This document shows positions 1-64,000 of a stretch of DNA of 64,000 nt, in pieces. The translations under genes were made by a program, and so were the position numbers. Within the stretch, counting starts at the first letter, position 1; every line of letters begins with the position of its first letter. The notes beneath the pieces were generated by a model. It saw nothing but the letters and a program-made list of their open reading frames with translations, was not told the DNA's origin and did no database searches. The DNA is from Rhizobium sp. L1K21 (GTDB lineage Bacteria > Pseudomonadota > Alphaproteobacteria > Rhizobiales > Rhizobiaceae), in NCBI RefSeq assembly GCF_024055895.1, contig NZ_JAMXLE010000002.1:372001-436000 (forward strand). Direction: 5' to 3'.

Positions 1-215
1 CCATCAGGGAGGTGATTGCCGAGGCCATACAAGCGGGAGGCTCCAGCTTGAAAGACCATATTCAGACCGATGGCTCACTCGGCTATTTCCAGCATCGCTT
101 TTCCGTTTATGATCGGGAGGGGGAACCATGCCGGACCGAAGGATGCGGACAGTCGCTGAAACGCATTGTTCAGGCGGGACGTTCGACATTCTATTGTCCG
201 AAATGTCAGAAATAG
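1..215 (+). CDS. mutM: Formamidopyrimidine-DNA glycosylase, C-terminal end (partial)
   Basis: Only the last 71 or so codons are present; the reading frame is open from base 3 at the window edge. MutM/Fpg removes 8-oxoguanine and other oxidised purines from DNA and then nicks the abasic site. The visible part holds the end of the H2TH region ([19 protein letters not shown]) and the terminal zinc finger, with cysteines in CRTEGCGQ and CPKC. This C-x4-C-x16-C-x2-C arrangement is typical of the family. The protein ends normally. Placement just before rpsT and dnaA is common in Rhizobiales. Confidence 0.9.
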
Positions 216-277
216 AGACCGCAGGCGGATTTCCCGCAAAACCGCAGCAAAAAGCACCTCAGAGTCCAATTTGCGCG

Positions 278-306
278 TTGACTGCTGCTCTCTTTCCGGT
301 TATACG
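278..306 (+). promoter_or_regulatory. Candidate sigma-70 promoter of rpsT
   Basis: TTGACT at 278-283 and TATACG at 301-306 are separated by 17 bp and lie about 130 bp before the rpsT start. The -35 matches the housekeeping consensus closely; the -10 matches only in part. A GANTC site (GAGTC, 262-266) lies just upstream. The call rests on motif reading only. Confidence 0.4.
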
Positions 307-434
307 CCGCCCACATTAAAGAGAAACCGCGTCAAGCGGCATTTCTGGAAAGCTCCCAAACAGCTTCGACGTAACATCGCATAGGGTTTGTGCGGCGGGG
401 TTGGGTTTGGTTCGAATTTGCAAGAGAGGCACAA

Positions 435-695
435 ATGGCCAATACAGCTTCGGCGAAGAAAGCGACCCGCAAGATCGCACGCCGCACCGCAGTCAACAAG
501 GCACGCCGTTCGCGCGTCCGCGGCTTCGTTCGCAAGGTTGAAGAAGCGATTGCTTCCGGCGACAAGTCCGCAGCACAGGAAGCCCTGCGCAATGCTCAGC
601 CCGAGCTGATGCGTGCTGCCGGCAAGGGCGTGATGCATGCCAACACGGCATCGCGCAAGGTATCGCGTCTGGCGAGCCGCGTTAAGGCTCTTTGA
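435..695 (+). CDS. rpsT: 30S ribosomal protein S20
   Basis: This 86-residue basic protein of the small ribosomal subunit binds 16S rRNA and assembles early. It starts [14 protein letters not shown], as S20 proteins do, and keeps the Lys/Arg-rich N-terminal helix and the conserved segment [12 protein letters not shown] near the C terminus. An in-frame upstream start at 390 would add 15 residues foreign to the family. The ATG at 435 follows GAGAGG at a proper distance, so it is preferred. The gene is monocistronic here, with its own candidate promoter upstream and a strong terminator downstream. Confidence 0.96.
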
Positions 696-732
696 GCCTA
701 ACGTACATTCCGAAATTTTTGCCTTTTTGTTG

Positions 733-756
733 AGCCTGGCGTCGCGCCGGGCTTTT
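733..756 (+). terminator. Intrinsic terminator of rpsT
   Basis: AGCCTGGCG (733-741) pairs with CGCCGGGCT (745-753) through a 3-nt loop, with one G-T wobble, and is followed by TTTT. It lies 38 bp after the rpsT stop. Confidence 0.85.
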
Positions 757-1596
757 CAGATTCACCCGCTAGCGGATTTCTGCTCGTTAATTCAACACGT
801 TCACATTTCCTCCGCAGGAGGTTTTTGCTCTGTCATCTGGCGAAAAAAACGCCGCACAAATTGACGCTTTTGCGACACGAAAAAATCTTTCTTTTCAATG
901 CCTTATTCAAGGTAATCGGAAAACATCCAAGTTCACTGTGGGTGAGTTCATAAGAACAGTGAGTCAAGCCGAAATTTTTTATTTTTTGTTTTTTGGCCTT
1001 TCGGAGAAGTCCGATTTTGAATCCCATTGATTCATAAGCGATTCTTCACAGGCGCTTTTCGATGGATTCAAATCGGCTCTCAGAGTCAATGGCCGATGGT
1101 TAAAAATGGCTGAAAATCCGGATTGAAATTTCGGTTCGATCCTGCCTTAATAACTTCAACAAAGGGGCTGGGGACAGTCTGGGAAATCTCCTTCCCGATC
1201 ATAAAATCCAGCGGGGCTTTCCCGGGATTTCGAGCCTTTGTTGCGGTCCGGTTCCGGGCTGCTTTTCAAACTTGGTAAGGTCAAGTGACGGGCTGTTTTT
1301 CGAGCAGCACGATGCGGAGATTATTGCCTGAAACGTGGCTTAGGAAAAGAGGCAAGGCGGGGACAGAGACGATAAAGAAAACCGGCAAAGCGGACCAATA
1401 ACGAGGGGTCCGCATTTATTGAAGCGGCGGCAACCGGACTTAATGAAAAATGAGGATTGAACGGCCAGATCGAGTGGGGACTTGCGATCTGAGTGCTGGC
1501 GGTTTGATGTTTTTCGGTTGAGCTGCATCTTTATGACAAAAATGAGAGGCATGTTCTGCGATCCGTCGCGGAAGCCTTCAAAAAACAAGAGGCGGC
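757..1596 (+). other. Long gene-free region before dnaA
   Basis: About 840 bp between the rpsT terminator and dnaA hold no credible gene. Short open frames here lack family resemblance and ribosome-binding sites. The stretch includes an AT-rich part (about 965-1000) and the GANTC cluster described separately. I looked for DnaA boxes close to TTATCCACA and saw none, so it does not read as an obvious replication origin. It most likely carries the dnaA promoter and its control sites. Confidence 0.6.
961..1087. promoter_or_regulatory. Cluster of six GANTC (CcrM-type) sites upstream of dnaA
   Basis: GANTC occurs at 961, 1019, 1029, 1040, 1065 and 1083 within 127 bp; a further site is at 759. GANTC is the target of the cell-cycle methyltransferase CcrM of alphaproteobacteria, and methylation state in the dnaA promoter is known to affect dnaA expression in Caulobacter. 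The same role here is an inference. The cluster sits about 510 bp before the dnaA start. Confidence 0.6.
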
Positions 1597-3147
1597 ATGA
1601 TGCGTTTGCAGGCACTAACAAATAATGAGCAGGTTCAGAAAGCGGCGGCAGAGCTGGACGTGCAAAAAGGGCAGTCGGGGGAAAACGAGGACATGAATCA
1701 CAATGAGCTTTTCGAGCGCTTCAGTGCCCGCTTGAAAGCAAAGGTCGGTCAGGACGTATATGCCAGCTGGTTTGGCCGCCTGAAGCTTCATTCTGTATCA
1801 AAGAGTGTTGTGCGACTGACTGTCCCGACCACGTTTCTGAAGTCCTGGATCAACAACCGTTACCTCGACCTGATCACGTCTCTTTTTCAGGAAGAAAACA
1901 AGGAAATCTTGAAGGTGGAGATCCTTGTGCGCAGCGCAATGCGCAGTTCTTCCGTCAAACAGGACGCCCACGAAGCGAGCGATCGCAGCCCTGTTGAAGG
2001 TGCACAGCAGGCGGCTCCCAAGCGCCATCATGCACAGCCGATTTCGCAGGCCGCATTAAGTGCTGTTTCCAGCACAGGCCGCACGGCTTCGTCCGCATCG
2101 CCGCTGTTCGGTTCGCCGCTTGATGGCCGCTACACGTTTGATAGCTTCGTGGAAGGCTCATCGAACCGCGTTGCTCTGGCGGCAGCAAAAACAATCGCGG
2201 AGGCCGGTTCAGGCGCAGTGCGCTTCAACCCGCTTTTCATCCATTCCAGCGTCGGGCTTGGCAAGACGCACCTTCTGCAGGCCATTGCCTCTGCGGCCAT
2301 TCAAAGCCCGCGTAACCCACGCGTTGTTTATCTGACGGCGGAATATTTCATGTGGCGTTTTGCAACGGCAATTCGTGACAATGATGCGCTGTCGCTGAAA
2401 GAGTCGCTGCGCAATATCGACCTTCTGGTGATTGACGACATGCAGTTCCTTCAGGGTAAATCGATCCAGAACGAATTCTGCCATCTGTTGAACTCTTTGC
2501 TCGACAGCGCAAAGCAGGTGGTGGTGGCCGCTGACCGCGCGCCCTGGGAGCTGGAATCGCTCGACCCGCGCGTCCGCTCACGTTTGCAGGGCGGTGTGGC
2601 CATTGAGATGGAAGGCCCGGACCTTGAAATGCGGCTTGAGATCCTCAAGCGCCGTCTGGAAACGGCACGTCAAGAAGATCCATCCCTCGATATTGAAGAA
2701 GACGTGCTCACCCATGTGGCACGCACCGTGACCGCTAGCGGTCGTGAGCTGGAAGGCGCATTCAATCAGCTTCTCTTCCGTCGTTCGTTTGAGCCTGATC
2801 TTTCGATCGAGCGGGTGGATGAGCTTCTGGCCCATCTGGTTGGCGCTGGTGAGCCGCGCCGCGTGCGCATTGAAGATATCCAGCGCGTCGTGGCCCGTCA
2901 TTACAATGTATCGCGTCAGGAACTCGTTTCCAATCGGCGCACACGCGTGATCGTCAAGCCGCGCCAGATTGCCATGTATCTTTCGAAGACGCTGACGCCG
3001 CGTTCCTTCCCTGAAATCGGGCGTCGTTTCGGCGGTCGCGACCATACGACTGTGCTGCATGCCGTTCGCAAGATTGAGGAGCTGATCACTGCCGATCAGA
3101 AGCTCAATCACGAAATCGAACTGCTGAAGCGCCTGATCAACGAATAA
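1597..3147 (+). CDS. dnaA: Chromosomal replication initiator DnaA
   Basis: DnaA is the AAA+ ATPase that binds DnaA boxes at oriC and opens the origin. At 516 residues it has an N-terminal helicase-interaction domain (about 33-110), a variable linker (about 115-165), the AAA+ core with Walker A GLGKTHL near residue 222 and Walker [10 protein letters not shown] near 275, and the C-terminal DNA-binding domain with the DnaA signature [11 protein letters not shown]. The start at 1597 follows AAGAGG at short spacing. An internal ATG at 1693 also has a GAGG sequence and would give a 484-residue protein, so the true start is uncertain; rhizobial DnaA proteins often carry an N-terminal extension like this one. 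Confidence 0.97.
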
Positions 3148-3161
3148 ACTAGGCGGACCAG

Positions 3162-3193
3162 GGGCCGACAGAAATGTCGGCCCTTTCTTTTTC
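3162..3193 (+). terminator. Intrinsic terminator of dnaA
   Basis: A perfect 9-bp stem, GGGCCGACA (3162-3170) with TGTCGGCCC (3175-3183), closes a GAAA tetraloop and is followed by a T-rich run (TTTCTTTTT). It lies 14 bp after the dnaA stop. Confidence 0.92.
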
Positions 3194-3290
3194 CGTCTGA
3201 CATTGCAGGCGGAGATCAAACGACGCGTTCATCGCGTTGGTGACCCAAAGGCACCGTTGTCTGAATGAAGCGTCTGCGCCAAAGACGCGA

Positions 3291-4472
3291 TTAACAGGCC
3301 AGATCGGCAACGACGGAATCGAGTATCAGCATGCCAGCCGGGGTGCAGCGCAAGCGCGAGTTGCCGAGCCGCTCTATAAAACCGTATTCCAACAAGGCTT
3401 CTTCGCGTTTCGGATCGGGCGAACGGCCCGAGAGCGCCTGCCATCTGGCGAGATCGACGCCCTCGCGCAGTCTAAGCCCCATCAGCAGCAATTCGTCGGC
3501 CTGCTCTTCGTGATCCAAAAACTCTTCGTCGCGGATGCCGTGGCCTTTGCTTTCAACCAGATCGAGCCAGGTTTCGGGGTGGCGCTCTGTTGCTGTTGCG
3601 ATCTTCGCGCTGCCTTTGGTCAGCCGGCCATGTGCGCCGGGGCCGATGCCCGCATAATCGCCATAGCGCCAGTAAGTGAGATTGTGGCGGCTTTCGGCAC
3701 CCGGACGGGCGTGATTGGACACTTCATAGGCCGGCAGCCCAAAACGCGCTGTAATTTCCTGCGTCGCCTCATAGAGATGCGCCGACTGGTCTCCATCGGG
3801 AACAATAAGCTTACCCGCCTTGTGGAGTGCAAAGAAGGGTGTGCCCTCCTCGATCGTCAGTTGATAGAGTGAGAGATGGTCCACGGCGAGATCAATTGCC
3901 TGGGCAAGCTCGGCCTCCCAGGCCTCGACTGTCTGTCCTGGGCGGGCATAGATCAGATCGAATGACATGCGCGGAAAGATTTCGCGCGCCAGTTTGATCG
4001 CACGAAGCGCATCGGCCACATCGTGCAGACGGCCGAGAAATTTCAGGTCCCTGTCATTGAGCGCCTGCACGCCCATCGAGACCCGGTTGACGCCTGCTGC
4101 CCGGTATCCGCGGAAGCGCTCGGCCTCCACGCTGGAGGGATTGGCCTCCATGGTGATTTCAATACCGTCCGGCATATGCCAATAGTCTGCGATGCCGTTG
4201 AGGATCGCTTCAACGGTTGCCGGCTCCATCAGAGACGGCGTGCCACCGCCAATGAAGACTGAGGTGACCGTGCGCGGACCACTCACCTCGCGCATCGTCT
4301 TCATCTCCTGCAAGAACGCCGAGATAAAGCGCGGCTGATCAACCGGCTGATGGCGAACGTGGCTGTTGAAATCGCAATAGGGGCATTTGGCCGCGCAAAA
4401 CGGCCAGTGCAGATAGACACCGAAGCCCGGCTCACCGGTGTCGGGCTGGATCAACGGTGTCACATTGGGCAT
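3291..4472 (-). CDS. hemW: Radical SAM heme chaperone HemW
   Basis: HemW is a radical SAM relative of oxygen-independent coproporphyrinogen oxidase HemN that binds heme and is thought to deliver it to respiratory enzymes. The 4Fe-4S motif C-AAK-C-PY-C is seen near residue 27 in HWPFCAAKCPYCDFN. It is followed by the GGGTPS glycine-rich SAM segment and, in the C-terminal half, the HemN-type domain. HemN itself would carry an extra N-terminal segment and is longer, which favours HemW. A TTG codon sits directly before the ATG at 4472; I use the ATG. The stop codon of rdgB lies three bases upstream, so the two genes are probably cotranscribed. Confidence 0.92.
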   Translation of the reverse strand: MPNVTPLIQPDTGEPGFGVYLHWPFCAAKCPYCDFNSHVRHQPVDQPRFISAFLQEMKTMREVSGPRTVTSVFIGGGTPSLMEPATVEAILNGIADYWHMPDGIEITMEANPSSVEAERFRGYRAAGVNRVSMGVQALNDRDLKFLGRLHDVADALRAIKLAREIFPRMSFDLIYARPGQTVEAWEAELAQAIDLAVDHLSLYQLTIEEGTPFFALHKAGKLIVPDGDQSAHLYEATQEITARFGLPAYEVSNHARPGAESRHNLTYWRYGDYAGIGPGAHGRLTKGSAKIATATERHPETWLDLVESKGHGIRDEEFLDHEEQADELLLMGLRLREGVDLARWQALSGRSPDPKREEALLEYGFIERLGNSRLRCTPAGMLILDSVVADLAC

Positions 4473-4475
4473 CAA

Positions 4476-5123
4476 TCAGGCCTCGAGACCGGTTTCGACA
4501 AAAAGCTTGAAGGCACGGGCGCGGTGAGACAGGGCCTCCGCGTCGCCCGGCTTCCATCCGTGCTTTTCGTCGGACGTCATTTCACCGAAGGTCCGCGCAT
4601 GCCCCTTTGGCTGGAAAATGGGGTCGTAGCCAAAACCGGCCGTGCCACGCGGCGGCCATACGATTTCGCCTTCCACTTCACCGCGGAAGGTTTCCGTGTG
4701 GCCATCCGGCCAGGCCATACAAAGCACAGAGACGAAGCGCGCGGTTCGCGCTTCTGGCGTCGTCGCGCCCTTTTCCTGCAGCGCCTTTTCCACCTTCTCC
4801 ATGGCCATGGCAAAGTCGCGCGTGCCATCGCCCGTTTCTGCCCAGTCAGCCGTATAAACGCCGGGGGCCCCATTGAGCGCGTCGATCGCAATGCCCGAAT
4901 CGTCGGAAAGAGCGGGCATTCCCGATGCCTTCGCGGAAGCCAATGCCTTGATCATGGCGTTTTCCTCGAAGGTTGTGCCGGTTTCTTCCGGTGTCTCGAA
5001 GTTCAGTTCGGCAGCCGATTTTCCCTCGAAGCCAAGAGGCCCGATCAACTCGTTGATCTCGCGGATCTTGCCCGCATTGTGGCTCGCCACAATAATGGTT
5101 TTGGTTTCAAGCTTGCGTGTCAT
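4476..5123 (-). CDS. rdgB: dITP/XTP pyrophosphatase (RdgB/HAM1 family)
   Basis: This cytosolic house-cleaning enzyme hydrolyses non-canonical purine nucleotides such as dITP, XTP and ITP to monophosphates, keeping them out of DNA and RNA. Family hallmarks are the N-terminal [10 protein letters not shown] phosphate-binding segment, the ALSDDSGI acidic metal site near residue 75, FGYDPIF in the substrate pocket and the C-terminal SHR motif. Its length of 215 residues is normal. Its start overlaps the end of the VOC gene by 17 bp and it is followed at once by hemW, which indicates a rph-VOC-rdgB-hemW transcription unit. Confidence 0.95.
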
Positions 5124-5535
5124 CTATACCCCATAGAGCCGGTTCAGCGCATTCCAGGCTGTTGCCCGCCGGATCGCGGAAATAAATCGACCGAGCTCCG
5201 TTCGGCCAGCAGAAATCGGCCTCAATTTCAACGTCCGCAGCAACGAGTTTGGCACGGATCGCCTCGATGTTTTCCCTTGCGACGCGAAAGCAGGCATGGC
5301 CCTGGCCGGTCGTGCCGTGGGCTGGCACGGGAAAGTTCGTCTTGACCGATTCACTGCGCGTGGCATCCGCATTGAATACAAGGAGAATACCAGGGCCACA
5401 GCGGAAGAACACATGCCGTCCCTCCGCCTTGGTAACCACTTCGAGGCCCAAAAGCCCGCCATAGAAGGCTTCGGCAGCCTCGAGATCGTGCACATAGAGC
5501 GCTGTCTCCAGGATGCCCTCAATCGGTAATGGCAT
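5107..5535 (-). CDS. VOC (glyoxalase/bleomycin-resistance) family protein
   Basis: At 142 residues this is a single vicinal-oxygen-chelate unit made of two beta-alpha-beta-beta-beta modules. It begins with [22 protein letters not shown], a typical first strand and helix, and ends with [16 protein letters not shown], the usual metal-ligand-bearing strand. Such proteins include glyoxalases, dioxygenases and drug-binding proteins, and the substrate cannot be read from the sequence. It sits between rph and rdgB, overlapping the latter by 17 bp, so it is likely cotranscribed with nucleic-acid housekeeping genes without an evident functional link. Confidence 0.85.
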
Positions 5536-5556
5536 CTTGCGTCCCTTCGCCCTTGC

Positions 5557-6276
5557 TCAGCCCTCGATGGTCTTCTTCTGCATGGCAACCAGGTCGGCGA
5601 TACCGGCTTTGGCAAGCCCCATCAAGGTGGCGAACTGATCTTCGCTGAAGGGCTGGCCTTCGGCGGTGCCCTGAATTTCGACAATGCCTCCCGAGCCGGT
5701 CATGACGAAATTGGCGTCCGTCTCGGCAGAGGAATCTTCCAGATAATCCAAGTCCAGAACGGGCTGGTCTGCAAAGATGCCGCAGGAAATGGCCGCGACA
5801 TGGTCCTTGAGGACGCGATCGACCTTGATCATGCCGCGCTGCTCCATCCAGGACAGGCAGTCGCGCAGGGCAATCCAGGCTCCCGTGATGGAGGCGGTTC
5901 GCGTGCCGCCGTCGGCCTGAATGACATCACAATCAATGGTGATCTGGCGCTCGCCGAGCGCTTCCAGATCGACGACAGCGCGCAACGAGCGGCCAATGAG
6001 ACGCTGGATTTCCTGCGTGCGGCCGCTCTGCTTGCCACTGGCGGCTTCACGGCGCATACGATCACCGGTGGCACGCGGCAACATTCCGTATTCTGCCGTG
6101 ACCCAGCCCTTGCCGGAATTGCGCAGCCACGGTGGCGTCTTTTCCTCAAGACTTGCCGTGCAAAGAACGTGTGTGTCGCCAAACTTGACGAGACATGAAC
6201 CCTCTGCATGTTTGGAAAAGTTGCGCTCGAAGGAAACGGCGCGCATCTGATCGGTTTTTCGTCCCGATGGCCTCAT
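5557..6276 (-). CDS. rph: Ribonuclease PH
   Basis: RNase PH is a phosphorolytic 3' exonuclease that trims tRNA precursors and stable RNAs, forming a hexameric ring. The 239-residue protein opens with [12 protein letters not shown] and shows [12 protein letters not shown], the basic patch after it, the conserved [19 protein letters not shown] active-site region, and [18 protein letters not shown] near the end. These are diagnostic for the family. It is the first gene of the minus-strand cluster rph-VOC-rdgB-hemW and is divergent from hrcA, a common Rhizobiales arrangement. Confidence 0.96.
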
Positions 6277-6423
6277 GAAATCACCTCTTTCAGTTTAAAG
6301 CGCGTCTTAGACCCTTAAGGCTGGTTTGCAAAGGATCAGCGCCAGAAAAACATTTGCGCAGCGGCTACAGGTTACTATATTTCAAGGTGACGGTTTTCAA
6401 AAAGGCGAGGACAAGCAAGCCGA

Positions 6424-7506
6424 ATGGTGATCAGAACGCCATCTGGAAACAATATCGACATGTTGGACGAGCGTTCGCGCGAAGTGTTCAGATTGCTGGT
6501 GGACAGCTATCTGCAAAGCGGCGAACCGCTCGGTTCGCGCAATCTTTCCCGCCTGCTCCCAATGTCGCTCTCGCCTGCCTCCGTTCGCAATGTCATGAGC
6601 GATCTGGAGGGGTTGGGGCTTATCTATTCGCCGCACACAAGTGCAGCCCGCCTGCCGACCCAGCAGGGGCTGCGGTTTTTCGTTGACGCCTTCATGCAGA
6701 TCGGCGACCTGCCTGCCGACCAGCGCAATGAAATCGAACGCCAATTCGGCGCTACAAATCGTGACCATTCCATCGAAACCATGCTGAACGATGCCAGCCA
6801 GATGTTATCCGGCATGTCACGCGGCGCGGGACTGGTTATCGCGACGAAAAGCGATACCACGCTTCGACATGTGGAGTTCATTCGACTGGATTCAACGAAG
6901 GCGCTGGCCGTGCTGGTGGGCGATCACGACCAGGTGGAAAACCGCATTATCGAGCTGCCAGCAGGCGTGACCAGTTCCCAACTGACGGAGGCCGCCAATT
7001 TTCTGAATGCCCACCTCTCAGGCCACACATTGCCGGAGGTGCGCGGCGAGATTGACAAGATCCGGCAAACCATCCGCGTCGAACTCGACACGCTCTCGCG
7101 CGACCTCGTGGAACGTGGTCTCGCCGTTTGGGCAGGCTCGACGGATGAGGACCGGGCAGCGCGACTGATCGTGCGCGGCCGCTCAAACCTGATCGACAGT
7201 TTCGAAGATGCCGCCGACCTTGAGCGCCTGCGCCTCCTGTTCGACGATCTCGAAAAGAAGGAAAGTCTGATCGATATTCTTGATCTGGCCGAAGATGGCC
7301 AAGGCGTTCGGATTTTCATAGGTTCGGAAAACAAGCTGTTTTCGCTTTCCGGATCGTCGCTGATCGTTGCACCCTATCGTGATGGCGATGAACGGATCAT
7401 CGGAGCTGTGGGCGTGATCGGGCCGACGCGGCTTAACTATTCCCGCATCGTGCCAATGGTCGACTATACCGCGCAATTGATGTCACGCATGGCCTCGTCC
7501 AGTTAG
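6424..7506 (+). CDS. hrcA: Heat-inducible transcription repressor HrcA
   Basis: HrcA represses chaperone operons (groESL in most alphaproteobacteria) by binding CIRCE elements and is itself kept active by GroEL. The 360-residue protein has an N-terminal winged helix with LDERSREVFRLLVDSYL and SPASVRNVMSDLEGLGL, then the GAF-like dimer domain ending in IGPTRLNYSRIVPMVDY. The start at 6424 has no strong ribosome-binding site; an alternative ATG at 6460 (MLDERSR) would also suit the family. No CIRCE element (TTAGCACTC repeat) is visible in this window, so the targets lie elsewhere. Confidence 0.95.
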   Translation: MVIRTPSGNNIDMLDERSREVFRLLVDSYLQSGEPLGSRNLSRLLPMSLSPASVRNVMSDLEGLGLIYSPHTSAARLPTQQGLRFFVDAFMQIGDLPADQRNEIERQFGATNRDHSIETMLNDASQMLSGMSRGAGLVIATKSDTTLRHVEFIRLDSTKALAVLVGDHDQVENRIIELPAGVTSSQLTEAANFLNAHLSGHTLPEVRGEIDKIRQTIRVELDTLSRDLVERGLAVWAGSTDEDRAARLIVRGRSNLIDSFEDAADLERLRLLFDDLEKKESLIDILDLAEDGQGVRIFIGSENKLFSLSGSSLIVAPYRDGDERIIGAVGVIGPTRLNYSRIVPMVDYTAQLMSRMASSS

Positions 7507-7568
7507 AGGCATTGCGCTCAATGAGGTTCATTCTGTTGGCCAAAAATATCGCCTTTGGGCTCGGTTGG

Positions 7569-7600
7569 CCTTGATTTTTCATCCCCAACACCTGATATCG
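7569..7600 (+). promoter_or_regulatory. Candidate heat-shock (RpoH) promoter of grpE
   Basis: CCTTGAT (7569-7575) and CCTGATATCG (7591-7600) resemble the alphaproteobacterial RpoH -35 and -10 elements. The distance from the end of the -35 to the ATAT of the -10 is 19 bp, the same as in the candidate promoter before hsp20. A GGCCAA/TTGGCC inverted repeat (7538-7543, 7565-7570) lies alongside. Confidence 0.42.
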
Positions 7601-7637
7601 GCGGCAAGTTCATCAAAGAATTCAAATGGAGTACGTC

Positions 7638-8282
7638 ATGACCGACGAGACGAAGAAAAACGGACCTGACGAGAGCGAAATCAACGAGACTGTTGCAGAA
7701 GCGACTGAAACAGAGATTGAAAACGAGCAAGGGGACGCCGAGCCCGATGCGGCTGATCTATTGAAGCAGGAAAACGCCGAATTGAAGGATCGCTTCCTGC
7801 GGCTCGCGGCGGACATGGATAACCTGCGCCGCCGCACCGAGCGTGACGTGAAAGACGCAAAGTCCTATTCGATCGCCGGTTTTGCGCGCGATATGCTGGG
7901 CGTTTCCGACAACCTGCGGCGCGCTCTGGATGCCATTCCCGAAGAGGACAAGAGCGCCGGCAGCGCAGGCTTGAAAGCCTTGATCGAGGGGGTTGAGATG
8001 ACCGAGCGCGCCATGCTTTCGGCGCTCGAACGCCACGGCGTCAAGAAGCTGGAGCCCGAAGGCCAGAAATTCGACCCCAACTTCCATCAGGCCATGTTTG
8101 AAATTCCAAATACGGACGTTCCCAACAACACGGTGCTGCAGGTGGTTCAGGCCGGCTACACGATTGGCGAACGCGTGCTGCGTCCTGCCATGGTGGGTGT
8201 TTCGAAGGGCGGACCGAAGGCCCAGGCCGAGGCACCCGTTGAGGCAGCTGCACAGTCGGAAGACAACAAGGGCGACGCCTGA
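7638..8282 (+). CDS. grpE: Nucleotide exchange factor GrpE
   Basis: GrpE is the cochaperone that releases ADP from DnaK. The 214-residue protein has an acidic low-complexity N terminus (about 1-40), a long dimerising coiled coil with [23 protein letters not shown], and a C-terminal beta domain with [12 protein letters not shown] and [19 protein letters not shown], the family signature. An in-frame ATG four codons earlier exists, but GGAG stands six bases before the ATG at 7638, so that start is used. It follows hrcA, and a possible RpoH promoter lies between them. Confidence 0.95.
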
Positions 8283-8293
8283 AATTCATGATC

Positions 8294-8317
8294 CGGGCGG
8301 AGACTTTTATCCGCCCG
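8294..8317 (+). terminator. Possible terminator of grpE
   Basis: CGGGCGGA (8294-8301) pairs with TCCGCCCG (8310-8317) around an 8-nt loop, 12 bp after the grpE stop. The following GTGGCTTT is a poor T-tract, so termination may be weak. Confidence 0.5.
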
Positions 8318-8534
8318 TGGCTTTGCGGCAGGCGAGCCCGCGCCCCCTTGCCTCTCAACTCCATGTAATATGTGCCAAGCGGCAAGCCTTAAAACATGCG
8401 CACGCACGCAGTGTGGCGATGGTGAGTTGATCCGTTGCGTGAACAGCCATCATGCCCACTGTTCCTCGGCAGCAAGCGCGCCCAATCTTCTCTGTAGCCA
8501 TTGGCTTTTGTGAAAACCCAACTTGCACTTGCAC
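8318..8534. other. Gene-free stretch between grpE and the cytochrome gene
   Basis: About 215 bp between the two terminators show no supported coding sequence, tRNA or repeat. Open frames that cross it are shadows of the neighbouring genes. A small RNA cannot be excluded from sequence reading alone. Confidence 0.5.
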
Positions 8535-8563
8535 ACAAAAAACCCGGCCTTGTGGGCCGGGTC
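8535..8563 (-). terminator. Intrinsic terminator of the cytochrome c gene
   Basis: Read on the minus strand, ACCCGGCC and GGCCGGGT (8555-8562 and 8542-8549) form an 8-bp perfect stem with a 5-nt loop, followed by a run of six T (8537-8542). It lies about 28 bp after the stop of the cytochrome gene. Confidence 0.9.
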
Positions 8564-8590
8564 TCGAAAATCGCAAATCCAATAATGTGA

Positions 8591-9376
8591 TCAGTTGGAC
8601 TTCGGCGCTGTCTCTTCCGCGTTCGAAGCAGGTGCCTCTTCAGTAGGCGCTGTGTTTTCTTCTGCAGGTGCTGCAGCAGGCTTTTCTTCAGCGGCCGGCT
8701 GTTGCTCGGTGGCCGACGCAGCAGCAGGTGCTTCAGCAGCAGGCTGTTCGGCGGCTGGTTCCTGACCGGCGGGTGCGGCAGCGCCTTCAGCAGCGGGTGC
8801 CTCTGCATCTGCAGCAGGTGCGGCAGCTTCAGGCTCCGGAAGCGGAACCGGGTTATCAGACAGGGTGCGCAGGTAGGCGATCAGGTCGGCGCGCTCGGCG
8901 TCCTTCTTCAAACCGGCAAAGCCCATCGCCGTGCCCGGAACGTAACCCTTCGGGCTCGTCAGGAAGTGGTTGAGGTGATCATATGTCCATTTTTCCTGGC
9001 CGCCGTTGGAAAACTCCTGCAGGGCGCTGGAATAGGAAAAACCTTCGTGGCTGGCGATCGGACGGTCAACAACGCCCCAAAGGTCGGGACCAACCTTGTT
9101 TGGCCCCCCCTTCTCGCCGCTATGACAGGCCTGACACTTCTTGAAGACGGTTTCGCCCTTGGACGCATCCGCACTGGCCAGCAGAACCGCAATCGGCGTT
9201 TCTACAGCGGCTTCCGGAGCAGCGCCTTCGCCACCATCTTCTGCAGCAACAATCTCGAAACCTGGCTTTTCCGGAGCCTCGGATGCAAAAATGCCCTCAG
9301 AAGCAATGGAAATGGTCATGAGCACAAAAATCACGCCGAGCAACGCGCCCAAAGCAGTATTCATTTTTGAGTTCAT
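8591..9376 (-). CDS. Membrane-anchored c-type cytochrome (CycM-like) with long Ala/Pro/Glu tail
   Basis: The 261-residue protein has an uncleaved N-terminal membrane anchor (about residues 7-27), a class I cytochrome c domain with the heme motif CQACH at 81-85 and a likely axial Met at about 151 (GTAMGFAG), then about 85 residues made almost only of Ala, Pro and Glu. Membrane-bound cytochromes of this type (CycM, cytochrome c552) carry electrons between the bc1 complex and aa3 oxidase in rhizobia. The tail is unusual for the core family and probably disordered; it may span periplasmic space or simply be expanded low-complexity sequence. It is divergent from kdsB and has its own terminator. 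Confidence 0.88.
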
Positions 9377-9488
9377 CTAGAAACTCTCCCCTGGAAGCGG
9401 CCGGGCGATCTAAATCCGGCGCATCTTGAAATCGCGCGGAACCTATGTCTTTTAGCGTGCCAACGCAACAGTGTATTAGGCCCTAATA

Positions 9489-10289
9489 GTGAGACCTTTT
9501 GACACTTTTCAATCCGGATTTAAAGTCTTGAACAAAAAGAACATCGATTTGGGCGAAACATTGGTGTTGATACCCGCCAGGATGGCTTCCACGCGGCTTC
9601 CCGGCAAGCCGTTGGCAGACATTTGCGGGTCCCCGATGATCGTGCAGGTGGCACGCCGTGCTGCCGAATCGCAGATGGGCCGCGTTGTGGTGGCTGTCGA
9701 TGATGAGGCTGTGTTCAAGGTTGTCGAGGCGGCGGGCTTTGAGGTGGTGATGACAAGTGAGCATCATCAATCTGGTTCAGACCGTATCCACGAAGCCATG
9801 CTGAAATGCGATCCGGAGGGCAAGGCAAAGTACATCATCAATGTTCAGGGCGATTTGCCGACCATCGAAGCAGAGACAGTACAGGCAGCCTTGCGCCCGC
9901 TGGAGAATGCTGAGGTCGATATTGCCACCCTGACGGTGGAAATCACCGATGAAGAGGAAAAGCTCAATCCGTCCGTCGTGAAGATCGTCGGTTCGCCCCT
10001 CTCCGAAACGCGGTTGAAGGCGCTCTATTTCACCCGCGCAACTGCGCCCTGGGGCGAAGGACCGCTTTACCACCACATCGGCCTTTATGCGTATCGACGG
10101 GAAGCGCTCGAGCGGTTTGTGGCTTTGAAGCCCTCGATCCTGGAGCAGCGTGAGCGGCTTGAGCAGCTTCGCGCTCTGGAAGCGGGCATGCGCATCGACG
10201 CCGAAATCGTTCAAGCTGTGCCGCTTGGGGTCGACACCCCGGCCGACCTGGAAAAAGCCCGCGCCATCTTAAGCGCCCGCGGCAACTAA
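9489..10289 (+). CDS. kdsB: 3-deoxy-manno-octulosonate cytidylyltransferase
   Basis: KdsB activates Kdo with CTP to give CMP-Kdo for the lipopolysaccharide inner core. The nucleotide-binding N terminus [21 protein letters not shown] is diagnostic, and DGI-type positions, NVQGDLPTI, the [10 protein letters not shown] segment and the terminal [12 protein letters not shown] follow as in known KdsB proteins. The open frame begins at a GTG at 9489. A TTG at 9528, giving a start 13 codons later and nearer the conserved core, is as likely; neither has a clear ribosome-binding site. The next gene, pheA, follows after 12 bp, a neighbour pair often seen in Rhizobiales. Confidence 0.93.
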
Positions 10290-10301
10290 GAAAGCAGTAT
10301 C

Positions 10302-11162
10302 ATGAGAACCAGAACCAACCGCATTTCCTTCCAGGGCGAATTCGGCGCGAATTCCGATATGGCCTGCCGCGACGTCTATCCCGGCATGGAGCCGCTTCCA
10401 TGCCAGACATTCGAGGATGCATTCAACGCGGTGGAAAGCGGTGCCGCCGATCTGGCCATGATACCGGTTGAAAATACTTTGGCTGGGCGCGTTGCCGATA
10501 TTCACTACCTGCTGCCGGAATCGCGCCTTCACATCATCGGCGAGTATTTCATGCCGATCCGGTTTCAGTTGATGGTGTTGCCGGATGCACGGATGGAAGA
10601 CATCAAAACGGTGCACAGCCACATTCACGCGCTTGGACAATGCCGCAAGATCGTGCGCAACAATGGCTGGAAAGCTGTTGTGGCCGGCGATACAGCGGGC
10701 GCTGCCAAACTCGTTTCCGAGAGCGGGGACAAATCCATGGCGGCGCTCGCCCCGCGGCTTGCTGCGGACCTTTACGGTCTTAAGATTCTGGCTGAGAATG
10801 TTGAGGATTCAGAGGCAAACGTCACACGCTTCCTCATTCTATCGCCCACGGAACGGTTCTGCGAGCGCGAACGCCCGGACGATCTCATCGTTACGACCTT
10901 CGTGTTCAACGTCCGCAATATTCCGGCCGCACTCTATAAGGCGATGGGCGGCTTTGCGACCAACGGCATCAACATGACGAAGCTCGAGAGCTACCAGATC
11001 GGCGGCAAGTTCGTGGCAACCCAGTTTTATGCCGATATTGAAGGCCATCCCGAAGACGCCAATGTGAAACGCGCACTTGAGGAACTGAAATTCTTCTCCG
11101 AGCAGGTGCGCATTTTAGGTGTCTATAAGGCACACCCCATGCGCCGACAGTTTGGCGCTTAA
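10302..11162 (+). CDS. pheA: Prephenate dehydratase
   Basis: This monofunctional enzyme converts prephenate to phenylpyruvate in phenylalanine biosynthesis; there is no fused chorismate mutase domain. The 286 residues begin with RISFQGEFGANSD, and contain the catalytic-domain motif PVENTLAGRV and the HSHIHALGQCR stretch. The threonine motif that is usually T-R-F appears as NVTRFLIL near residue 174. A C-terminal ACT domain with the ESYQIGG segment senses phenylalanine for feedback inhibition. It follows kdsB closely and converges on nudC, with three bases between the stop codons. Confidence 0.95.
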   Translation: MRTRTNRISFQGEFGANSDMACRDVYPGMEPLPCQTFEDAFNAVESGAADLAMIPVENTLAGRVADIHYLLPESRLHIIGEYFMPIRFQLMVLPDARMEDIKTVHSHIHALGQCRKIVRNNGWKAVVAGDTAGAAKLVSESGDKSMAALAPRLAADLYGLKILAENVEDSEANVTRFLILSPTERFCERERPDDLIVTTFVFNVRNIPAALYKAMGGFATNGINMTKLESYQIGGKFVATQFYADIEGHPEDANVKRALEELKFFSEQVRILGVYKAHPMRRQFGA

Positions 11163-11165
11163 GAC

Positions 11166-12125
11166 TTATTCCGGCCAATCCAGCCAGTCGCGCATCAAGC
11201 GATGGGCGATTGCGCCCTTGGGCGGGACAGACCCGGGCTCGCCTTGCGTGCGTTTGAGCATGTCTTCGGTCTCCTGCCTACTGAACCAGCGGCAGTCTGC
11301 CAATTCGTTGTTGTCGATTTCGATGTCCAGGCTCTTTGCCTTGGCGTAACAACCGATCATGAGGGAGTGCGGAACTGGCCAAGGCTGGGAGGCGTAAATG
11401 CGCACCTGACCTGTGGAGATGCCCGATTCCTCTTCTGTTTCGCGCCGAACAGCATTTTCAATTGTCTCACCGGGCTCCACGAAACCTGCCAGACATGAAT
11501 ACATGCCTTCGGGGAACTGATGGTTTCGTCCCAACAGGCAGCGGTCGTTTTCCTCGTCGATCACCAGCATGATGACAACGGGATCGGTGCGCGGAAAACT
11601 CATATGACTGCAGCTCGAGCAAACCCGCTTATAGCCACCGGCCTGCGGCTCCATTTTCTGCCCGCACTTGCCGCAGAACCGGTTGGTCAGCGCCCAGTGG
11701 ACAAGCGAAAAGGCCTGTGCCGCCTCGCCGAGCATCGCGCCTTCCAGGATGTTTTCCCGGTAAACCGTGCGAGCGCTTGCCGCCTTGTAAAGTTGCGGCA
11801 GGCTTTCGGTGTCGATATTCACCGGCACCGCCAGTCGCGGATCGCCGTTTTCACGAAAGCCGAGGAGGATGGCATTGTCGGGATCGGGGTCGAGCGCCTT
11901 AAGTTCATAAGGCACGAAAAGCGGGTCAAGAACCTGACGGTCATGCTTGAAGATCATCTTCCCATTGGCAATTGCGTAGGCGAGAACGCCTTCTTTTGCG
12001 AATGCCTTTTCCAGGCAATCGTCGGCGCGGTTTTCGGAATCGCGGATCAGCGCGTTTTCGGAAAATGCAGTCAGGCTTGAAGGTTCGGGATGGGGGGATG
12101 TCAGGTCAAAAATCGAACGCGTCAT
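11166..12125 (-). CDS. nudC: NAD(+) diphosphatase NudC
   Basis: NudC is a Nudix hydrolase that splits NAD(H) to NMN(H) and AMP and in E. coli removes NAD caps from RNA. The 319-residue protein has an N-terminal NudC domain, a zinc ribbon with CGKCG and CSSCS near residues 155-175, and a Nudix box GFVEPGETIENAVRRE...EESG. The SQPWPVPHSLMIGC segment after the box is the NudC-specific SQPWPxPxS motif that distinguishes NADH pyrophosphatases from other Nudix enzymes. Its start overlaps the stop of the HIT gene by ATGA, indicating translational coupling. Confidence 0.95.
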   Translation of the reverse strand: MTRSIFDLTSPHPEPSSLTAFSENALIRDSENRADDCLEKAFAKEGVLAYAIANGKMIFKHDRQVLDPLFVPYELKALDPDPDNAILLGFRENGDPRLAVPVNIDTESLPQLYKAASARTVYRENILEGAMLGEAAQAFSLVHWALTNRFCGKCGQKMEPQAGGYKRVCSSCSHMSFPRTDPVVIMLVIDEENDRCLLGRNHQFPEGMYSCLAGFVEPGETIENAVRRETEEESGISTGQVRIYASQPWPVPHSLMIGCYAKAKSLDIEIDNNELADCRWFSRQETEDMLKRTQGEPGSVPPKGAIAHRLMRDWLDWPE

Positions 12126-12532
12126 GCATCAAGGGCTTTCAAAAGGGAATCGATGAGTTTTTCTTTTGCTGTTTTTTCATAGGCGACCGCCTTTTCAAAG
12201 CCCCACACGGGACCGGGCCAATTGGGATCATCCTCAAATCTTGCAACAACATGGACATGAAGCTGGCGGACGATATTGCCGATTGCCGCAACATTGATCT
12301 TCGTCGCACCCGTGGCCTGTTTCAGCGCCTTGCCGACGAGATCGGTCTCGAAGGTCAGCATGGTCTGATCAAGCGGCGTCAGATCGAACAATTCGCTGAC
12401 GGCGGCGCGCTGCGGCACAAGGATCAGCCAGGGCCAGCGGCTATCGTTCATCAGCCGCAGTTCGCATAGGCCCAAACGCAATACGAGATCGGTGTCTCGA
12501 TCCAGGCGCTCGTCCAGTTCAAATTCGCTCAC
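12122..12532 (-). CDS. HIT domain protein
   Basis: The 136-residue protein belongs to the histidine-triad superfamily of nucleotide hydrolases and transferases. The triad is seen as QLHVHVVAR near residue 93, matching H-x-H-x with hydrophobic spacers; the third position is occupied by Val-Ala-Arg rather than the classical second H-x-H, a variant that is common in this short proteobacterial subgroup. The substrate is unknown. It is the upstream gene of a two-gene unit with nudC, overlapping by 4 bp, which suggests a shared role in nucleotide turnover. Confidence 0.88.
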   Translation of the reverse strand: MSEFELDERLDRDTDLVLRLGLCELRLMNDSRWPWLILVPQRAAVSELFDLTPLDQTMLTFETDLVGKALKQATGATKINVAAIGNIVRQLHVHVVARFEDDPNWPGPVWGFEKAVAYEKTAKEKLIDSLLKALDA

Positions 12533-12615
12533 TTGGCCCTCCTTGGTTTTTTGAAATCAAGCCTATCAGTTTTTTTTAGACTTGGCTTGCATTTGATCGG
12601 AAGATTGACGATATG

Positions 12616-12722
12616 TGGGGCGGGAGGCTGGTGGTGGACGGACCACTCGCCAACCGGGTCAGGTCCGGAAGGAAGCAGCCCTAACGAGTTCGGCACGGGT
12701 CATCGTGCCGGCCTCCCACCCT
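12616..12722 (+). ncRNA. ffs: Bacterial signal recognition particle RNA (4.5S)
   Basis: The apical core GGTCAGGTCCGGAAGGAAGC followed by AGCC (about 12657-12680) is the near-invariant Ffh-binding loop of SRP RNA. The ends GGGCGGGAGGCTGG and CCGGCCTCCCACCC pair to close a single long hairpin of about 105 nt. Exact ends are estimated from this pairing. The RNA with Ffh targets membrane proteins to the SecYEG translocon. It lies just before dnaX, its usual place in alphaproteobacteria. Confidence 0.93.
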
Positions 12723-12790
12723 TTTGAATTTCTCCGGATGCCCGGTTACAGGCTTATTGTCCGGCAGCCCGGACAGTTGACCGGCGGGCA

Positions 12791-14674
12791 ATGAGCACAG
12801 AAGACCCCAGAAGCACCAACAAAGACGAGGCCTCCACCGGCTACCGGGTGCTTGCGCGCAAATATCGCCCCAAGGACTTCAACGATCTGATGGTCGGCCA
12901 GGAGCCGATGGTCAAAACGCTGACCAATGCGTTTGAGACCGGCCGCATTGCCCAAGCCTATATGCTGACAGGTGTTCGCGGCGTGGGCAAAACCACGACC
13001 GCGCGTATTCTGGCGCGGGCGCTCAATTACAAGACACCCACCATTGACAAGCCGACGATTGACCTGAAAGAGCCGGGCGAACATTGCCAGGCCATCATGG
13101 ATGGCCGTCATGTCGATGTGATCGAGATGGACGCCGCCTCTCACACGGGTATCGACGATATTCGCGAGATCATCGAGCAGGTGCGTTATCGCCCGGTTTC
13201 GGCACGGTATAAAGTCTATATCATCGACGAAGTGCACATGCTTTCCACACAGGCCTTCAATGGCCTGTTGAAGACGCTTGAAGAGCCGCCGGAGCATGTG
13301 AAGTTCATTTTTGCGACGACGGAAATCCGAAAAGTTCCGATCACTGTTCTTTCGCGTTGCCAGCGTTTTGACCTGCGCCGTATTTCAGCCTCCGATCTGG
13401 TGGGCCTCTTCTCCACCATTGCCGGCAAGGAAGGCATTGAGGCCGAGCCGGAAGCGCTTTCGATGATTGCGCGCGCGGCGGAAGGCTCTGCCCGCGATGG
13501 CCTGTCGCTGATGGATCAGGCGATTGCCCATGGCGCAGGTGTGATTGAAGCCGAGACCGTGCGCACGATGCTTGGCCTTGCCGACCGTGCCCGTGTCACC
13601 GACCTCTTCGGTCTCTTGGTGAAGGGCGATGGCGCCGGTGCGCTGGACGAATTCGAAAGCCAGTATGCAGCCGGTGCCAACCCGGTGGCGGTGCTCAACG
13701 ATCTTGCCGACTTCACCCACCTCGTCACGCGGATCAAATATATCCCGGAAGCTGCAGACGATCCGGCGATCAGCGAAGCGGAACGCACAAAGGGTGCGGA
13801 GTTTGCCAATTCCGTGGCCGTGACAACACTTTCGCGTATCTGGCAGATGCTCTTGAAAGGCATTCCGGAAACGGAAACCTCATCGCGCCCGGCCAGTGCC
13901 GCAGAAATGGTCCTGATCCGCATTGCCCATGCATCGAGCCTGCCTTCGCCAGAAGATGCAGCGCGGCGGGTGGCCGAACTGGCGGACGGTGCGCCTGCAG
14001 CACCTGCGCCAAATCGCCCCTCAGCCCCCAATGGCGGCGCGCAGGCTTATGCGGTCAACGGAACGACCGGTGTTTCAACAAACGCTATGGGAGCCCCTGC
14101 CCCGACCAATGCACCCAAGGCCATGCTGCGCAGCGTGCCGAAGCCGGAAGCTTCGCCCGAGCAGGACGCCAAATTGGAAATGGGCAAGGCAGACGCACAG
14201 CCTGCGCCTGAACCTTTGGTGCCGGTGCGTTCTCTGGAAGATATTGCCGATCTCTGCTCAAAAAACCGAGATCCGAAGCTGAAAGCACAGTTGCGTCAGT
14301 TCGTGCATCTGGTGAAGTTGGAGCCGGGAAAGCTCGAAATTTCGCTCGCCAAAGACTCGCCGCGATCTCTCGTCAACGACCTGAAGAGCAGGTTGGAAGA
14401 CTGGACGGGCATAAAATGGTGGGTGACCTTAAGCCGCGAAAGCGGCGCGCCGACGCTGGCACAGGCCGAAGCCACCGAACGCGAAAACAACATCGTGGAC
14501 GCGAAGGCTGATCCGGATGTGGCTGCGATCCTGGAAAAATTTCCGGGGGCGAAAATCATGGACGTGCGTATCAACCGACGCGACGCTTTGCCGGACACTG
14601 AGGAGGCGCCGATGCCGTCTGCCGTGGAATCCGACGAGGGCGACATTCTGCCCGGCGACGATATCGATTTTTGA
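12791..14674 (+). CDS. dnaX: DNA polymerase III subunits gamma/tau
   Basis: DnaX is the AAA+ motor of the clamp loader; the long tau form also ties polymerases and helicase together. The 627 residues show the AAA+ domain with Walker A GVRGVGKTTTA near residue 60, DEXX segment IIDEVHML, the sensor-1 region FIFATTEIRKVP and the SRCQRF arginine finger. A Pro/Ala-rich linker (about 400-475) and a C-terminal tau domain follow. The usual four zinc-binding cysteines after Walker A are reduced to one (EHCQAI). A run A-AAA-AAC at 14260-14266 sits exactly where the tau domain starts (see findings). dnaX is followed by ybaB after 30 bp. Confidence 0.95.
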   Translation: MSTEDPRSTNKDEASTGYRVLARKYRPKDFNDLMVGQEPMVKTLTNAFETGRIAQAYMLTGVRGVGKTTTARILARALNYKTPTIDKPTIDLKEPGEHCQAIMDGRHVDVIEMDAASHTGIDDIREIIEQVRYRPVSARYKVYIIDEVHMLSTQAFNGLLKTLEEPPEHVKFIFATTEIRKVPITVLSRCQRFDLRRISASDLVGLFSTIAGKEGIEAEPEALSMIARAAEGSARDGLSLMDQAIAHGAGVIEAETVRTMLGLADRARVTDLFGLLVKGDGAGALDEFESQYAAGANPVAVLNDLADFTHLVTRIKYIPEAADDPAISEAERTKGAEFANSVAVTTLSRIWQMLLKGIPETETSSRPASAAEMVLIRIAHASSLPSPEDAARRVAELADGAPAAPAPNRPSAPNGGAQAYAVNGTTGVSTNAMGAPAPTNAPKAMLRSVPKPEASPEQDAKLEMGKADAQPAPEPLVPVRSLEDIADLCSKNRDPKLKAQLRQFVHLVKLEPGKLEISLAKDSPRSLVNDLKSRLEDWTGIKWWVTLSRESGAPTLAQAEATERENNIVDAKADPDVAAILEKFPGAKIMDVRINRRDALPDTEEAPMPSAVESDEGDILPGDDIDF

Positions 14675-14704
14675 CAATAACAACGGAAGCTTTGGGAGCG
14701 ATCA

Positions 14705-15028
14705 ATGCGTGACATCATGGGCATGATGGGCAAGGTCAAGGAAATGCAGGCCAAGATGGAAGAGGTCCAGGCCGAAATCCAGGCCATGGATATCGTCGGC
14801 ACCTCCGGCGGCGGTTTGGTGACTGTGCACCTCAACGGCAAGGGCGTTCTCACCTCGCTCAAGATCGATCCCTCGCTTTTCAAGGAAGACGATGTAGAAA
14901 TTCTCGAAGACCTGATCGTGGCCGCCCACAAGGACGCCAAAGACAAGGGCGAAGTGGAAGCACAGGCCAAGATGTCCGAACTGACAGCGGGGCTGCCGCT
15001 GCCTCCGGGGATGAAGTTCCCGTTTTGA
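14705..15028 (+). CDS. YbaB/EbfC family nucleoid-associated protein
   Basis: This is a small (107 residues) dimeric DNA-binding protein of the YbaB/EbfC family. It starts [25 protein letters not shown], the typical amphipathic first helix, and has the [13 protein letters not shown] strand pair and the LPPGMKFPF terminus found throughout the family. It follows dnaX, as usual. In many relatives the third gene of the cluster is recR; here the next genes are ccdB and ccdA on the opposite strand, so recR is missing from this spot. Confidence 0.94.
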
Positions 15029-15042
15029 GAGACGAGGTGCTC

Positions 15043-15342
15043 TCAAAAGCCCTGAAACAGAAAATCGACGGCTGAAACAATTTTATCCTGTTTGTCGGCG
15101 AGGTTGGCAAGCTCCTCGCCGATTAACGAGGTTGCCACAGCCGACATGAGGTGCGTCGCCATCACGAGAGTCTCACCATCGATTTCGAATTTGGGATTAA
15201 GCCTGACCATTTGAACCGGCAACTCGCGTTCCGGCAATAAAGGTGCGACCACGCGCGTAGAAAGCCCGTCTACCAACCCGGATTGCAAATCGAGAACTGC
15301 TATTCCCGTTGTCTTGAGCCGATAAACCCGGAAGCGCGCCAT
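15043..15342 (-). CDS. ccdB: CcdB-type toxin (DNA gyrase inhibitor)
   Basis: CcdB poisons DNA gyrase when freed from its antitoxin. The 99 residues match the family: N-terminal MARFRVYRLK, the VVAPLLPERELP segment, the MATHLMSAVATSLIG stretch and a C-terminal VSAVDFLFQGF. Classical F-plasmid CcdB ends in W-G-I, which are key for gyrase contact; here the terminus is F-Q-G-F, keeping an aromatic and a Gly in the register, so activity is plausible but untested. It lies directly after ccdA with the start abutting the antitoxin stop, the normal antitoxin-first order. Confidence 0.88.
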   Translation of the reverse strand: MARFRVYRLKTTGIAVLDLQSGLVDGLSTRVVAPLLPERELPVQMVRLNPKFEIDGETLVMATHLMSAVATSLIGEELANLADKQDKIVSAVDFLFQGF

Positions 15343-15576
15343 TCAGAATGTTCGGAGGTGTTCAAGCGGAAGTCCGTTGCGTTCAACGTAATCATTGGCG
15401 CATTGAATAGCCTTGGCATTTTCAAGCTTCCAAAGACGCTCGCGTTCTGCCTTTATTTCGGCAGACAGACCCCGTTCTGCAGCGCGTGAGACATTAATTC
15501 CCAGCGCTTTGGCTTCTGCAATCAGTTTGCGGTCTAATGTAAGATTGGTCGATTTGCGTTCAGACGTCGTCGCCAT
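15343..15576 (-). CDS. ccdA: CcdA-type antitoxin
   Basis: CcdA neutralises CcdB and represses its own operon through an N-terminal ribbon-helix-helix domain. The 77-residue reading from MATTSERKS has the RHH-like stretch KSTNLTLDRKLIAEAKALGINVSR and a C-terminal toxin-binding tail with LENAKAIQCANDYVERNGLPL, close to known CcdA proteins. An upstream ATG four codons earlier exists, but GGAGG stands five bases before the ATG at 15576, so that start is chosen. A perfect palindrome lies 15 bp upstream and is the likely operator. Confidence 0.88.
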   Translation of the reverse strand: MATTSERKSTNLTLDRKLIAEAKALGINVSRAAERGLSAEIKAERERLWKLENAKAIQCANDYVERNGLPLEHLRTF

Positions 15577-15590
15577 TAGCGCCTCCATTT

Positions 15591-15613
15591 AATGCGCATA
15601 TCATATGCGCATT
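15591..15613. promoter_or_regulatory. Perfect palindrome upstream of ccdA, likely CcdA operator
   Basis: AATGCGCATAT (15591-15601) and ATATGCGCATT (15603-15613) form an exact 11-bp inverted repeat around one base. It lies 15 bp before the ccdA start and 20 bp after the lepA stop. CcdA and similar RHH antitoxins bind palindromes at their own promoter. Binding here is inferred. Confidence 0.7.
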
Positions 15614-15633
15614 GATCGAAAGGCGCAATCTGC

Positions 15634-17460
15634 TCAATCCCCGTCCATCTTCAGCGCCGCAATAAAGGCTTCCTGCGGGATTTCCACCTTGCCGAACTGG
15701 CGCATGCGCTTTTTGCCTTCTTTCTGTTTTTCCAGAAGTTTGCGCTTGCGGGTGGCGTCGCCGCCGTAGCATTTCGCAGTCACGTCCTTGCGCAGTGCGC
15801 GGACGGTTTCGCGGGCAATCACCTTGCCGCCGATGGCGGCCTGGATCGGCACCTGGAACATGTGCGGCGGGATGAGTTCTTTCAGCTTCTCGCACATGGC
15901 ACGGCCGCGACGATCCGCGGCAGAGCGGTGGACCAGAATGGAAAGCGCATCGACCGGGTCGCTGTTGACCAGAATGTTGAGCTTGACGAGATCGCCGGCG
16001 CGGTAATCCGCCAGCTGGTAATCGAAGGAGGCATAGCCCTTGGAGATCGATTTCAGACGGTCGTAGAAGTCGAAGACCACTTCGTTGAGCGGCAGTTCAT
16101 AAGACACCATCGCGCGGCTGCCGACATAGGACAGATCGGTCTGGATGCCGCGGCGATCCTGGCAGAGCTTGAGGATCGAGCCGAGATATTCATCCGGCGT
16201 CATGATGGTTGCCTTGATCCAGGGCTCGCGGATTTCGCTGATTTTCACGACATCGGGCATGTCGGCCGGATTGTGCAATTCCTTTTCGGTGCCGTCGGTC
16301 AGAGACATCTGGTAGACCACAGACGGCGCTGTGGCGACGAGATCGAGGTTGAATTCGCGCTCCAGACGCTCCTGAATGATTTCCAGGTGCAAAAGGCCGA
16401 GGAAGCCGCAGCGGAAACCGAAGCCAAGCGCGGCGGAGCTTTCCATTTCGAACGAGAAGGACGCATCGTTGAGGCGCAGCTTACCCATGGCAGCGCGCAG
16501 GTCTTCAAAATCTGCCGCATCGACGGGAAAGAGACCGCAGAACACCACCGGCTGCGCCGGCTTGAAGCCAGGCAGCATCTTGGCGGTGGGGCGCTTGTCT
16601 TCCGTGATCGTGTCACCGACGCGCGTATCAGCCACTTCCTTGATGGAGGCGGTGATGAAGCCGATTTCGCCGGGACCGAGTTCTTCTACAGTCACCATCT
16701 TGGGGGTGATAATGCCGACGCGGTCCACGGGGTATTTCGCGCCCGTGCCCATCATGCGAACGGTCATGCCCTTCTTGAGCTTACCGTCGAGAATGCGCAC
16801 GAGAACGATCACGCCAAGATACGTGTCGTACCAGCTGTCGACGAGAAGCGCCTTCAGCGGTGCATTTTCGCCAAGCTCGCTTTTCGGTGCCGGCAGTTTG
16901 TGGACGATGGCTTCGAGAACGTCGTCAATGCCGAGGCCAGTCTTGGCCGAAATCATCACGGCTTCTGACGCGTCGATGCCGATCACGTCCTCAATCTGTT
17001 CCTTCACGCGATCAGGTTCGGCGGCGGGCAAGTCGATCTTGTTCAGAACCGTCACGATTTCGTGGTCGTTGTCGATGGCCTGATAAACGTTGGCGAGCGT
17101 TTGCGCTTCCACACCCTGCGAGGCGTCTACCACCAGAAGCGAACCTTCGCAGGCTGACAGCGAGCGCGACACTTCATAGGTAAAATCGACGTGGCCGGGC
17201 GTGTCGATGAGGTTCAGCACATAGGTCTCGCCATCTTTTGCGTGATAGTGCAGGCGCACTGTCTGGGCCTTGATGGTGATGCCGCGTTCGCGCTCGATAT
17301 CCATGCTGTCGAGCACCTGCTCGGACATTTCGCGCTCTGCCAGGCCACCGCACTTCTGGATCAGGCGGTCTGCAAGCGTTGATTTGCCATGGTCGATATG
17401 CGCGACGATGGAAAAGTTGCGGATATGGTCAAGCTGGGTGCTGGTAGAATCTGTGCTCAT
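15634..17460 (-). CDS. lepA: Elongation factor 4 (LepA)
   Basis: LepA is a ribosome-bound GTPase related to EF-G, implicated in back-translocation and ribosome assembly. The 608 residues show G1 [14 protein letters not shown], the switch region [10 protein letters not shown]3 DTPGHVDF and G4 NKIDLPAA, then the LepA-specific [11 protein letters not shown] and a C-terminal domain with [19 protein letters not shown], the family end signature. EF-G domain IV is absent, as expected. It is transcribed towards ccdAB and no clear terminator is visible after it. Confidence 0.97.
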
Positions 17461-17698
17461 GGGTGGCGCATATAGCAGCGGTCACGGCTTCCGCATAGTG
17501 AAAAAGAAGCGTTTGAGCCCTGCAAACTCGAGAAATGCAGGGCATTGGCCTGTCTGAAGCCATCCGAGGCAAAACGGCACCCTGTTCAACTTTATTTTTG
17601 CGATATGCCAGAAAGTTGCGTTCGCTTGCGCAATCTACATAGTATGTATTTGCCGACCAAATGCACGTTGCAAAACACCAAGCTCAGAAAGACGCCTG

Positions 17699-18193
17699 AT
17701 GGACGACAGCTTTGACCCCAGCCAGCTAGAAATGGTTGTTTTGATGACACCGGATATGGCCAACTTTTCCGGGAAGGTGCACGGCGGCGCGCTTTTGAAC
17801 CTGCTCGATCGGGTGGCCTTTTCGTGTGCCTCGCGCTTTTCGAAGCAATATGCCGTTACGCTGTCGGTCGATCAGGTCGTCTTTCGCCAGCCCATTCATG
17901 TTGGGGAACTGGTGACTTTCCGGGCATCGGTGAATTATGCCGGGCGGACATCCATGGAAATCGGCATACGGGTTGAGGCTGAAAACATTCGCTCTGGCGA
18001 GCGCCGCCACACCAATTCCTGTTATTTCACCATGGTTGCGGTTGATGCGGCCGGAAAGCCAATCCCGGTCCCTTCGCTTCGTACCGACACGGCGGACAAA
18101 AAGCGCCGCCTACGGGCTGCGGAAGTTCGGCGAGAGTTGCGGCGCGAATTTGAGGCGCGTTTCCATGCCGCCCGCAGCAGCGAGCCAATCTGA
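17699..18193 (+). CDS. Acyl-CoA thioesterase, hotdog fold (YciA/BACH type)
   Basis: The 164-residue protein has one hotdog domain: ANFSGKVHGGALLNLLDRVAFSCA carries the typical N/S-x-x-G-x-v-H-G-G core with an active-site Asp, followed by DQVVFRQPIHVGELVTF and ERRHTNSCYFTMVAVD. This pattern is shared by acyl-CoA hydrolases of the BACH/YciA group, which free CoA from short to long acyl-CoAs in the cytosol. The last 30 residues are rich in Arg and Glu and probably helical. The gene stands alone; the ribosome-binding site is weak. Confidence 0.88.
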   Translation: MDDSFDPSQLEMVVLMTPDMANFSGKVHGGALLNLLDRVAFSCASRFSKQYAVTLSVDQVVFRQPIHVGELVTFRASVNYAGRTSMEIGIRVEAENIRSGERRHTNSCYFTMVAVDAAGKPIPVPSLRTDTADKKRRLRAAEVRRELRREFEARFHAARSSEPI

Positions 18194-18204
18194 TGAAATG
18201 AATC

Positions 18205-19071
18205 TCAGACGCCGAATTGATCGGGCCAGTCGCGCCGGGTGACCACCTGGCCCTCGGTTCTCAGCCTGATGACTTCGGCCATATCGATTTCCGTGATGAG
18301 CCAATTGCTTTTCAAAGTATGATCCGTCGGGCTTTCTGCGTAAACGCCACTCGGCGGCATGCCGTAATCTGAAGGAACATAAAGCGCGGCGCGTCCCTTG
18401 TTTTCATCGACGGCGGGAGACCATGGCGCGTCGCCTGCTGTCGGTGAGACCAGCACGGCAATCTGATTTTCCAGCGCACGGGCCTGAGCACCGATGCGCA
18501 CGCGATAAGCGCCGGCCAGCGTGTCCGTGGCGCTTGGGCCGAGGATCAAATCGACGTCCCTTTCCGCAAGGCTGCGGGCCAGCATGGGAAATTCATTGTC
18601 GTAACAAATGAGAATACCCAGCTTGCCGAGCGGCGTCTCAAACACCTTCAACCCGTCGGCACTGCCGGCGATGTCCCACTGTTCCCGCTCGAAGCGGGTC
18701 ATCATGATCTTGTCCTGATAGCCGATCAGCCCGTCGCGGCCATAAAGAAAGGCGCGGTTGCGGTATTTGCCATCGTCACACATGACGGGCGCCGAGCCCG
18801 GGCAGAATGTGATGTTGAAATTGCGGGCAAGCTCGCTCGACAGTTCCAGCCAGGCGGGAAGCAGGTCCTGCAGGCCGGCAATGGAGGCATGAAGATCGCT
18901 ACGTATCTCCGGCGCGAGCTGGCCGGTCAGCGCCATGGCGGAATATTCCGGGAGCAGCAGCAATTCAGCGCCCTTTTCCGCTGCTTCGCGGACAAGCCGC
19001 GTCAGATGGTCCGCATAGGTTTCCGGCGTCTCAATGAGTTCGAAAGCGTATTGGCAAGCGGCAATTTTCAT
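18205..19071 (-). CDS. Carbon-nitrogen hydrolase (nitrilase superfamily)
   Basis: At 288 residues from the ATG at 19071, this is a nitrilase-fold amidase. The Glu-Lys-Cys triad is visible: E in LLLPEYSAMA (about 44), K in GYQDKIMMTRFE (about 117), C in LGILICYDNEFP (about 152). The substrate is not predictable, since the superfamily covers many amides, nitriles and carbamoyl compounds. A longer open frame begins 69 bp upstream, but the chosen ATG overlaps the stop of the upstream GNAT gene as ATGA, a strong sign of coupling. The pair GNAT-nitrilase occurs together, sometimes fused, in other bacteria, so they probably act in one process. Confidence 0.9.
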   Translation of the reverse strand: MKIAACQYAFELIETPETYADHLTRLVREAAEKGAELLLLPEYSAMALTGQLAPEIRSDLHASIAGLQDLLPAWLELSSELARNFNITFCPGSAPVMCDDGKYRNRAFLYGRDGLIGYQDKIMMTRFEREQWDIAGSADGLKVFETPLGKLGILICYDNEFPMLARSLAERDVDLILGPSATDTLAGAYRVRIGAQARALENQIAVLVSPTAGDAPWSPAVDENKGRAALYVPSDYGMPPSGVYAESPTDHTLKSNWLITEIDMAEVIRLRTEGQVVTRRDWPDQFGV

Positions 19072-19658
19072 GGGTCGAGCTCCCTGATCCAGAATGACAG
19101 CGGCTTGGGGCTTTGTGCCGCCTCGTCCAGATCCTGCCATGTAAAGGTAGTGCGTAGGTTGGGGTAATGTTTGTATCCGCGCTTTGTCCAGAAGCGGTCG
19201 AGCGGCACATAGTCGTCGGGCTGACGCGGATGGTCAAGGGGCCGCTCGACGGCACAGAAGGTGCAGGTCAGCAGCCCCAGTTTGCGCGCGTGTGCTTCAC
19301 GTTCTTCAAAATAGCGGACACCGATACCATGACCGCGATATTGTGGCAGCAGGACACTCTCGCCGAAATAAAATATCTTCGAAGGATCATAGCCAGCTGC
19401 CAGGAACGGCGCTTTCACCTCATCCGTTTCATCGGCCATCGGCATACCGGTCGAAGCGCCAATCACCTTGTCTCCATCGAACGCCAAAACAAAGACAGCG
19501 CCTTCAGAGCGGGCATAGGTTGATAGATAGTTCCTCTCATAAGTCTCACTACCTTCATAGAGGTAGGGAAAGGCACGAAACACCGTGATGCGCAGACGCG
19601 CGAGGTCATCAAAATAGGGCGCTGCGGCGCGATTGGGAAAAGATTTGACCGTAATCAT
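19068..19658 (-). CDS. GNAT family N-acetyltransferase, nitrilase-linked
   Basis: The protein (196 residues from the ATG at 19658) is a Gcn5-related acetyltransferase. The acetyl-CoA loop is seen in LLPQYRGHGIGVRYF, fitting Q/R-x-x-G-x-G/A, and the C-terminal half has LDRFWTKRGYKHYP, the usual strand before the end of the fold. An in-frame start at 19715 would add 19 residues and leave only 14 bp to the divergent SnoaL gene, so the shorter form is preferred. The stop overlaps the nitrilase start. The acceptor is unknown. Confidence 0.85.
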   Translation of the reverse strand: MITVKSFPNRAAAPYFDDLARLRITVFRAFPYLYEGSETYERNYLSTYARSEGAVFVLAFDGDKVIGASTGMPMADETDEVKAPFLAAGYDPSKIFYFGESVLLPQYRGHGIGVRYFEEREAHARKLGLLTCTFCAVERPLDHPRQPDDYVPLDRFWTKRGYKHYPNLRTTFTWQDLDEAAQSPKPLSFWIRELDP

Positions 19659-19729
19659 CAGTGGGCATTTTCCAATAGTCTGATAGCTGGTTATATCCAT
19701 GACAACATGATTCACAATCGGAGAAATGC

Positions 19730-20131
19730 ATGAAAGCCGCCGACATTATCGCTGCCTATTACGACGCCTTCAACCGCCAGGATATGGAGACTTTCCTCTC
19801 CTTGCTGACAGACGACGTAGCCCACGACATCAATCAGGGCGAACGCCAGAGCGGCAAGGAGGCTTTTGCAGGCTTCATGGAACATATGAACCGCTGCTAC
19901 AAGGAAAACCTGACCGATATGGTGATCATGGCCAGCGACGATGGCAGCCGCGCCTCTGCTGAATTTACCGTCAATGGCGAATATCTGACGACGGACGAAG
20001 GACTTCCCGAAGCCAACGGACAAAAATATGTTCTACCAGCAGGCGCATTTTTCGAACTGCGGGACGGCAAGGTTGCCCGTGTTACCAATTATTACAATTT
20101 GAACGACTGGATCGCTCAGGTTGGCGGTTAA
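19730..20131 (+). CDS. SnoaL-like / ketosteroid isomerase-related protein (NTF2 fold)
   Basis: At 133 residues this is a small alpha+beta barrel protein of the NTF2-like superfamily. It begins MKAADIIAAYYDAFNRQDMETFLSLL, the typical first helices, contains DDVAHDINQGER, and ends with FFELRDGKVARVTNYYNLNDW, the family's closing strands. Enzymes of this fold are isomerases, cyclases or dehydratases, while many are only ligand binders. No specific active site can be assigned. GGAG precedes the ATG. The next feature downstream is a long imperfect hairpin. Confidence 0.82.
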   Translation: MKAADIIAAYYDAFNRQDMETFLSLLTDDVAHDINQGERQSGKEAFAGFMEHMNRCYKENLTDMVIMASDDGSRASAEFTVNGEYLTTDEGLPEANGQKYVLPAGAFFELRDGKVARVTNYYNLNDWIAQVGG

Positions 20132-20149
20132 GCTTATATTCCAACTGAA

Positions 20150-20188
20150 TTAAAGCAGATTAATCTAATTTCGATTAAGCTGCTTTAA
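20150..20188 (+). repeat. 39-bp imperfect inverted repeat after the SnoaL gene
   Basis: TTAAAGCAG (20150-20158) and TTAATC (20160-20165) pair with GATTAA (20173-20178) and CTGCTTTAA (20180-20188); only the A/G at 20159/20179 mismatches. It lies 19 bp after the SnoaL stop. No T-run follows, so it may be a weak terminator, an mRNA-stabilising hairpin or a protein site. Confidence 0.7.
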
Positions 20189-20282
20189 ACGGCCTATATG
20201 TTGCGGATGTCGACTACGTTTCCGGCAATCTGGATGCGTTTTCGGCACGGCATATTCGCACGATAAAAGCCACCCCCCTTGA

Positions 20283-20319
20283 CTCCATTATAAGAGATTG
20301 CAATTCTCTTATAATGGAG
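20283..20319. promoter_or_regulatory. Perfect 15-bp inverted repeat overlapping the XRE-cupin start
   Basis: CTCCATTATAAGAGA (20283-20297) and TCTCTTATAATGGAG (20305-20319) are exact reverse complements around 7 bp. The right arm contains the predicted ATG (20314) and a TATAAT; the left arm follows TTGACT (20279-20284). It is a likely operator for autoregulation by the XRE protein. Confidence 0.7.
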
Positions 20320-20892
20320 AACTCGATTGAAACACTTGAAGCGCGCATTGGCGACGACCTCAAGACATTGCGAACCGCCAAGGGTCTGACGATCGATCAG
20401 CTTGCAGCGGAGTCAGGCGTCTCACGCGCGATGATTTCGCGCGTTGAGCGAGGCGAAGCCAATCCGACTGCCGTTTTGCTGGCAAGGCTTCTTGGTCCCC
20501 TCGGACAGTCGCTCTCCGACTTTTTTGCACTCGCGGACACGAAACAGAATGTCACGCCATTGCGGCGGCGTGGCGAGCAAGGCGCGTGGCGCGATCCGCA
20601 GACAGGTTATCTACGACGTTCTGTTTCCCCAAATGGGTTCAACACCGGCGTGGATATTATCGAGGTTGAATTGCCGGGGAAAGCGCGCGTCTCTTACGAT
20701 CCTTTGCCGACAATCCACAATCAATCGCAGTATGTCTGGCTTTTCGAGGGTGCGCTGGAGATGGACGCCAATGGGCAGACCCATCAGATGGCGGCTGGCG
20801 ACTGCCTGTTTATGACGCTCAACCAGCGTCACGTTTTCCACAACCCCGCGGATCACCCCTGCCGCTATGCCGTGATCTTGAAGAAGAGCTGA
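20314..20892 (+). CDS. XRE-family transcriptional regulator with C-terminal cupin
   Basis: At 192 residues, this regulator has an N-terminal helix-turn-helix (about 14-68; LTIDQLAAESGVSRAMISRVERG) joined to a cupin sensor domain (about 110-190) with DPLPTIHNQSQYVWLFEGALE and GDCLFMTLNQRHVFHNP. Regulators of this build usually control a neighbouring metabolic or transport gene in response to a small ligand. The ATG has no Shine-Dalgarno sequence and lies within a perfect inverted repeat, so the mRNA may be leaderless or the true start may lie a little downstream. A GNAT gene follows after 2 bp and is probably in the same operon. Confidence 0.88.
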   Translation: MENSIETLEARIGDDLKTLRTAKGLTIDQLAAESGVSRAMISRVERGEANPTAVLLARLLGPLGQSLSDFFALADTKQNVTPLRRRGEQGAWRDPQTGYLRRSVSPNGFNTGVDIIEVELPGKARVSYDPLPTIHNQSQYVWLFEGALEMDANGQTHQMAAGDCLFMTLNQRHVFHNPADHPCRYAVILKKS

Positions 20893-20894
20893 CC

Positions 20895-21413
20895 ATGATT
20901 GAAATCCTGCAACTTGAAGAAGCCGCAACCCTGGCTGCAATCGATGAATTGAGTTCGCTTTTTTCGCAATGCGTGGACGGCGGGGCGTCGATGGGCTTCA
21001 TGGCACCGTTTCCGCCGGAACAAGCCGCAGTCTACTGGTTTGAAGTTGCAAAATCGGTCGGAAGAAACGACCTCATTCTTCTTGTCGCCCGTCTGAATGG
21101 CCGCATTGAGGGTACAGTTCAGTTGGGTATTGCCACACCGCCAAACCAGCCGCACCGTGCCGACATCAAGAAGCTGATGGTCAGCCCTGCGGCCCGCGGA
21201 CACGGCCTATCCCGCGCGTTGATGGATGCCGCAGAAACCACCGCGCTCAAAGCAGGCCGGAGCCTTCTGGTTCTTGACACGGCGACAGGCGAACCGGCGG
21301 AAAAGATCTATGAACATTTGGGTTGGGTTCGGTCGGGGACGATCCCCAACTATGCGCTTTTTCCCGATGGGCGCTTCTGCGATACCACCATTTTCTACAA
21401 GCAACTGGCCTAG
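20895..21413 (+). CDS. GNAT family N-acetyltransferase
   Basis: The 172-residue protein has a standard GNAT fold: a substrate-side strand GRIEGTVQLGIA, the pyrophosphate loop VSPAARGHGLSRALMDAAE (R-G-x-G-x with R at position 1), and the closing LVLDTATGEPAEKIYEHLGW and ALFPDGRFCDTTIFYKQL. The EK/EPAEKIYE-x-x-G segment is common in small-molecule acetyltransferases that confer resistance or detoxification. It directly follows the XRE-cupin regulator, which likely controls it. The acceptor cannot be told. Confidence 0.88.
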   Translation: MIEILQLEEAATLAAIDELSSLFSQCVDGGASMGFMAPFPPEQAAVYWFEVAKSVGRNDLILLVARLNGRIEGTVQLGIATPPNQPHRADIKKLMVSPAARGHGLSRALMDAAETTALKAGRSLLVLDTATGEPAEKIYEHLGWVRSGTIPNYALFPDGRFCDTTIFYKQLA

Positions 21414-21475
21414 ACGGTGCGAGGCTGGTATCGAAGGCACTGAGCGGGAATCAATCCGCTGCGAAGACGTTTTGA

Positions 21476-22615
21476 ATGCCTGAGAAAGTCACCGTCACCC
21501 GTTTGAAGCTTACCGATTTCCGCAATTATGCGGAACTTGCGCTGGATCTTGATGGGCAGCATGTCGTGCTGACGGGAGATAACGGTTCCGGCAAGACCAA
21601 TCTCATGGAAGCCGTCTCGCTTCTGTCGCCCGGTCGTGGCCTGCGGCGCGCGGCTTATGCAGATGTTGTGCGCAAGGACGCGGAAAACGGATTTACAGTT
21701 TTTGCCGCGCTTGACGGCATGGCCGGAGAAGCATCAATCGGCACCGGCGTCGATGGACCAGGGGATGAGGCGGCAAACCGGCGGCTTCGCATCAATGGCA
21801 TTGCAGCGCGGGCCATTGATGAACTTTCCGACCATGTGCGGGTGCTCTGGCTGACACCATCAATGGATGGCTTGTTTACCGGGGGCGCGTCAGACCGGCG
21901 GCGGTTTCTGGATCGCCTTGTGCTCTCGATCGATCCCGCGCATGGGCGGCGGGTGACGGATTTCGAGCGAGCCATGCGCGGGCGGAATAAGCTCCTGTCA
22001 GAGCCCGGGTGGGACGCGGCCTGGCTCGCAGCCCTTGAAGAACAGATGGCGAGTCTCGGCGTTGCCCTTCACATGGCACGTCAGGAGATGATCGGCTTGC
22101 TCACCGGTCTGGTTGAGCATGGGGAGCCGGCTGTTGCCTTTCCCGTGCCGCTTTTGGGGCTCGCCGGCTTTCTCGACGGGGCGTGGGGCCGACCGGCCGG
22201 CGACATCGAAGATCATTATCGTGACATTCTCCGACAAACACGCGGGCGCGATGCGGCGGCAGGCCGTGCGCTCGACGGCCCCCACCGCGCTGATCTTCTT
22301 ATCCGTCACCGGGCCAAGGATATTGAAGCTGCCCGATGTTCAACCGGCGAACAGAAAGCCCTGCTTGTCGGGCTTGTTCTGGCGCATGCCCGGCTGACGG
22401 CTCGCCTGACAGGATTTGCACCACTATTGTTGCTGGACGAAATTGCCGCTCACCTGGATGAGCATCGTCGCGCAGTCCTGTTCGATCTCGTCGATGCACT
22501 GGGTGGACAAGCCTTCATGACCGGCACGGATGCGTCTATGTTCGCAAGCCTCGGTGATCGGGCGCAATTCTTCACCGTTCATAATGGCAGTGTGCGCGAA
22601 AGGGAGGCTGAATAG
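21476..22615 (+). CDS. recF: DNA replication and repair protein RecF
   Basis: RecF is an SMC/ABC-like ATPase that, with RecO and RecR, loads RecA at single-strand gaps. The 379 residues begin with VTRLKLTDFRNYAELALDL and Walker A GDNGSGKTNLMEAV (about 36-46), show RRFLDRLVLSID in the middle, the ABC signature region in STGEQKALLVGLVLAHA, and Walker B LLLLDEIAAHLD near 320. It is not next to dnaA-dnaN here, as is normal in this order. The moeB start follows directly after the stop, so the two may be cotranscribed. Confidence 0.96.
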   Translation: MPEKVTVTRLKLTDFRNYAELALDLDGQHVVLTGDNGSGKTNLMEAVSLLSPGRGLRRAAYADVVRKDAENGFTVFAALDGMAGEASIGTGVDGPGDEAANRRLRINGIAARAIDELSDHVRVLWLTPSMDGLFTGGASDRRRFLDRLVLSIDPAHGRRVTDFERAMRGRNKLLSEPGWDAAWLAALEEQMASLGVALHMARQEMIGLLTGLVEHGEPAVAFPVPLLGLAGFLDGAWGRPAGDIEDHYRDILRQTRGRDAAAGRALDGPHRADLLIRHRAKDIEAARCSTGEQKALLVGLVLAHARLTARLTGFAPLLLLDEIAAHLDEHRRAVLFDLVDALGGQAFMTGTDASMFASLGDRAQFFTVHNGSVREREAE

Positions 22616-23380
22616 ATGAGCAGCGATGGCGATAAACTTTCAAGCGACGAAATTTCTCGCTATGCGCGGCATATCGTGCTCGCCGAGATCGGCGGCCCTG
22701 GCCAGCAGAAGTTGAAGAATTCCAAAGTTCTGGTGATCGGTGCAGGGGGACTCGGTGCGCCTGTGCTGCAATATCTCGCCGCAGCAGGCGTCGGCACCAT
22801 CGGCATTATTGATGATGATACTGTGTCGCTCTCCAACCTCCAGAGGCAGGTGATCCACCGAACAGCAGATATTGGCCTTGCCAAAACGGAAAGCGCTATT
22901 GCAGCAATCCAGGAGATCAATCCGCATGTCAAAACGGTCAGCCACGACGAGAGGCTGACGGCGGATAATGCCGAACATATCATTGCAGGCTATGATATTC
23001 TCATTGATGGTTCCGATAATTTTGACACGCGCTACCTGGCCGCCGACACGGCGGAGCGGGCGAAGGTTCCGCTTGTGACTGGAGCGGTAGGCCGCTTTGA
23101 CGGTTCAGTAACCGTGCTTACCCCTTATGAGACCGGCCCCGACGGCGAGTTGCTGCCTGGATATCGCGACCTCTTTCCAGAGCCGCCTCCGGCAGGCATG
23201 GTGCCGACCTGCGTGGAAGCCGGAGTGGTTGGCGCGCTCACGGGTGTCATCGGCACGCTCATGGCCATGGAAGTGATCAAACTGATCACCGGCAGCGGTG
23301 AGCCACTGATCGGGCGGCTTCTGCTTTATGACGGGCTGTCGGCCCGTTTCGATACGATTCGCTACAAAAGACCGCATTGA
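22616..23380 (+). CDS. moeB: HesA/MoeB/ThiF family adenylyltransferase
   Basis: The 254-residue protein adenylates the C terminus of a ubiquitin-like sulfur carrier (MoaD for molybdopterin or ThiS for thiamine). It has SRYARHIVLAEIGGPGQQKL, the ATP-binding glycine motif VIGAGGLGAPVLQYLAAAGVG (about 41-60), the SNLQRQ arginine element, and the adenylation Asp in DGSDNFDTRY. The four zinc-binding cysteines seen in E. coli MoeB are not evident; only C201 appears in PTCVEAG, common in the short alphaproteobacterial forms. MoeB versus ThiF cannot be settled by sequence reading. The gene starts right after the recF stop. Confidence 0.88.
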   Translation: MSSDGDKLSSDEISRYARHIVLAEIGGPGQQKLKNSKVLVIGAGGLGAPVLQYLAAAGVGTIGIIDDDTVSLSNLQRQVIHRTADIGLAKTESAIAAIQEINPHVKTVSHDERLTADNAEHIIAGYDILIDGSDNFDTRYLAADTAERAKVPLVTGAVGRFDGSVTVLTPYETGPDGELLPGYRDLFPEPPPAGMVPTCVEAGVVGALTGVIGTLMAMEVIKLITGSGEPLIGRLLLYDGLSARFDTIRYKRPH

Positions 23381-23401
23381 CGCCAGAGCTGCCACGCGTT
23401 A

Positions 23402-23418
23402 TTTAGAATTATTCTAAT
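23402..23418. promoter_or_regulatory. Iron control element (Irr box) upstream of mbfA
   Basis: TTTAGAATTATTCTAAT contains the exact 7-bp inverted repeat TTAGAAT-T-ATTCTAA. It matches the rhizobial ICE motif bound by the heme-sensing regulator Irr. It lies 13 bp before the mbfA ATG, a position suited to repression. mbfA is an established Irr target in Agrobacterium and Bradyrhizobium; binding here is inferred. Confidence 0.8.
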
Positions 23419-23430
23419 CTGGATTTTGCG

Positions 23431-24414
23431 ATGTTTTCTCGTTTTTTTGGCAGTTCGAAACGTTCCTTCACCTCCCTTTCCGAACAGGAAATCCTGGCGC
23501 TCGCCATCTCTTCGGAAGAAGATGATGCACGCATCTATCTGGCCTATGCCGATAAGCTGCGTGACCAATATCCTCAGTCTGCAAAAGTGTTTGAGGATAT
23601 GGCAGACGTGGAAAACACCCATCGCAGGATGCTGATCGACATGCATACTGCGCGTTTTGGCGACCGCATTCCACTGATCCGGCGTGAACATGTCAGTGGC
23701 TTCTATCAGCGAAAGCCGGATTGGCTGGCCAGCACGATTTCACCGGAAGATATGGCCGCCGAAGCCGAGAACATGGAGGCCGGCGCCTACCGCTTCTACA
23801 TGGAAGCCATCAAACAGGTCAGCGATGCTGACACGCGCAAGCTGCTCGGCGACCTGGCGCTCGCAGAACAAGGCCACGAAGACGTGGCGCGCATGCTGGA
23901 TGAAAAACACCGACCTGAATCGGTGAAAAGCGACGAGGCGGAAACGGCGCGGCGGCAGTTCATTCTGACCTATGTTCAGCCGGGTCTTGCTGGTCTTATG
24001 GACGGGTCCGTTTCAACGCTTGCGCCCATCTTTGCGGCCGCCTTTGCCACACAAGATACATGGCAAACCTTTCTTGTCGGCCTTTCGGCCTCCGTGGGTG
24101 CCGGCATTTCGATGGGTTTCACTGAAGCGGCTCATGATGACGGCAAGCTGTCGGGGCGCGGTTCACCCGTCAAGCGTGGACTGGCTTCAGGCATCATGAC
24201 GGCATTGGGCGGGCTCGGCCATGCCCTGCCCTACCTCATTCCACATTTCATGACAGCGACTGTCACCGCAATTGCAGTGGTCTTTTTCGAACTTTGGGCA
24301 ATCGCCTTCATTCAGAACAAGTATATGGAGACGCCATTCCTCAGAGCTGCGTTCCAGGTCGTACTTGGGGGTGGACTGGTCCTGGCTGCGGGCATACTCA
24401 TTGGAAATGCCTGA
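23431..24414 (+). CDS. mbfA: Membrane-bound ferritin-like iron exporter MbfA
   Basis: MbfA couples an N-terminal cytoplasmic ferritin-like domain to a C-terminal VIT1/CCC1 membrane domain and exports iron, protecting against iron and peroxide stress. In the 327 residues, the ferritin-like four-helix part (about 15-165) carries the metal-ligand helices SEEDDARIYLAYAD, DVENTHRRM, EAENMEAGAYRFYMEAI and LAEQGHEDV. The membrane half starts with GLAGLMDGSVSTLAPIFAAAF and has about five hydrophobic segments. An Irr-type ICE box lies just upstream, in line with iron-dependent derepression. It is separated from moeB by 50 bp. Confidence 0.93.
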   Translation: MFSRFFGSSKRSFTSLSEQEILALAISSEEDDARIYLAYADKLRDQYPQSAKVFEDMADVENTHRRMLIDMHTARFGDRIPLIRREHVSGFYQRKPDWLASTISPEDMAAEAENMEAGAYRFYMEAIKQVSDADTRKLLGDLALAEQGHEDVARMLDEKHRPESVKSDEAETARRQFILTYVQPGLAGLMDGSVSTLAPIFAAAFATQDTWQTFLVGLSASVGAGISMGFTEAAHDDGKLSGRGSPVKRGLASGIMTALGGLGHALPYLIPHFMTATVTAIAVVFFELWAIAFIQNKYMETPFLRAAFQVVLGGGLVLAAGILIGNA

Positions 24415-24428
24415 GCCAAAGGCCGGGC

Positions 24429-25040
24429 TTATTTGCGCAAAGCGCCAACCACCACGTCCTGGCCATTCTCGATCGTAACCCAACGACCGGCATTGGTCAC
24501 GGATTGGCGCTTGAGGTAGTGATAGGGCGTATCCGTCCAGATTTTCACCTGATTGTCTAGGTTGTCCAGAATATAGTCGCCGTCAGCAGTACGCACGGTC
24601 AAAACCGCATGCCCCTCGCCGTCCGGTTTGCGCACAACAGTAATCAGGAGATCGTTTTCAGGTATGCCCTTGGCGATCAGTTCGCGCCGCTTTTCGAGAA
24701 CAAAGTCTTCGCAATCGCCCGCATCCACCGGATATTCCCAAACCTCGTCGCGGCCATAAAGCTGCTGGTCGGTCATCGGCACGATCCTGCGGTTCACGGC
24801 AAGATTGACCTCGCGGATCAATTGCCAGCCGTAGGATGTCAGTCTTGGCGGAGCGGTATCCTGCGCCTTTTCGGCACAATCGGCCTTGTGTACCTGGCAA
24901 AACTCGTAATGGCCGATCGGTTGCGAGGTCGTGCTGCCCGTCTGCATGGCGAGGGGTGTCGTGGCGTTGGCCACGGCTGAAGGGGCGACACCAAGCAGAA
25001 GCGCCGAAACTGTGGCCGCTATGCGGTATCTGAACGCCAT
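24429..25040 (-). CDS. Bacterial transglutaminase-like cysteine proteinase (BTLCP) family protein, exported
   Basis: At 203 residues it has an N-terminal signal peptide (about 1-25, ending near ANATT). The papain-like BTLCP domain follows, with a Cys-His-Asp triad visible as GDCEDFVLEKR, EGHAVLTVRT and YILDNLDNQ. BTLCP proteins are widespread in alpha- and gammaproteobacteria; the LapG type cleaves periplasmic adhesins, but most rhizobial members are uncharacterised. There is no cyclic-di-GMP receptor (LapD) neighbour here. Two perfect TTAA-N7-TTAA sites and a GANTC lie in the 75 bp upstream, which suggests control by CtrA and the cell cycle. Confidence 0.9.
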   Translation of the reverse strand: MAFRYRIAATVSALLLGVAPSAVANATTPLAMQTGSTTSQPIGHYEFCQVHKADCAEKAQDTAPPRLTSYGWQLIREVNLAVNRRIVPMTDQQLYGRDEVWEYPVDAGDCEDFVLEKRRELIAKGIPENDLLITVVRKPDGEGHAVLTVRTADGDYILDNLDNQVKIWTDTPYHYLKRQSVTNAGRWVTIENGQDVVVGALRK

Positions 25041-25058
25041 GGGAACCTCGTTAAAAAC

Positions 25059-25113
25059 TTAACAAAGAGTTAAGAACCTAACGGGCTGTGAGTCAACATT
25101 AAGAACCTGTTAA
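25059..25113 (-). promoter_or_regulatory. Two CtrA-type boxes with a GANTC between, upstream of the BTLCP gene
   Basis: TTAA-N7-TTAA occurs exactly at 25059-25073 and 25099-25113, 40 bp apart, with GAGTC at 25090-25094 between them. This is the full-length consensus of the master regulator CtrA. The first box is 19 bp before the BTLCP start, so it could block or guide transcription. Function is inferred from the motifs. Confidence 0.65.
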
Positions 25114-25199
25114 ACCAAAACCGCGCGCAATCATGGTTAAGATCGGTTCAGGGCGGTGTGCCAGGGGAATGCGCAGCATTTTGCAGGTTGGGCCTCCGA

Positions 25200-25991
25200 T
25201 CACGCGGTCAGAAGGCCCTCTGCTGCGCGTTTCAACAGCGCGATATCCTGAGCCCGCGACAAGCGGTGGTCTCCGTCCCGGACCATCGTCAGCACGACAT
25301 CGTCTGCGGGGAGATGGTCCAGCAGCTTTAGAGCATGCGTATAGGGCACATCCGGATCTTGCATTCCCTGCACTATGTGGACCGCACAACCGGTATCAAT
25401 GATGCCGCTGAGCACCAGATTCTGCTTCCCGTCCTCCATCAAAAGCCGGGTGTAGATGTTGGGTTCATCCGAATATTGTGAAGGCTCCTCGAAATAGCCT
25501 CTTGCTGCCATGCTGTCGCGCTCTTTATCCGTCAATTCGGGCTCCATCAGCTCTTGGGTAAAATCAGGAGCCGGGGCGATCAGCAACATACCGACAACCT
25601 TCTGAGGGCCTCCCGCTTTAAGAAGTTCCTGAAGCGCACGAAGGGCGATCCACCCCCCCATGGAGGAGCCAACGAGAACCAATCGTTCAGCGCCAACTTG
25701 GCGGATGACCGCCAGCGCGTCCTCCAGCCAGCGCGAAATGCAGCCATCCATAAAGTCGCCGCCGCTTTCTCCATGGCCTGAATAGTCGAGCCGGAGGCAG
25801 CCTGCACCAAGTGACTTTGCGTGCGCTTCAAGTTCCACGGCCTTTGTGCCTCGCATGTCGGAGCGGTATCCGCCGAGCCAGACGAGCTGCGGCAGCTTAC
25901 TGCCCGGTGCAGGTTCTGCAATCCGGTAGGCGATTTCACGCGCGTCAGTACCGGCGCCAACTTTGATGAATTGCGGGGTTTCTACGGTCAT
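25200..25991 (-). CDS. Alpha/beta hydrolase
   Basis: From the ATG at 25991 this is a 263-residue alpha/beta hydrolase. It shows the oxyanion segment VWLGGYRSDM, the DYSGHGESGG loop, the nucleophile elbow GSSMGG near residue 108 (G-x-S-x-G with Ser), an acid in MQDPDVPYTHA, and a terminal His in VRDGDHRLSR. It is a serine esterase or peptidase-like enzyme of unknown substrate, similar to the ABHD10/palmitoyl-hydrolase group. The open frame runs 52 codons further upstream through the terminator of the next gene; the chosen ATG has GAGAGGA in front and matches the fold start. Confidence 0.9.
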   Translation of the reverse strand: MTVETPQFIKVGAGTDAREIAYRIAEPAPGSKLPQLVWLGGYRSDMRGTKAVELEAHAKSLGAGCLRLDYSGHGESGGDFMDGCISRWLEDALAVIRQVGAERLVLVGSSMGGWIALRALQELLKAGGPQKVVGMLLIAPAPDFTQELMEPELTDKERDSMAARGYFEEPSQYSDEPNIYTRLLMEDGKQNLVLSGIIDTGCAVHIVQGMQDPDVPYTHALKLLDHLPADDVVLTMVRDGDHRLSRAQDIALLKRAAEGLLTA

Positions 25992-26050
25992 GATGTATCC
26001 TCTCAACTCTCTCACCTGGGTGGTAAAACAAAATCGAGATCGGACCAAAC

Positions 26051-26078
26051 AAAAACCCCGGCCGAGGCCAGGGTTTTT
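26051..26078 (-). terminator. Terminator of the PraR-like XRE gene
   Basis: AAAAACCCCGGCC and GGCCAGGGTTTTT pair around a 2-nt loop with one C/A mismatch. The A and T tracts on both sides allow it to act on either strand. It stands between the XRE gene (stop at 26104) and the downstream hydrolase. Confidence 0.85.
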
Positions 26079-26103
26079 CGAGAGGCTCAAAAACCGAGCA
26101 CGC

Positions 26104-26526
26104 TTATTCGCTGTCACTTTCGGCGGCCAACGCCTTGACCAGTTCAACGATCTTGCGGCGCACCTTGGAGTCGGAAATCTGCACGAAAGCGCGGTTCAAT
26201 TGGAGACCCTCTGAAGAGGAAAGAAAGTCGACCACATAGTTTGAGCTGTTGGCCTCGGACATGCCATTCGGATCGCCAGAACCGGCCTCACCGGGCGCGT
26301 CTTCGAAGAAGAAGGAAACCGGCACGTTGAGAACATTGGAGATATTCTGCAAACGGCTCGCGCCAACGCGGTTGGTGCCCTTTTCATACTTCTGAATCTG
26401 CTGAAATGTGATGCCCAGGCTTTCTCCGAGTTTCTCCTGACTCATTCCCAGCATCGTTCTGCGGAGCCGAATTCTACTCCCAACATGTATATCAATCGGG
26501 TTCGGCTTTTTCTTATTTACGACCAT
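26104..26526 (-). CDS. XRE-family regulator, PraR-like
   Basis: The 140-residue protein has an HTH (about 15-70; VGSRIRLRRTMLGMSQEKLG and QIQKYEKGTNRVGASRL) followed by a family-specific tail with PVSFFFEDAP and NRAFVQISDSKVRRKIVELVKAL. It is near-invariant across Rhizobiales and resembles PraR, a regulator of biofilm and symbiosis genes in rhizobia. A clear paralog is encoded at 55421-55843. In related genomes I recall this gene lying between lnt and metK; here it is on the lnt side only. Confidence 0.9.
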   Translation of the reverse strand: MVVNKKKPNPIDIHVGSRIRLRRTMLGMSQEKLGESLGITFQQIQKYEKGTNRVGASRLQNISNVLNVPVSFFFEDAPGEAGSGDPNGMSEANSSNYVVDFLSSSEGLQLNRAFVQISDSKVRRKIVELVKALAAESDSE

Positions 26527-26685
26527 CTGTTTTCCTGACTACGAGTTTGCAACGCACAAGCATCCGCGAAAAGGCACACATTACGATGTCTTTATTGAAC
26601 GTAACGTTGTATCTCACTGCACGTAAAGCATGCGAAACACTCCGGGTTGCTTCGTTAAGTACTATGCATTTTTAGGGTTTTTAGG

Positions 26686-28281
26686 TCAATTATAATCGGA
26701 AACAAAACTAAAACGTGAGAAACTTGCAGCAATTAAACTTATTACGCACAACAACCAAAAGTTAATATTTCGCGCACTCTTGCTCCAAGTTGCAACACTC
26801 CCAAACCTCAAGGTTGCATCCACCACACCTTTTGTTTGCAATCCAGCGCCAGAAATAATTCTTCCTTGTGGATCAATTATGGCGGAAATCCCGCTGTCAG
26901 CCGCACGGATCATGGGTTTTCCCACTTCGACGGCGGTAATTCTGGCAGCCTGAAAGTGCTGATAAGGTCCTGGCGTGTAGCCGAACCATGTGTCGTTCGT
27001 AACATTCAGTAGAACATCTGCCGCCGTCTCGCCTTCCTCATCAATTTCAGTGGGAAAAATCGCCTCGTAGCAGATGAGTGGGTAGACGCTGCCGATACCC
27101 GGAAGAGTGAGGACAGTGTGTCTTGTTGCCGCAGAGTAGCCTCCGCTGGCATTGGCTGCGATCGTTTCGAGCCCGATATTCTTTAAGAAATCTTCAAACG
27201 GAAGATATTCTCCGAACGGGACCAGATGCACCTTGTCAGCGGCGCCGATAATTTCACCATCACTGCCGAATGCATAGACGGAATTGTAATATCGGTGTGG
27301 CGTACCGGGCGCACTGTCTTCCGCTCTCACGGCGCCGGCGACGAGAACTTGCCCGTCGCCGAGCATCTCATCAATGCGGGTGAAAGCAGACTGGTTCTGC
27401 GACAGGATAAAAGGGATTGAGGTTTCCGGCCAAACGATCAACTGCGGCGGCCTGTCGCCCGATTTGGGCGGCATCCCACCGAGTTTGATCAGGTCTTCAA
27501 AAAGCGCTGCACGCTCGGCATCAGAAATATCAGACTCAAGGCCGCTCATCGGTTGCACGATGCGCACGCTGACCTCTTTTGCGTCGGCATCGGGTGCTTT
27601 TCCGAGCATCCAGAAGCCGTAGCCGAGATCGGCAACAATCAAGAGTGCCGCCAGGAGCAGACCGGGGACGGCTCCCCGCCGGGTACCCAGAAGAGCAGGA
27701 ACGGAGAAGACGAAAACGGCGAGAATGTTCATTCCGGCGATGCCGAGGATATGGGCCGGCTGCATCAACAGCGGGACCGGCATTGCCGCATATCCGATTG
27801 CATTCCACGGAAAGCCGGTGAGCACGAAACTTCTCAACCACTCTGCCAGGCCAAAACCCAGTGCCAGAGCGGTAATACGGCCAGGGCCGTTACTCCACAG
27901 GAGGCGGGCCACGACCGTTGCCAAACCATAAAAGACGGCGAGAACAAACGGCAGACCCAATGACGCAAGTGGAATGGCCCAGGCAAATTCCGCCCCATCT
28001 TCGAGCAGCGCATTGCCCAGCCACCACAGGCCGGCTGCAAAATAGCCGAAGCCGAAGAGCCAACCTGTCAAAAAGGCCGGCCAGATGCGGGAGAACCATC
28101 CAGCATCGGGCTCGCTCGCAGTGCCGTCCATGATCCAGACAAGGAGCGTGAAAGCCACGAACATTGTTGCGAATATGTCGAATGGCGCCAGTGCCAAGGC
28201 ACCAACTGCGCCGGCGCCCAATGTCAGCAGCGCCTTTCTGCCGCCCCAAAGGAGCATTACCTTGCCAGCGAGTTTTTCCAT
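26686..28281 (-). CDS. lnt: Apolipoprotein N-acyltransferase
   Basis: Lnt adds the third acyl chain to the N-terminal Cys of lipoproteins in the inner membrane. The 531 residues have about six N-terminal membrane segments, a periplasmic nitrilase domain (about 240-480), and a final membrane helix. The catalytic triad is visible: E in IVWPETSIPF, K in ADKVHLVPFGEYLP, C in PLICYEAIFP. The last 45 codons are markedly more AT-rich than the rest. It follows corC in the minus-strand cluster miaB-phoH-ybeY-corC-lnt. Confidence 0.95.
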   Translation of the reverse strand: MEKLAGKVMLLWGGRKALLTLGAGAVGALALAPFDIFATMFVAFTLLVWIMDGTASEPDAGWFSRIWPAFLTGWLFGFGYFAAGLWWLGNALLEDGAEFAWAIPLASLGLPFVLAVFYGLATVVARLLWSNGPGRITALALGFGLAEWLRSFVLTGFPWNAIGYAAMPVPLLMQPAHILGIAGMNILAVFVFSVPALLGTRRGAVPGLLLAALLIVADLGYGFWMLGKAPDADAKEVSVRIVQPMSGLESDISDAERAALFEDLIKLGGMPPKSGDRPPQLIVWPETSIPFILSQNQSAFTRIDEMLGDGQVLVAGAVRAEDSAPGTPHRYYNSVYAFGSDGEIIGAADKVHLVPFGEYLPFEDFLKNIGLETIAANASGGYSAATRHTVLTLPGIGSVYPLICYEAIFPTEIDEEGETAADVLLNVTNDTWFGYTPGPYQHFQAARITAVEVGKPMIRAADSGISAIIDPQGRIISGAGLQTKGVVDATLRFGSVATWSKSARNINFWLLCVISLIAASFSRFSFVSDYN

Positions 28282-28375
28282 GGAAGCCCTTTTCCTGCCT
28301 GCGAATCAATTCAGCGCGGATGCGCTAAGAAAGCGGACAATCGGAAAACAAGGCAAGAGCCAGCCGGCGACGCGT

Positions 28376-29533
28376 CTATTTGGCCGAACTGTCCGCAGCG
28401 GCCTGACTACTGTTTTCAAGCCTCTTTTGTTGAGACATGGGCTCGGTTTCGCCTTCACTTTTGCTGGTTCTGCGCCGTGCAGCGGGACGGCGTCGGGTAA
28501 TGCGCACGCGCTTGACCCGGCGCGGGTCGGCCTCAAGAATATGAAACTCGAAACCCGGCAAAGCATTGACCAACTCGCCACGCACGGGAATGCGACCAAG
28601 TGCGGAGAAGATCAGTCCGCCCAAAGTATCGACATCTTCAAGCTGCTCGCGGATATCAAAATCGGGGCCAATCGCCTCGGCCAGTTCCTCAAGCTCCACA
28701 CGGGCGTCTGCCGTGTAGACGTCATCCGAGGTCTTGCGGAACATCAGTTCATCATCGTCGTGCTCGTCCCAGATGTCCCCGACAACCATCTCGACGATAT
28801 CTTCATGTGAAACGAGTCCGTCTGTGCCGCCATATTCATCGATCACCAAAGCCATCTGGATTCGATCGGCCTGCATGAGTGCCATCAAATCCGCAGCATG
28901 CATGGAAGGCGGCACGAACAGAAGCTGACGCGTGATCCCGGCTTCGGCGATCGGTTTGGCCAGATCAGCTTTGCTGAGATCAAAGCCCGCGGTTCGTGCC
29001 GGGCGTGCTGTTTTGGGTTCTGCCTTTTCGCCATCTGGTCCTGCGGCGGCGCGTGGTGCACGTCGTTTTGCGCGCGCCTGTTTCATGACCCAGGACAATA
29101 GGTCACGGATATGCACCATGCCGCGCGGATCATCGAGCGTTTCGCAGTAAACCGGCATGCGCGACCGCCCGGTTTCTTCAAACAGCGACATCAGCTCACC
29201 CACGGATGTGGACTGCTCCACAGCATCAATATCGGCGCGCGGCACCATAACATCTTCCACCCGCACCTCGCGGAAACGCAGAATGTTATGCAACATCGCC
29301 CGCTCTGCGGGTGAAAAGCTTGTATTGCTTTCGGAGTCTGTGAGCAGCGCGTCAGCAATGTCGTCGCGCAGGCTGCTCCCGTTCGTCGGCCTCACAAGAC
29401 GCAACAGCCGAGACCAGAAAGAGTTTCCGTTTCGCTGTGCGCCGGACGAACTTCCGGGCTCTTCACTACTCGAAGCCTTGGCTTCGTCTTTGCTTTCCGC
29501 CGCATCGCGCGGCACGGGTAAATTTTCGTTCAT
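28376..29533 (-). CDS. CBS-domain transporter-associated protein (CorC/HlyC family)
   Basis: This cytosolic protein of 385 residues has a tandem CBS pair (about 95-260), recognised by REVRVEDVMVPRADIDAVE, GRSRMPVYCETLDD and IQMALVIDEYGGTDGLVS, then a CorC/HlyC transporter-associated domain with FDIREQLEDVDTLGG. It lacks the N-terminal DUF21 membrane part, so it is CorC-like. Relatives are linked to magnesium and cobalt homeostasis, though the rhizobial role is unproven. Both ends are low-complexity: an acidic/Ser-rich N terminus and an Arg-rich, Gln/Ser-rich C terminus. It lies 11 bp after ybeY. Confidence 0.92.
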   Translation of the reverse strand: MNENLPVPRDAAESKDEAKASSSEEPGSSSGAQRNGNSFWSRLLRLVRPTNGSSLRDDIADALLTDSESNTSFSPAERAMLHNILRFREVRVEDVMVPRADIDAVEQSTSVGELMSLFEETGRSRMPVYCETLDDPRGMVHIRDLLSWVMKQARAKRRAPRAAAGPDGEKAEPKTARPARTAGFDLSKADLAKPIAEAGITRQLLFVPPSMHAADLMALMQADRIQMALVIDEYGGTDGLVSHEDIVEMVVGDIWDEHDDDELMFRKTSDDVYTADARVELEELAEAIGPDFDIREQLEDVDTLGGLIFSALGRIPVRGELVNALPGFEFHILEADPRRVKRVRITRRRPAARRRTSKSEGETEPMSQQKRLENSSQAAADSSAK

Positions 29534-29544
29534 CGTTCCAAATT

Positions 29545-30049
29545 TCAGATCGGATCCGTATCCGCATACGGGTCAGATAGTCCAAGCGAGACCAAAATAC
29601 CAGTCTCAAGCGCTTCCATAGTGACCGCATCGTCGTTTTCGATGTGATCGTAACCGAAAAGATGCAGGAATCCATGAACCAAAAGGTGGCTCAAATGTTC
29701 GTCGAATGGCTTTTCCAGCTCCGCCGCTTCTCTTTCAATCGTCTCACGTGCAAAAATGATGTCGCCCAGCATTGGCCCCGGTATTCCGCCCGGTTCGAGC
29801 GGGAACGCCGGAAATGACAGGACATTGGTCGGCTTGTCCTTGTCCCGCCATTCAGCGTTGATCGACTGAATGGTCGCGTCGTCGGTGAAGAGCAGCGACA
29901 CCTCCGCCGGTTCATCAGGCATTGGCTGATCTTCCCGATCAGTCAACCAGTTTGCTGCCGCGACAAGCACGGGTGCGCTCATCTTCTCAAGCACGGCTTC
30001 ATCGGGCCAGCCATCGGCTTCAACGCTGATTTGAATATCCAGCAATGTC

Positions 30050-30063
<14 letters not shown>
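29545..30063 (-). CDS. ybeY: Endoribonuclease YbeY
   Basis: YbeY is a zinc-dependent endoribonuclease acting in 16S rRNA maturation and ribosome quality control. From the ATG at 30063 the protein has 172 residues and carries the signature HLLVHGFLHLFGYDHI, whose three His bind zinc, and the TNVLSFP motif. A longer frame starts 21 codons earlier, inside phoH; the chosen ATG overlaps the phoH stop by 14 bp and gives the family's usual length. The order phoH-ybeY-corC-lnt is widely conserved. Confidence 0.95.
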
Positions 30064-31111
<1,048 letters not shown>

Positions 31112-31138
31112 GCGGTCAGCTCCGGGTTTTCCGGTCCG

Positions 31139-32548
<1,410 letters not shown>

Positions 32549-32668
32549 GCGCGCCTCCTTAAACGATGATGCGCCAGAAATGAAGCCTGCATTTCCGCAA
32601 CAGGGCTAAAGAAATTTACCGATAAGAAAGAACATAAAGATATGTTTATGTCCTTCTATGCTTGTCTT

Positions 32669-32700
32669 GGCCGCGCAAAATGGCTAACACAGGCGCGGTC
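32669..32700 (+). promoter_or_regulatory. Stable stem-loop in the metK leader (SAM/SAH-riboswitch-like)
   Basis: GGCCGCGC (32669-32676) pairs with GCGCGGTC (32693-32700) through a 16-nt loop containing AAnnGGCTAA. The metK ATG lies 22 bp beyond, with TTTGGGGA between. A GC stem with an A-rich loop just before the metK ribosome-binding site resembles the SAM/SAH riboswitch described upstream of metK in Rhodobacterales, but I cannot confirm the pseudoknot. Confidence 0.35.
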
Positions 32701-32722
32701 AAATTCATTTGGGGAATCCCGC

Positions 32723-33961
32723 ATGCGCCAGAACTACCTGTTTACCAGCGAATCCGTTTCCGAAGGCCACCCTGATAAGGTGTGCGATCGAATTTCAGAC
32801 GAAATCGTCGATCTGATCTACCGCGAGGCTAAAAAAACGGGTGTTGATCCCTGGACCGTTCGGGTGGCGTGCGAAACGCTGGCGACCACGAATCGCGTGG
32901 TTATTGCCGGTGAAGTGCGGGTACCGCAGACGCTTCTTAAGAAGGACAAGGACGGCAACGACGTCATCAACCCTTCGAAGTTCAAATCCGCTGCGCGCAA
33001 GGCAATTCGCGATATCGGCTACGAGCAGGATGGCTTCCATTGGAAGACAGCCAAGATCGATGTGCTGCTGCATTCGCAATCTGCAGATATCGCGCAGGGC
33101 GTGGACAACGCCTCTGACCAGCAGGGCAATGAGGGTGCGGGCGACCAGGGCATCATGTTCGGCTATGCCTGCAAGGAAACGCCGGATCTCATGCCTGCGC
33201 CGATCTACTATTCCCACAAGATCCTTCAGCTTCTTTCCGAAGCGCGCCGCGCCGGCGAAGGCGACGCAGCCAAGCTTGGCCCGGATGCCAAAAGTCAGGT
33301 TACCGTGCGGTATGAAAATGGTGAGCCGGCCGAGGCTGTATCGATCGTCCTTTCGACCCAGCATCTGGATGCCAGCTGGGATTCGAAGAAGGTTCGCTCT
33401 GTCGTTGAGCCCTATATCCGCGAGGCACTCGGCGATCTCAAGATTGCAGACAATTGCGTATGGTACATCAACCCGACCGGCAAATTCGTGATTGGCGGAC
33501 CGGATGGCGACGCTGGCCTGACGGGCCGCAAGATCATCGTTGACACCTATGGCGGCGCTGCCCCGCATGGCGGCGGCGCGTTTTCAGGCAAGGACACGAC
33601 CAAGGTCGATCGTTCGGCAGCCTATGCTGCACGCTATCTTGCGAAAAACGTTGTTGCAGCCAACCTTGCCGACAAGTGCACCATCCAGCTCTCGTATGCG
33701 ATCGGTATTGCTCAGCCGCTGTCGGTCTATGTCGATCTTCACGGCACTGGCAAGGTAACCGAAGAGCAGGTTGAAGCCGCTATCCGCGAGGTGATGGATC
33801 TTTCGCCAGGCGGTATTCGCCGCCACCTTGACCTGAACAAACCCATCTACGCCAAGACCGCGGCCTATGGCCACTTTGGCCGCAAGGCGGGACGCGATGG
33901 CTCCTTCTCATGGGAAAAGACCGACCTTGTGAAGCCGCTCAAGGCTGCGATTAAGGACTAA
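32723..33961 (+). CDS. metK: S-adenosylmethionine synthase
   Basis: MetK makes SAM from methionine and ATP. From the ATG at 32723 it has 412 residues and begins with [20 protein letters not shown], the family's first motif with the catalytic His. [12 protein letters not shown] (ATP/methionine site) and the P-loop-like [16 protein letters not shown] follow. A longer frame from 32642 would add 27 unrelated residues. Compared with E. coli MetK (about 384 residues) the extra length is an insert near residues 110-130, normal for alphaproteobacteria. It is followed by trmB after 8 bp. A stem-loop in the leader may regulate translation. Confidence 0.97.
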
Positions 33962-33969
33962 TAGCGAAA

Positions 33970-34671
33970 ATGGCCGAAGAAGAACGGCGCTCGCGCGCTA
34001 CAGAAGCCTTTTTCGGCCGTCGCAAGGGCAAGGCACTGAGGCAAAATCAGCAGCGGCTGATGGATGACGTGCTCAATGCACTGCTGATCGACATTAAAGA
34101 GCTAGCGCCTGCCGACTTAAAGGCGCTGTTTTCAAAGCCGGTCGCGACAGTGCGGCTGGAGATTGGCTTCGGCGGCGGCGAGCATCTGATTCACCGCGCG
34201 CTTGAAAATCCCCAGACTGGGTTTGTCGGCGTCGAGCCTTTCGTCAACTCGATGGCGAAGCTGCTTGCCCGCGTTGAGGAAAGCGGCGCGGACAATATTC
34301 GTGTTTACAACGACGATGCCGCCGCTCTTCTCGACTGGATGCCGGCAGGCTCAGTCAGTCAGATCGACCTTCTCTATCCTGACCCATGGCCCAAGAAGAA
34401 GCATTGGAAACGCCGCTTCGTTTCGCAGGTCAATCTCGATCGATTTCATCGTGTGCTGGAAAAGAACGGGCGCTTCTGCTTCGCGTCAGATATCGACACC
34501 TATATCAATTGGACGCTGCAGCATTGCGCAAAGCACGGCGGCTTTGAATGGACCGCGCAGAATGCGAACGATTGGCTGACGCCGTTCGACGGCTGGCCGG
34601 GTACCCGATATGAGGCCAAAGCACGGCGGGAGGGCCGCTCATCTGCCTATCTCACATTCAGGCGGGTTTGA
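33970..34671 (+). CDS. trmB: tRNA (guanine-N7-)-methyltransferase
   Basis: TrmB uses SAM to methylate G46 in the variable loop of tRNA. The 233-residue protein starts with [15 protein letters not shown] and has the SAM-binding motif [11 protein letters not shown] near residue 60, [11 protein letters not shown], and the diagnostic [16 protein letters not shown] segment near residue 140. It forms a two-gene unit with metK, which supplies its cofactor. This pairing is conserved in Rhizobiales; the usual next gene rimP is not seen here. Confidence 0.96.
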
Positions 34672-34696
34672 GTTTCCCGACTTTGGCTTCCCCGAT

Positions 34697-34951
34697 TTAG
34701 TGCAGGCTCACAGTTCTCAGGTCGTCTTCTGCAGCCTTGAAGAAGGTTGAAGAGCGATTGTCTGTCAGCAGGATTGGCGTACCGTCCGCGCCAAATAGCG
34801 CCCACAGATCAAGACCAGGTTCCAGCTCCGGAGCTTCCGGGAAGCAGCGGACGACGTCAGCAACCGTCATTTTGCGGATGTAAGCAAGTTCACCCTCGCC
34901 AAGATGGGCGAGCTCATTCAGTGAGAGACCTTGAGGGATTTTCGCAAACAT
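34697..34951 (-). CDS. DUF1150 family protein, Hsp20-linked
   Basis: The 84-residue protein from the ATG at 34951 belongs to DUF1150, small alphaproteobacterial proteins of unknown role. Recognisable parts are LSLNELAHLGEGELAYIRKM and LDLWALFGADGTPILLTDNR. GAGG lies 6 bp before this ATG; the frame runs 14 codons further upstream without support. It follows hsp20 on the same strand after 45 bp. The hsp20-DUF1150 pair is conserved in Rhizobiales, so it is probably made during heat shock with the chaperone. Confidence 0.85.
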   Translation of the reverse strand: MFAKIPQGLSLNELAHLGEGELAYIRKMTVADVVRCFPEAPELEPGLDLWALFGADGTPILLTDNRSSTFFKAAEDDLRTVSLH

Positions 34952-34996
34952 TTCGTTCCTCCTATACTCGAAGGGCCAGTGGCAAATCGCCACGTT

Positions 34997-35428
34997 CTAC
35001 TCTGAAACGGAAATGTTAATTTTTTTCACCATTCGTTCCGGTTCAGGTCTAATGAGATCTACTGAGAGGAGGCCGTTCTTCAAAACCGCGCCCTTAACCA
35101 CCATTCCATCGGCCAGAACAAACATGCGCTGGAACTGACGGGCGGCTATGCCGCGGTATAAATAGTCGCGATCCGGCTGGTCAACCTGCCGCCCGCGAAT
35201 GACGAGCTGGTTTTCTTCTGTCGTGACGTCAAGCTCTTCTTCGGAGAAGCCGGCAACGGCCAAAGTGATGCGAAAACCGCCTGCGAAATCAATGGAGGGA
35301 TCCGGCATCAGCCGCTCGATATTATAGGGCGGATAACCGTCATTTGATTTGGAAAGCCGCTCCAGCGTCTTTTCCATCGCATCGAAGCCCAGAAACAGCG
35401 GACTTGCAAAAGGTGTCATTCTAGTCAT
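34997..35428 (-). CDS. Small heat-shock protein Hsp20 (IbpA family)
   Basis: At 143 residues it is an alpha-crystallin-type holdase that keeps unfolding proteins soluble. The N-terminal arm is PLFLGFDAMEKTLERL; the alpha-crystallin domain (about 30-130) includes FRITLAVAGFSEEELDV, ENQLVIRGRQ, YRGIAARQFQRMFVLADGM and the LKNGLLSVDLIRPEPE strand. It resembles HspA/IbpA proteins of rhizobia. AAGGA precedes the ATG and is caught in a hairpin that looks like a ROSE RNA thermometer, with an RpoH-like promoter upstream. It heads a unit with DUF1150. Confidence 0.95.
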   Translation of the reverse strand: MTRMTPFASPLFLGFDAMEKTLERLSKSNDGYPPYNIERLMPDPSIDFAGGFRITLAVAGFSEEELDVTTEENQLVIRGRQVDQPDRDYLYRGIAARQFQRMFVLADGMVVKGAVLKNGLLSVDLIRPEPERMVKKINISVSE

Positions 35429-35434
35429 TTAAAA

Positions 35435-35485
35435 GTCCTTGGCTATCAAGCGACCTCGGGCGCGGAGCTCATTGGAGCCTCCACA
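35435..35485 (-). promoter_or_regulatory. ROSE-like RNA thermometer in the hsp20 5' leader
   Basis: On the minus strand, GTCGCTTG (35454-35447) pairs with CCAAGGAC (35442-35435, containing the AAGGA ribosome-binding site), leaving one G bulged. This gives the conserved UYGCU element (here UCGCU) opposite AGGA that defines ROSE thermometers of rhizobial small heat-shock genes. A second hairpin, GGCTC-CAAT-GAGCT, lies upstream. The outer end is an estimate set by the presumed transcription start. Confidence 0.72.
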
Positions 35486-35490
35486 GAAAG

Positions 35491-35523
35491 CAAATATGGT
35501 GTTGTCCTCAGTCGAGTGCAAGG
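35491..35523 (-). promoter_or_regulatory. Candidate heat-shock (RpoH) promoter of hsp20
   Basis: CCTTGCA (35523-35517) and CCATATTTG (35499-35491) match the alphaproteobacterial RpoH pattern with 17 bp between. The predicted start of transcription, near 35485, gives a leader of about 57 nt, which fits the ROSE element. Confidence 0.6.
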
Positions 35524-35689
35524 CGCAGCCGCCGAATGGCGCAAGAAATCATCCGGGAAGGTTAAGGCTGCTCTTTAAGCCAGTTCCACCAGCCCGATTT
35601 TCTGCTTGAATTGCCCTTTGCGCATTTCAATCCAGGCGCAATATGATCTAGTCTCCCAGCAGAAAACCAATTGGTAGATGAAGAGCATA

Positions 35690-36634
35690 ATGTCAGAAAA
35701 ACGAAAGATCATTATTGATACCGATCCCGGTCAGGACGACGCTGTTGCCATTCTCCTTGCACTGGGGAGCATGGACGAGCTGGATGTTTTGGGGTTGACC
35801 TCGGTTGCGGGAAATGTGCCGCTTGCGCTCACAACAAGAAATGCCCGCATCGTGCTGGAAGTCGCCGGCAAGAAAGATATCCCCGTTTATGCCGGGTGCG
35901 ACAAGCCGATCAGCCGGCAGCTTGTCACCGCCGAACATGTGCACGGCGCAACGGGGCTAGACGGTCCTGAGCTTTTTGAACCCACCATCCCCGTCCAGGA
36001 TAAACATGCCGTCGATTTCATCATCGACACTTTGCGGAGCGAACCCGAAGGCAGCGTAACGCTTTGCACGCTCGGCGCACTGACAAATATCGCCACAGCC
36101 TTTTCCCGCGCGCCGGACATTGCCGGACGCGTCAAAGAACTGGTTATGATGGGCGGCGGCTATTTCGAGGGCGGCAACATAACCCCCGCAGCCGAATTCA
36201 ACATCTATGTCGATCCCGAAGCGGCCGATCTCGTGATGAAGTCCGGCGTTCCGATAGTAATGATGCCGCTGGATGTTACACACAAGGTTTTGACGACAAA
36301 GGAACGCGTTGCGAAAATTGCCGCACTCAACACGCCGGTTTCGAAGTTCGTCGTTGAAATGCTGGACTTTTTCGAAAGGTTCGACATCGAGAAATACGGT
36401 TCAGACGGCGGGCCGCTGCATGACCCCACCGTTATTGCCTATCTCCTGAAGCCAGACCTCTTCACGGGGCGCGTGTGTAATGTCGAAATCGAGGTGAACT
36501 CGGAACTCACCCTGGGCATGACTGTGGTTGACTGGTGGCACGTCACCCAGCGTGCGCACAACGCCCTGGTTATTGGCGATGTGGATGCAGACGGCTTTTT
36601 CGCGCTTCTGACGGAGCGTATCGGGCGGCTTTAG
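35690..36634 (+). CDS. Inosine-uridine preferring nucleoside hydrolase
   Basis: The 314-residue enzyme releases the base from ribonucleosides. It begins KIIIDTDPGQDDAVAILLAL, the Asp cluster that binds calcium in this family, and has MMGGGYFEGGNITPAAEFNIYVDPEAA and the late HDPTVIAYLLKP with the metal-ligand Asp. Base preference within the family cannot be read by eye. The start at 35690 has GAAGAG in front; an ATG four codons earlier has no support. It is divergent from hsp20 and converges with cobW. Confidence 0.92.
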   Translation: MSEKRKIIIDTDPGQDDAVAILLALGSMDELDVLGLTSVAGNVPLALTTRNARIVLEVAGKKDIPVYAGCDKPISRQLVTAEHVHGATGLDGPELFEPTIPVQDKHAVDFIIDTLRSEPEGSVTLCTLGALTNIATAFSRAPDIAGRVKELVMMGGGYFEGGNITPAAEFNIYVDPEAADLVMKSGVPIVMMPLDVTHKVLTTKERVAKIAALNTPVSKFVVEMLDFFERFDIEKYGSDGGPLHDPTVIAYLLKPDLFTGRVCNVEIEVNSELTLGMTVVDWWHVTQRAHNALVIGDVDADGFFALLTERIGRL

Positions 36635-36650
36635 TTCGCCGCCCAAAAGT

Positions 36651-37856
36651 TCAAGCGGCCTTCACCGCCCAGCTGGCAAAGGGATCCGGAAGGTGACGCC
36701 ACTTGTCCGGCGTGAAGGCTTCGCCTTCCACCAGGCATTCGTCGAGAGCTGAGCGAATTTGCCGCTCATCCATCGGATCGGCACCGATGAAAACAATCTC
36801 CTGGCGCCTGTCACCCCAGACGGGATCAAGATAAGGCTTCATCGCTTTTTGGAACTCCGGGGCTGTCGGCCATTGGTTTTTCGGAACAGCCGACCACCAC
36901 AGCCCCGCCTTGCCGGTTCTCACCAAAGCGCCGGCATGGCTCACCTCACCGACATAATGCGGGCGGGTCGCCAGCCAGAAAAACCCCTTGGTGCGGATGA
37001 CGCCCGGCCATGGACGGTCGAGAAAGGCCTGAAACGCTTGAGGCGCGAACGGACGGCGGGCGCGGTAAACGAACGAGCGGACGCCATATTCCTCCGTTTC
37101 CGGCACATGGTCCTTGAATCCGTGTAGCTCCTTGAACCAAAGCGGATGCTGTTCAGCCTTCGCAAAGTCGAATCGCCCCGTGCCGACCACCTCGCGCGGC
37201 GCGACCTGCCCAAAATCAGTCTCTATGATCCTGGCATCCGGATTGAGTGCCACCACGATCTTGCGTGCTGCATCGCGCTGATCGGGACGCGCCGAACCGA
37301 TCTTGTTGAGAACCACCACATCGGCAAATTCGATCTGCTCGACCAGGAGATCGACGATAGAGCGATTGTCGCCTTCGCCCGCCGTTTCTCCACGATCGGC
37401 GAGAAAATCCGCTGAGGCGTAGTCATTCAGGAGATTGGCCGCGTCCACCACGGTTACCATCGTGTCAAGCCGTGCAATGTCGGACAGGCTTTTGCCCTCC
37501 TCATCGCGGAACTCGAATGTTGCCGCAACAGGCAGAGGTTCGGCGATACCGGTTGACTCAATCAGCAGATAATCAAACCGGCCCTGCTCGGCGAGTTGGC
37601 GTACTTCGTTCAAGAGATCGTCGCGCAGCGTACAGCAGATACAGCCATTGGTCATTTCAACCAGTTTTTCTTCAGTCCGCGACAGGTTGGCACCACCGTC
37701 ACGTACAAGTGCAGCATCGATATTGATTTCGCTCATGTCATTGACGATGAGCGCGACCCGCAATCCTTCTCTGTTGTTCAGTATGTGGTTGAGCAAAGTC
37801 GTTTTTCCCGCGCCCAAAAAGCCGGAAAGCACGGTTACGGGCAATCGATTGTCCAT
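36651..37856 (-). CDS. GTP-binding zinc metallochaperone, CobW/ZNG1-COG0523 family
   Basis: At 401 residues it is a G3E-family P-loop GTPase. Walker [16 protein letters not shown] (about 12-26), the metal motif [12 protein letters not shown] (C-x-C-C near residue 72), Walker B-like [13 protein letters not shown], and NKIG for guanine are all seen. A C-terminal CobW domain (about 265-380) follows. Members supply zinc or other metals to key enzymes under limitation. A Zur-like palindrome lies 23 bp before the start, so zinc starvation is the most likely inducer. It is not adjacent to cobalamin genes, which argues against a role in B12 synthesis. Confidence 0.92.
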
Positions 37857-37878
37857 CTGAAATCTCCCTGAATGAACG

Positions 37879-37896
37879 TAATGTAATAACGTTACA
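37879..37896. promoter_or_regulatory. Zur-like operator upstream of the CobW-family gene
   Basis: GTAATGTAATAACGTTAC is an 18-bp imperfect palindrome (14 of 18 positions symmetric). It differs at two positions from GTAATGTTATAACATTAC, an idealised form of the alphaproteobacterial Zur site with its ATGTTATAACAT core. It is 22 bp before the ATG. Confidence 0.65.
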
Positions 37897-37967
37897 TAAA
37901 GGGCGTCGCGATTTCAACCCTGCCTTGGCGCAAGCTCGCCAACAAAGCTGCGTGACCTTATCCTTCG

Positions 37968-39275
37968 TTAAAGTCCGAACTTATCCTTGAATGCGTACCA
38001 CCAGGAGCCGATCGTGGAATATTGCGCCCTGAACATGCGCCCACCCGGGAATGGGTACCAGGGCATGGCGGCAAAGGTATCGAAGCGCGACTGGTCTCCA
38101 TCAATCGCGGCGGCGAGAATTTTGCCGAAAAGATGGGTTCCCGTGACGCCGTGCCCGGAATAACCGTGGGCAAAATAGACATTTTTGCCGAGACGGCCCA
38201 TCTGCGGCACACGCGTGAATGAGATCGCAAAATTGCCGCTCCAGGCGTAGTCGATTTTGACGTTCTCCAGTTCCGGAAATACCTTCACCATGTTGGGCCG
38301 GATTTTTGCGATAATGTCTGCCGGATCCGTGCCGCCATAAATGGTACCGCCGCCGAACAGCATGCGCCGATCTGCCGAGAGCCGATAATAGTCGAGAATA
38401 TAACGTACATCCTCGACGCATTTGTCGCCGGGCAGAAGCTTGCGCGCGAGCTCTTCAGATAGGGGTTCTGTGGCGATGATCTGCGTGGAGGCCGGGAGAA
38501 CGCGGTCCGTCAGTTCCGGGATCACATGGCCAAGATAGGCGTTGCCGCAGGCGACGACGATGCGGGCTGTGACTTGGCCTTTTTCGGTGTAAACGATTGG
38601 CTTTTCTGACGATTGATCGACCCGTGTGACCGTCGAGAGTTCGTAAATCTCACCGCCAAGGCTTTCCAGCGCACGAGCTTCGCCCAATGTGAGGTTCAGC
38701 GGATGCAGATGGCCGCCGGATGTATCCAGCATGCCGCCTGCGTAAACCGTGGAGCCGACTTCGGCGCGAAGAGCGTTGCGGTCGAGCATGACATGATCGC
38801 TCATGCCGTAGCTTTCCCAGAGCGCCTTTTTGGCTTCGAGTTCCCGCATATGGGCTGATGTATAGGCGGTGTAAATGTTGCCGCGCTTGAGGTCGCACTC
38901 GATACCGTATTGTTCAATCAGACGATAGATCGTCTGCGCGCCTTCCTGCACCATGCCTCCGACAAAGCGCGCGGCATCGTCACCGTAACGACGCTTGATC
39001 GTATCAAGGCTGGCATTCAGGCCATTGACGACCTGACCGCCGTTGCGACCCGATGCGCCCCAGCCGATTTGTGCGCCTTCCACCAGCGTGACCTTGTAGC
39101 CTTTTTCGGCCAGGTGAATGGATGTCGACAGACCCGAATAGCCGCCGCCGATGACGCAAATATCGGTTTCAACGGCCCCTTCCAGAACCTTCGGGCTGCG
39201 CTCGATATTGCGGGACGCCGCATAGTAGGAACCGGGATACTGGCCGGCGCCGGCATAATTTCCAGCTTTTGCCAT
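37968..39275 (-). CDS. puuB: FAD-dependent gamma-glutamylputrescine oxidoreductase (PuuB-like)
   Basis: PuuB oxidises gamma-glutamylputrescine to the aldehyde in putrescine breakdown. The 435 residues belong to the DAO/OrdL FAD family: the Rossmann motif TDICVIGGGYSGLSTSIHLAE starts near residue 37, GASGRNGGQVVNGLNA follows, and ISFTRVPQMGRLGKNVYFAHGYSGHGV closes the FAD site. The start ATG overlaps the puuA stop (TGATG), so the two are coupled. The paired synthetase supports the assignment. puuC and puuD are not nearby. Confidence 0.88.
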   Translation of the reverse strand: MAKAGNYAGAGQYPGSYYAASRNIERSPKVLEGAVETDICVIGGGYSGLSTSIHLAEKGYKVTLVEGAQIGWGASGRNGGQVVNGLNASLDTIKRRYGDDAARFVGGMVQEGAQTIYRLIEQYGIECDLKRGNIYTAYTSAHMRELEAKKALWESYGMSDHVMLDRNALRAEVGSTVYAGGMLDTSGGHLHPLNLTLGEARALESLGGEIYELSTVTRVDQSSEKPIVYTEKGQVTARIVVACGNAYLGHVIPELTDRVLPASTQIIATEPLSEELARKLLPGDKCVEDVRYILDYYRLSADRRMLFGGGTIYGGTDPADIIAKIRPNMVKVFPELENVKIDYAWSGNFAISFTRVPQMGRLGKNVYFAHGYSGHGVTGTHLFGKILAAAIDGDQSRFDTFAAMPWYPFPGGRMFRAQYSTIGSWWYAFKDKFGL

Positions 39276-40636
39276 CAGACAATCTCCAGATAGGCGCTGA
39301 ACTCATAGTCCGTGACCTGCTCGGCAAAACCGGCGATCTCCTGACGTTTGCAGGCAACGAGCATATTGCGCAGCAAGGGCGAGAAAACCTCGGCCATGAT
39401 CTCGCCCTCTTCAAAGGCGTCCACGGCGCTGCCCCATTCAACGGGGATCTTCTTCAGGCGATCACCATAGGCGCGCCCCTCGATCGGCTTCGGCGGCATC
39501 CATTTGTTGCGAATACCAACCAGCGCTGACCCCAGAATGCCGGCCATCGCCAGATAGGGATTGGAATCGGCACCGGGAACGCGGTGCTCGATGCGGCGTG
39601 ACTTTGGCCCACCACCTGGAATCCGGATCGCGGCGGTGCGGTTTTCGAAACCCCAGGAGATGGAGGTTGGCGCATGCGTATCGGGGCGAAGACGCCGGAA
39701 CGAGTTGAAATGCGGTGCAAAAAGCAGCGTCGATTCAGGCATTGCCTTCAGCATGCCCGCGACCGAATGTTTGAAAATATCGGTGCTTTCATTTTCCTCG
39801 GTGGCGAAAACGTTTTTGCCGTCCTTGTCGACCATGCTGAAATGCATGTGCATGCCATTGCCGGAGCGCAATCCATAGGGCTTGGCCATGAAGGTTGCGG
39901 CAATGCCGTGACGCCGGGCCACACCCTTGATGATGCGTTTTGCGAAAATGATGTCATCGGCAGCCTTCAGCGGGTCGTTTCCGTGGAGAAGCGTGATCTC
40001 GAACTGACCGATCCCATTTTCTGCCACAGCCGCATCCGCTGGCACGTTCTGACGCGCGCACTCTTCATAGACGTCGGAGAAGAAGCCGCCGAAATCATCC
40101 AGTTCGTCGATCGAAAGAATGGCATCGGAATCCAGCCGCTTGCCGGTATAAGGCGAAATCGGCGGCTCCGGCGCATCGGGCTCGGAATCGATCAGGTAAA
40201 ATTCGAGTTCGGAGCCAACAACGGGGTAAATGCCCATATCATGGTACTGGGCAATTACAGCGGCGAGAGCCTGACGCGGGTCGGCCAGAAACGGCTTACC
40301 GGACTCTTCAAACATCCACAGAGGTACGACCGCGCTGGGACGCTGCGTCCAGCGCACAGGAACCGGACCTCGGCCTGTCGGCTCGCAGATGCCGTCATTG
40401 TCACCATGGAGAAAAACCTGCTCGGAGCCGATAATGTCCTCACCCCAGATATCAACACCAAGGATGGAAAGCGGCATGCGAATTCCGCCGCCCAGCACCT
40501 TTTCCAACTGGCTGACGGGCACGCGCTTGCCCCGCAAAATGCCGTTCAGGTCACAGATGACGGCCTGGATGCTTTCAATATCGTCATCAAGATTAGAGCT
40601 AAATTCCGCGTCAACCACAATTCCCCGCTTCAGCAA
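39275..40636 (-). CDS. puuA: Gamma-glutamylputrescine synthetase (glutamine synthetase family, PuuA-like)
   Basis: The 453-residue protein is a type I glutamine synthetase-fold ligase, which with PuuB suggests it joins glutamate to putrescine. Key segments are ELEFYLID (metal site), GNGMHMHFSM, SWGFENRTAAIRIPGG (ATP/substrate region) and the RIEHRVPGADSNPYLAMAGIL end region typical of PuuA-like proteins. The adenylylation tyrosine loop of GlnA is not evident. The frame begins with TTG at 40636; a GTG at 40618 is an alternative, both with weak ribosome-binding sites. It is translationally coupled to puuB. Confidence 0.88.
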   Translation of the reverse strand: MLKRGIVVDAEFSSNLDDDIESIQAVICDLNGILRGKRVPVSQLEKVLGGGIRMPLSILGVDIWGEDIIGSEQVFLHGDNDGICEPTGRGPVPVRWTQRPSAVVPLWMFEESGKPFLADPRQALAAVIAQYHDMGIYPVVGSELEFYLIDSEPDAPEPPISPYTGKRLDSDAILSIDELDDFGGFFSDVYEECARQNVPADAAVAENGIGQFEITLLHGNDPLKAADDIIFAKRIIKGVARRHGIAATFMAKPYGLRSGNGMHMHFSMVDKDGKNVFATEENESTDIFKHSVAGMLKAMPESTLLFAPHFNSFRRLRPDTHAPTSISWGFENRTAAIRIPGGGPKSRRIEHRVPGADSNPYLAMAGILGSALVGIRNKWMPPKPIEGRAYGDRLKKIPVEWGSAVDAFEEGEIMAEVFSPLLRNMLVACKRQEIAGFAEQVTDYEFSAYLEIV

Positions 40637-40710
40637 AGCTGATCTATTTCATATACCTGGATTGATCACGGTTTCGCAGAGCCGGTCAAGCTTGCACGAC
40701 GACGCATTCT

Positions 40711-40743
40711 GAAAAAACCGGACCCCGTGAGGCCCGGTTTTTT
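40711..40743 (-). terminator. Terminator after the His-rich protein gene
   Basis: AAAAAACCGG and CCGGTTTTTT flank an inner GGACCCCGTGAGGCCC-type hairpin. The T-run is present for either direction. On the minus strand it follows the stop of the 40769-41029 gene by about 27 bp. Confidence 0.85.
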
Positions 40744-40768
40744 GTTTTCGCGGTCGGAATTTGCCGAC

Positions 40769-41029
40769 TTATTCGCAGATCTTCACCGTATAGCGCTCGC
40801 CGTATTTGTCGTAGCGCTTCTCATACCAGCATTCAGCATATGCGTTCTTCTGGCTGGCAATGATCGTGCCGAGGAGCAGTGCGCCTGCGCCGATGGCTGC
40901 ACCTGCACCATAATGGTGCTTGTGGTGGTGGTGGGGCGGCTTCAGCCACAGCTTCTTGGCATTGGCAGCCGGTGCGACAGATACGGCTGCGGTAACGGCG
41001 ACAAGGGTGGCAACAAAAAACTTTTTCAT
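40769..41029 (-). CDS. Small exported protein with His-rich segment
   Basis: From the ATG at 41029 the protein has 86 residues: a clear signal peptide (MKKFFVATLVAVTAAVSVAPAANA, cleaved after about 24), a short His cluster PPHHHHKHH (about 30-38), a Gly/Ala-rich hydrophobic stretch that may span or attach to a membrane (GAGAAIGAGALLLGTIIAS), and a C-terminal part with two Cys (ECWY, KICE). Similar short proteins are common in Rhizobiales but uncharacterised. AGGAGA stands before the ATG; a longer frame of 23 more codons lacks a ribosome-binding site. The His cluster may bind metal, which is only a guess. Confidence 0.75.
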   Translation of the reverse strand: MKKFFVATLVAVTAAVSVAPAANAKKLWLKPPHHHHKHHYGAGAAIGAGALLLGTIIASQKNAYAECWYEKRYDKYGERYTVKICE

Positions 41030-41235
41030 GGGTCTTCTCCTCTGGGTGTGGTTCAAATCGACTTTGTTCGTGCATTTGAATGAGCCCGTCTCATTCATTG
41101 ATCACAAGGTGCCAGAAAGCGGAGCGCTCTGATGTTACAGAGGAAACAGGGCGCAAGACGCGGATCGCTTGAAAAGAACCGGAAGCCGCTATAAGAACCG
41201 GCCAACATCGTATTTTAAGAGAAAAAGGGTATTCC

Positions 41236-42348
41236 ATGACTGTGCGCAATCTCCTCCTTCTGCCTGGTGACGGCATTGGCCCCGAGGCCATGGGCGAAGT
41301 CCGCAAGATCATTGCCTGGATGAATGAATCCATGGCGGCCGGTTTTGCTGTCGATGAAGGTCTCGTGGGCGGTTCAGCCTATGATGCGCATGGTGCGGCG
41401 ATCTCTGAGGACGATATGGCGAAGGCCATGAAGGCCGATGCGGTACTCTTTGGTGCTGTCGGTGGTCCGAAATGGGATGGCGTGCCTTACGACGTCCGCC
41501 CTGAAGCCGGACTCCTGCGCCTTCGCAAGGATCTCGAACTGTTCGCAAACCTGCGCCCGGCGATCTGCTATCCGGCACTTGCTTCGGCCTCCTCGCTCAA
41601 GCCTGAGCTGGTGGAAGGCCTCGATATTCTTATCGTGCGCGAATTGACCGGCGGCGTTTATTTTGGCGAGCCCAAGATCATCACCGATCTTGGCAACGGG
41701 CAGAAGCGCGCTGTCGATACGCAGGTTTACGATACCTATGAAATCGAGCGCATTGCAGGCGTTGCGTTCGAACTGGCTCGCACCCGCAAGAATGCCGTTT
41801 GCTCCATGGAAAAGCGCAACGTTATGAAATCGGGCGTGTTGTGGAACGAAGTGGTGACCGCAACCCACAAGGCGAAATATTCCGACGTTCAACTGTCCCA
41901 CATGCTGGCAGACGCCGGTGGCATGCAGCTGGTTCGCGCGCCGAAGCAGTTCGACGTGATCGTGACCGACAATCTGTTTGGCGACATGCTCTCCGACGTT
42001 GCTGCCATGCTGACGGGGTCGCTCGGCATGCTGCCTTCGGCGTCGCTTGGCGCGCCGGATGAAAAGACCGGCCAGCGCAAGGCGCTTTATGAGCCGGTTC
42101 ACGGCTCTGCGCCTGATATCGCCGGCAAGGGCATTGCAAACCCGATCGCGATGATCGCTTCCTTTGCCATGTGCCTGCGCTATTCCTTCAACATGGTTGC
42201 CGAAGCCGACAATCTGGAAAAGGCGATCGCCAAAGTTCTCGAAAAGGGCATCCGCACCGGCGACATCATGGCCGAAGGCTGCAAGCAGGTTGGCACCGCA
42301 GAAATGGGTGATGCGATCCTTGCCGAATTCCAGGCGCTTTCTGCCTGA
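41236..42348 (+). CDS. leuB: 3-isopropylmalate dehydrogenase
   Basis: LeuB carries out the oxidative decarboxylation step of leucine synthesis, NAD dependent. The 370 residues start [19 protein letters not shown] and include [20 protein letters not shown], the substrate-arginine region, FGEPKI, and the family signature [27 protein letters not shown], whose Asp residues bind metal. It is complete and of typical length. AAAAGGG stands before the ATG. Downstream PAP2 is in the same direction after 50 bp. Confidence 0.97.
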
Positions 42349-42398
42349 CGTGCAAGACACCGCTCCGCTGCACGGCGGGGCGGTCATTTGAAGGGCGC

Positions 42399-43121
42399 AT
42401 GATGGCCGATCCTGTTCGCAATGGTCTGTTCAGCACGCTGAAAGCGCGAAGAGAACAATTTGCGCCATCAGCGCCACGCATCCATTGGAAAACATGGTTG
42501 GCAATAACTGCCTGCCTCGTCGTTTGGGCCATGGTGTTTCGCGATGTCGAGCTGACGCTTGCCGCAAGACAGTTTCCCGACTGGTTTCGATCAATTGCCG
42601 AATTCATGACCGGGTTTGGCAATTCGGCATGGGTTCTTGTTCCCAGCGCTCTTCTTTTCGGTGTCTCGCTTTGGCTTATCAAGCGCGAACAGGTATCGGC
42701 TTTGCGTGAAAAAGCCGAATATTGGGCAGTTGCTAGCGCCTACATGTTCCTGTCCGTCGCGCTTTCGGGCATTCTCGGTAACATCCTCAAACGGCTCTTC
42801 GGCAGAGGACGGCCGCGGGTATTTGACGAGTTCGGCGCGTTTCACTTTCAGCCGCTTGCAGGAAGTAGCGCTTTCGAAAGCTTTCCTTCAGGCCATTCGG
42901 TGACCTTTGGCGCGATGGCGATGGGTTTTGCCGTGCTTTTTCCGAGGTTTCGCCTACCGCTTCTCGTGATCGGCTTTGCCTTCGCCATGACGCGCGTTTT
43001 CGTCGGCGCGCATTATCTGAGCGACGCGATTGCCGGATATTCCTTCGGCATGTGGTATGCCTATATGAGTGCGATCTTCTTCGCGCAATACGGCTATTAC
43101 GTCAGCCGGCGTGGCCGCTGA
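42399..43121 (+). CDS. PAP2 superfamily membrane phosphatase
   Basis: At 240 residues this is an integral membrane phosphatase with about five membrane helices. The three active-site motifs are visible: KRLFGRGRPR (K-x6-R-P), FPSGHSVTFGAMA (PSGH) and RVFVGAHYLSD (SR-x5-H-x3-D in a variant form). Members dephosphorylate undecaprenyl pyrophosphate, phosphatidic acid or lipid A. The substrate is not clear from sequence. ATG codons at 42399 and 42402 are both possible; AAGGG is better spaced to the second. It follows leuB and converges on the MFS exporter with 2 bp between stops. Confidence 0.9.
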   Translation: MMADPVRNGLFSTLKARREQFAPSAPRIHWKTWLAITACLVVWAMVFRDVELTLAARQFPDWFRSIAEFMTGFGNSAWVLVPSALLFGVSLWLIKREQVSALREKAEYWAVASAYMFLSVALSGILGNILKRLFGRGRPRVFDEFGAFHFQPLAGSSAFESFPSGHSVTFGAMAMGFAVLFPRFRLPLLVIGFAFAMTRVFVGAHYLSDAIAGYSFGMWYAYMSAIFFAQYGYYVSRRGR

Positions 43122-43123
43122 AA

Positions 43124-44320
43124 TCAGGCCACCTGCCTATTGTTGCTGCCGCCGAGCAGAGCCAGGGACACACCCAGCGCTACAATTCCACAAATTGCAA
43201 TCGCCAGCGTGACCGAAACCGGTCCACCGTCAAATATCGCACTGACGCCAACAATGGCGACGGCACCGACGAGCATCTGCAGCGTACCACCCAGCGCTGC
43301 CGCCGTGCCGGCAATGGGGCCGTGTTCCTCCAGTGAAAGCACCATCGCGGTCGGGATGATCAGGCCGAGAAAGGCGTTGGAAATGATAAGGAGACCCGCA
43401 AGAAGCCAGAATGACTGGAAGCCGAGGAGAAACAGCACGAACATTAATGACGTCGTGAATGCAAAGCCGGCAACGGATGCCTTCACCACCGGCAGCGAAC
43501 CATATCGGCTACCCAGATTTGCGGCAAACTGGCTGGAGGCGAAAAAGCCCAGCGCATTGACCGAAAAGGCGATACTGAACTGGATGGATGTGAGACCATA
43601 GTGCTGCGTGTAGAGGAACGGAGCGGTGGCGAGAAAGGCGAAAAAGCTTGCCATTCCCGCACCACCAATCATGGTCTGGCCCATGAAGCCCTTGTCCTTT
43701 ATGAGAACGGAAAAGGCACGCAGCATGCCGGAAAGTTCGAACGTCTGCCGATATTCCGGGTGCAGCGTTTCAGCGAGTGTAAAGCGCGTGAGCAGAATGC
43801 CGACAAGTGCCGTCAAAGCCGCGAACACGAAAACGGACGGCCAACCGAAGAGAACGATGAGGCCGCTGCCGCCGAGCGGTGCCAACATAGGCGCAACGGA
43901 AATGACCAGCATGATGGTGGACATCAGGCGTGTGGCATCATTGCCCGTGTAAAGGTCGCGGATAACGGCGCGCGGGATCGACATGACGGAAGCAGCGCCA
44001 ATGCCCTGCACAAAGCGCAGAGCGATAAGCCATTCCACCGAAGGTGCCAAGGCGCAGCCGAGCGAAGCCACGAAGAACAGGCCGAGGCCAAAATAGAGCG
44101 GCGGCTTGCGGCCCACGCTGTCGGAGATTGGCCCATAGACAAGCTGGGAAATGCCAAAGGCCGTGAAGAAGGACATGACTGTCCACTGCACCGCGGAAAC
44201 GTCCGCTCCGAGATCATGCGCAATCCGCGGCAGAGCCGGGATATACATGTCGATCGCAATGGGACCGGCGAAGCTGAGCAGGGCCAAAATGATGGCCAGT
44301 TTGATAATTTCGGGTTTCAT
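43124..44320 (-). CDS. Bcr/CflA family MFS multidrug exporter
   Basis: The 398-residue protein is a 12-helix major facilitator transporter of the drug:proton antiporter type. Family motifs include DMYIPALPRIAHDLGADVSAVQWT, the loop GPISDSVGRKPPLYFG (motif A: G-x-x-S-D-x-x-G-R-K/R) and RFVQGIGAASVMSIPRAVIRD. Bcr/CflA members export drugs such as bicyclomycin or chloramphenicol, and also peptides or sugars. The gene is divergent from nspC, with a 270-bp gap that contains short inverted repeats. Confidence 0.93.
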   Translation of the reverse strand: MKPEIIKLAIILALLSFAGPIAIDMYIPALPRIAHDLGADVSAVQWTVMSFFTAFGISQLVYGPISDSVGRKPPLYFGLGLFFVASLGCALAPSVEWLIALRFVQGIGAASVMSIPRAVIRDLYTGNDATRLMSTIMLVISVAPMLAPLGGSGLIVLFGWPSVFVFAALTALVGILLTRFTLAETLHPEYRQTFELSGMLRAFSVLIKDKGFMGQTMIGGAGMASFFAFLATAPFLYTQHYGLTSIQFSIAFSVNALGFFASSQFAANLGSRYGSLPVVKASVAGFAFTTSLMFVLFLLGFQSFWLLAGLLIISNAFLGLIIPTAMVLSLEEHGPIAGTAAALGGTLQMLVGAVAIVGVSAIFDGGPVSVTLAIAICGIVALGVSLALLGGSNNRQVA

Positions 44321-44588
44321 GAGACGGCTCTAATAAAATCAGCGCGAAAAGGACGCAGAGCAATGACAGAAGCTTTCATGCGTGGCAAGCGGGGCCCTTT
44401 CACCAGGTTTGATGCAGCCATTGAAATCCTTTATGGGTGCTTCTACGGTTTGTCACATTCTTGCTTTATGAAAGCTGGGTTTTTGGAAATGTGACGGGCA
44501 GCAATTAAATGCCCATTGAGTATGGAACACGTTGCCTGTATTGGCAGCCATCCTGCAACCTTTATCAATATCGGACGGTCATCAAAGA
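44321..44588. other. Intergenic region between MFS exporter and nspC
   Basis: It holds GTCACATT (44452-44459) with AATGTGAC (44488-44495) as an 8-bp perfect inverted repeat over 28 bp, and a hairpin GGGCA (44496-44500) with TGCCC (44510-44514). These could be operator sites or leader structure for nspC. No open frame here is supported; one that crosses it from the MFS gene is a shadow. Confidence 0.45.
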
Positions 44589-45686
44589 ATGCTGAAAACC
44601 CCCTACTATCTCATCGACAAGTCGAAGCTTCTTAAAAACATGGAGAAGATTGCCGAATTGCGTGAGAAGTCGGGCGCAAAGAGCCTTCTGGCGCTCAAAT
44701 GCTTTGCCACATGGTCTGTCTTCGATCTGATGAGCGAGTATATGGACGGCACAACGTCATCCTCTCTTTATGAGGTGAAGCTTGGCCGTGAGAAATTCGG
44801 CAAAGAGACCCACGCCTATTCGGTTGCTTATGGCGACGATGAGATCGATGAGGTCGTCGACAATTGCGACAAGATCATCTTCAACACGATCAACCAGCTG
44901 ACGCGGTTTGAAGCGCAGTCTGCCTCCAAAATCCGCGGTCTGCGGGTCAATCCCGGTGTTTCAACTTCGGAATGGCTGATTTCGGACCCGTCGCGACCGA
45001 ATTCGCGTCTGGGCGAGTGGGATCCGAAGAAGATCGAAGCCGTTGCCGATAAAGTCACCGGCTTCATGTTTCACAACAATTGCGAGAACGATGATTTCGA
45101 CCGGTTCAGCGAAATGCTGAGCCATATCGAAAACACGTTCGGCCATCTGATCGAAAAAATGAAATGGATCAGCCTGGGCGGCGGCATCCATTTTACCGGC
45201 GAAGGCTATCCACTGGACAGGCTTGCTGAAAGGCTCAAGGGCTTTTCGGAAAAATACGGTGTTCAGGTCTATCTGGAGCCGGGCGAAGCGTCGATCACCA
45301 AATCGACGACACTTGAAGTCACGGTTCTCGATACGCTCTTCAACGGCAAGAATCTGGCTATCGTTGACTCGTCCATTGAAGCCCATATGCTTGATCTGCT
45401 GATCTACCGGGAATCGGCAAAGATGGAGCCGAATGAGGGCGACCATGACTATATGGTGTGCGGCAAGTCCTGCCTGGCGGGCGATATTTTCGGCGAGTTC
45501 AAGTTCGACCATGAACTGAAGGCGGGCGAGCGTCTGTCGATCCAGAATGCTGCCGGTTACACGATGGTCAAAAAGAACTGGTTCAACGGCGTCAATATGC
45601 CTGCGATTGCCATCAAGGAGCTGGATGGAACTATCCGCACGGTTCGTGAATTTGGCTACCAGGATTACGTAGACAGCCTGTCCTGA
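44589..45686 (+). CDS. nspC: Carboxynorspermidine decarboxylase
   Basis: This PLP enzyme of the alanine-racemase fold decarboxylates carboxynorspermidine or carboxyspermidine to the polyamine. From the ATG at 44589 the protein has 365 residues. Lys in LLALKCFATWSVFD is the PLP-linking residue. HNNCENDDFDRF, SLGGGIHFTGEGYP (phosphate binding) and VYLEPGEASITKST (E in the PLP site), and AIVDSSIEAHMLDLL and VCGKSCLAGDIFG near the end (C is a catalytic residue) agree with CANSDC. A longer frame from 44532 has no support. It is followed by the dehydrogenase gene of the same pathway. Confidence 0.94.
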   Translation: MLKTPYYLIDKSKLLKNMEKIAELREKSGAKSLLALKCFATWSVFDLMSEYMDGTTSSSLYEVKLGREKFGKETHAYSVAYGDDEIDEVVDNCDKIIFNTINQLTRFEAQSASKIRGLRVNPGVSTSEWLISDPSRPNSRLGEWDPKKIEAVADKVTGFMFHNNCENDDFDRFSEMLSHIENTFGHLIEKMKWISLGGGIHFTGEGYPLDRLAERLKGFSEKYGVQVYLEPGEASITKSTTLEVTVLDTLFNGKNLAIVDSSIEAHMLDLLIYRESAKMEPNEGDHDYMVCGKSCLAGDIFGEFKFDHELKAGERLSIQNAAGYTMVKKNWFNGVNMPAIAIKELDGTIRTVREFGYQDYVDSLS

Positions 45687-45734
45687 CAGGCACCATAATT
45701 TTCAACTGATCTCAACGGAGGCGGTCTAACCAAA

Positions 45735-46982
45735 ATGAAGAAGAATGTCCTGATCATTGGCGCGGGCGGTGTTGCCCAAGTTGTGGCGCACAAATGTGCG
45801 CAGAACAACGATATCCTCGGCGATATCCATATCGCATCACGCACCAAATCGAAGTGTGATGACATTATCGCTTCGGTTCAAGAGAAGAAGGCGATGAAGC
45901 AGCCTGGCGTTCTTGAAGGCCATGCGCTGGATGCGCTGGATATTGAAGCGACCAAGAAGCTGATCACGGACACCGGCTCCCAGATCGTCATCAATGTTGG
46001 CACCGCCTTCCTGAACATGTCCGTGCTGCGCGCATGCATCGACACCGGCGTGGCCTATATCGATACCGCCATTCACGAAGAGCCCGACAAAATCTGCGAA
46101 ACGCCGCCGTGGTACGCAAACTACGAGTGGAAGCGTGCTGCTGAATGCGAAGAAAAAGGCATCACCGCAATCCTCGGCGCGGGCTTTGACCCAGGCGTGG
46201 TGAATGCGTTCGCGGCTCTGGCCAAGGACGAATATTTCGACAAGATCACCGACGTCGATATCGTCGATATCAATGCAGGCAGCCATGGCAAGTATTTCGC
46301 CACGAACTTCGACCCGGAAATCAACTTCCGTGAATTCACGGGCGTTGTCTATTCCTGGCAGGGCGGTGAATGGAAGACCAACAAGATGTTCGAGATCGGC
46401 AAGGAATATGACCTGCCGGTGGTTGGCAAGCAAAAGGCCTACATGTCCGGCCACGACGAAGTGCATTCGCTGTCCAAGAACATGGACGGCGCTGACGTTC
46501 GCTTCTGGATGGGCTTCGGCGACCACTACATCAACGTTTTCACCGTGCTGAAGAATATCGGCCTTCTTTCCGAGCAGCCGGTGAAGCTTGCCAACGGCGA
46601 TGAAGTTGTTCCGCTGAAGGTGGTGAAGGCTTGCCTGCCCGATCCCGCTTCTCTGGCACCGAACTATACCGGCAAGACCTGCATTGGCGACTTCGTGAAA
46701 GGCACGAAGGACGACAAGGAACGCGAAGTCTTCATCTACAACGTTGCCGACCATAAGGAAGCCTATAACGAAGTCGGTTCGCAGGGCATTTCCTATACGG
46801 CTGGCGTTCCGCCTGTTGCAGCCGCAATCCTGGTTGCCAAGGGTGCCTGGGATGTGAAGAAGATGGCAAATGTGGAAGAACTGCCGCCGCAGCCGTTCCT
46901 TGCTGTCCTGAACCGCATTGGTCTGCAGACCTCGATCCGCGACGAAAACGGCGAGCGCGACCTGGAATTCGTCGAGCCCTGA
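45735..46982 (+). CDS. Carboxynorspermidine synthase (saccharopine dehydrogenase family)
   Basis: The 415-residue NADPH-dependent enzyme condenses aspartate semialdehyde with a diamine, giving carboxy(nor)spermidine, which NspC then decarboxylates. The Rossmann start VLIIGAGGVAQVVAHKCAQ is seen, then NVGTAFLNMSVLRACIDTGVAYIDTA, GAGFDPGVVNAFAALAKDEYFD, and HSLSKNMDGADVRFWMGFGDHYINVF typical of the CANSDH group. In rhizobia this pathway makes spermidine and homospermidine in place of the SAM-dependent SpeE route. GGAGG precedes the ATG. A strong terminator follows, so the pair nspC plus this gene is a complete operon. Confidence 0.93.
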   Translation: MKKNVLIIGAGGVAQVVAHKCAQNNDILGDIHIASRTKSKCDDIIASVQEKKAMKQPGVLEGHALDALDIEATKKLITDTGSQIVINVGTAFLNMSVLRACIDTGVAYIDTAIHEEPDKICETPPWYANYEWKRAAECEEKGITAILGAGFDPGVVNAFAALAKDEYFDKITDVDIVDINAGSHGKYFATNFDPEINFREFTGVVYSWQGGEWKTNKMFEIGKEYDLPVVGKQKAYMSGHDEVHSLSKNMDGADVRFWMGFGDHYINVFTVLKNIGLLSEQPVKLANGDEVVPLKVVKACLPDPASLAPNYTGKTCIGDFVKGTKDDKEREVFIYNVADHKEAYNEVGSQGISYTAGVPPVAAAILVAKGAWDVKKMANVEELPPQPFLAVLNRIGLQTSIRDENGERDLEFVEP

Positions 46983-47009
46983 TCGGTCTCGATACATACC
47001 CCAGAAGAG

Positions 47010-47037
47010 AGCCCGGGCTTCGTTCCCGGGCTTTTTT
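47010..47037 (+). terminator. Terminator of the polyamine operon
   Basis: AGCCCGGG (47010-47017) and CCCGGGCT (47025-47032) pair perfectly over a 7-nt loop, followed by six T. It lies 28 bp after the synthase stop and ends just before the converging AEC gene. Confidence 0.92.
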
Positions 47038-47041
47038 GCTT

Positions 47042-47989
47042 TTAGGTCCCTACGCCTATGAGTGCGGCCCACGCAGACACGGTGATCACACCAAGGGCCG
47101 TTCCCAAGGTGATGACGGAGGCGGCAAACCGCCGGTCAGAGTTGAACTGGTTGGCAATCAGCCAGACATTGACGCCCGGCGGGATTGAGGCGCAAAGCAC
47201 CGCTGTCATTGCCCAGACCGGGGGCAAGTCGAAGAGGCGTGACGTGAGAAAGACGGCGGCGGGCATGAGAACAAGTTTCAGGCCGCTGGCGGCAAAAGCC
47301 GGTGCAAGGCTGCCCGACACGCCATATTGACGCAACGACATGCCAAGCGACACCAACGCCATGGGCCCGGCAATGTGCGCAAGCTGATCAGTCACCGACA
47401 TCACCGCATCCGGCAGATGAATACCCAACAGATTGACCACAGCACCTGACAGGATTGCGATGATCATCGGGTTCCGCACGAGGCTCTTTGAAATCTGAAC
47501 AAGGATTTCGGAAAGCGGATGGTGCGTGCCGTCGCGGCTTTCCTGAAACTCGATCATCACAGTGCTGATCGTCATCATGGTTGGCAGATGCACGGCCAGG
47601 AGCGTCGAAATGACCAGCAGACCTTCCGAGCCGAAGGTTCGCGATATCAGCGGCAGTCCAATCAGCACGAGATTTGAAAAGCATGACGAGAACGCCATCA
47701 CGACGGAGGCTTTCGGGTCGCGGTGAAACACCCGCGCGGAAATCAGCTGGCCGGCAATCCAGGCGATGGCGATGCCGGAAAAGTAAGCGCCCCAAAGCCT
47801 GAACGCCGCTCCGGGATCAAAATCTGCCCGCCCAATGGCCGTGAACAGGAGAACCGGAACGGCCACCTTGAAAACGAATGCGCCCATGGCCTGGCCGACA
47901 TCCGCTTTCAGATAGCCTGTAGCAAGCAGCAACCAGCCGACAAGGATGAGGATGAAGACCGGAAGAACATTGGCAAAAATGGCAGACAT
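47042..47989 (-). CDS. AEC family transporter (auxin efflux carrier type)
   Basis: At 315 residues, this is a membrane protein with about ten hydrophobic segments, starting FANVLPVFILILVGWLLLATGYL. A five-plus-five helix repeat is typical of the AEC family; SLGMSLRQYG and MTAVLCASIPPGVNVWLIANQF are in the second half, the latter with the conserved proline-rich helix. Bacterial members carry malate, malonate or are uncharacterised. The gene converges on the polyamine operon and is divergent from the glutamine amidotransferase gene. Confidence 0.9.
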   Translation of the reverse strand: MSAIFANVLPVFILILVGWLLLATGYLKADVGQAMGAFVFKVAVPVLLFTAIGRADFDPGAAFRLWGAYFSGIAIAWIAGQLISARVFHRDPKASVVMAFSSCFSNLVLIGLPLISRTFGSEGLLVISTLLAVHLPTMMTISTVMIEFQESRDGTHHPLSEILVQISKSLVRNPMIIAILSGAVVNLLGIHLPDAVMSVTDQLAHIAGPMALVSLGMSLRQYGVSGSLAPAFAASGLKLVLMPAAVFLTSRLFDLPPVWAMTAVLCASIPPGVNVWLIANQFNSDRRFAASVITLGTALGVITVSAWAALIGVGT

Positions 47990-48044
47990 GGATAGCTTTC
48001 GTTTGAACGACCGCCAAACCCAGCAGCCTCATTAAGGAATGTGT

Positions 48045-48749
48045 ATGAAAATTCTCGTCGTCTTGAATATGCGCGGCACCGCGATGGGGCTACTTGGTAA
48101 GGCCATAACGGAAGCCGGTGGCAAAGCGCAATATTGTGCGGCCTATTGTGGGGAAAAACTTTCCCCCTCTCCCGACGGCTTCGCGGGGATGGTGATTATG
48201 GGCGGCGAACAAAATGCGCTTGATGACGCGGGTTCGCCCCACTTCCCCGCCCTGCTGGACCTCATTCGCGCCTTTGACACGGCGAAAAAGCCTGTCCTCG
48301 GCATATGCCTTGGGGCCCAACTGATTGCGCGCGCTTTCGGCGGTCAAAACATTGTCGGCGGTGCAGCAGAATTCGCCTGGCAAGAGGTGGAGCTTACACC
48401 AGAAGGAAAAGCAGACCCACTCATGGCCGGCCTGCCGGAGCGGTTTGTGCAGTTTCAATGGCATGACGATACGTTTACGCTGCCGGAAGGGGCCGTGCGT
48501 CTGGCCGGTAATGAGCGAGTATCAAACGAGGCGTTTCGCGTTGGAAACGGTTGCTACGGCCTTCAGTTTCATTCGGAAGCCGGACGGGCGACCGTCTATG
48601 ATTGGAGCACCATGCTTCGCGATATCATTCTTGAAAAAGACCCGGATTGGCTCAAAGATCTGGACCGGCAGGCCTCGCTCCATGCCGATGTTTCGGACCG
48701 GGCGAGCACCATGCTGTTGCGAAATTGGGTCAATTTGCTGGCCGCCTGA
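48045..48749 (+). CDS. Class I glutamine amidotransferase-like protein
   Basis: The 234-residue protein has a GATase1 fold with the Cys nucleophile in PVLGICLGAQLIARAFGG (about residue 88) and His-x-Glu in YGLQFHSEAG (about 175). It resembles stand-alone GATases of the GuaA-like YfeJ group, which may act in gamma-glutamyl hydrolysis. Function is unknown. The ATG at 48045 is chosen because AAGGA stands 6 bp before it; the ATG at 48039 overlaps that ribosome-binding site. The last codon meets the stop of the converging dehydrogenase gene. Confidence 0.87.
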   Translation: MKILVVLNMRGTAMGLLGKAITEAGGKAQYCAAYCGEKLSPSPDGFAGMVIMGGEQNALDDAGSPHFPALLDLIRAFDTAKKPVLGICLGAQLIARAFGGQNIVGGAAEFAWQEVELTPEGKADPLMAGLPERFVQFQWHDDTFTLPEGAVRLAGNERVSNEAFRVGNGCYGLQFHSEAGRATVYDWSTMLRDIILEKDPDWLKDLDRQASLHADVSDRASTMLLRNWVNLLAA

Positions 48750-49754
48750 TCAGAGGCGTCCGGGAAGCACCCTGTCTGGCGGACGGTGGCCGTCGAAATA
48801 GGTTCTGATGTTGATAATGACACGATTGCCCATATCGACGCGGCCTTCCAGCGTTGCCGAACCCATGTGCGGCACCAGCACAACCTTGCCCTGTTTCATC
48901 AGCTTGAGAAGCTTTGGATTGACCCGCGGTTCGTTTTCGAAAACGTCGAGCCCGGCGCCTGCCAGTTTGCCTTCAGCGATGGCTTTGACCATGGCGCTTT
49001 CATCGATCACCTGACCGCGTGAGGTGTTGACGATGTAGGCATTCGGCTGCATCAGAGCCAAACGGCGAGCGGACAAGAGATGAAATGTGCCAGGCGTCGA
49101 GGGGCAATTGACCGACACGATATCCACACGCGCCAACATCTGATCGAGGCTCTCCCAATAGGTCGCCTCCAGCTCCTCTTCCACACTTTCACTGACGCGA
49201 TTGCGGTTGTGGTAGTGAATGGACAAACCGAAAGCCTTGGCCCGGCGTGCGACCGCAGTGCCAATGCGGCCCATGCCGATGATGCCGATCCGTTTTCCCC
49301 AGATGCGGCTTCCCAGCATCCATGTGGGCGACCAGCCTTCCCATTCGCCGCCGTTATCGGTCAGAATCTCAGCACCCTCCACAAGGCGGCGCGGGACTGC
49401 GAGAATGAGCGCCATGGTCATGTCTGCGGTGTCTTCGGTCAACACATTGGGGGTGTTGGTAACGGTGATGCCCTTTCTCGCGGCAGCATCGACATCGACA
49501 TGGTCGATACCGTTCGAAAAGCTCGCAATCAGCTTGAGCTGCGGGCCGGCCTGCTCGATCAGGGCTGCGTCGATCTTGTCGGTGACGGTCGGCACCAGAA
49601 CCTCGGCGCTTTTCACCGCTGCCACCAGTTGCGGCTGCGTTCGCGCCTTATCGTCAACGTTCAACTCGACATCAAACAACTCACACATGCGCGTTTCCAC
49701 TGCTTCGGGCAATTTGCGCGTGAGATAAACCTTGGGCTTCTTGCGATTGGGCAT
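48750..49754 (-). CDS. D-isomer specific 2-hydroxyacid dehydrogenase (glyoxylate/hydroxypyruvate reductase-like)
   Basis: At 334 residues it has the split catalytic domain and a Rossmann NAD(P) domain with GKRIGIIGMGRIGTAVARRAKAFG near residue 150. The catalytic Arg is in AYIVNTSRGQVIDE, Glu in DVFENEPRVNP, and His in LVPHMGSATLEGR. The N-terminal SFSNGIDHVDVDAAARKGITVTNTP is typical of glyoxylate reductases of the GyaR group. Substrate is inferred from family similarity. Basic residues after the cofactor loop (HYHNRNRVSESV) favour NADPH. Confidence 0.93.
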   Translation of the reverse strand: MPNRKKPKVYLTRKLPEAVETRMCELFDVELNVDDKARTQPQLVAAVKSAEVLVPTVTDKIDAALIEQAGPQLKLIASFSNGIDHVDVDAAARKGITVTNTPNVLTEDTADMTMALILAVPRRLVEGAEILTDNGGEWEGWSPTWMLGSRIWGKRIGIIGMGRIGTAVARRAKAFGLSIHYHNRNRVSESVEEELEATYWESLDQMLARVDIVSVNCPSTPGTFHLLSARRLALMQPNAYIVNTSRGQVIDESAMVKAIAEGKLAGAGLDVFENEPRVNPKLLKLMKQGKVVLVPHMGSATLEGRVDMGNRVIINIRTYFDGHRPPDRVLPGRL

Positions 49755-49864
49755 GGCTTCTTTTTCTGTTCAGGGCTCATTAACCAAGATCGGCGACAAT
49801 TCCGCGATCGCGATCTTTCTATCAGACCCGTCAAGGAAGACAAACAGAACTCGAGACTCAAGGA

Positions 49865-50419
49865 ATGACGTCTGCAATGCGAAAATGGCTTTTTGTGTTT
49901 TTTGTGCCTGCCATGCTTGCACTGCCTGTCTGTCTTTTTCATGCACCTGCTGTTCAGGCGCAAGCCATTACCAAAGGCGCAAGCGGCCTGCCCCTGCCCC
50001 GTTTCGCCAGCCTGAAGGCGCAAAGACTGAACCTGCGCGTAGGGCCGGGCACGAACTACGCCGTCTCCTGGCTTTACACCCGCCCCGGACTGCCGGTGGA
50101 AATCGTTCAGGAATACGACAACTGGCGGCGTATCCGCGATGTCGACGGCACGGAGGGTTGGGTTTATCATTCGCTGCTTTCCGGTCAGCGCACAGCGGTT
50201 GCAGCACCCTGGATGCGCGACAAAGGCGACGAGGTCTATGTCAATATGCGCGAGGAAGCGCAAACGAACGCCAAGATTGTCGCCCGTCTGCAGCCAGGCG
50301 TCATTGTGGACATCGACGAGTGCACCGGCGAGTGGTGCCACGCTTCGATCAACGCGGCATCAGGCTGGCTGTCGCAAAATGAAATCTGGGGCGCTTATCC
50401 CGGCGAGGCCTTCAAATAA
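49865..50419 (+). CDS. Exported protein with two bacterial SH3 domains
   Basis: The 184-residue protein has a signal peptide (to about residue 33, ending AVQAQ) and two SH3b repeats: about 50-108 (LKAQRLNLRVGPGTNYAVSW, WRRIRDVDGTEGWVYHSLL) and about 118-178 (VYVNMREEAQTNAKIVARL, WCHASINAASGWLSQNEIW). Such proteins bind peptidoglycan stems or act as SH3-like scaffolds in the periplasm; this single-family form (DUF1058/SH3_4) is common in alphaproteobacteria. The start may be at 49877 (MRKWLFVFF), because AAGGA abuts the first ATG. It converges on the kinase gene, overlapping its end by 8 bp. Confidence 0.88.
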   Translation: MTSAMRKWLFVFFVPAMLALPVCLFHAPAVQAQAITKGASGLPLPRFASLKAQRLNLRVGPGTNYAVSWLYTRPGLPVEIVQEYDNWRRIRDVDGTEGWVYHSLLSGQRTAVAAPWMRDKGDEVYVNMREEAQTNAKIVARLQPGVIVDIDECTGEWCHASINAASGWLSQNEIWGAYPGEAFK

Positions 50420-51404
50420 GGCCGCTCTTTCTTGCCAGGTTAGCAAGTGATTCCATTGGCCGCGGGCCGATCTGCTGGATAATGGTTCCTGCCGCCAGGC
50501 TGCCTAAATCGCCGCAGGCTTGCAGGGATAGGCCCTGCGTATAGCCGTAGAGAAAGCCTGAAGCATAGAGATCGCCCGCACCTGTTGTGTCGACCACACG
50601 GTGCACCGGGATTGCGGAGATATTCACGCGCTCGGACCCGCGGATCACAACCGATCCATGCTCGCTATTTGTCACCGCGGCAATCTTGCATTCTGACGCG
50701 ATCTTTTCGAGCGCAGCCTCAAAATCATCCATCTGGTAAAGCGCCAGCAGTTCGGCGCGGTTGGCAAAAACGATATCCACGGTGCCGGAACGCATCAGCT
50801 CCAAGAACTCACCACGGTAGCGATCGACGCAAAATGAATCGGAGAGCGTCATGGCGACTTCGCGCCCGTTCTCATGCGCAATCCGGGCACATTCGCGGAT
50901 CGCATCCTTGGCGCGCGGCGGGTCCCAGAGATAGCCTTCGAAGTAGGTCACTTTCGATTGCGCGACAACCTCGTCCTCCACATCCTCCGGACCCAGCTCA
51001 ACGCAGGCGCCAAGATAGGTGTTCATGGAACGCTCGCCATCGGGCGTGACGAATATCATTGAACGCGCCGTCGGCGGGAAACCTTCAAGCGGCTTTGTTT
51101 CGAAATGAACGCCCTGCGCGCGAATGTCATGGGCAAAGATATCGCCAAGCTGGTCTGCCGAAACCTTGCCGAAATAGGCCGCCTTGCCGCCAAAGCTTGC
51201 CACACCTGCCGCCGTGTTACCCGCACTTCCGCCTGACGCTTCCAAAGCCGGGCCCATGCGCGAATAAAGCATTTCCGCTCGTTCTGCGTCCACAAGGTTC
51301 ATGGCACCTTTGTTGATGGCGTTGTCCGTCAGGAAATTCTCCTCACAGTTTGCAATAATGTCGACGATAGCGTTGCCAACTGTCAGAACGTCAAATTTGG
51401 TCAT
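50412..51404 (-). CDS. PfkB-family adenosine kinase
   Basis: The 330 residues start with FDVLTVGNAIVDIIA and have the GGSAGNTAAGVASFGG substrate lid segment and the C-terminal catalytic motif VVDTTGAGDLYASGFLYG, in which Asp is the base and the GAGD loop forms the anion hole. Overall pattern and length match the rhizobial adenosine kinase group more than fructokinases. Phosphorylating adenosine recycles product of SAM-dependent methylation after adenosylhomocysteine hydrolysis. The gene is divergent from the SelT-like gene. Confidence 0.9.
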   Translation of the reverse strand: MTKFDVLTVGNAIVDIIANCEENFLTDNAINKGAMNLVDAERAEMLYSRMGPALEASGGSAGNTAAGVASFGGKAAYFGKVSADQLGDIFAHDIRAQGVHFETKPLEGFPPTARSMIFVTPDGERSMNTYLGACVELGPEDVEDEVVAQSKVTYFEGYLWDPPRAKDAIRECARIAHENGREVAMTLSDSFCVDRYRGEFLELMRSGTVDIVFANRAELLALYQMDDFEAALEKIASECKIAAVTNSEHGSVVIRGSERVNISAIPVHRVVDTTGAGDLYASGFLYGYTQGLSLQACGDLGSLAAGTIIQQIGPRPMESLANLARKSGLI

Positions 51405-51489
51405 CTCGTAATCCGGCTGATATCAGATATCTTCCTGTTTAAGGATTTTCGCCGGATTTGAAAGGCCATTTGGCTCAGGAGAGAAAAAG

Positions 51490-51771
51490 ATGCTGGAAAA
51501 GCCACGCGTTACTATTCTTTATTGCACGCAATGCAACTGGCTCTTGCGGGCTGCATGGATGGCGCAGGAACTTTTGTCCACATTTTCCTATGCGCTTGGC
51601 GAGGTGGCGCTGATACCGGGAACAGGCGGGAACTTCGAAATACGTGTCGATGACGAACTCATCTGGGAGCGCAAGCGCGACGGCGGGTTTCCTGGTCCCA
51701 AAGAGCTGAAGCAACGCGTGCGTGACGTCATCGAACCCGAGCGCGATCTCGGCCATCTGGATAGGCCCTAA
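51490..51771 (+). CDS. SelT/SelW/SelH family protein (Rdx-like)
   Basis: The 93-residue protein has a thioredoxin-like fold of the Rdx group, known in bacteria as Cys homologues of selenoprotein W. It has the redox motif C-TQ-C in LYCTQCNWLLRAAWMAQELL (about 12-15), GEVALIPGTGGNFEIRVDDELIW and the FPGPKELKQRVRD end typical of the family. No in-frame TGA indicates selenocysteine; Cys fills the position. Its function in bacteria is not established; a redox role is assumed. Confidence 0.88.
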   Translation: MLEKPRVTILYCTQCNWLLRAAWMAQELLSTFSYALGEVALIPGTGGNFEIRVDDELIWERKRDGGFPGPKELKQRVRDVIEPERDLGHLDRP

Positions 51772-51801
51772 CACGATCGCGCTCGCTCAGACTATACGTT
51801 A

Positions 51802-52215
51802 TCAGTTGTAAGGTGAGTGGCAGCGGCGATCGTGGCCGCTATACGTACGGAACGTGTCTGTGCGGGGGTTATAGGAGCGGTAGCGCTCCATGCACCAGTT
51901 TACATGTGCGTTCCACGCGCTGCTGGTGCCCGAACGATAGTGATGGCGCGGGCGATAATGTTCGCGGGGGCGATAGGTCGGACCTGCATAAACACCGCCG
52001 GGTCCGATCTGGATGCTGAAGCCGGAGCGTGGATGATCGCGAGGCTCCTCCCAGCAGTTGCGATGACGATCGCAGACCCAGCGCACATCCTGCACTTGAG
52101 ACTGCGTTTGCACCTGCATATCGGCGCGCATGACCGCGCCGGCCGGAACCGCGGTTGAAACAACAGCAGCAAAGCCGATTGCCGCCGAGGCAAGTTTACG
52201 GGCAAAATCGAGCAT
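51802..52215 (-). CDS. BA14K-family exported protein
   Basis: At 137 residues from the ATG at 52215, this is an exported protein (signal to about 28, AVPAGAVM) with a variable middle and the BA14K signature at the C terminus, WNAHVNWCMERYRSYNPRTDTFRTYSGHDRRCHSPYN region. The family is named after a 14-kDa Brucella antigen with lectin-like activity and is restricted to Rhizobiales. The middle is rich in Arg, His and Tyr. GGGAGAGGG precedes the ATG; the longer frame of 25 codons is unsupported. Confidence 0.88.
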   Translation of the reverse strand: MLDFARKLASAAIGFAAVVSTAVPAGAVMRADMQVQTQSQVQDVRWVCDRHRNCWEEPRDHPRSGFSIQIGPGGVYAGPTYRPREHYRPRHHYRSGTSSAWNAHVNWCMERYRSYNPRTDTFRTYSGHDRRCHSPYN

Positions 52216-52434
52216 GACCCTCTCCCTTAAAGGACGGAAACCTCCTCTTTGCCCTTTTCGGGCTCGGCTCCCATCTGCTAACGGCTTCAATCCTGAGCCT
52301 TAACTGCGGCGAGAATAAAGCCAGCCATTTTTGATATGGACATTCACGTGATGCTACGCTGTGAAAGCCTGCCACCATTAATGCCCGCTTTTGAAAATAG
52401 TTCCCGCAAGCTGACGTTTTTGTGAAAATGCCAG

Positions 52435-52463
52435 TTGACAGCGAAGGCCATGCCTCTTACATC
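52435..52463 (+). promoter_or_regulatory. Promoter of tRNA-Leu
   Basis: TTGACA (52435-52440), 17 bp, TACATC (52458-52463), ending 10 bp before the tRNA. The -35 is a perfect match to consensus. Confidence 0.7.
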
Positions 52464-52473
52464 GCTCCCCGTT

Positions 52474-52560
52474 GCCCAGATGGCGGAATTGGTAGACGCG
52501 CCAGCTTCAGGTGCTGGTACTCGCAAGGGTGTGGAGGTTCGAGTCCTCTTCTGGGCACCA
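52474..52560 (+). tRNA. tRNA-Leu (anticodon CAG)
   Basis: The 87-nt class II tRNA has acceptor GCCCAGA/TCTGGGC, D-arm with TGGCGGAATTGGTAGACG, anticodon stem CCAGC/GCTGG around TTCAGGT with CAG anticodon, a long variable arm (TACTCGCAAGGGTGT), T-loop GGTTCGAGTCC and an encoded CCA end. The anticodon reads CUG leucine codons. No integrase or repeat of its 3' end is seen nearby. Confidence 0.97.
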
Positions 52561-52596
52561 AATCATCGCTCCGGATTTTCCGGAAGTCCCAAAAGC

Positions 52597-52618
52597 CCCG
52601 CGAAAGCGGGGTTTTTTG
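52597..52618 (+). terminator. Terminator of tRNA-Leu
   Basis: CCCCGC (52597-52602), GAAA loop, GCGGGG (52607-52612), then six T. It lies 36 bp after the tRNA. Confidence 0.92.
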
Positions 52619-52650
52619 TTGAAATGGCAGATTTTGTCGCACGGGGGCGG

Positions 52651-53691
52651 TCAGCCTTTTGACTGTCGCGCCCGATCACTGCCAAAGTCCAGCGGTGAGG
52701 CCACGAAGCCTGAAAAATAGTCGCCGAGATCGAGCCGGCGGAAATGGGCTTCCACGTCTTCCGGTGCCATGAATTCGTCACGGAACCAGGGATATTTTTC
52801 AGGGCAAAAGCAGCTTGCCAGCCAATCAGCGAACTTTCGGTGCCTGGCAGATTTCAAGACTTCCGGGTGGCAGGCCATCCAGATGGGTGTCGAAAGCCGC
52901 AACTGCTTTATTGGCACCGGCAGGACCTGACCGCCGATCATCTTCGCGTAGCTCGGCATCATGCCGATACCAATTCCCTTGGAGATCGCCCAATAATGGG
53001 CTGAGGAAAAATTGGTCTTGATCGCGACCATCCGTTCAGCCGCGCCTGGGCCAAACAGTCCGTCAAGATCGTAATTGTTAAGCTGGTCCGTTTCCTGCTC
53101 TACCACGCGGTGGTTGGCGAGTTCCACAAAAGTGCTCGGCAGCCCGAAGCGCTCGGCATATTGCGCGCTGGCCCAGGGCACCAGATGCAGCGTGCCCAGC
53201 TTTCGCCGTATCAGATCCGGATTTTTGGGTTCCTCGAACTGAATGGAAATATCGGCTTCCAGCCGCAACACGTCGACCGATTTCAGCGCGCATTGAAGCT
53301 CGATGCGATTATTGCCCGACGTCGCCTCTATGAACTGGCTGATTTGCGGAATGAGCCAGAAGGTTCCCAATCCTTCCGTGATGGCAAGCCTGATCGGCCC
53401 CTTCATCGTATCCATGCTGGATGCGGCGATGCGCCAGAGATCGTTGACCGACTTCTGTACCTCGCGCGCGGAGGCGATGATACGTCTGCCTTCCGGTGTC
53501 AGCCGCAGACCGGTGGGCTCTCTGAAAAAGAGCGCGCAGCCGAACTGGTCCTCCAGTCGTTCAATCGTGCGCCTGATTGTGTTGATCGACATACCGATAT
53601 TTTCGGCAGCACGGGAGAAGCTGCCGCCCTCGGCGACCGCGAGGAAAACCCGAACCAGATCCCAATCTGAGTTGCTCCAAGGGTTTTCCAT
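52651..53691 (-). CDS. LysR-family transcriptional regulator
   Basis: At 346 residues it is longer than most LysR proteins (about 300). The N-terminal winged HTH (DLVRVFLAVAEGGSFSRAAENIGMSINTIRRTIERLE) is followed by a helical linker and a periplasmic-binding-like effector domain (about 100-300). The extra 40 C-terminal residues (after CPEKYPWFRDEF) are not part of the core family. The target is unknown: the divergent gene is a tandem-GNAT protein separated by 88 bp, which makes it the natural candidate. It converges on the tRNA terminator. Confidence 0.88.
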   Translation of the reverse strand: MENPWSNSDWDLVRVFLAVAEGGSFSRAAENIGMSINTIRRTIERLEDQFGCALFFREPTGLRLTPEGRRIIASAREVQKSVNDLWRIAASSMDTMKGPIRLAITEGLGTFWLIPQISQFIEATSGNNRIELQCALKSVDVLRLEADISIQFEEPKNPDLIRRKLGTLHLVPWASAQYAERFGLPSTFVELANHRVVEQETDQLNNYDLDGLFGPGAAERMVAIKTNFSSAHYWAISKGIGIGMMPSYAKMIGGQVLPVPIKQLRLSTPIWMACHPEVLKSARHRKFADWLASCFCPEKYPWFRDEFMAPEDVEAHFRRLDLGDYFSGFVASPLDFGSDRARQSKG

Positions 53692-53743
53692 TCAGGGAAA
53701 CCTCCTGTTCAACATTTGCCAAAGCACAAGATGCGCACCTCTT

Positions 53744-53758
53744 TTAAGCTGACGTTAA
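53744..53758 (+). promoter_or_regulatory. CtrA-type box upstream of the tandem-GNAT gene
   Basis: TTAA-GCTGACG-TTAA is an exact TTAA-N7-TTAA match, 21 bp before the ATG at 53780, with TTGACAG right after it. It could also lie within the LysR target region. Confidence 0.5.
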
Positions 53759-53779
53759 TATTGACAGATTGGAACCCCG

Positions 53780-54970
53780 ATGAGCAACAAAAACTTTCTT
53801 TCGAACGGTAAAGTACGCTCCGCCGAGAAAATCCGCGAAGCCATGGCGCGTGTTAAGGCGACAAATCATATCACACGCGAAAATATTGAATATCTTCTGC
53901 CAAAGGCCGTTGAGGCGATTGGCCAACTTGCCCGGCCGGAAGCTGTTCTGGCAGTGGCAAACTACAATCCCGACTCCGTCTGGCTCTTTTCGCGCGACAA
54001 CAGCGCCCAGCCGGAAGGCTTTCAAAGCTTTCTTCTGTTGAACGAACAGGGCAAGCGCAAGTTGCTGGACGGTTCTTTGAACCTCCTGAATCCACCGCTC
54101 GATTGCCTGGTTCAACAGTCTGAAACGCCGGCGCTCATCTATGTCTGGGCGTCTTATACACCGGGCATTTCGGCAGCCGGCATTCGTCTTATGCTGGATC
54201 ATTTTACCTCTCCACGCTACGCCAAATGCGACCTTGTTTCCTGGTCGGCGACGGTGCGCGGCGAACGCGCCATGCTCAGAGACGGCTTCATCAAGGGGGT
54301 TGAGCTCGATGGCTTCTCGCGTCCAGACCTTTTCATCCTCGCGCGCTCCAAGAAGGCGCTCAATGCACTACGTCCGCGCTATGACCGGTATGATCGCGAC
54401 CTTAATCCCACGGGCATAACCGTTGTCCACGACATATCCGAACTGATGAAGGTCGCCGCCATCCGCAGCGCCGTTTATATCGGCGAACAAAGCTGCCCGT
54501 ATGACGAAGAGTTCGACGGCAACGACTTTGCCGCAACACACGTTCTGGCCTATGTCGACAACGAGCCGGTCGGTTGCATGCGAATCCGCTTCTTCGGTGA
54601 TTTTGCAAAGCTGGAACGGCTTGCCGTCAGGAAAGAGTTCCGAACGTCCCGTACGGCATTTGAGCTCGTTCGCGCCTCGGTGGAATTGTGCCGGGCAAAG
54701 GGTTTCCGCCGCATTTACGGCCATGCCCGCACCGACCTGCTGGATTTTTGGAAAAGCTTCGGTTTCAACCTGAAAGAGGGGGCCGCCGAGTTCGATTTTT
54801 CCGGCTATACCTTTGTCGAGATGGCCGAAACCATATCGCCGAAAAACGATGCGGTCTCCCTGAACGACGATCCCTACCGTCTCATCAGACCGGAAGGACG
54901 TTGGCACTATCCAGGCATTCTGGAAACATCAGCACGCGAGGGGACGGCCAGAAATGCTGCCTTCGGCTGA
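53780..54970 (+). CDS. Two-domain GNAT-type acetyltransferase
   Basis: The 396-residue protein has a C-terminal GNAT domain (about 225-350) with LAYVDNEPVGCMRIRFFGDF, a core strand AKLERLAVRKEFRTSRTAFEL and YGHARTDLLDFWKSFGF. The N-terminal half looks like a second, diverged GNAT unit: ALIYVWASYTPGISAAGIRL, CDLVSWSATVRGERAMLRDGF has the closing-strand pattern, but its acetyl-CoA loop is not recognisable. A tandem GNAT with one decayed half is known in other acyltransferases. Acceptor unknown. GGAA stands 6 bp before the start. Two small ORFs follow, overlapping by 17 bp and then 4 bp at most, so it heads a small operon. Confidence 0.82.
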   Translation: MSNKNFLSNGKVRSAEKIREAMARVKATNHITRENIEYLLPKAVEAIGQLARPEAVLAVANYNPDSVWLFSRDNSAQPEGFQSFLLLNEQGKRKLLDGSLNLLNPPLDCLVQQSETPALIYVWASYTPGISAAGIRLMLDHFTSPRYAKCDLVSWSATVRGERAMLRDGFIKGVELDGFSRPDLFILARSKKALNALRPRYDRYDRDLNPTGITVVHDISELMKVAAIRSAVYIGEQSCPYDEEFDGNDFAATHVLAYVDNEPVGCMRIRFFGDFAKLERLAVRKEFRTSRTAFELVRASVELCRAKGFRRIYGHARTDLLDFWKSFGFNLKEGAAEFDFSGYTFVEMAETISPKNDAVSLNDDPYRLIRPEGRWHYPGILETSAREGTARNAAFG

Positions 54971-55223
54971 GATGGAAGAAACCTCCCGCGAACTCATTGT
55001 CGCGCTCACGTCCTGCAGGCAGTCGGCTGAAAAAATCGGCTGCCGCTTCGCCGCCGACCTTATTGGCGCAGCGCTGCTGGAAGTGGCCCTGCAGTCGATC
55101 GGTGGAAAGGACACACTTTCAAACCCCGGGTCGCGCCTGGAGAAGCTGATCGAGTTGAAATTTCTCGCAGCGCTCTCCGGCAATGCCGGAAATGTATTTC
55201 CCATCAAACCACCAACTCGTTGA
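54954..55223 (+). CDS. Small hypothetical protein following the tandem GNAT
   Basis: The 89-residue reading begins inside the last codons of the GNAT gene (17-bp overlap). No family is recognised. It looks helical: residues 8-60 (ETSRELIVALTSCRQSAEKI, CRFAADLIGAALLEVALQSI) are amphipathic with two Cys, and the C terminus is Pro-rich. Coupling with the GNAT suggests a partner or regulator. Base composition does not stand out from neighbours. It may be a real gene, since the frame is open, has a plausible start and fits the operon direction. Confidence 0.55.
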   Translation: MLPSAEMEETSRELIVALTSCRQSAEKIGCRFAADLIGAALLEVALQSIGGKDTLSNPGSRLEKLIELKFLAALSGNAGNVFPIKPPTR

Positions 55224-55237
55224 AACCGGGCAAAAAA

Positions 55238-55432
55238 ATGCAGAAAAAAGATCGGGCATCCAAGGCAATGCAAATCAATCAAAAGCACCAGGACATCGAG
55301 CGCATGCGTGGTGAAGTGCTCTCGATGATCTCTGAATCCAGAGGGTCCGGGAATACATTTCTCGTCTATCTTCTCGCCCTCGTTCTCGGAGAGCTGAGAA
55401 ATATCGAAAAGGGGCAACCGTCAAATATGTAG
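55238..55432 (+). CDS. Small hypothetical protein with charged N terminus and hydrophobic helix
   Basis: From the ATG at 55238 the protein has 64 residues (70 from a TTG at 55220, which would overlap the previous stop as TTGA). It is Lys/Arg-rich at the start (QKKDRASKAMQINQKHQDIERMR, likely helical) and ends with a hydrophobic patch (FLVYLLALVLGEL). No family is recognised. Its last 12 bp overlap the end of the converging XRE gene. The assignment as a gene is provisional. Confidence 0.5.
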   Translation: MQKKDRASKAMQINQKHQDIERMRGEVLSMISESRGSGNTFLVYLLALVLGELRNIEKGQPSNM

Positions 55433-55843
55433 GTTCTGCTGGCTTTCGGCGGCGGCGAGGTCTTGAACGAGATTGAGAACCGAACGCCTGACTTCCGGAT
55501 TTTCGATTTTGGCATAGTACAAATTCAATGCCAGTGCATCTTCATTGGACATGAGCTCAATCAGTTTAGCGCTTTCGTCGTCGATATTGCCGTCAAGTCC
55601 GGCAGGGGCCTGGCCGTCGGCAAAGAAAAAGGCGGGCGTTACTCCAAGGAGATCTGCTGCAGCAGCAAGCTTGCTGGCGCTGATGCGATTCTTGCCGTTT
55701 TCATATTTTTGCACCTGCTGAAACGAGACGCCCAGATGCTCTGCAAGTTTCGTCTGGCTGATATGCTTCAATTTTCGCGCAATTTTGATTCGCACGCCCA
55801 CATGCATATCCGCCTGCTGTAGTATTTTTTCTTTTTGCAGCAA
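55421..55843 (-). CDS. XRE-family regulator, PraR-like paralog
   Basis: At 140 residues it is a clear paralog of the regulator at 26104-26526: the HTH VGVRIKIARKLKHISQTKLAEHL, the VQKYENGKNRISASKL element, PAFFFADG and the NPEVRRSVLNLVQDLAAAE tail line up over the whole length. The frame starts with TTG at 55843, supported by GGGAGG eight bases upstream; the next start is ATG at 55807. It ends against the two small ORFs after the tandem GNAT and stands about 300 bp from the TetR gene. Its targets are unknown. Confidence 0.85.
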   Translation of the reverse strand: MLQKEKILQQADMHVGVRIKIARKLKHISQTKLAEHLGVSFQQVQKYENGKNRISASKLAAAADLLGVTPAFFFADGQAPAGLDGNIDDESAKLIELMSNEDALALNLYYAKIENPEVRRSVLNLVQDLAAAESQQNLHI

Positions 55844-56103
55844 CCCAAGTGCCTCCCAACGATTTGATCAAACGTCATATACATTATTATTATCTTATAT
55901 TTGCATCAATATCACTCGCTGAATTTAGACAGCATTTGAATCATTTATAGCGACAGCTTCTCGGTGGTTGAAAAATACATTCCAAAGTTGCTCCACCCTC
56001 CTCAGCACGTTCACAGCTTCCGCAATTGGCTTGGCAGGGACAGCCATCAAAGGCACACGAGCCATGGGAACCCACTTGACCTTTTCGGGTTTTGTGGCAA
56101 GAA
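55844..56103. other. Gene-poor region between the XRE gene and the Liu operon regulator
   Basis: The stretch is AT-rich near 55870-55910 (TATATTTGCATCAATATCA). An open frame on the minus strand (55925-56158) has no recognised family, overlaps the TetR start and lacks a ribosome-binding site, so it is not annotated. It might be a relic of a lost gene. Confidence 0.4.
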
Positions 56104-56127
56104 TTAAATGAACATTCGTTAAATTAA
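56104..56127. promoter_or_regulatory. Likely operator of the Liu-operon TetR regulator
   Basis: TTAAATGAACATTCGTTAAATTAA is an imperfect palindrome centred on AAC-ATTC-GTT (16 of 24 positions symmetric). It lies 10 bp before the TTG start of the TetR gene, where autoregulation would act. Confidence 0.45.
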
Positions 56128-56136
56128 GAGGCAAGT

Positions 56137-56760
56137 TTGGCGCGGCTGGCGGGTTCAAACGGAGAAAAGACGGCGGGGCTTATCCGCGCGGAAAGCCTGC
56201 GGTTAATTGCGCGTCACGGTTATGATGCGGTCTCCATGCGGCAGATTGCTGACGCCGTCGGCGTGCAGGCGAGTGCGCTTTATAAATATTTCCCCAACAA
56301 GCAGCAGCTTCTCGTTACGCTTCTCAAGGAGCATATGGACGAACTTTTTGCGGCTCTGGATGAAGAGGCCCTGGACGATCTCGAAGCGGAAGAGGCTCTT
56401 GAGGCTTTCGCACGATTTCACGTGCGCCATCACATCAACCGCGCTGACGCCGTGTTCATCTCATATATGGAGTTGAGAGCGCTGGAAACGGAGAACTTCA
56501 AAGCCGTGGAGGCGTTGCGGCGGGCTTACGAGGCGCGTCTGAAGGCAATCCTGTTGCGCGGTCAGTCTGCCGGTGTCTTTGCATTTGAAGAGGCCCATGT
56601 CGTCGCGATGGCCATATTGTCGATGCTGACAGGCGTGAACACCTGGTATCGCAGCGGGGGGCGGCTCTCGCAGGCACGAATTGAGGATATTTACGCGCAG
56701 ATGGTGCTTCGAAGCGCTGGTGTCGAAAAAGATGAAAAAGGGATGCGAGCCGCTGAATGA
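56137..56760 (+). CDS. TetR-family regulator of the leucine degradation operon
   Basis: The 207-residue protein has a TetR HTH (about 18-62; AVSMRQIADAVGVQASALYKYFPNKQQLLVTLL) and a helical ligand domain. It starts with TTG at 56137, after AGAGG. The downstream genes ivd to hmgL are in the same direction after 27 bp, so it probably represses them and responds to an acyl-CoA intermediate; Liu regulators of gammaproteobacteria are MerR-type (LiuR), but TetR members serve this role in other proteobacteria. The pairing is inference. Confidence 0.85.
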   Translation: MARLAGSNGEKTAGLIRAESLRLIARHGYDAVSMRQIADAVGVQASALYKYFPNKQQLLVTLLKEHMDELFAALDEEALDDLEAEEALEAFARFHVRHHINRADAVFISYMELRALETENFKAVEALRRAYEARLKAILLRGQSAGVFAFEEAHVVAMAILSMLTGVNTWYRSGGRLSQARIEDIYAQMVLRSAGVEKDEKGMRAAE

Positions 56761-56787
56761 TCGCGGCATATCGCCTGGGAGGGCAAA

Positions 56788-57951
56788 ATGTTCAATCACA
56801 CGATGGGTTTCGGCTTAAGCGAAGATGTGGAGGCGATGCGCCAGACGGTTCATCGCTGGGCGCAGGAGCGGGTAAAGCCACTTGCAGCCGAGATCGACAA
56901 GACCAATGCGTTTCCCAATCACCTGTGGAAGGAAATGGGTGAACTCGGGCTTCTCGGTATCACGGTTTCGGAAGACTATGGCGGAACAGGTCTAGGCTAC
57001 CTTGCGCACACGATTGCCGTTGAGGAAATTGCCCGCGCCTCTGCCTCGGTTTCGTTGTCCTACGGCGCGCATTCCAATCTTTGTGTGAACCAGATCAAGC
57101 GCAACGCGAACGACGCGCAAAAGCAAAAATACCTGCCTAGACTGATTTCCGGGGAGCATGTCGGCGCGCTCGCCATGTCTGAAGCGAGCGCAGGTTCCGA
57201 CGTCGTTTCAATGAAGCTGCGGGCTGAAAAGCGCAATGATCACTACCGACTGAACGGTACGAAATACTGGATCACCAATGGCCCCGACGCCGATACATTG
57301 GTGGTCTATGCCAAGACCGATCCGGAGGCAGGCCCCAAGGGTATCACTGCCTTCATTGTCGAGAAGACGATGAAGGGGTTCTCTACGTCACAACACTTTG
57401 ACAAGTTAGGTATGCGCGGCTCCAACACGGCCGAACTGATCTTCGAGGATGTCGAGGTGCCGTTTGAAAATGTGCTGGGTGAAGAAGGCAAGGGCGTCAA
57501 TGTTCTTATGTCAGGACTTGATTACGAACGCGTCGTCCTCTCCGGCATTGGCTGTGGCATCATGGCGGCATGTCTGGACGAGATCATGCCATATCTTGTC
57601 GAACGCAAGCAGTTTGGTGAGTCGATTGGCGACTTCCAGCTGATGCAGGGCAAGATCGCCGATATTTACACCAAGATGAATTCCGCCCGCGCCTATGTCT
57701 ATGCGGTCGCTGCGGCTTGCGACCGTGGCGAGGTGACGAGGCAGGATGCTGCCGCATGTGTGCTCTATGCCTCTGAAGAGGCCATGAATGTTGCCCATCA
57801 GGCCGTGCAGGCCATGGGTGGTGCGGGCTTCATGAACGACAGCGCGGTCAGCCGTATCTTCCGGGACGCAAAACTGATGGAGATCGGTGCTGGAACCTCG
57901 GAAATTCGCCGAATGCTGATTGGCCGCGAACTGATGAAGGCAATGCGCTGA
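56788..57951 (+). CDS. ivd: Isovaleryl-CoA dehydrogenase
   Basis: This FAD enzyme oxidises isovaleryl-CoA to 3-methylcrotonyl-CoA in leucine catabolism. The 387 residues match acyl-CoA dehydrogenases: [56 protein letters not shown] and the C-terminal [25 protein letters not shown]. The catalytic Glu is in the [13 protein letters not shown] segment, at the isovaleryl-specific position inside helix G and not at the usual site near the C terminus. The mccB start overlaps the stop by one base (TGATG). Confidence 0.93.
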
Positions 57952-59549
57952 TGGCTGTGCTGAAAAGTTCACTTCCTGCCGATGCAGAGACCAATCGCCA
58001 GGCAATGCTGGCCAAGCGTGATGTGATCGAAAAAGAAGCGCTGCGTATTATGCAGGGCGGCAACGAAGCCTCGCGTGCCCGCCACGTCAAGCGCGGCAAG
58101 CTGCTGCCACGCGATCGCGTTGGCGGTCTGCTGGATGCCGGTTCGCCCTTTCTCGAAATCGGACTTTTTGCCGCCACCGGCGTCTATGAGGACGATATTC
58201 CCGCAGCAGGCGTCATTGCCGGTATCGGCAAGATTTCTGGTCGCGACTGCATGATTGTCTGCAATGATGCGACGGTGAAGGGTGGTACCTATTACCCTCT
58301 GACCGTCAAGAAGCACTTGCGGGCGCAAGAGATTGCCGAAGAAAACCGCCTGCCCTGCCTTTATCTTGTCGATAGTGGCGGTGCGAATCTTCCCAATCAG
58401 GACGAAGTGTTTCCGGACAAGGAGCATTTCGGGCGTATCTTTTTCAATCAGGCGCGCATGAGCGCGAAAGGTATCGCACAGATTGCGGTTGTGATGGGTT
58501 CCTGCACCGCAGGCGGAGCTTACGTTCCTGCCATGAGCGACCAAACCATTATCGTGAAAAATCAGGGGACCATCTTTCTTGCGGGCCCGCCCCTGGTCAA
58601 GGAAGCTACAGGAGAGGTCATTGACGCCGAAACGCTTGGCGGTGGTGACACGCACACCCGCCTCTCCGGCGTTGCCGACTACCTGGCTGATAATGACGAT
58701 CATGCCCTGGCGCTTGCCCGGCAGATCGTGAAGCATCTGGGTCCGGCCCCTTCTCCGAACATTGCTTTGATAGAGGCGAAAGCACCGCTTTATCCGGCGC
58801 GCGACATTATGAGCATCGTGCCGGCAGACACGAAAACGCCCTATGATGTCCACGATGTCATTGCGCGTATTGTTGATGGGTCCGATTTCGACGAATTCAA
58901 ACCGCGCTATGGGACCACACTGGTGACCGGCTTTGCCCATATCGACGGTATACCCATTGGTATCATCGCCAATAATGGCGTGCTGTTTTCCGAGAGCTCC
59001 CTCAAAGGCGCACATTTTATCGAACTGTGCTGCCAGCGAAAGATACCCCTGCTCTTCCTGCAGAACATCACCGGCTTCATGGTCGGCTCCAAGTATGAAG
59101 CAGGCGGCATTGCCAAGGACGGCGCAAAACTCGTCACCGCAGTCTCCACCGCCAATGTACCCAAGGTGACGGTGATTATCGGTGGTTCTTATGGCGCAGG
59201 CAATTATGGAATGTGCGGCCGCGCTTACAGTCCACGCTTTCTCTGGATGTGGCCCAATGCGCGGATTTCGGTCATGGGCGGTGCCCAGGCGGCCGGTGTC
59301 CTGGCGAGCGTCAAGCGGGCGGGCATCGAGGCAAAAGGCGGCAGCTGGAGCGCAGAAGAAGAAGCCGCGTTCAAACGCCCGACGCTGGACCTATTCGAAC
59401 GGCAATCGGCTCCTCTTTATGCGTCCGCGCGGCTCTGGGACGATGGGATCATCGACCCGGAAAAGACCCGTGATGTGGTGGCGCTGTCTCTTCGAGCTGC
59501 CCTCAATGCCCCGGTGGAAGACACCCGGTTCGGCCTGTTCAGGATGTGA
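57951..59549 (+). CDS. mccB: Methylcrotonyl-CoA carboxylase, carboxyltransferase (beta) subunit
   Basis: The subunit transfers carboxyl from biotin to 3-methylcrotonyl-CoA, giving 3-methylglutaconyl-CoA. The 532-residue protein has both crotonase-like halves: [50 protein letters not shown], and [28 protein letters not shown] and [34 protein letters not shown], the typical carboxyltransferase motifs. The last is typical of MCC and propionyl-CoA carboxylase; the neighbours ivd and hmgL favour MCC. Length and order are normal. Confidence 0.93.
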
Positions 59550-59558
59550 GGCACAAAC

Positions 59559-61541
59559 ATGTTTTCAAAAATCCTCATAGCCAATCGCGGCGAAATCGCC
59601 TGCCGTATCATCAAGACAGCCCGGCGGATGGGCATTAAGACAGTTGCAGTCTACGCTGAAGCCGATGCCCAGGCGCAACATGTGAAGCTTGCAGACGAGG
59701 CCGTTTTCATCGGACCTTCGCCTGCTTCAGAAAGTTATCTTGTTGGCCAGAAGATCATTGATGCGGCAAAGGCAACGGGTGCAGAGGCCATTCATCCGGG
59801 CTACGGTTTTCTTTCGGAAAACCCTGATTTTGTCGAAGCGGTGGAGAAGGCCGGCCTCACCTTTATCGGCCCAAAAGCGCATTCCATTCGCTCCATGGGC
59901 CTGAAAGACGCAGCCAAGCGTTTGATGGAAGAGGCGGGCGTTCCAGTCGTCCCCGGCTATCACGGCGACAATCAGGATGCGGCTTTTCTGGCCGGACAGG
60001 CGGATGAAATCGGTTATCCCGTGCTCATAAAGGCGTCGGCTGGCGGCGGCGGCAAGGGCATGCGCCGGGTCGACAAGGCAGCAGACTTTATCTCTTCCCT
60101 TGACAGCTGCCGCCGGGAAGCCAAATCCGCCTTTGGCGACGACAGGGTCCTTATCGAAAAATACGTGCTTTCGCCCCGCCATATCGAAGTTCAGGTGTTT
60201 GGCGATAGCCACGGCAACATCGTGCATCTCTTTGAGCGTGACTGCTCCTTGCAGCGCCGCCACCAGAAGGTCATTGAAGAGGCCCCGGCGCCCGGCATGA
60301 GCGAGCCTGTTCGCAGTGCCATGACGCGCGCTGCGATCAAGGCCGCCGAGGCCGTCAACTATCAGGGCGCGGGCACAATCGAGTTTATCGTCGATGGCTC
60401 GGGGCCTCTGCGGGCAGACGGTTTCTGGTTCATGGAAATGAACACCCGGTTGCAGGTCGAGCATCCAGTCACGGAAGCCATCACCGGCTTCGATCTTGTG
60501 GAGTGGCAGTTGCGCGTTGCCGCAGGTGAAGCCCTGCCGGTAAAGCAGGGCTCTATCGCCATTCACGGCCATGCTGCGGAAGCGCGCCTTTATGCTGAAG
60601 ACCCGGCAGCTGGATTTCTGCCGCAAGCGGGTCATATAGATTCCCTGGAATTTGGACTAGGCGATGGCGTTCGCATTGATGGCGGCGTGGTGTCGGGCGA
60701 TCAGGTTTCGCCCTTTTACGATCCCATGATTGCCAAGGTGATTGCCCATGGCCCAGGCAGGCAGGATGCACTTGGCCGGTTACAGGAGGCACTGGATAAC
60801 ACACTCGTTTCCGGTCTTACGACCAATCGCGATTTTCTCCGCGCGCTTGTGGGCAACGACACCTTCCGCGCCGGGCGCATGGATACCGGCCTCATCGACC
60901 GCAACCTTGAGCGTTTGATTGAAAAGCCGGAGCCGAGCGAGATCGCTATCGCAATCGCCGCGGTCATTGCGAGCCGCATTGAGCCGTCGTCTGCGCATCT
61001 CGGCTTCCGTCTATGGGGTGCTGCTGATCATCGGATCAAGCTGCTTTTCAACGGCGAAATGATTGAACGAGGCCTGCGGTTGCAGGATGGGGTAATCAGC
61101 CTGCATGGAGGCAATCAATCCCTGCAATTGGCCGACATCCTCATGGGTGAGAGTTTTGAGGCGAAAGCGCACCTTGGCAATCGCTCGGTGCGTGTCAGGG
61201 CCAAAATCTGCGCAACGGAAAAGGCAGGCTTTCTGGACGTCAGCATTCTTCTTGACGGCCAGACCTTCGTCTTCACCAGGCCGGATCCGGTGGCCGGAGA
61301 CGCCGCTTTGCACAGTTCTTCCAACGATGTTCTCGCCCCCATGACCGGTGTCGTTCGCATGGTGTTAGTCAGCGCTGGTGACGTGGTCAGCGCCGGCGAG
61401 CGGCTAGCCGTCATGGAGGCGATGAAAATGGAACACACGCTGACGGCACCGCGCGATGGCGAAGTGCAGGACGTTCTTTGTGCCGAAGGCGATCCGGTTG
61501 AAGGTGGCGCAGTGTTAATCCGCCTGAAAGAGGAGGAATAG
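59559..61541 (+). CDS. mccA: Methylcrotonyl-CoA carboxylase, biotin carboxylase (alpha) subunit
   Basis: The 660-residue subunit has biotin carboxylase (about 1-450), a linker and a biotinyl domain at the C terminus. Diagnostic parts are KILIANRGEIACRIIKTARRMG, the ATP-grasp loop KASAGGGGKGMRRVD, FERDCSLQRRHQKVIEEAPAP, EMNTRLQVEHPVTEAITG and the biotinylation site EAMKMEHTL near residue 626 with Lys at the center. It belongs to the same complex as MccB. Nine bp separate it from mccB, and four from the acyl-CoA synthetase. Confidence 0.95.
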   Translation: MFSKILIANRGEIACRIIKTARRMGIKTVAVYAEADAQAQHVKLADEAVFIGPSPASESYLVGQKIIDAAKATGAEAIHPGYGFLSENPDFVEAVEKAGLTFIGPKAHSIRSMGLKDAAKRLMEEAGVPVVPGYHGDNQDAAFLAGQADEIGYPVLIKASAGGGGKGMRRVDKAADFISSLDSCRREAKSAFGDDRVLIEKYVLSPRHIEVQVFGDSHGNIVHLFERDCSLQRRHQKVIEEAPAPGMSEPVRSAMTRAAIKAAEAVNYQGAGTIEFIVDGSGPLRADGFWFMEMNTRLQVEHPVTEAITGFDLVEWQLRVAAGEALPVKQGSIAIHGHAAEARLYAEDPAAGFLPQAGHIDSLEFGLGDGVRIDGGVVSGDQVSPFYDPMIAKVIAHGPGRQDALGRLQEALDNTLVSGLTTNRDFLRALVGNDTFRAGRMDTGLIDRNLERLIEKPEPSEIAIAIAAVIASRIEPSSAHLGFRLWGAADHRIKLLFNGEMIERGLRLQDGVISLHGGNQSLQLADILMGESFEAKAHLGNRSVRVRAKICATEKAGFLDVSILLDGQTFVFTRPDPVAGDAALHSSSNDVLAPMTGVVRMVLVSAGDVVSAGERLAVMEAMKMEHTLTAPRDGEVQDVLCAEGDPVEGGAVLIRLKEEE

Positions 61542-61545
61542 CGAG

Positions 61546-63189
61546 ATGCTGCAGCCCGCCACGTCCTATGAGGCGCTTGTTGATGGCTTCCGGTGGAGCA
61601 TTCCCGAATTCTACAATATCGGCGTCGATATCTGCGATAAATGGGCCGAAGGCGAACCCAACCGGCGCGCGCTGACCATTGTGCAGCCTGACTGGTCCTT
61701 TCGAAACGTAAGCTTCAGCGAACTGAAGGCGATCTCCAACCAGATCGCCAACCTGATTGTCAGCTGCGGTGTAAAACGCGGCGATCGTGTGGGCGTGTTG
61801 CTGCCGCAGGCACTGGAAACGGCGGCCTCTCACATCGCCATCTACAAGATGGGCGGCATTGCGGTGCCATTGTTCACACTCTTTGGCCCGGATGCGCTGG
61901 AATACCGGATCAAGGACGCCGGCATCGGCCTGCTCATCACCAACGCCACGGGCGTGGAGAAGCTGTCGCAGATGTCACCGGAGGTTTTTGCCGGTGTGAA
62001 CGTCTATTCGGTGGATGGCGCAGCCGAATACGACAATGTGAAAGATATCTATACTGCACTGTCAGACCAGTCGCCGGACTTTGAACCTGTCAACACACGC
62101 GCCGATGATCCTGCCGTTATTATCTATACATCCGGCACCACCGGCTCTCCCAAGGGCGCGCTTCACGCACATCGGGTTTTGCTGGGTCATCTTCCGGGCA
62201 TGGAGATGAGCCACGATTTTTTCCCGCAGGCCAATGATGTCATCTGGACGCCGGCAGACTGGGCCTGGATCGGTGGCTTAATCGACGTTCTCCTGCCGGC
62301 GCTGCATCACGGTATTCCGGTCATTGCCAGACGCTTTGAAAAGTTCACTGGAGAAGCCGCTTATAAGTTGATGTCGCTCTTTGGTGTCACCAACGCCTTT
62401 CTGCCTCCTACCGCCCTTAAAATGATGCGCGCGACCCCGCATGACAGGGAAAACGACCCTCTTAAGCTGCGCACTGTCGGCTCAGGCGGTGAAACACTCG
62501 GTGCGGAACTGCTGGACTGGGGACGGGAGGTTCTTGGCGTCCAGATCAACGAGTTTTACGGTCAGACGGAATGCAATCTGATCGTGTCATCCTGCAGCAC
62601 ACTTTTCGAGCCGCGTCCCGGCGTCATGGGCCGCGCAGTCCCCGGCCATCAACTGGCCGTTGTCGATGCTGAGGGCAATGCCGTGCCCAAAGGTGCCGCC
62701 GGGCAACTGGCCGTCAAAAAGGGCGATCCCGTTATGTTTCTGAACTATTGGCAAAATCCCGAAGCCACCGAAAGCAAATTCATCGGTGACTGGATGTTGA
62801 CCGGCGATCAGGCGATCCACGAGGGTGACGGCTGGCTGCGCTTCATCGGGCGAGACGACGATGTGATCACATCCGCTGGCTATCGCATCGGCCCTGGCCC
62901 CATTGAAGACTGTATATTGCGGCATGATGCCGTGAGGCTCGCAGCCGTCATCGGGAAGCCGGACGCAGCGCGAACCGAAATCGTCGTTGCTTTCGTTGTG
63001 CTGAAGGACGGCATCCAACCGAGTGAAGATATCAAAACCGACATCCAGAACCATGTTCGACATCGTCTGGCAGCCCATGAGTTTCCGCGCGAGATTCACT
63101 TCACCGACGAACTCCCGGTCACGACCACGGGCAAGATCATGCGCCGTGTGCTTCGCGACAGGCTGACCGAAGAGGAGCAATCATCATGA
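61546..63189 (+). CDS. Acyl-CoA synthetase (AMP-forming) of the Liu operon
   Basis: At 547 residues it has the ANL fold: the P-loop-like IIYTSGTTGSPKGALHAHR near 190, NEFYGQTECNLIVSSCS (A5 motif), GDWMLTGDQAIHEGDGWLRFIGRDDDVITSAGYRIGP, and the catalytic Lys in TTGKIMRR near the end. It could activate isovalerate, methylbutyrate or acetoacetate for entry into the pathway; the substrate is not readable from sequence. It shares the operon with ivd, mccBA and hmgL. GAGGA precedes the ATG. Confidence 0.9.
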   Translation: MLQPATSYEALVDGFRWSIPEFYNIGVDICDKWAEGEPNRRALTIVQPDWSFRNVSFSELKAISNQIANLIVSCGVKRGDRVGVLLPQALETAASHIAIYKMGGIAVPLFTLFGPDALEYRIKDAGIGLLITNATGVEKLSQMSPEVFAGVNVYSVDGAAEYDNVKDIYTALSDQSPDFEPVNTRADDPAVIIYTSGTTGSPKGALHAHRVLLGHLPGMEMSHDFFPQANDVIWTPADWAWIGGLIDVLLPALHHGIPVIARRFEKFTGEAAYKLMSLFGVTNAFLPPTALKMMRATPHDRENDPLKLRTVGSGGETLGAELLDWGREVLGVQINEFYGQTECNLIVSSCSTLFEPRPGVMGRAVPGHQLAVVDAEGNAVPKGAAGQLAVKKGDPVMFLNYWQNPEATESKFIGDWMLTGDQAIHEGDGWLRFIGRDDDVITSAGYRIGPGPIEDCILRHDAVRLAAVIGKPDAARTEIVVAFVVLKDGIQPSEDIKTDIQNHVRHRLAAHEFPREIHFTDELPVTTTGKIMRRVLRDRLTEEEQSS

Positions 63190-63854
63190 TCATTTTGCAT
63201 CACTGCCCGCAAACCCGGTCCATGCGTTCGCTCTGGCTTCTCAATGAGCTGGGTGTCGAATTCACCACCGTCGTCCACCCTTTCGGGAAGAATCTGCGCG
63301 ATCCGTCCTATCTGAAACTTTCACCTGCCGGACGTGTTCCAGCGCTGGAAATAGACGGCGAGCGCCTGTTCGAGACAGGTGCGATTACCGAATATCTCTG
63401 TGAGCGGTTCCCAGAGGCTGGGCTTGGGCGGCTTCCGGGCGACCCCGAGCGCGCGCAGTGGCTCATGTGGGTGCATTTTTCCGAAACGATCAGTCAGCAT
63501 ATCGCTGCACTGACGCAGCAGCACATCATGCTTTACGACGACACAATGCGTTCGCCCGTCGTGATGAAGCTGGAGGCTGCACGGCTTCGTAAATGTTATG
63601 AAGCCGTTGAAACGCGCCTCGGCGAAACGGGCGATTATCTGCTCAAATCGGGCTTTTCGGCTGTCGATACCAGTGTCGGCCATGCGGTCTACATGGGCTT
63701 GCATTTTGCCAAGCTTGAAGGATTGCCGCGCACCGAGGCCTGGTATGCCCGTATTACGGAACGCGCAGCCTTCAAGGCTTCCTTACCGAAGGGTGAAGAG
63801 GAGATGCTCTACCGGCAGGCGTTCTATCCCGCTTGGGAAAGACCCGCATCATGA
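63186..63854 (+). CDS. Glutathione S-transferase family protein
   Basis: The 222-residue protein has an N-terminal thioredoxin-like GSH-binding domain ([23 protein letters not shown], Ser in the R-S-M region and the [20 protein letters not shown] cis-Pro and glutamyl-binding segment) and an all-helical C-terminal domain. The class cannot be told. It overlaps the ACS stop by 4 bp (ATCATGA) and the hmgL start by 4 bp (ATGA), so it is truly within the operon. Its role in leucine degradation is unclear: it may detoxify an electrophilic intermediate such as methylcrotonyl-CoA or methylglutaconyl-CoA. Confidence 0.88.
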
Positions 63855-64000
63855 CCGATTTCGTGACGATTTACGAAGTTGGACCGCGTGACGGCCTTCA
63901 AAACGAGAAGGAAATCATCCCAACGCATGACAAGATTGCCCTCATTGATCTGTTGTCGTTAGCCGGCTATCGAAAGATTGAGGCAACCAGTTTCGTTTCG
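63851..64000 (+). CDS. Hydroxymethylglutaryl-CoA lyase, N-terminal part (partial)
   Basis: Only the first 50 codons are present before the window ends. They read [20 protein letters not shown] and KIEATSFVS, the opening of the HMGL/DRE-TIM family with the divalent metal-binding Asp in GPRDGLQNE. The enzyme splits HMG-CoA to acetyl-CoA and acetoacetate, the last leucine-degradation step. The start overlaps the GST stop by ATGA. The rest lies outside the window; 3-methylglutaconyl-CoA hydratase is expected next. Confidence 0.92.

Follow-up and report, generated by a model that had tools for sequence, protein, structure and literature searches.

A conserved CtrA-type promoter predicted upstream of a BTLCP gene in Rhizobium sp. 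L1K21 and other Rhizobiaceae

The window, a stretch of 64,000 nt from Rhizobium sp. L1K21, carries on its minus strand a gene for a 203 aa BTLCP protein (peptidase C93; 24429–25040, ATG at 25040). The protein matches PF06035 with an E-value of 5.2e-68 and 228.3 bits (curated cut-off 27), and its N-terminus looks like a signal peptide by eye. This bears out the initial annotation, which had placed an exported BTLCP-type gene downstream of the promoter elements described below, with export as a prediction. Residues Cys110, His144 and Asp159 are invariant in 8 aligned homologues and have the same spacing (34, 15) as C192, H226 and D241 of HvyA (HvyA numbering taken from excerpts of PMC4241560). 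The enzyme is likely to act on a target in the envelope. An mbfA-like gene with rubrerythrin and VIT1 domains (23431–24414, plus strand) is convergent with the BTLCP gene, and an alpha/beta hydrolase gene (25200–25991, minus strand) lies upstream on the same strand. Both were used as synteny markers. Among the named GTDB loci, which are the best 80 of 584 confirmed stretches and represent the nearest relatives rather than a random sample, mbfA is found within the 3 kb flanks of 38 and the alpha/beta hydrolase gene in the flanks of 39. The loci with mbfA include that of Rhizobium nepotum, which belongs to the Agrobacterium group.

A pattern scan of the window found two exact TTAA-N7-TTAA sites upstream of the BTLCP gene with a GANTC between them, just as initially annotated. 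All elements are read on the minus strand. The proximal box, TTAACTCTTTGTTAA, is a predicted CtrA site at 25059–25073 that overlaps the place of a −10 element, and the distal box, TTAACAGGTTCTTAA, lies at 25099–25113. Between them a TTGACT (25091–25096), a putative −35 element, starts 23 bp upstream of the start of the proximal box. It is overlapped by GACTC (25090–25094), which has the form of a CcrM-type methylation site. Further upstream lies TTAACCAT (25133–25140), a conserved half-site that the initial annotation had overlooked; the distance from the start of its TAACCAT to the proximal box is 66 bp. A GAGG at 25046–25049, picked out by eye in the gap of 18 nt that separates the box from the ATG, is the likely ribosome-binding site. 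The window holds three exact TTAA-N7-TTAA sites; in 100 dinucleotide shuffles the mean was 0.18 and no shuffle gave as many as three. The third, TTAAGCTGACGTTAA at 53744–53758, is found between an ORF that looks LysR-like by eye (52651–53691, minus strand) and a 396-aa ORF (53780–54970, plus strand). GANTC is depleted in the window (85 sites, 306 expected). Five GANTC nevertheless fall within ∼70 bp at 1019–1087, before an ORF named dnaA by eye (1597–3147), and this group possibly reflects a methylation-linked control of dnaA.

To assess the conservation of these elements we searched 61 genomes for the BTLCP protein, which was found in 59, and compared the DNA upstream of the best match in L1K21 itself and 29 relatives (30 genomes with loci). 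In all five relatives of the same genus the proximal box (TTAACTGTTTGTTAA at −34), a GANTC at −55 and TTAACCAT were present, and the exact distal box was absent from all five. The conservation of the boxes in near relatives thus holds for the proximal one and fails for the distal one, which is lineage-specific. The twin boxes are there, as the initial annotation said, but we reject them as the functional pair. Pairs of boxes are not unique in the genome; the weight of the observation rests on the conserved proximal box.

An exact box was present in 63 of the 80 named loci (best 80 of 584). When the same loci were resampled 200 times with a first-order Markov model, exact boxes were found in a mean of 0.52 of 80 and at most 3, and six control windows in the named loci contained one in only 0–3 of 78–79 cases. 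TTGAC was found 22–24 bp upstream of the box in all 63 of the best 80 loci that have an exact box, at exactly 23 bp in 58 of them; this count was made without selecting loci on the spacing. A full TTAA-N7-TTAA site is hence present in the promoter and conserved, which by its sequence would assign the gene to the CtrA regulon. Together with a CtrA encoded in the genome (see below), this upholds the proposal that the promoter of a predicted exported BTLCP contains a CtrA-type site.

The upstream element is conserved in a different manner. In 99 loci with the combination of TTGAC and box (the module) or a near variant of it, TAACCAT starts either 54–56 bp (42 loci) or 65–67 bp (47 loci) upstream of the box, i.e., at one of these two distances in 89 of 99. 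The distances from 57 to 64 bp were not seen in any of the 99, and the element is missing in 10. The two distances lie one turn of the helix apart. On the protein tree the distance has switched at least 3 times; as only 3 changes are needed and the loci are related, the independent evidence for helical phasing is modest. The GANTC behaves otherwise. TTGACTC, which creates it, was found in 51 of the 99 loci (48 at the exact offset and 3 more with TTGAC at 22 or 24 bp) and is absent from 48, and its state, scored at the exact offset, has changed at least 17 times on the tree. Because of these counts we regard it as a labile addition. It is present in the window and in the five relatives of the same genus, but the counts do not support it as a defining part of the promoter, and we reject it as an invariant one.

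The module is nearly specific to the BTLCP gene. The pattern TTGAC-N18-TTAA-N7-TTAA occurs at 26 places in the 61 genomes, 23 of them at a BTLCP gene: 22 lie directly upstream of and facing the gene, one is an inverted reading of one of these, and 3 are elsewhere. The reversed control pattern gave 5 places in the same genomes. A search of 397 genomes of the order found the module in 15 of 21 Rhizobiaceae and in 16 of 376 others, at 37 places in total. Eighteen of these places are in Rhizobiaceae, and all 15 that were tested are BTLCP promoters (3 had no locus). The remaining 19 are outside the family, and none of the 15 tested is a BTLCP promoter (4 had no locus). At one of the places outside the family (L205) a remote BTLCP was seen on the opposite strand. 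Three genomes of one Rhizobiaceae genus (G104, G171 and G344) have two module places each, of which the one that was fetched (L216, L214 and L212, respectively) precedes a BTLCP gene; a duplication of the module gene is possible.

The first sample comprised 37 Rhizobiaceae genomes, of which 22 carry the module in its exact form and 6 in a near variant (G007, G017, G018, G023, G030 and G036). Module and near variant are absent from the other 9. Three of these (G010, G026 and G027) have a box upstream of BTLCP with no TTGAC at a fitting distance (one copy of G027 excluded), and six (G006, G009, G015, G024, G031 and G011, the last of which has no BTLCP) have neither box nor module. Another 20 BTLCP stretches, most of them second copies, were compared, and 17 are without the module: three in the own genome (L139–L141) and one each in 14 relatives. 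The other three (L155–L157) are copies of the module-bearing type. In this comparison the point where the protein match begins served as the reference for the upstream DNA; L141, whose match begins at residue 78, was therefore hardly tested, and the stretch was shorter for L142, L143, L146 and L152 (matches from residues 23–32). For a protein tree 143 loci were entered and 6 dropped as duplicates beyond residue 30. On the resulting 137 rows the module requires 3 changes, compared with a mean of 33.3 when shuffled, and the starred branches force 2 of them. The tree is of a quick kind without a mixture model and carries a long-branch warning for L140 and L141; L023, L064 and L065, which have degenerate modules, were scored as being without one. 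Since the changes are few and the other copies lack it, the module singles out one group of BTLCP paralogues, or comes close to doing so; we call this paralogue, found with the promoter in Rhizobiaceae, A-type.

The genome encodes CtrA at C7:571795–572466 (NF045991, 427.7 bits with a cut-off of 350), 96% identical to the CtrA query sequence. One match to GcrA and one of MucR type were also found. The exact TTAA-N7-TTAA pattern occurs 58 times in the 4.34 Mb genome and the reversed pattern 34 times; single exact boxes are thus only mildly enriched genome-wide. Among the 50 of these 58 sites that were listed there are five clusters of two or more boxes within 100 bp. In one of these clusters, four exact boxes lie within ∼80 bp (C8:96711–96791, L198), flanked by a flagellin gene and a divergent ORF of 353 aa that has no Pfam match. 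Besides the two sites at the BTLCP gene, the surroundings of 47 of the 50 listed sites were checked, and 40 of the 47 boxes were found outside any mechanical ORF longer than 180 aa. Twenty ORFs adjoining boxes were compared with Pfam at an E-value of 1e-5, giving a family for 9 and none for 11. The families were flagellin, ClpP, DUF1465 (the RcdA family), three ParA-type ATPases, a response-regulator-type DNA-binding domain, a Usg-like protein and an outer-membrane beta-barrel. In Sinorhizobium meliloti, CtrA motifs have been reported for rcdA, clpP2 and fla, among others (excerpts of PMC3616915). As the flanking families match such genes, it is plausible that part of the exact boxes here are CtrA targets.

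CtrA/MucR control of a BTLCP has been published for HvyA of Caulobacter, which controls capsulation and is the closest studied precedent that we found (excerpts of PMC4241560). HvyA (CCNA_00166) and its Sinorhizobium counterparts SMc00998 and NGR_c12490 are likewise exported BTLCPs, with an equally spaced C-H-D triad and CtrA at the promoter. The window gene probably lies outside this group. In Agrobacterium, Atu0251 is MbfA (PMC8656257, in part) and Atu0252 is a BTLCP (PMC4241560, in part). Because the window gene adjoins mbfA, and because of this locus numbering, it is most likely of the Atu0252 type, as judged by synteny and numbering rather than by sequence. Moreover, a box locked to TTGAC is not mentioned for HvyA in the available portions of PMC4241560. 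Sinorhizobium saheli has three BTLCP copies, and the only one with an exact CtrA box is the copy that adjoins mbfA. As the S. meliloti mbfA is SMc00359 (excerpts of PMC7540006), SMc00998 is disfavoured as the orthologue and is probably another paralogue, again by numbering and synteny and not by sequence. We found no literature on SMc00358 or SMc00360, the tags neighboring mbfA in S. meliloti. A Caulobacter hvyA deletion was complemented by SMc00998 and NGR_c12490 but not by Atu0252 (excerpts of PMC4241560). No report of CtrA control of an Atu0252-type gene was found in the main-text literature searched, although such a gene may be listed in CtrA ChIP or motif tables, and neither a transglutaminase nor hvyA appears in the main text of an S. 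meliloti CtrA paper (PMC4433202).

The initial annotation also suggested a role in adhesion or cell separation. The BTLCP protein remotely matches the structures 4u65 (E = 3e-9) and 4fgo (E = 9e-5), which are LapG proteins. Unlike LapG, it scores only 34.2 bits against the equivalog NF045674 (cut-off 320). A search for LapD gave no match in the genome and likewise none in 14 control genomes, which makes it uninformative. We thus found no support for a LapG/LapD adhesin route or for the suggested role.

Since a similar promoter layout precedes the gene in many other Rhizobiaceae, expression of the BTLCP gene probably follows the cell cycle. We think it very probable that CtrA binds the proximal box. 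The overall explanation that we lean towards, with some reservation, is that the A-type BTLCP gene has a core promoter with a built-in CtrA operator. TTGAC is best read as a −35 element (consensus TTGACA), and RNA polymerase would take TTGAC(T) as such. With a spacer of 17–18 nt, the place of the −10 element would then be the left half of the proximal box, which makes a poor −10. Transcription would start inside the box and give a leader of ∼20 nt carrying the GAGG. CtrA∼P on the box, aided by a further contact with TTAACCAT, which is in helical phase, would stop transcription from starting in G1 cells and in late predivisional cells, and the block would be released once CtrA is removed at the G1-S transition. 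Looping or cooperation between the box and TTAACCAT is an inferred part of this scheme.

In 88 loci with the exact module, the two key positions of the hexamer at offset 1 of the box are A and T in 51. A rival, partly TATAAT-like stretch at offset 13, where the box has its right edge, matches in at least 4 of 6 positions in 36. A sigma-70 scan of the promoter region returned no promoter, which we attribute to the poor −10; a standard sigma-70 promoter was rejected on this result. The rival stretch and the empty scan speak against the scheme, as does the lack of module and near variant in 9 of the 37 Rhizobiaceae genomes. The box ends 18–19 nt before the start codon in the genus, and the extrapolated distance is 15–56 nt in the module loci, with two exceptions at 119–120 nt.

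Direct control by CtrA is predicted, and because the box sits where the −10 should be, we favor repression over activation. Caulobacter CtrA represses from half-sites that cover the −10 and activates from sites near the −35 (excerpts of PMC4287350), and in Agrobacterium mutation of predicted CtrA sites raised the expression of dgcB and Atu3318 (excerpts of PMC7003649). The position of the box, the lack of room for a start further downstream and the Caulobacter −10 rule make repression our first choice, although the direction is inferred and we hold it to be only somewhat likelier than not to be correct. The Caulobacter rule itself concerns half-sites, full sites mostly activating from near the −35 (same excerpts of PMC4287350).

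Activation by CtrA is possible, though we rate it as the weaker candidate. CtrA could act as at hvyA, with the box and TTAACCAT recruiting the polymerase or displacing MucR to give a peak in G1, and TTGAC would then serve another factor or a second promoter. Both hvyA and SMc00998 peak in G1, and PhvyA, a target of MucR repression, depends on CtrA for its full activity (excerpts of PMC4241560); the G1 peak and positive dependence on CtrA count against repression of the A-type gene. A MucR homologue is encoded in the genome, and TTAACCAT lies at the distance typical of class-I activators. However, a CtrA-activated promoter would have its −10 some 27–33 bp downstream of the start of the box, and no TATAAT-like signal stands out there in the 88 loci. 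With the box 18–19 nt from the ATG, transcription could also not begin at the distance typical of CtrA-activated promoters, as a start site 24 bp or more downstream would fall in the coding sequence, and the locking of TTGAC to the box speaks against activation. Timing by GcrA and CcrM, where methylation of the GANTC in the −35 gates the promoter and CtrA fine-tunes it, is improbable in our view. Its model is ctrA P1 of Caulobacter, which has a GANTC at −29 and a TTAA at −14 (excerpts of PMC4287350). The likeness lies in a GANTC near the −35 and a CtrA TTAA over a −10 where CtrA represses; the window differs in having a full TTAA-N7-TTAA, a labile GANTC inside the −35 and a phased TTAACCAT upstream. 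GACTC overlaps the putative −35 and keeps its place in all five relatives of the same genus, GcrA is encoded, GANTC is scarce in the window and TTGACTC occurs in 51 of the 99 loci, but it is missing in the other 48 and has changed at least 17 times at the exact offset. Chance, by which AT-rich intergenic DNA would yield two functionless TTAA pairs, would fit the absence of the distal box from all five same-genus relatives and the mild genome-wide enrichment of single sites (58 vs 34). Given a proximal box in 63 of the best 80 of 584 loci, against 0.52 after resampling, and the fixed spacing to TTGAC, we consider it very unlikely.

Taken together, a predicted CtrA-type promoter is strongly conserved before the BTLCP gene. 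CtrA control of a BTLCP is known from HvyA; the A-type paralogue and the layout of its promoter look like the new part. The sighting of a motif is thereby turned into a prediction of the start site, the important elements and the phase of production for a gene widely conserved in rhizobia and their relatives. The split from the paralogue that complements hvyA could be the reason that Atu0252 did not stand in for HvyA. Tentatively, we suggest a second, CtrA-repressed BTLCP in Rhizobiaceae with a timing opposite to that of HvyA, controlled by a two-point operator that is shut in G1 and open in S and consists of the box over the −10 and a TTAACCAT at a distance that varies by one turn of the helix. 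If so, two sister envelope enzymes would act in alternating phases of the cell cycle, and a promoter syntax found almost once per genome would mark a CtrA circuit dedicated to a single gene.

Among the second BTLCP copies (L139, L142–L154 and L255), many show by eye AT-rich upstream DNA that includes stretches resembling ATTTTATTCTTATT and a leader resembling GGGGAGAC, possibly a MucR-silenced promoter.
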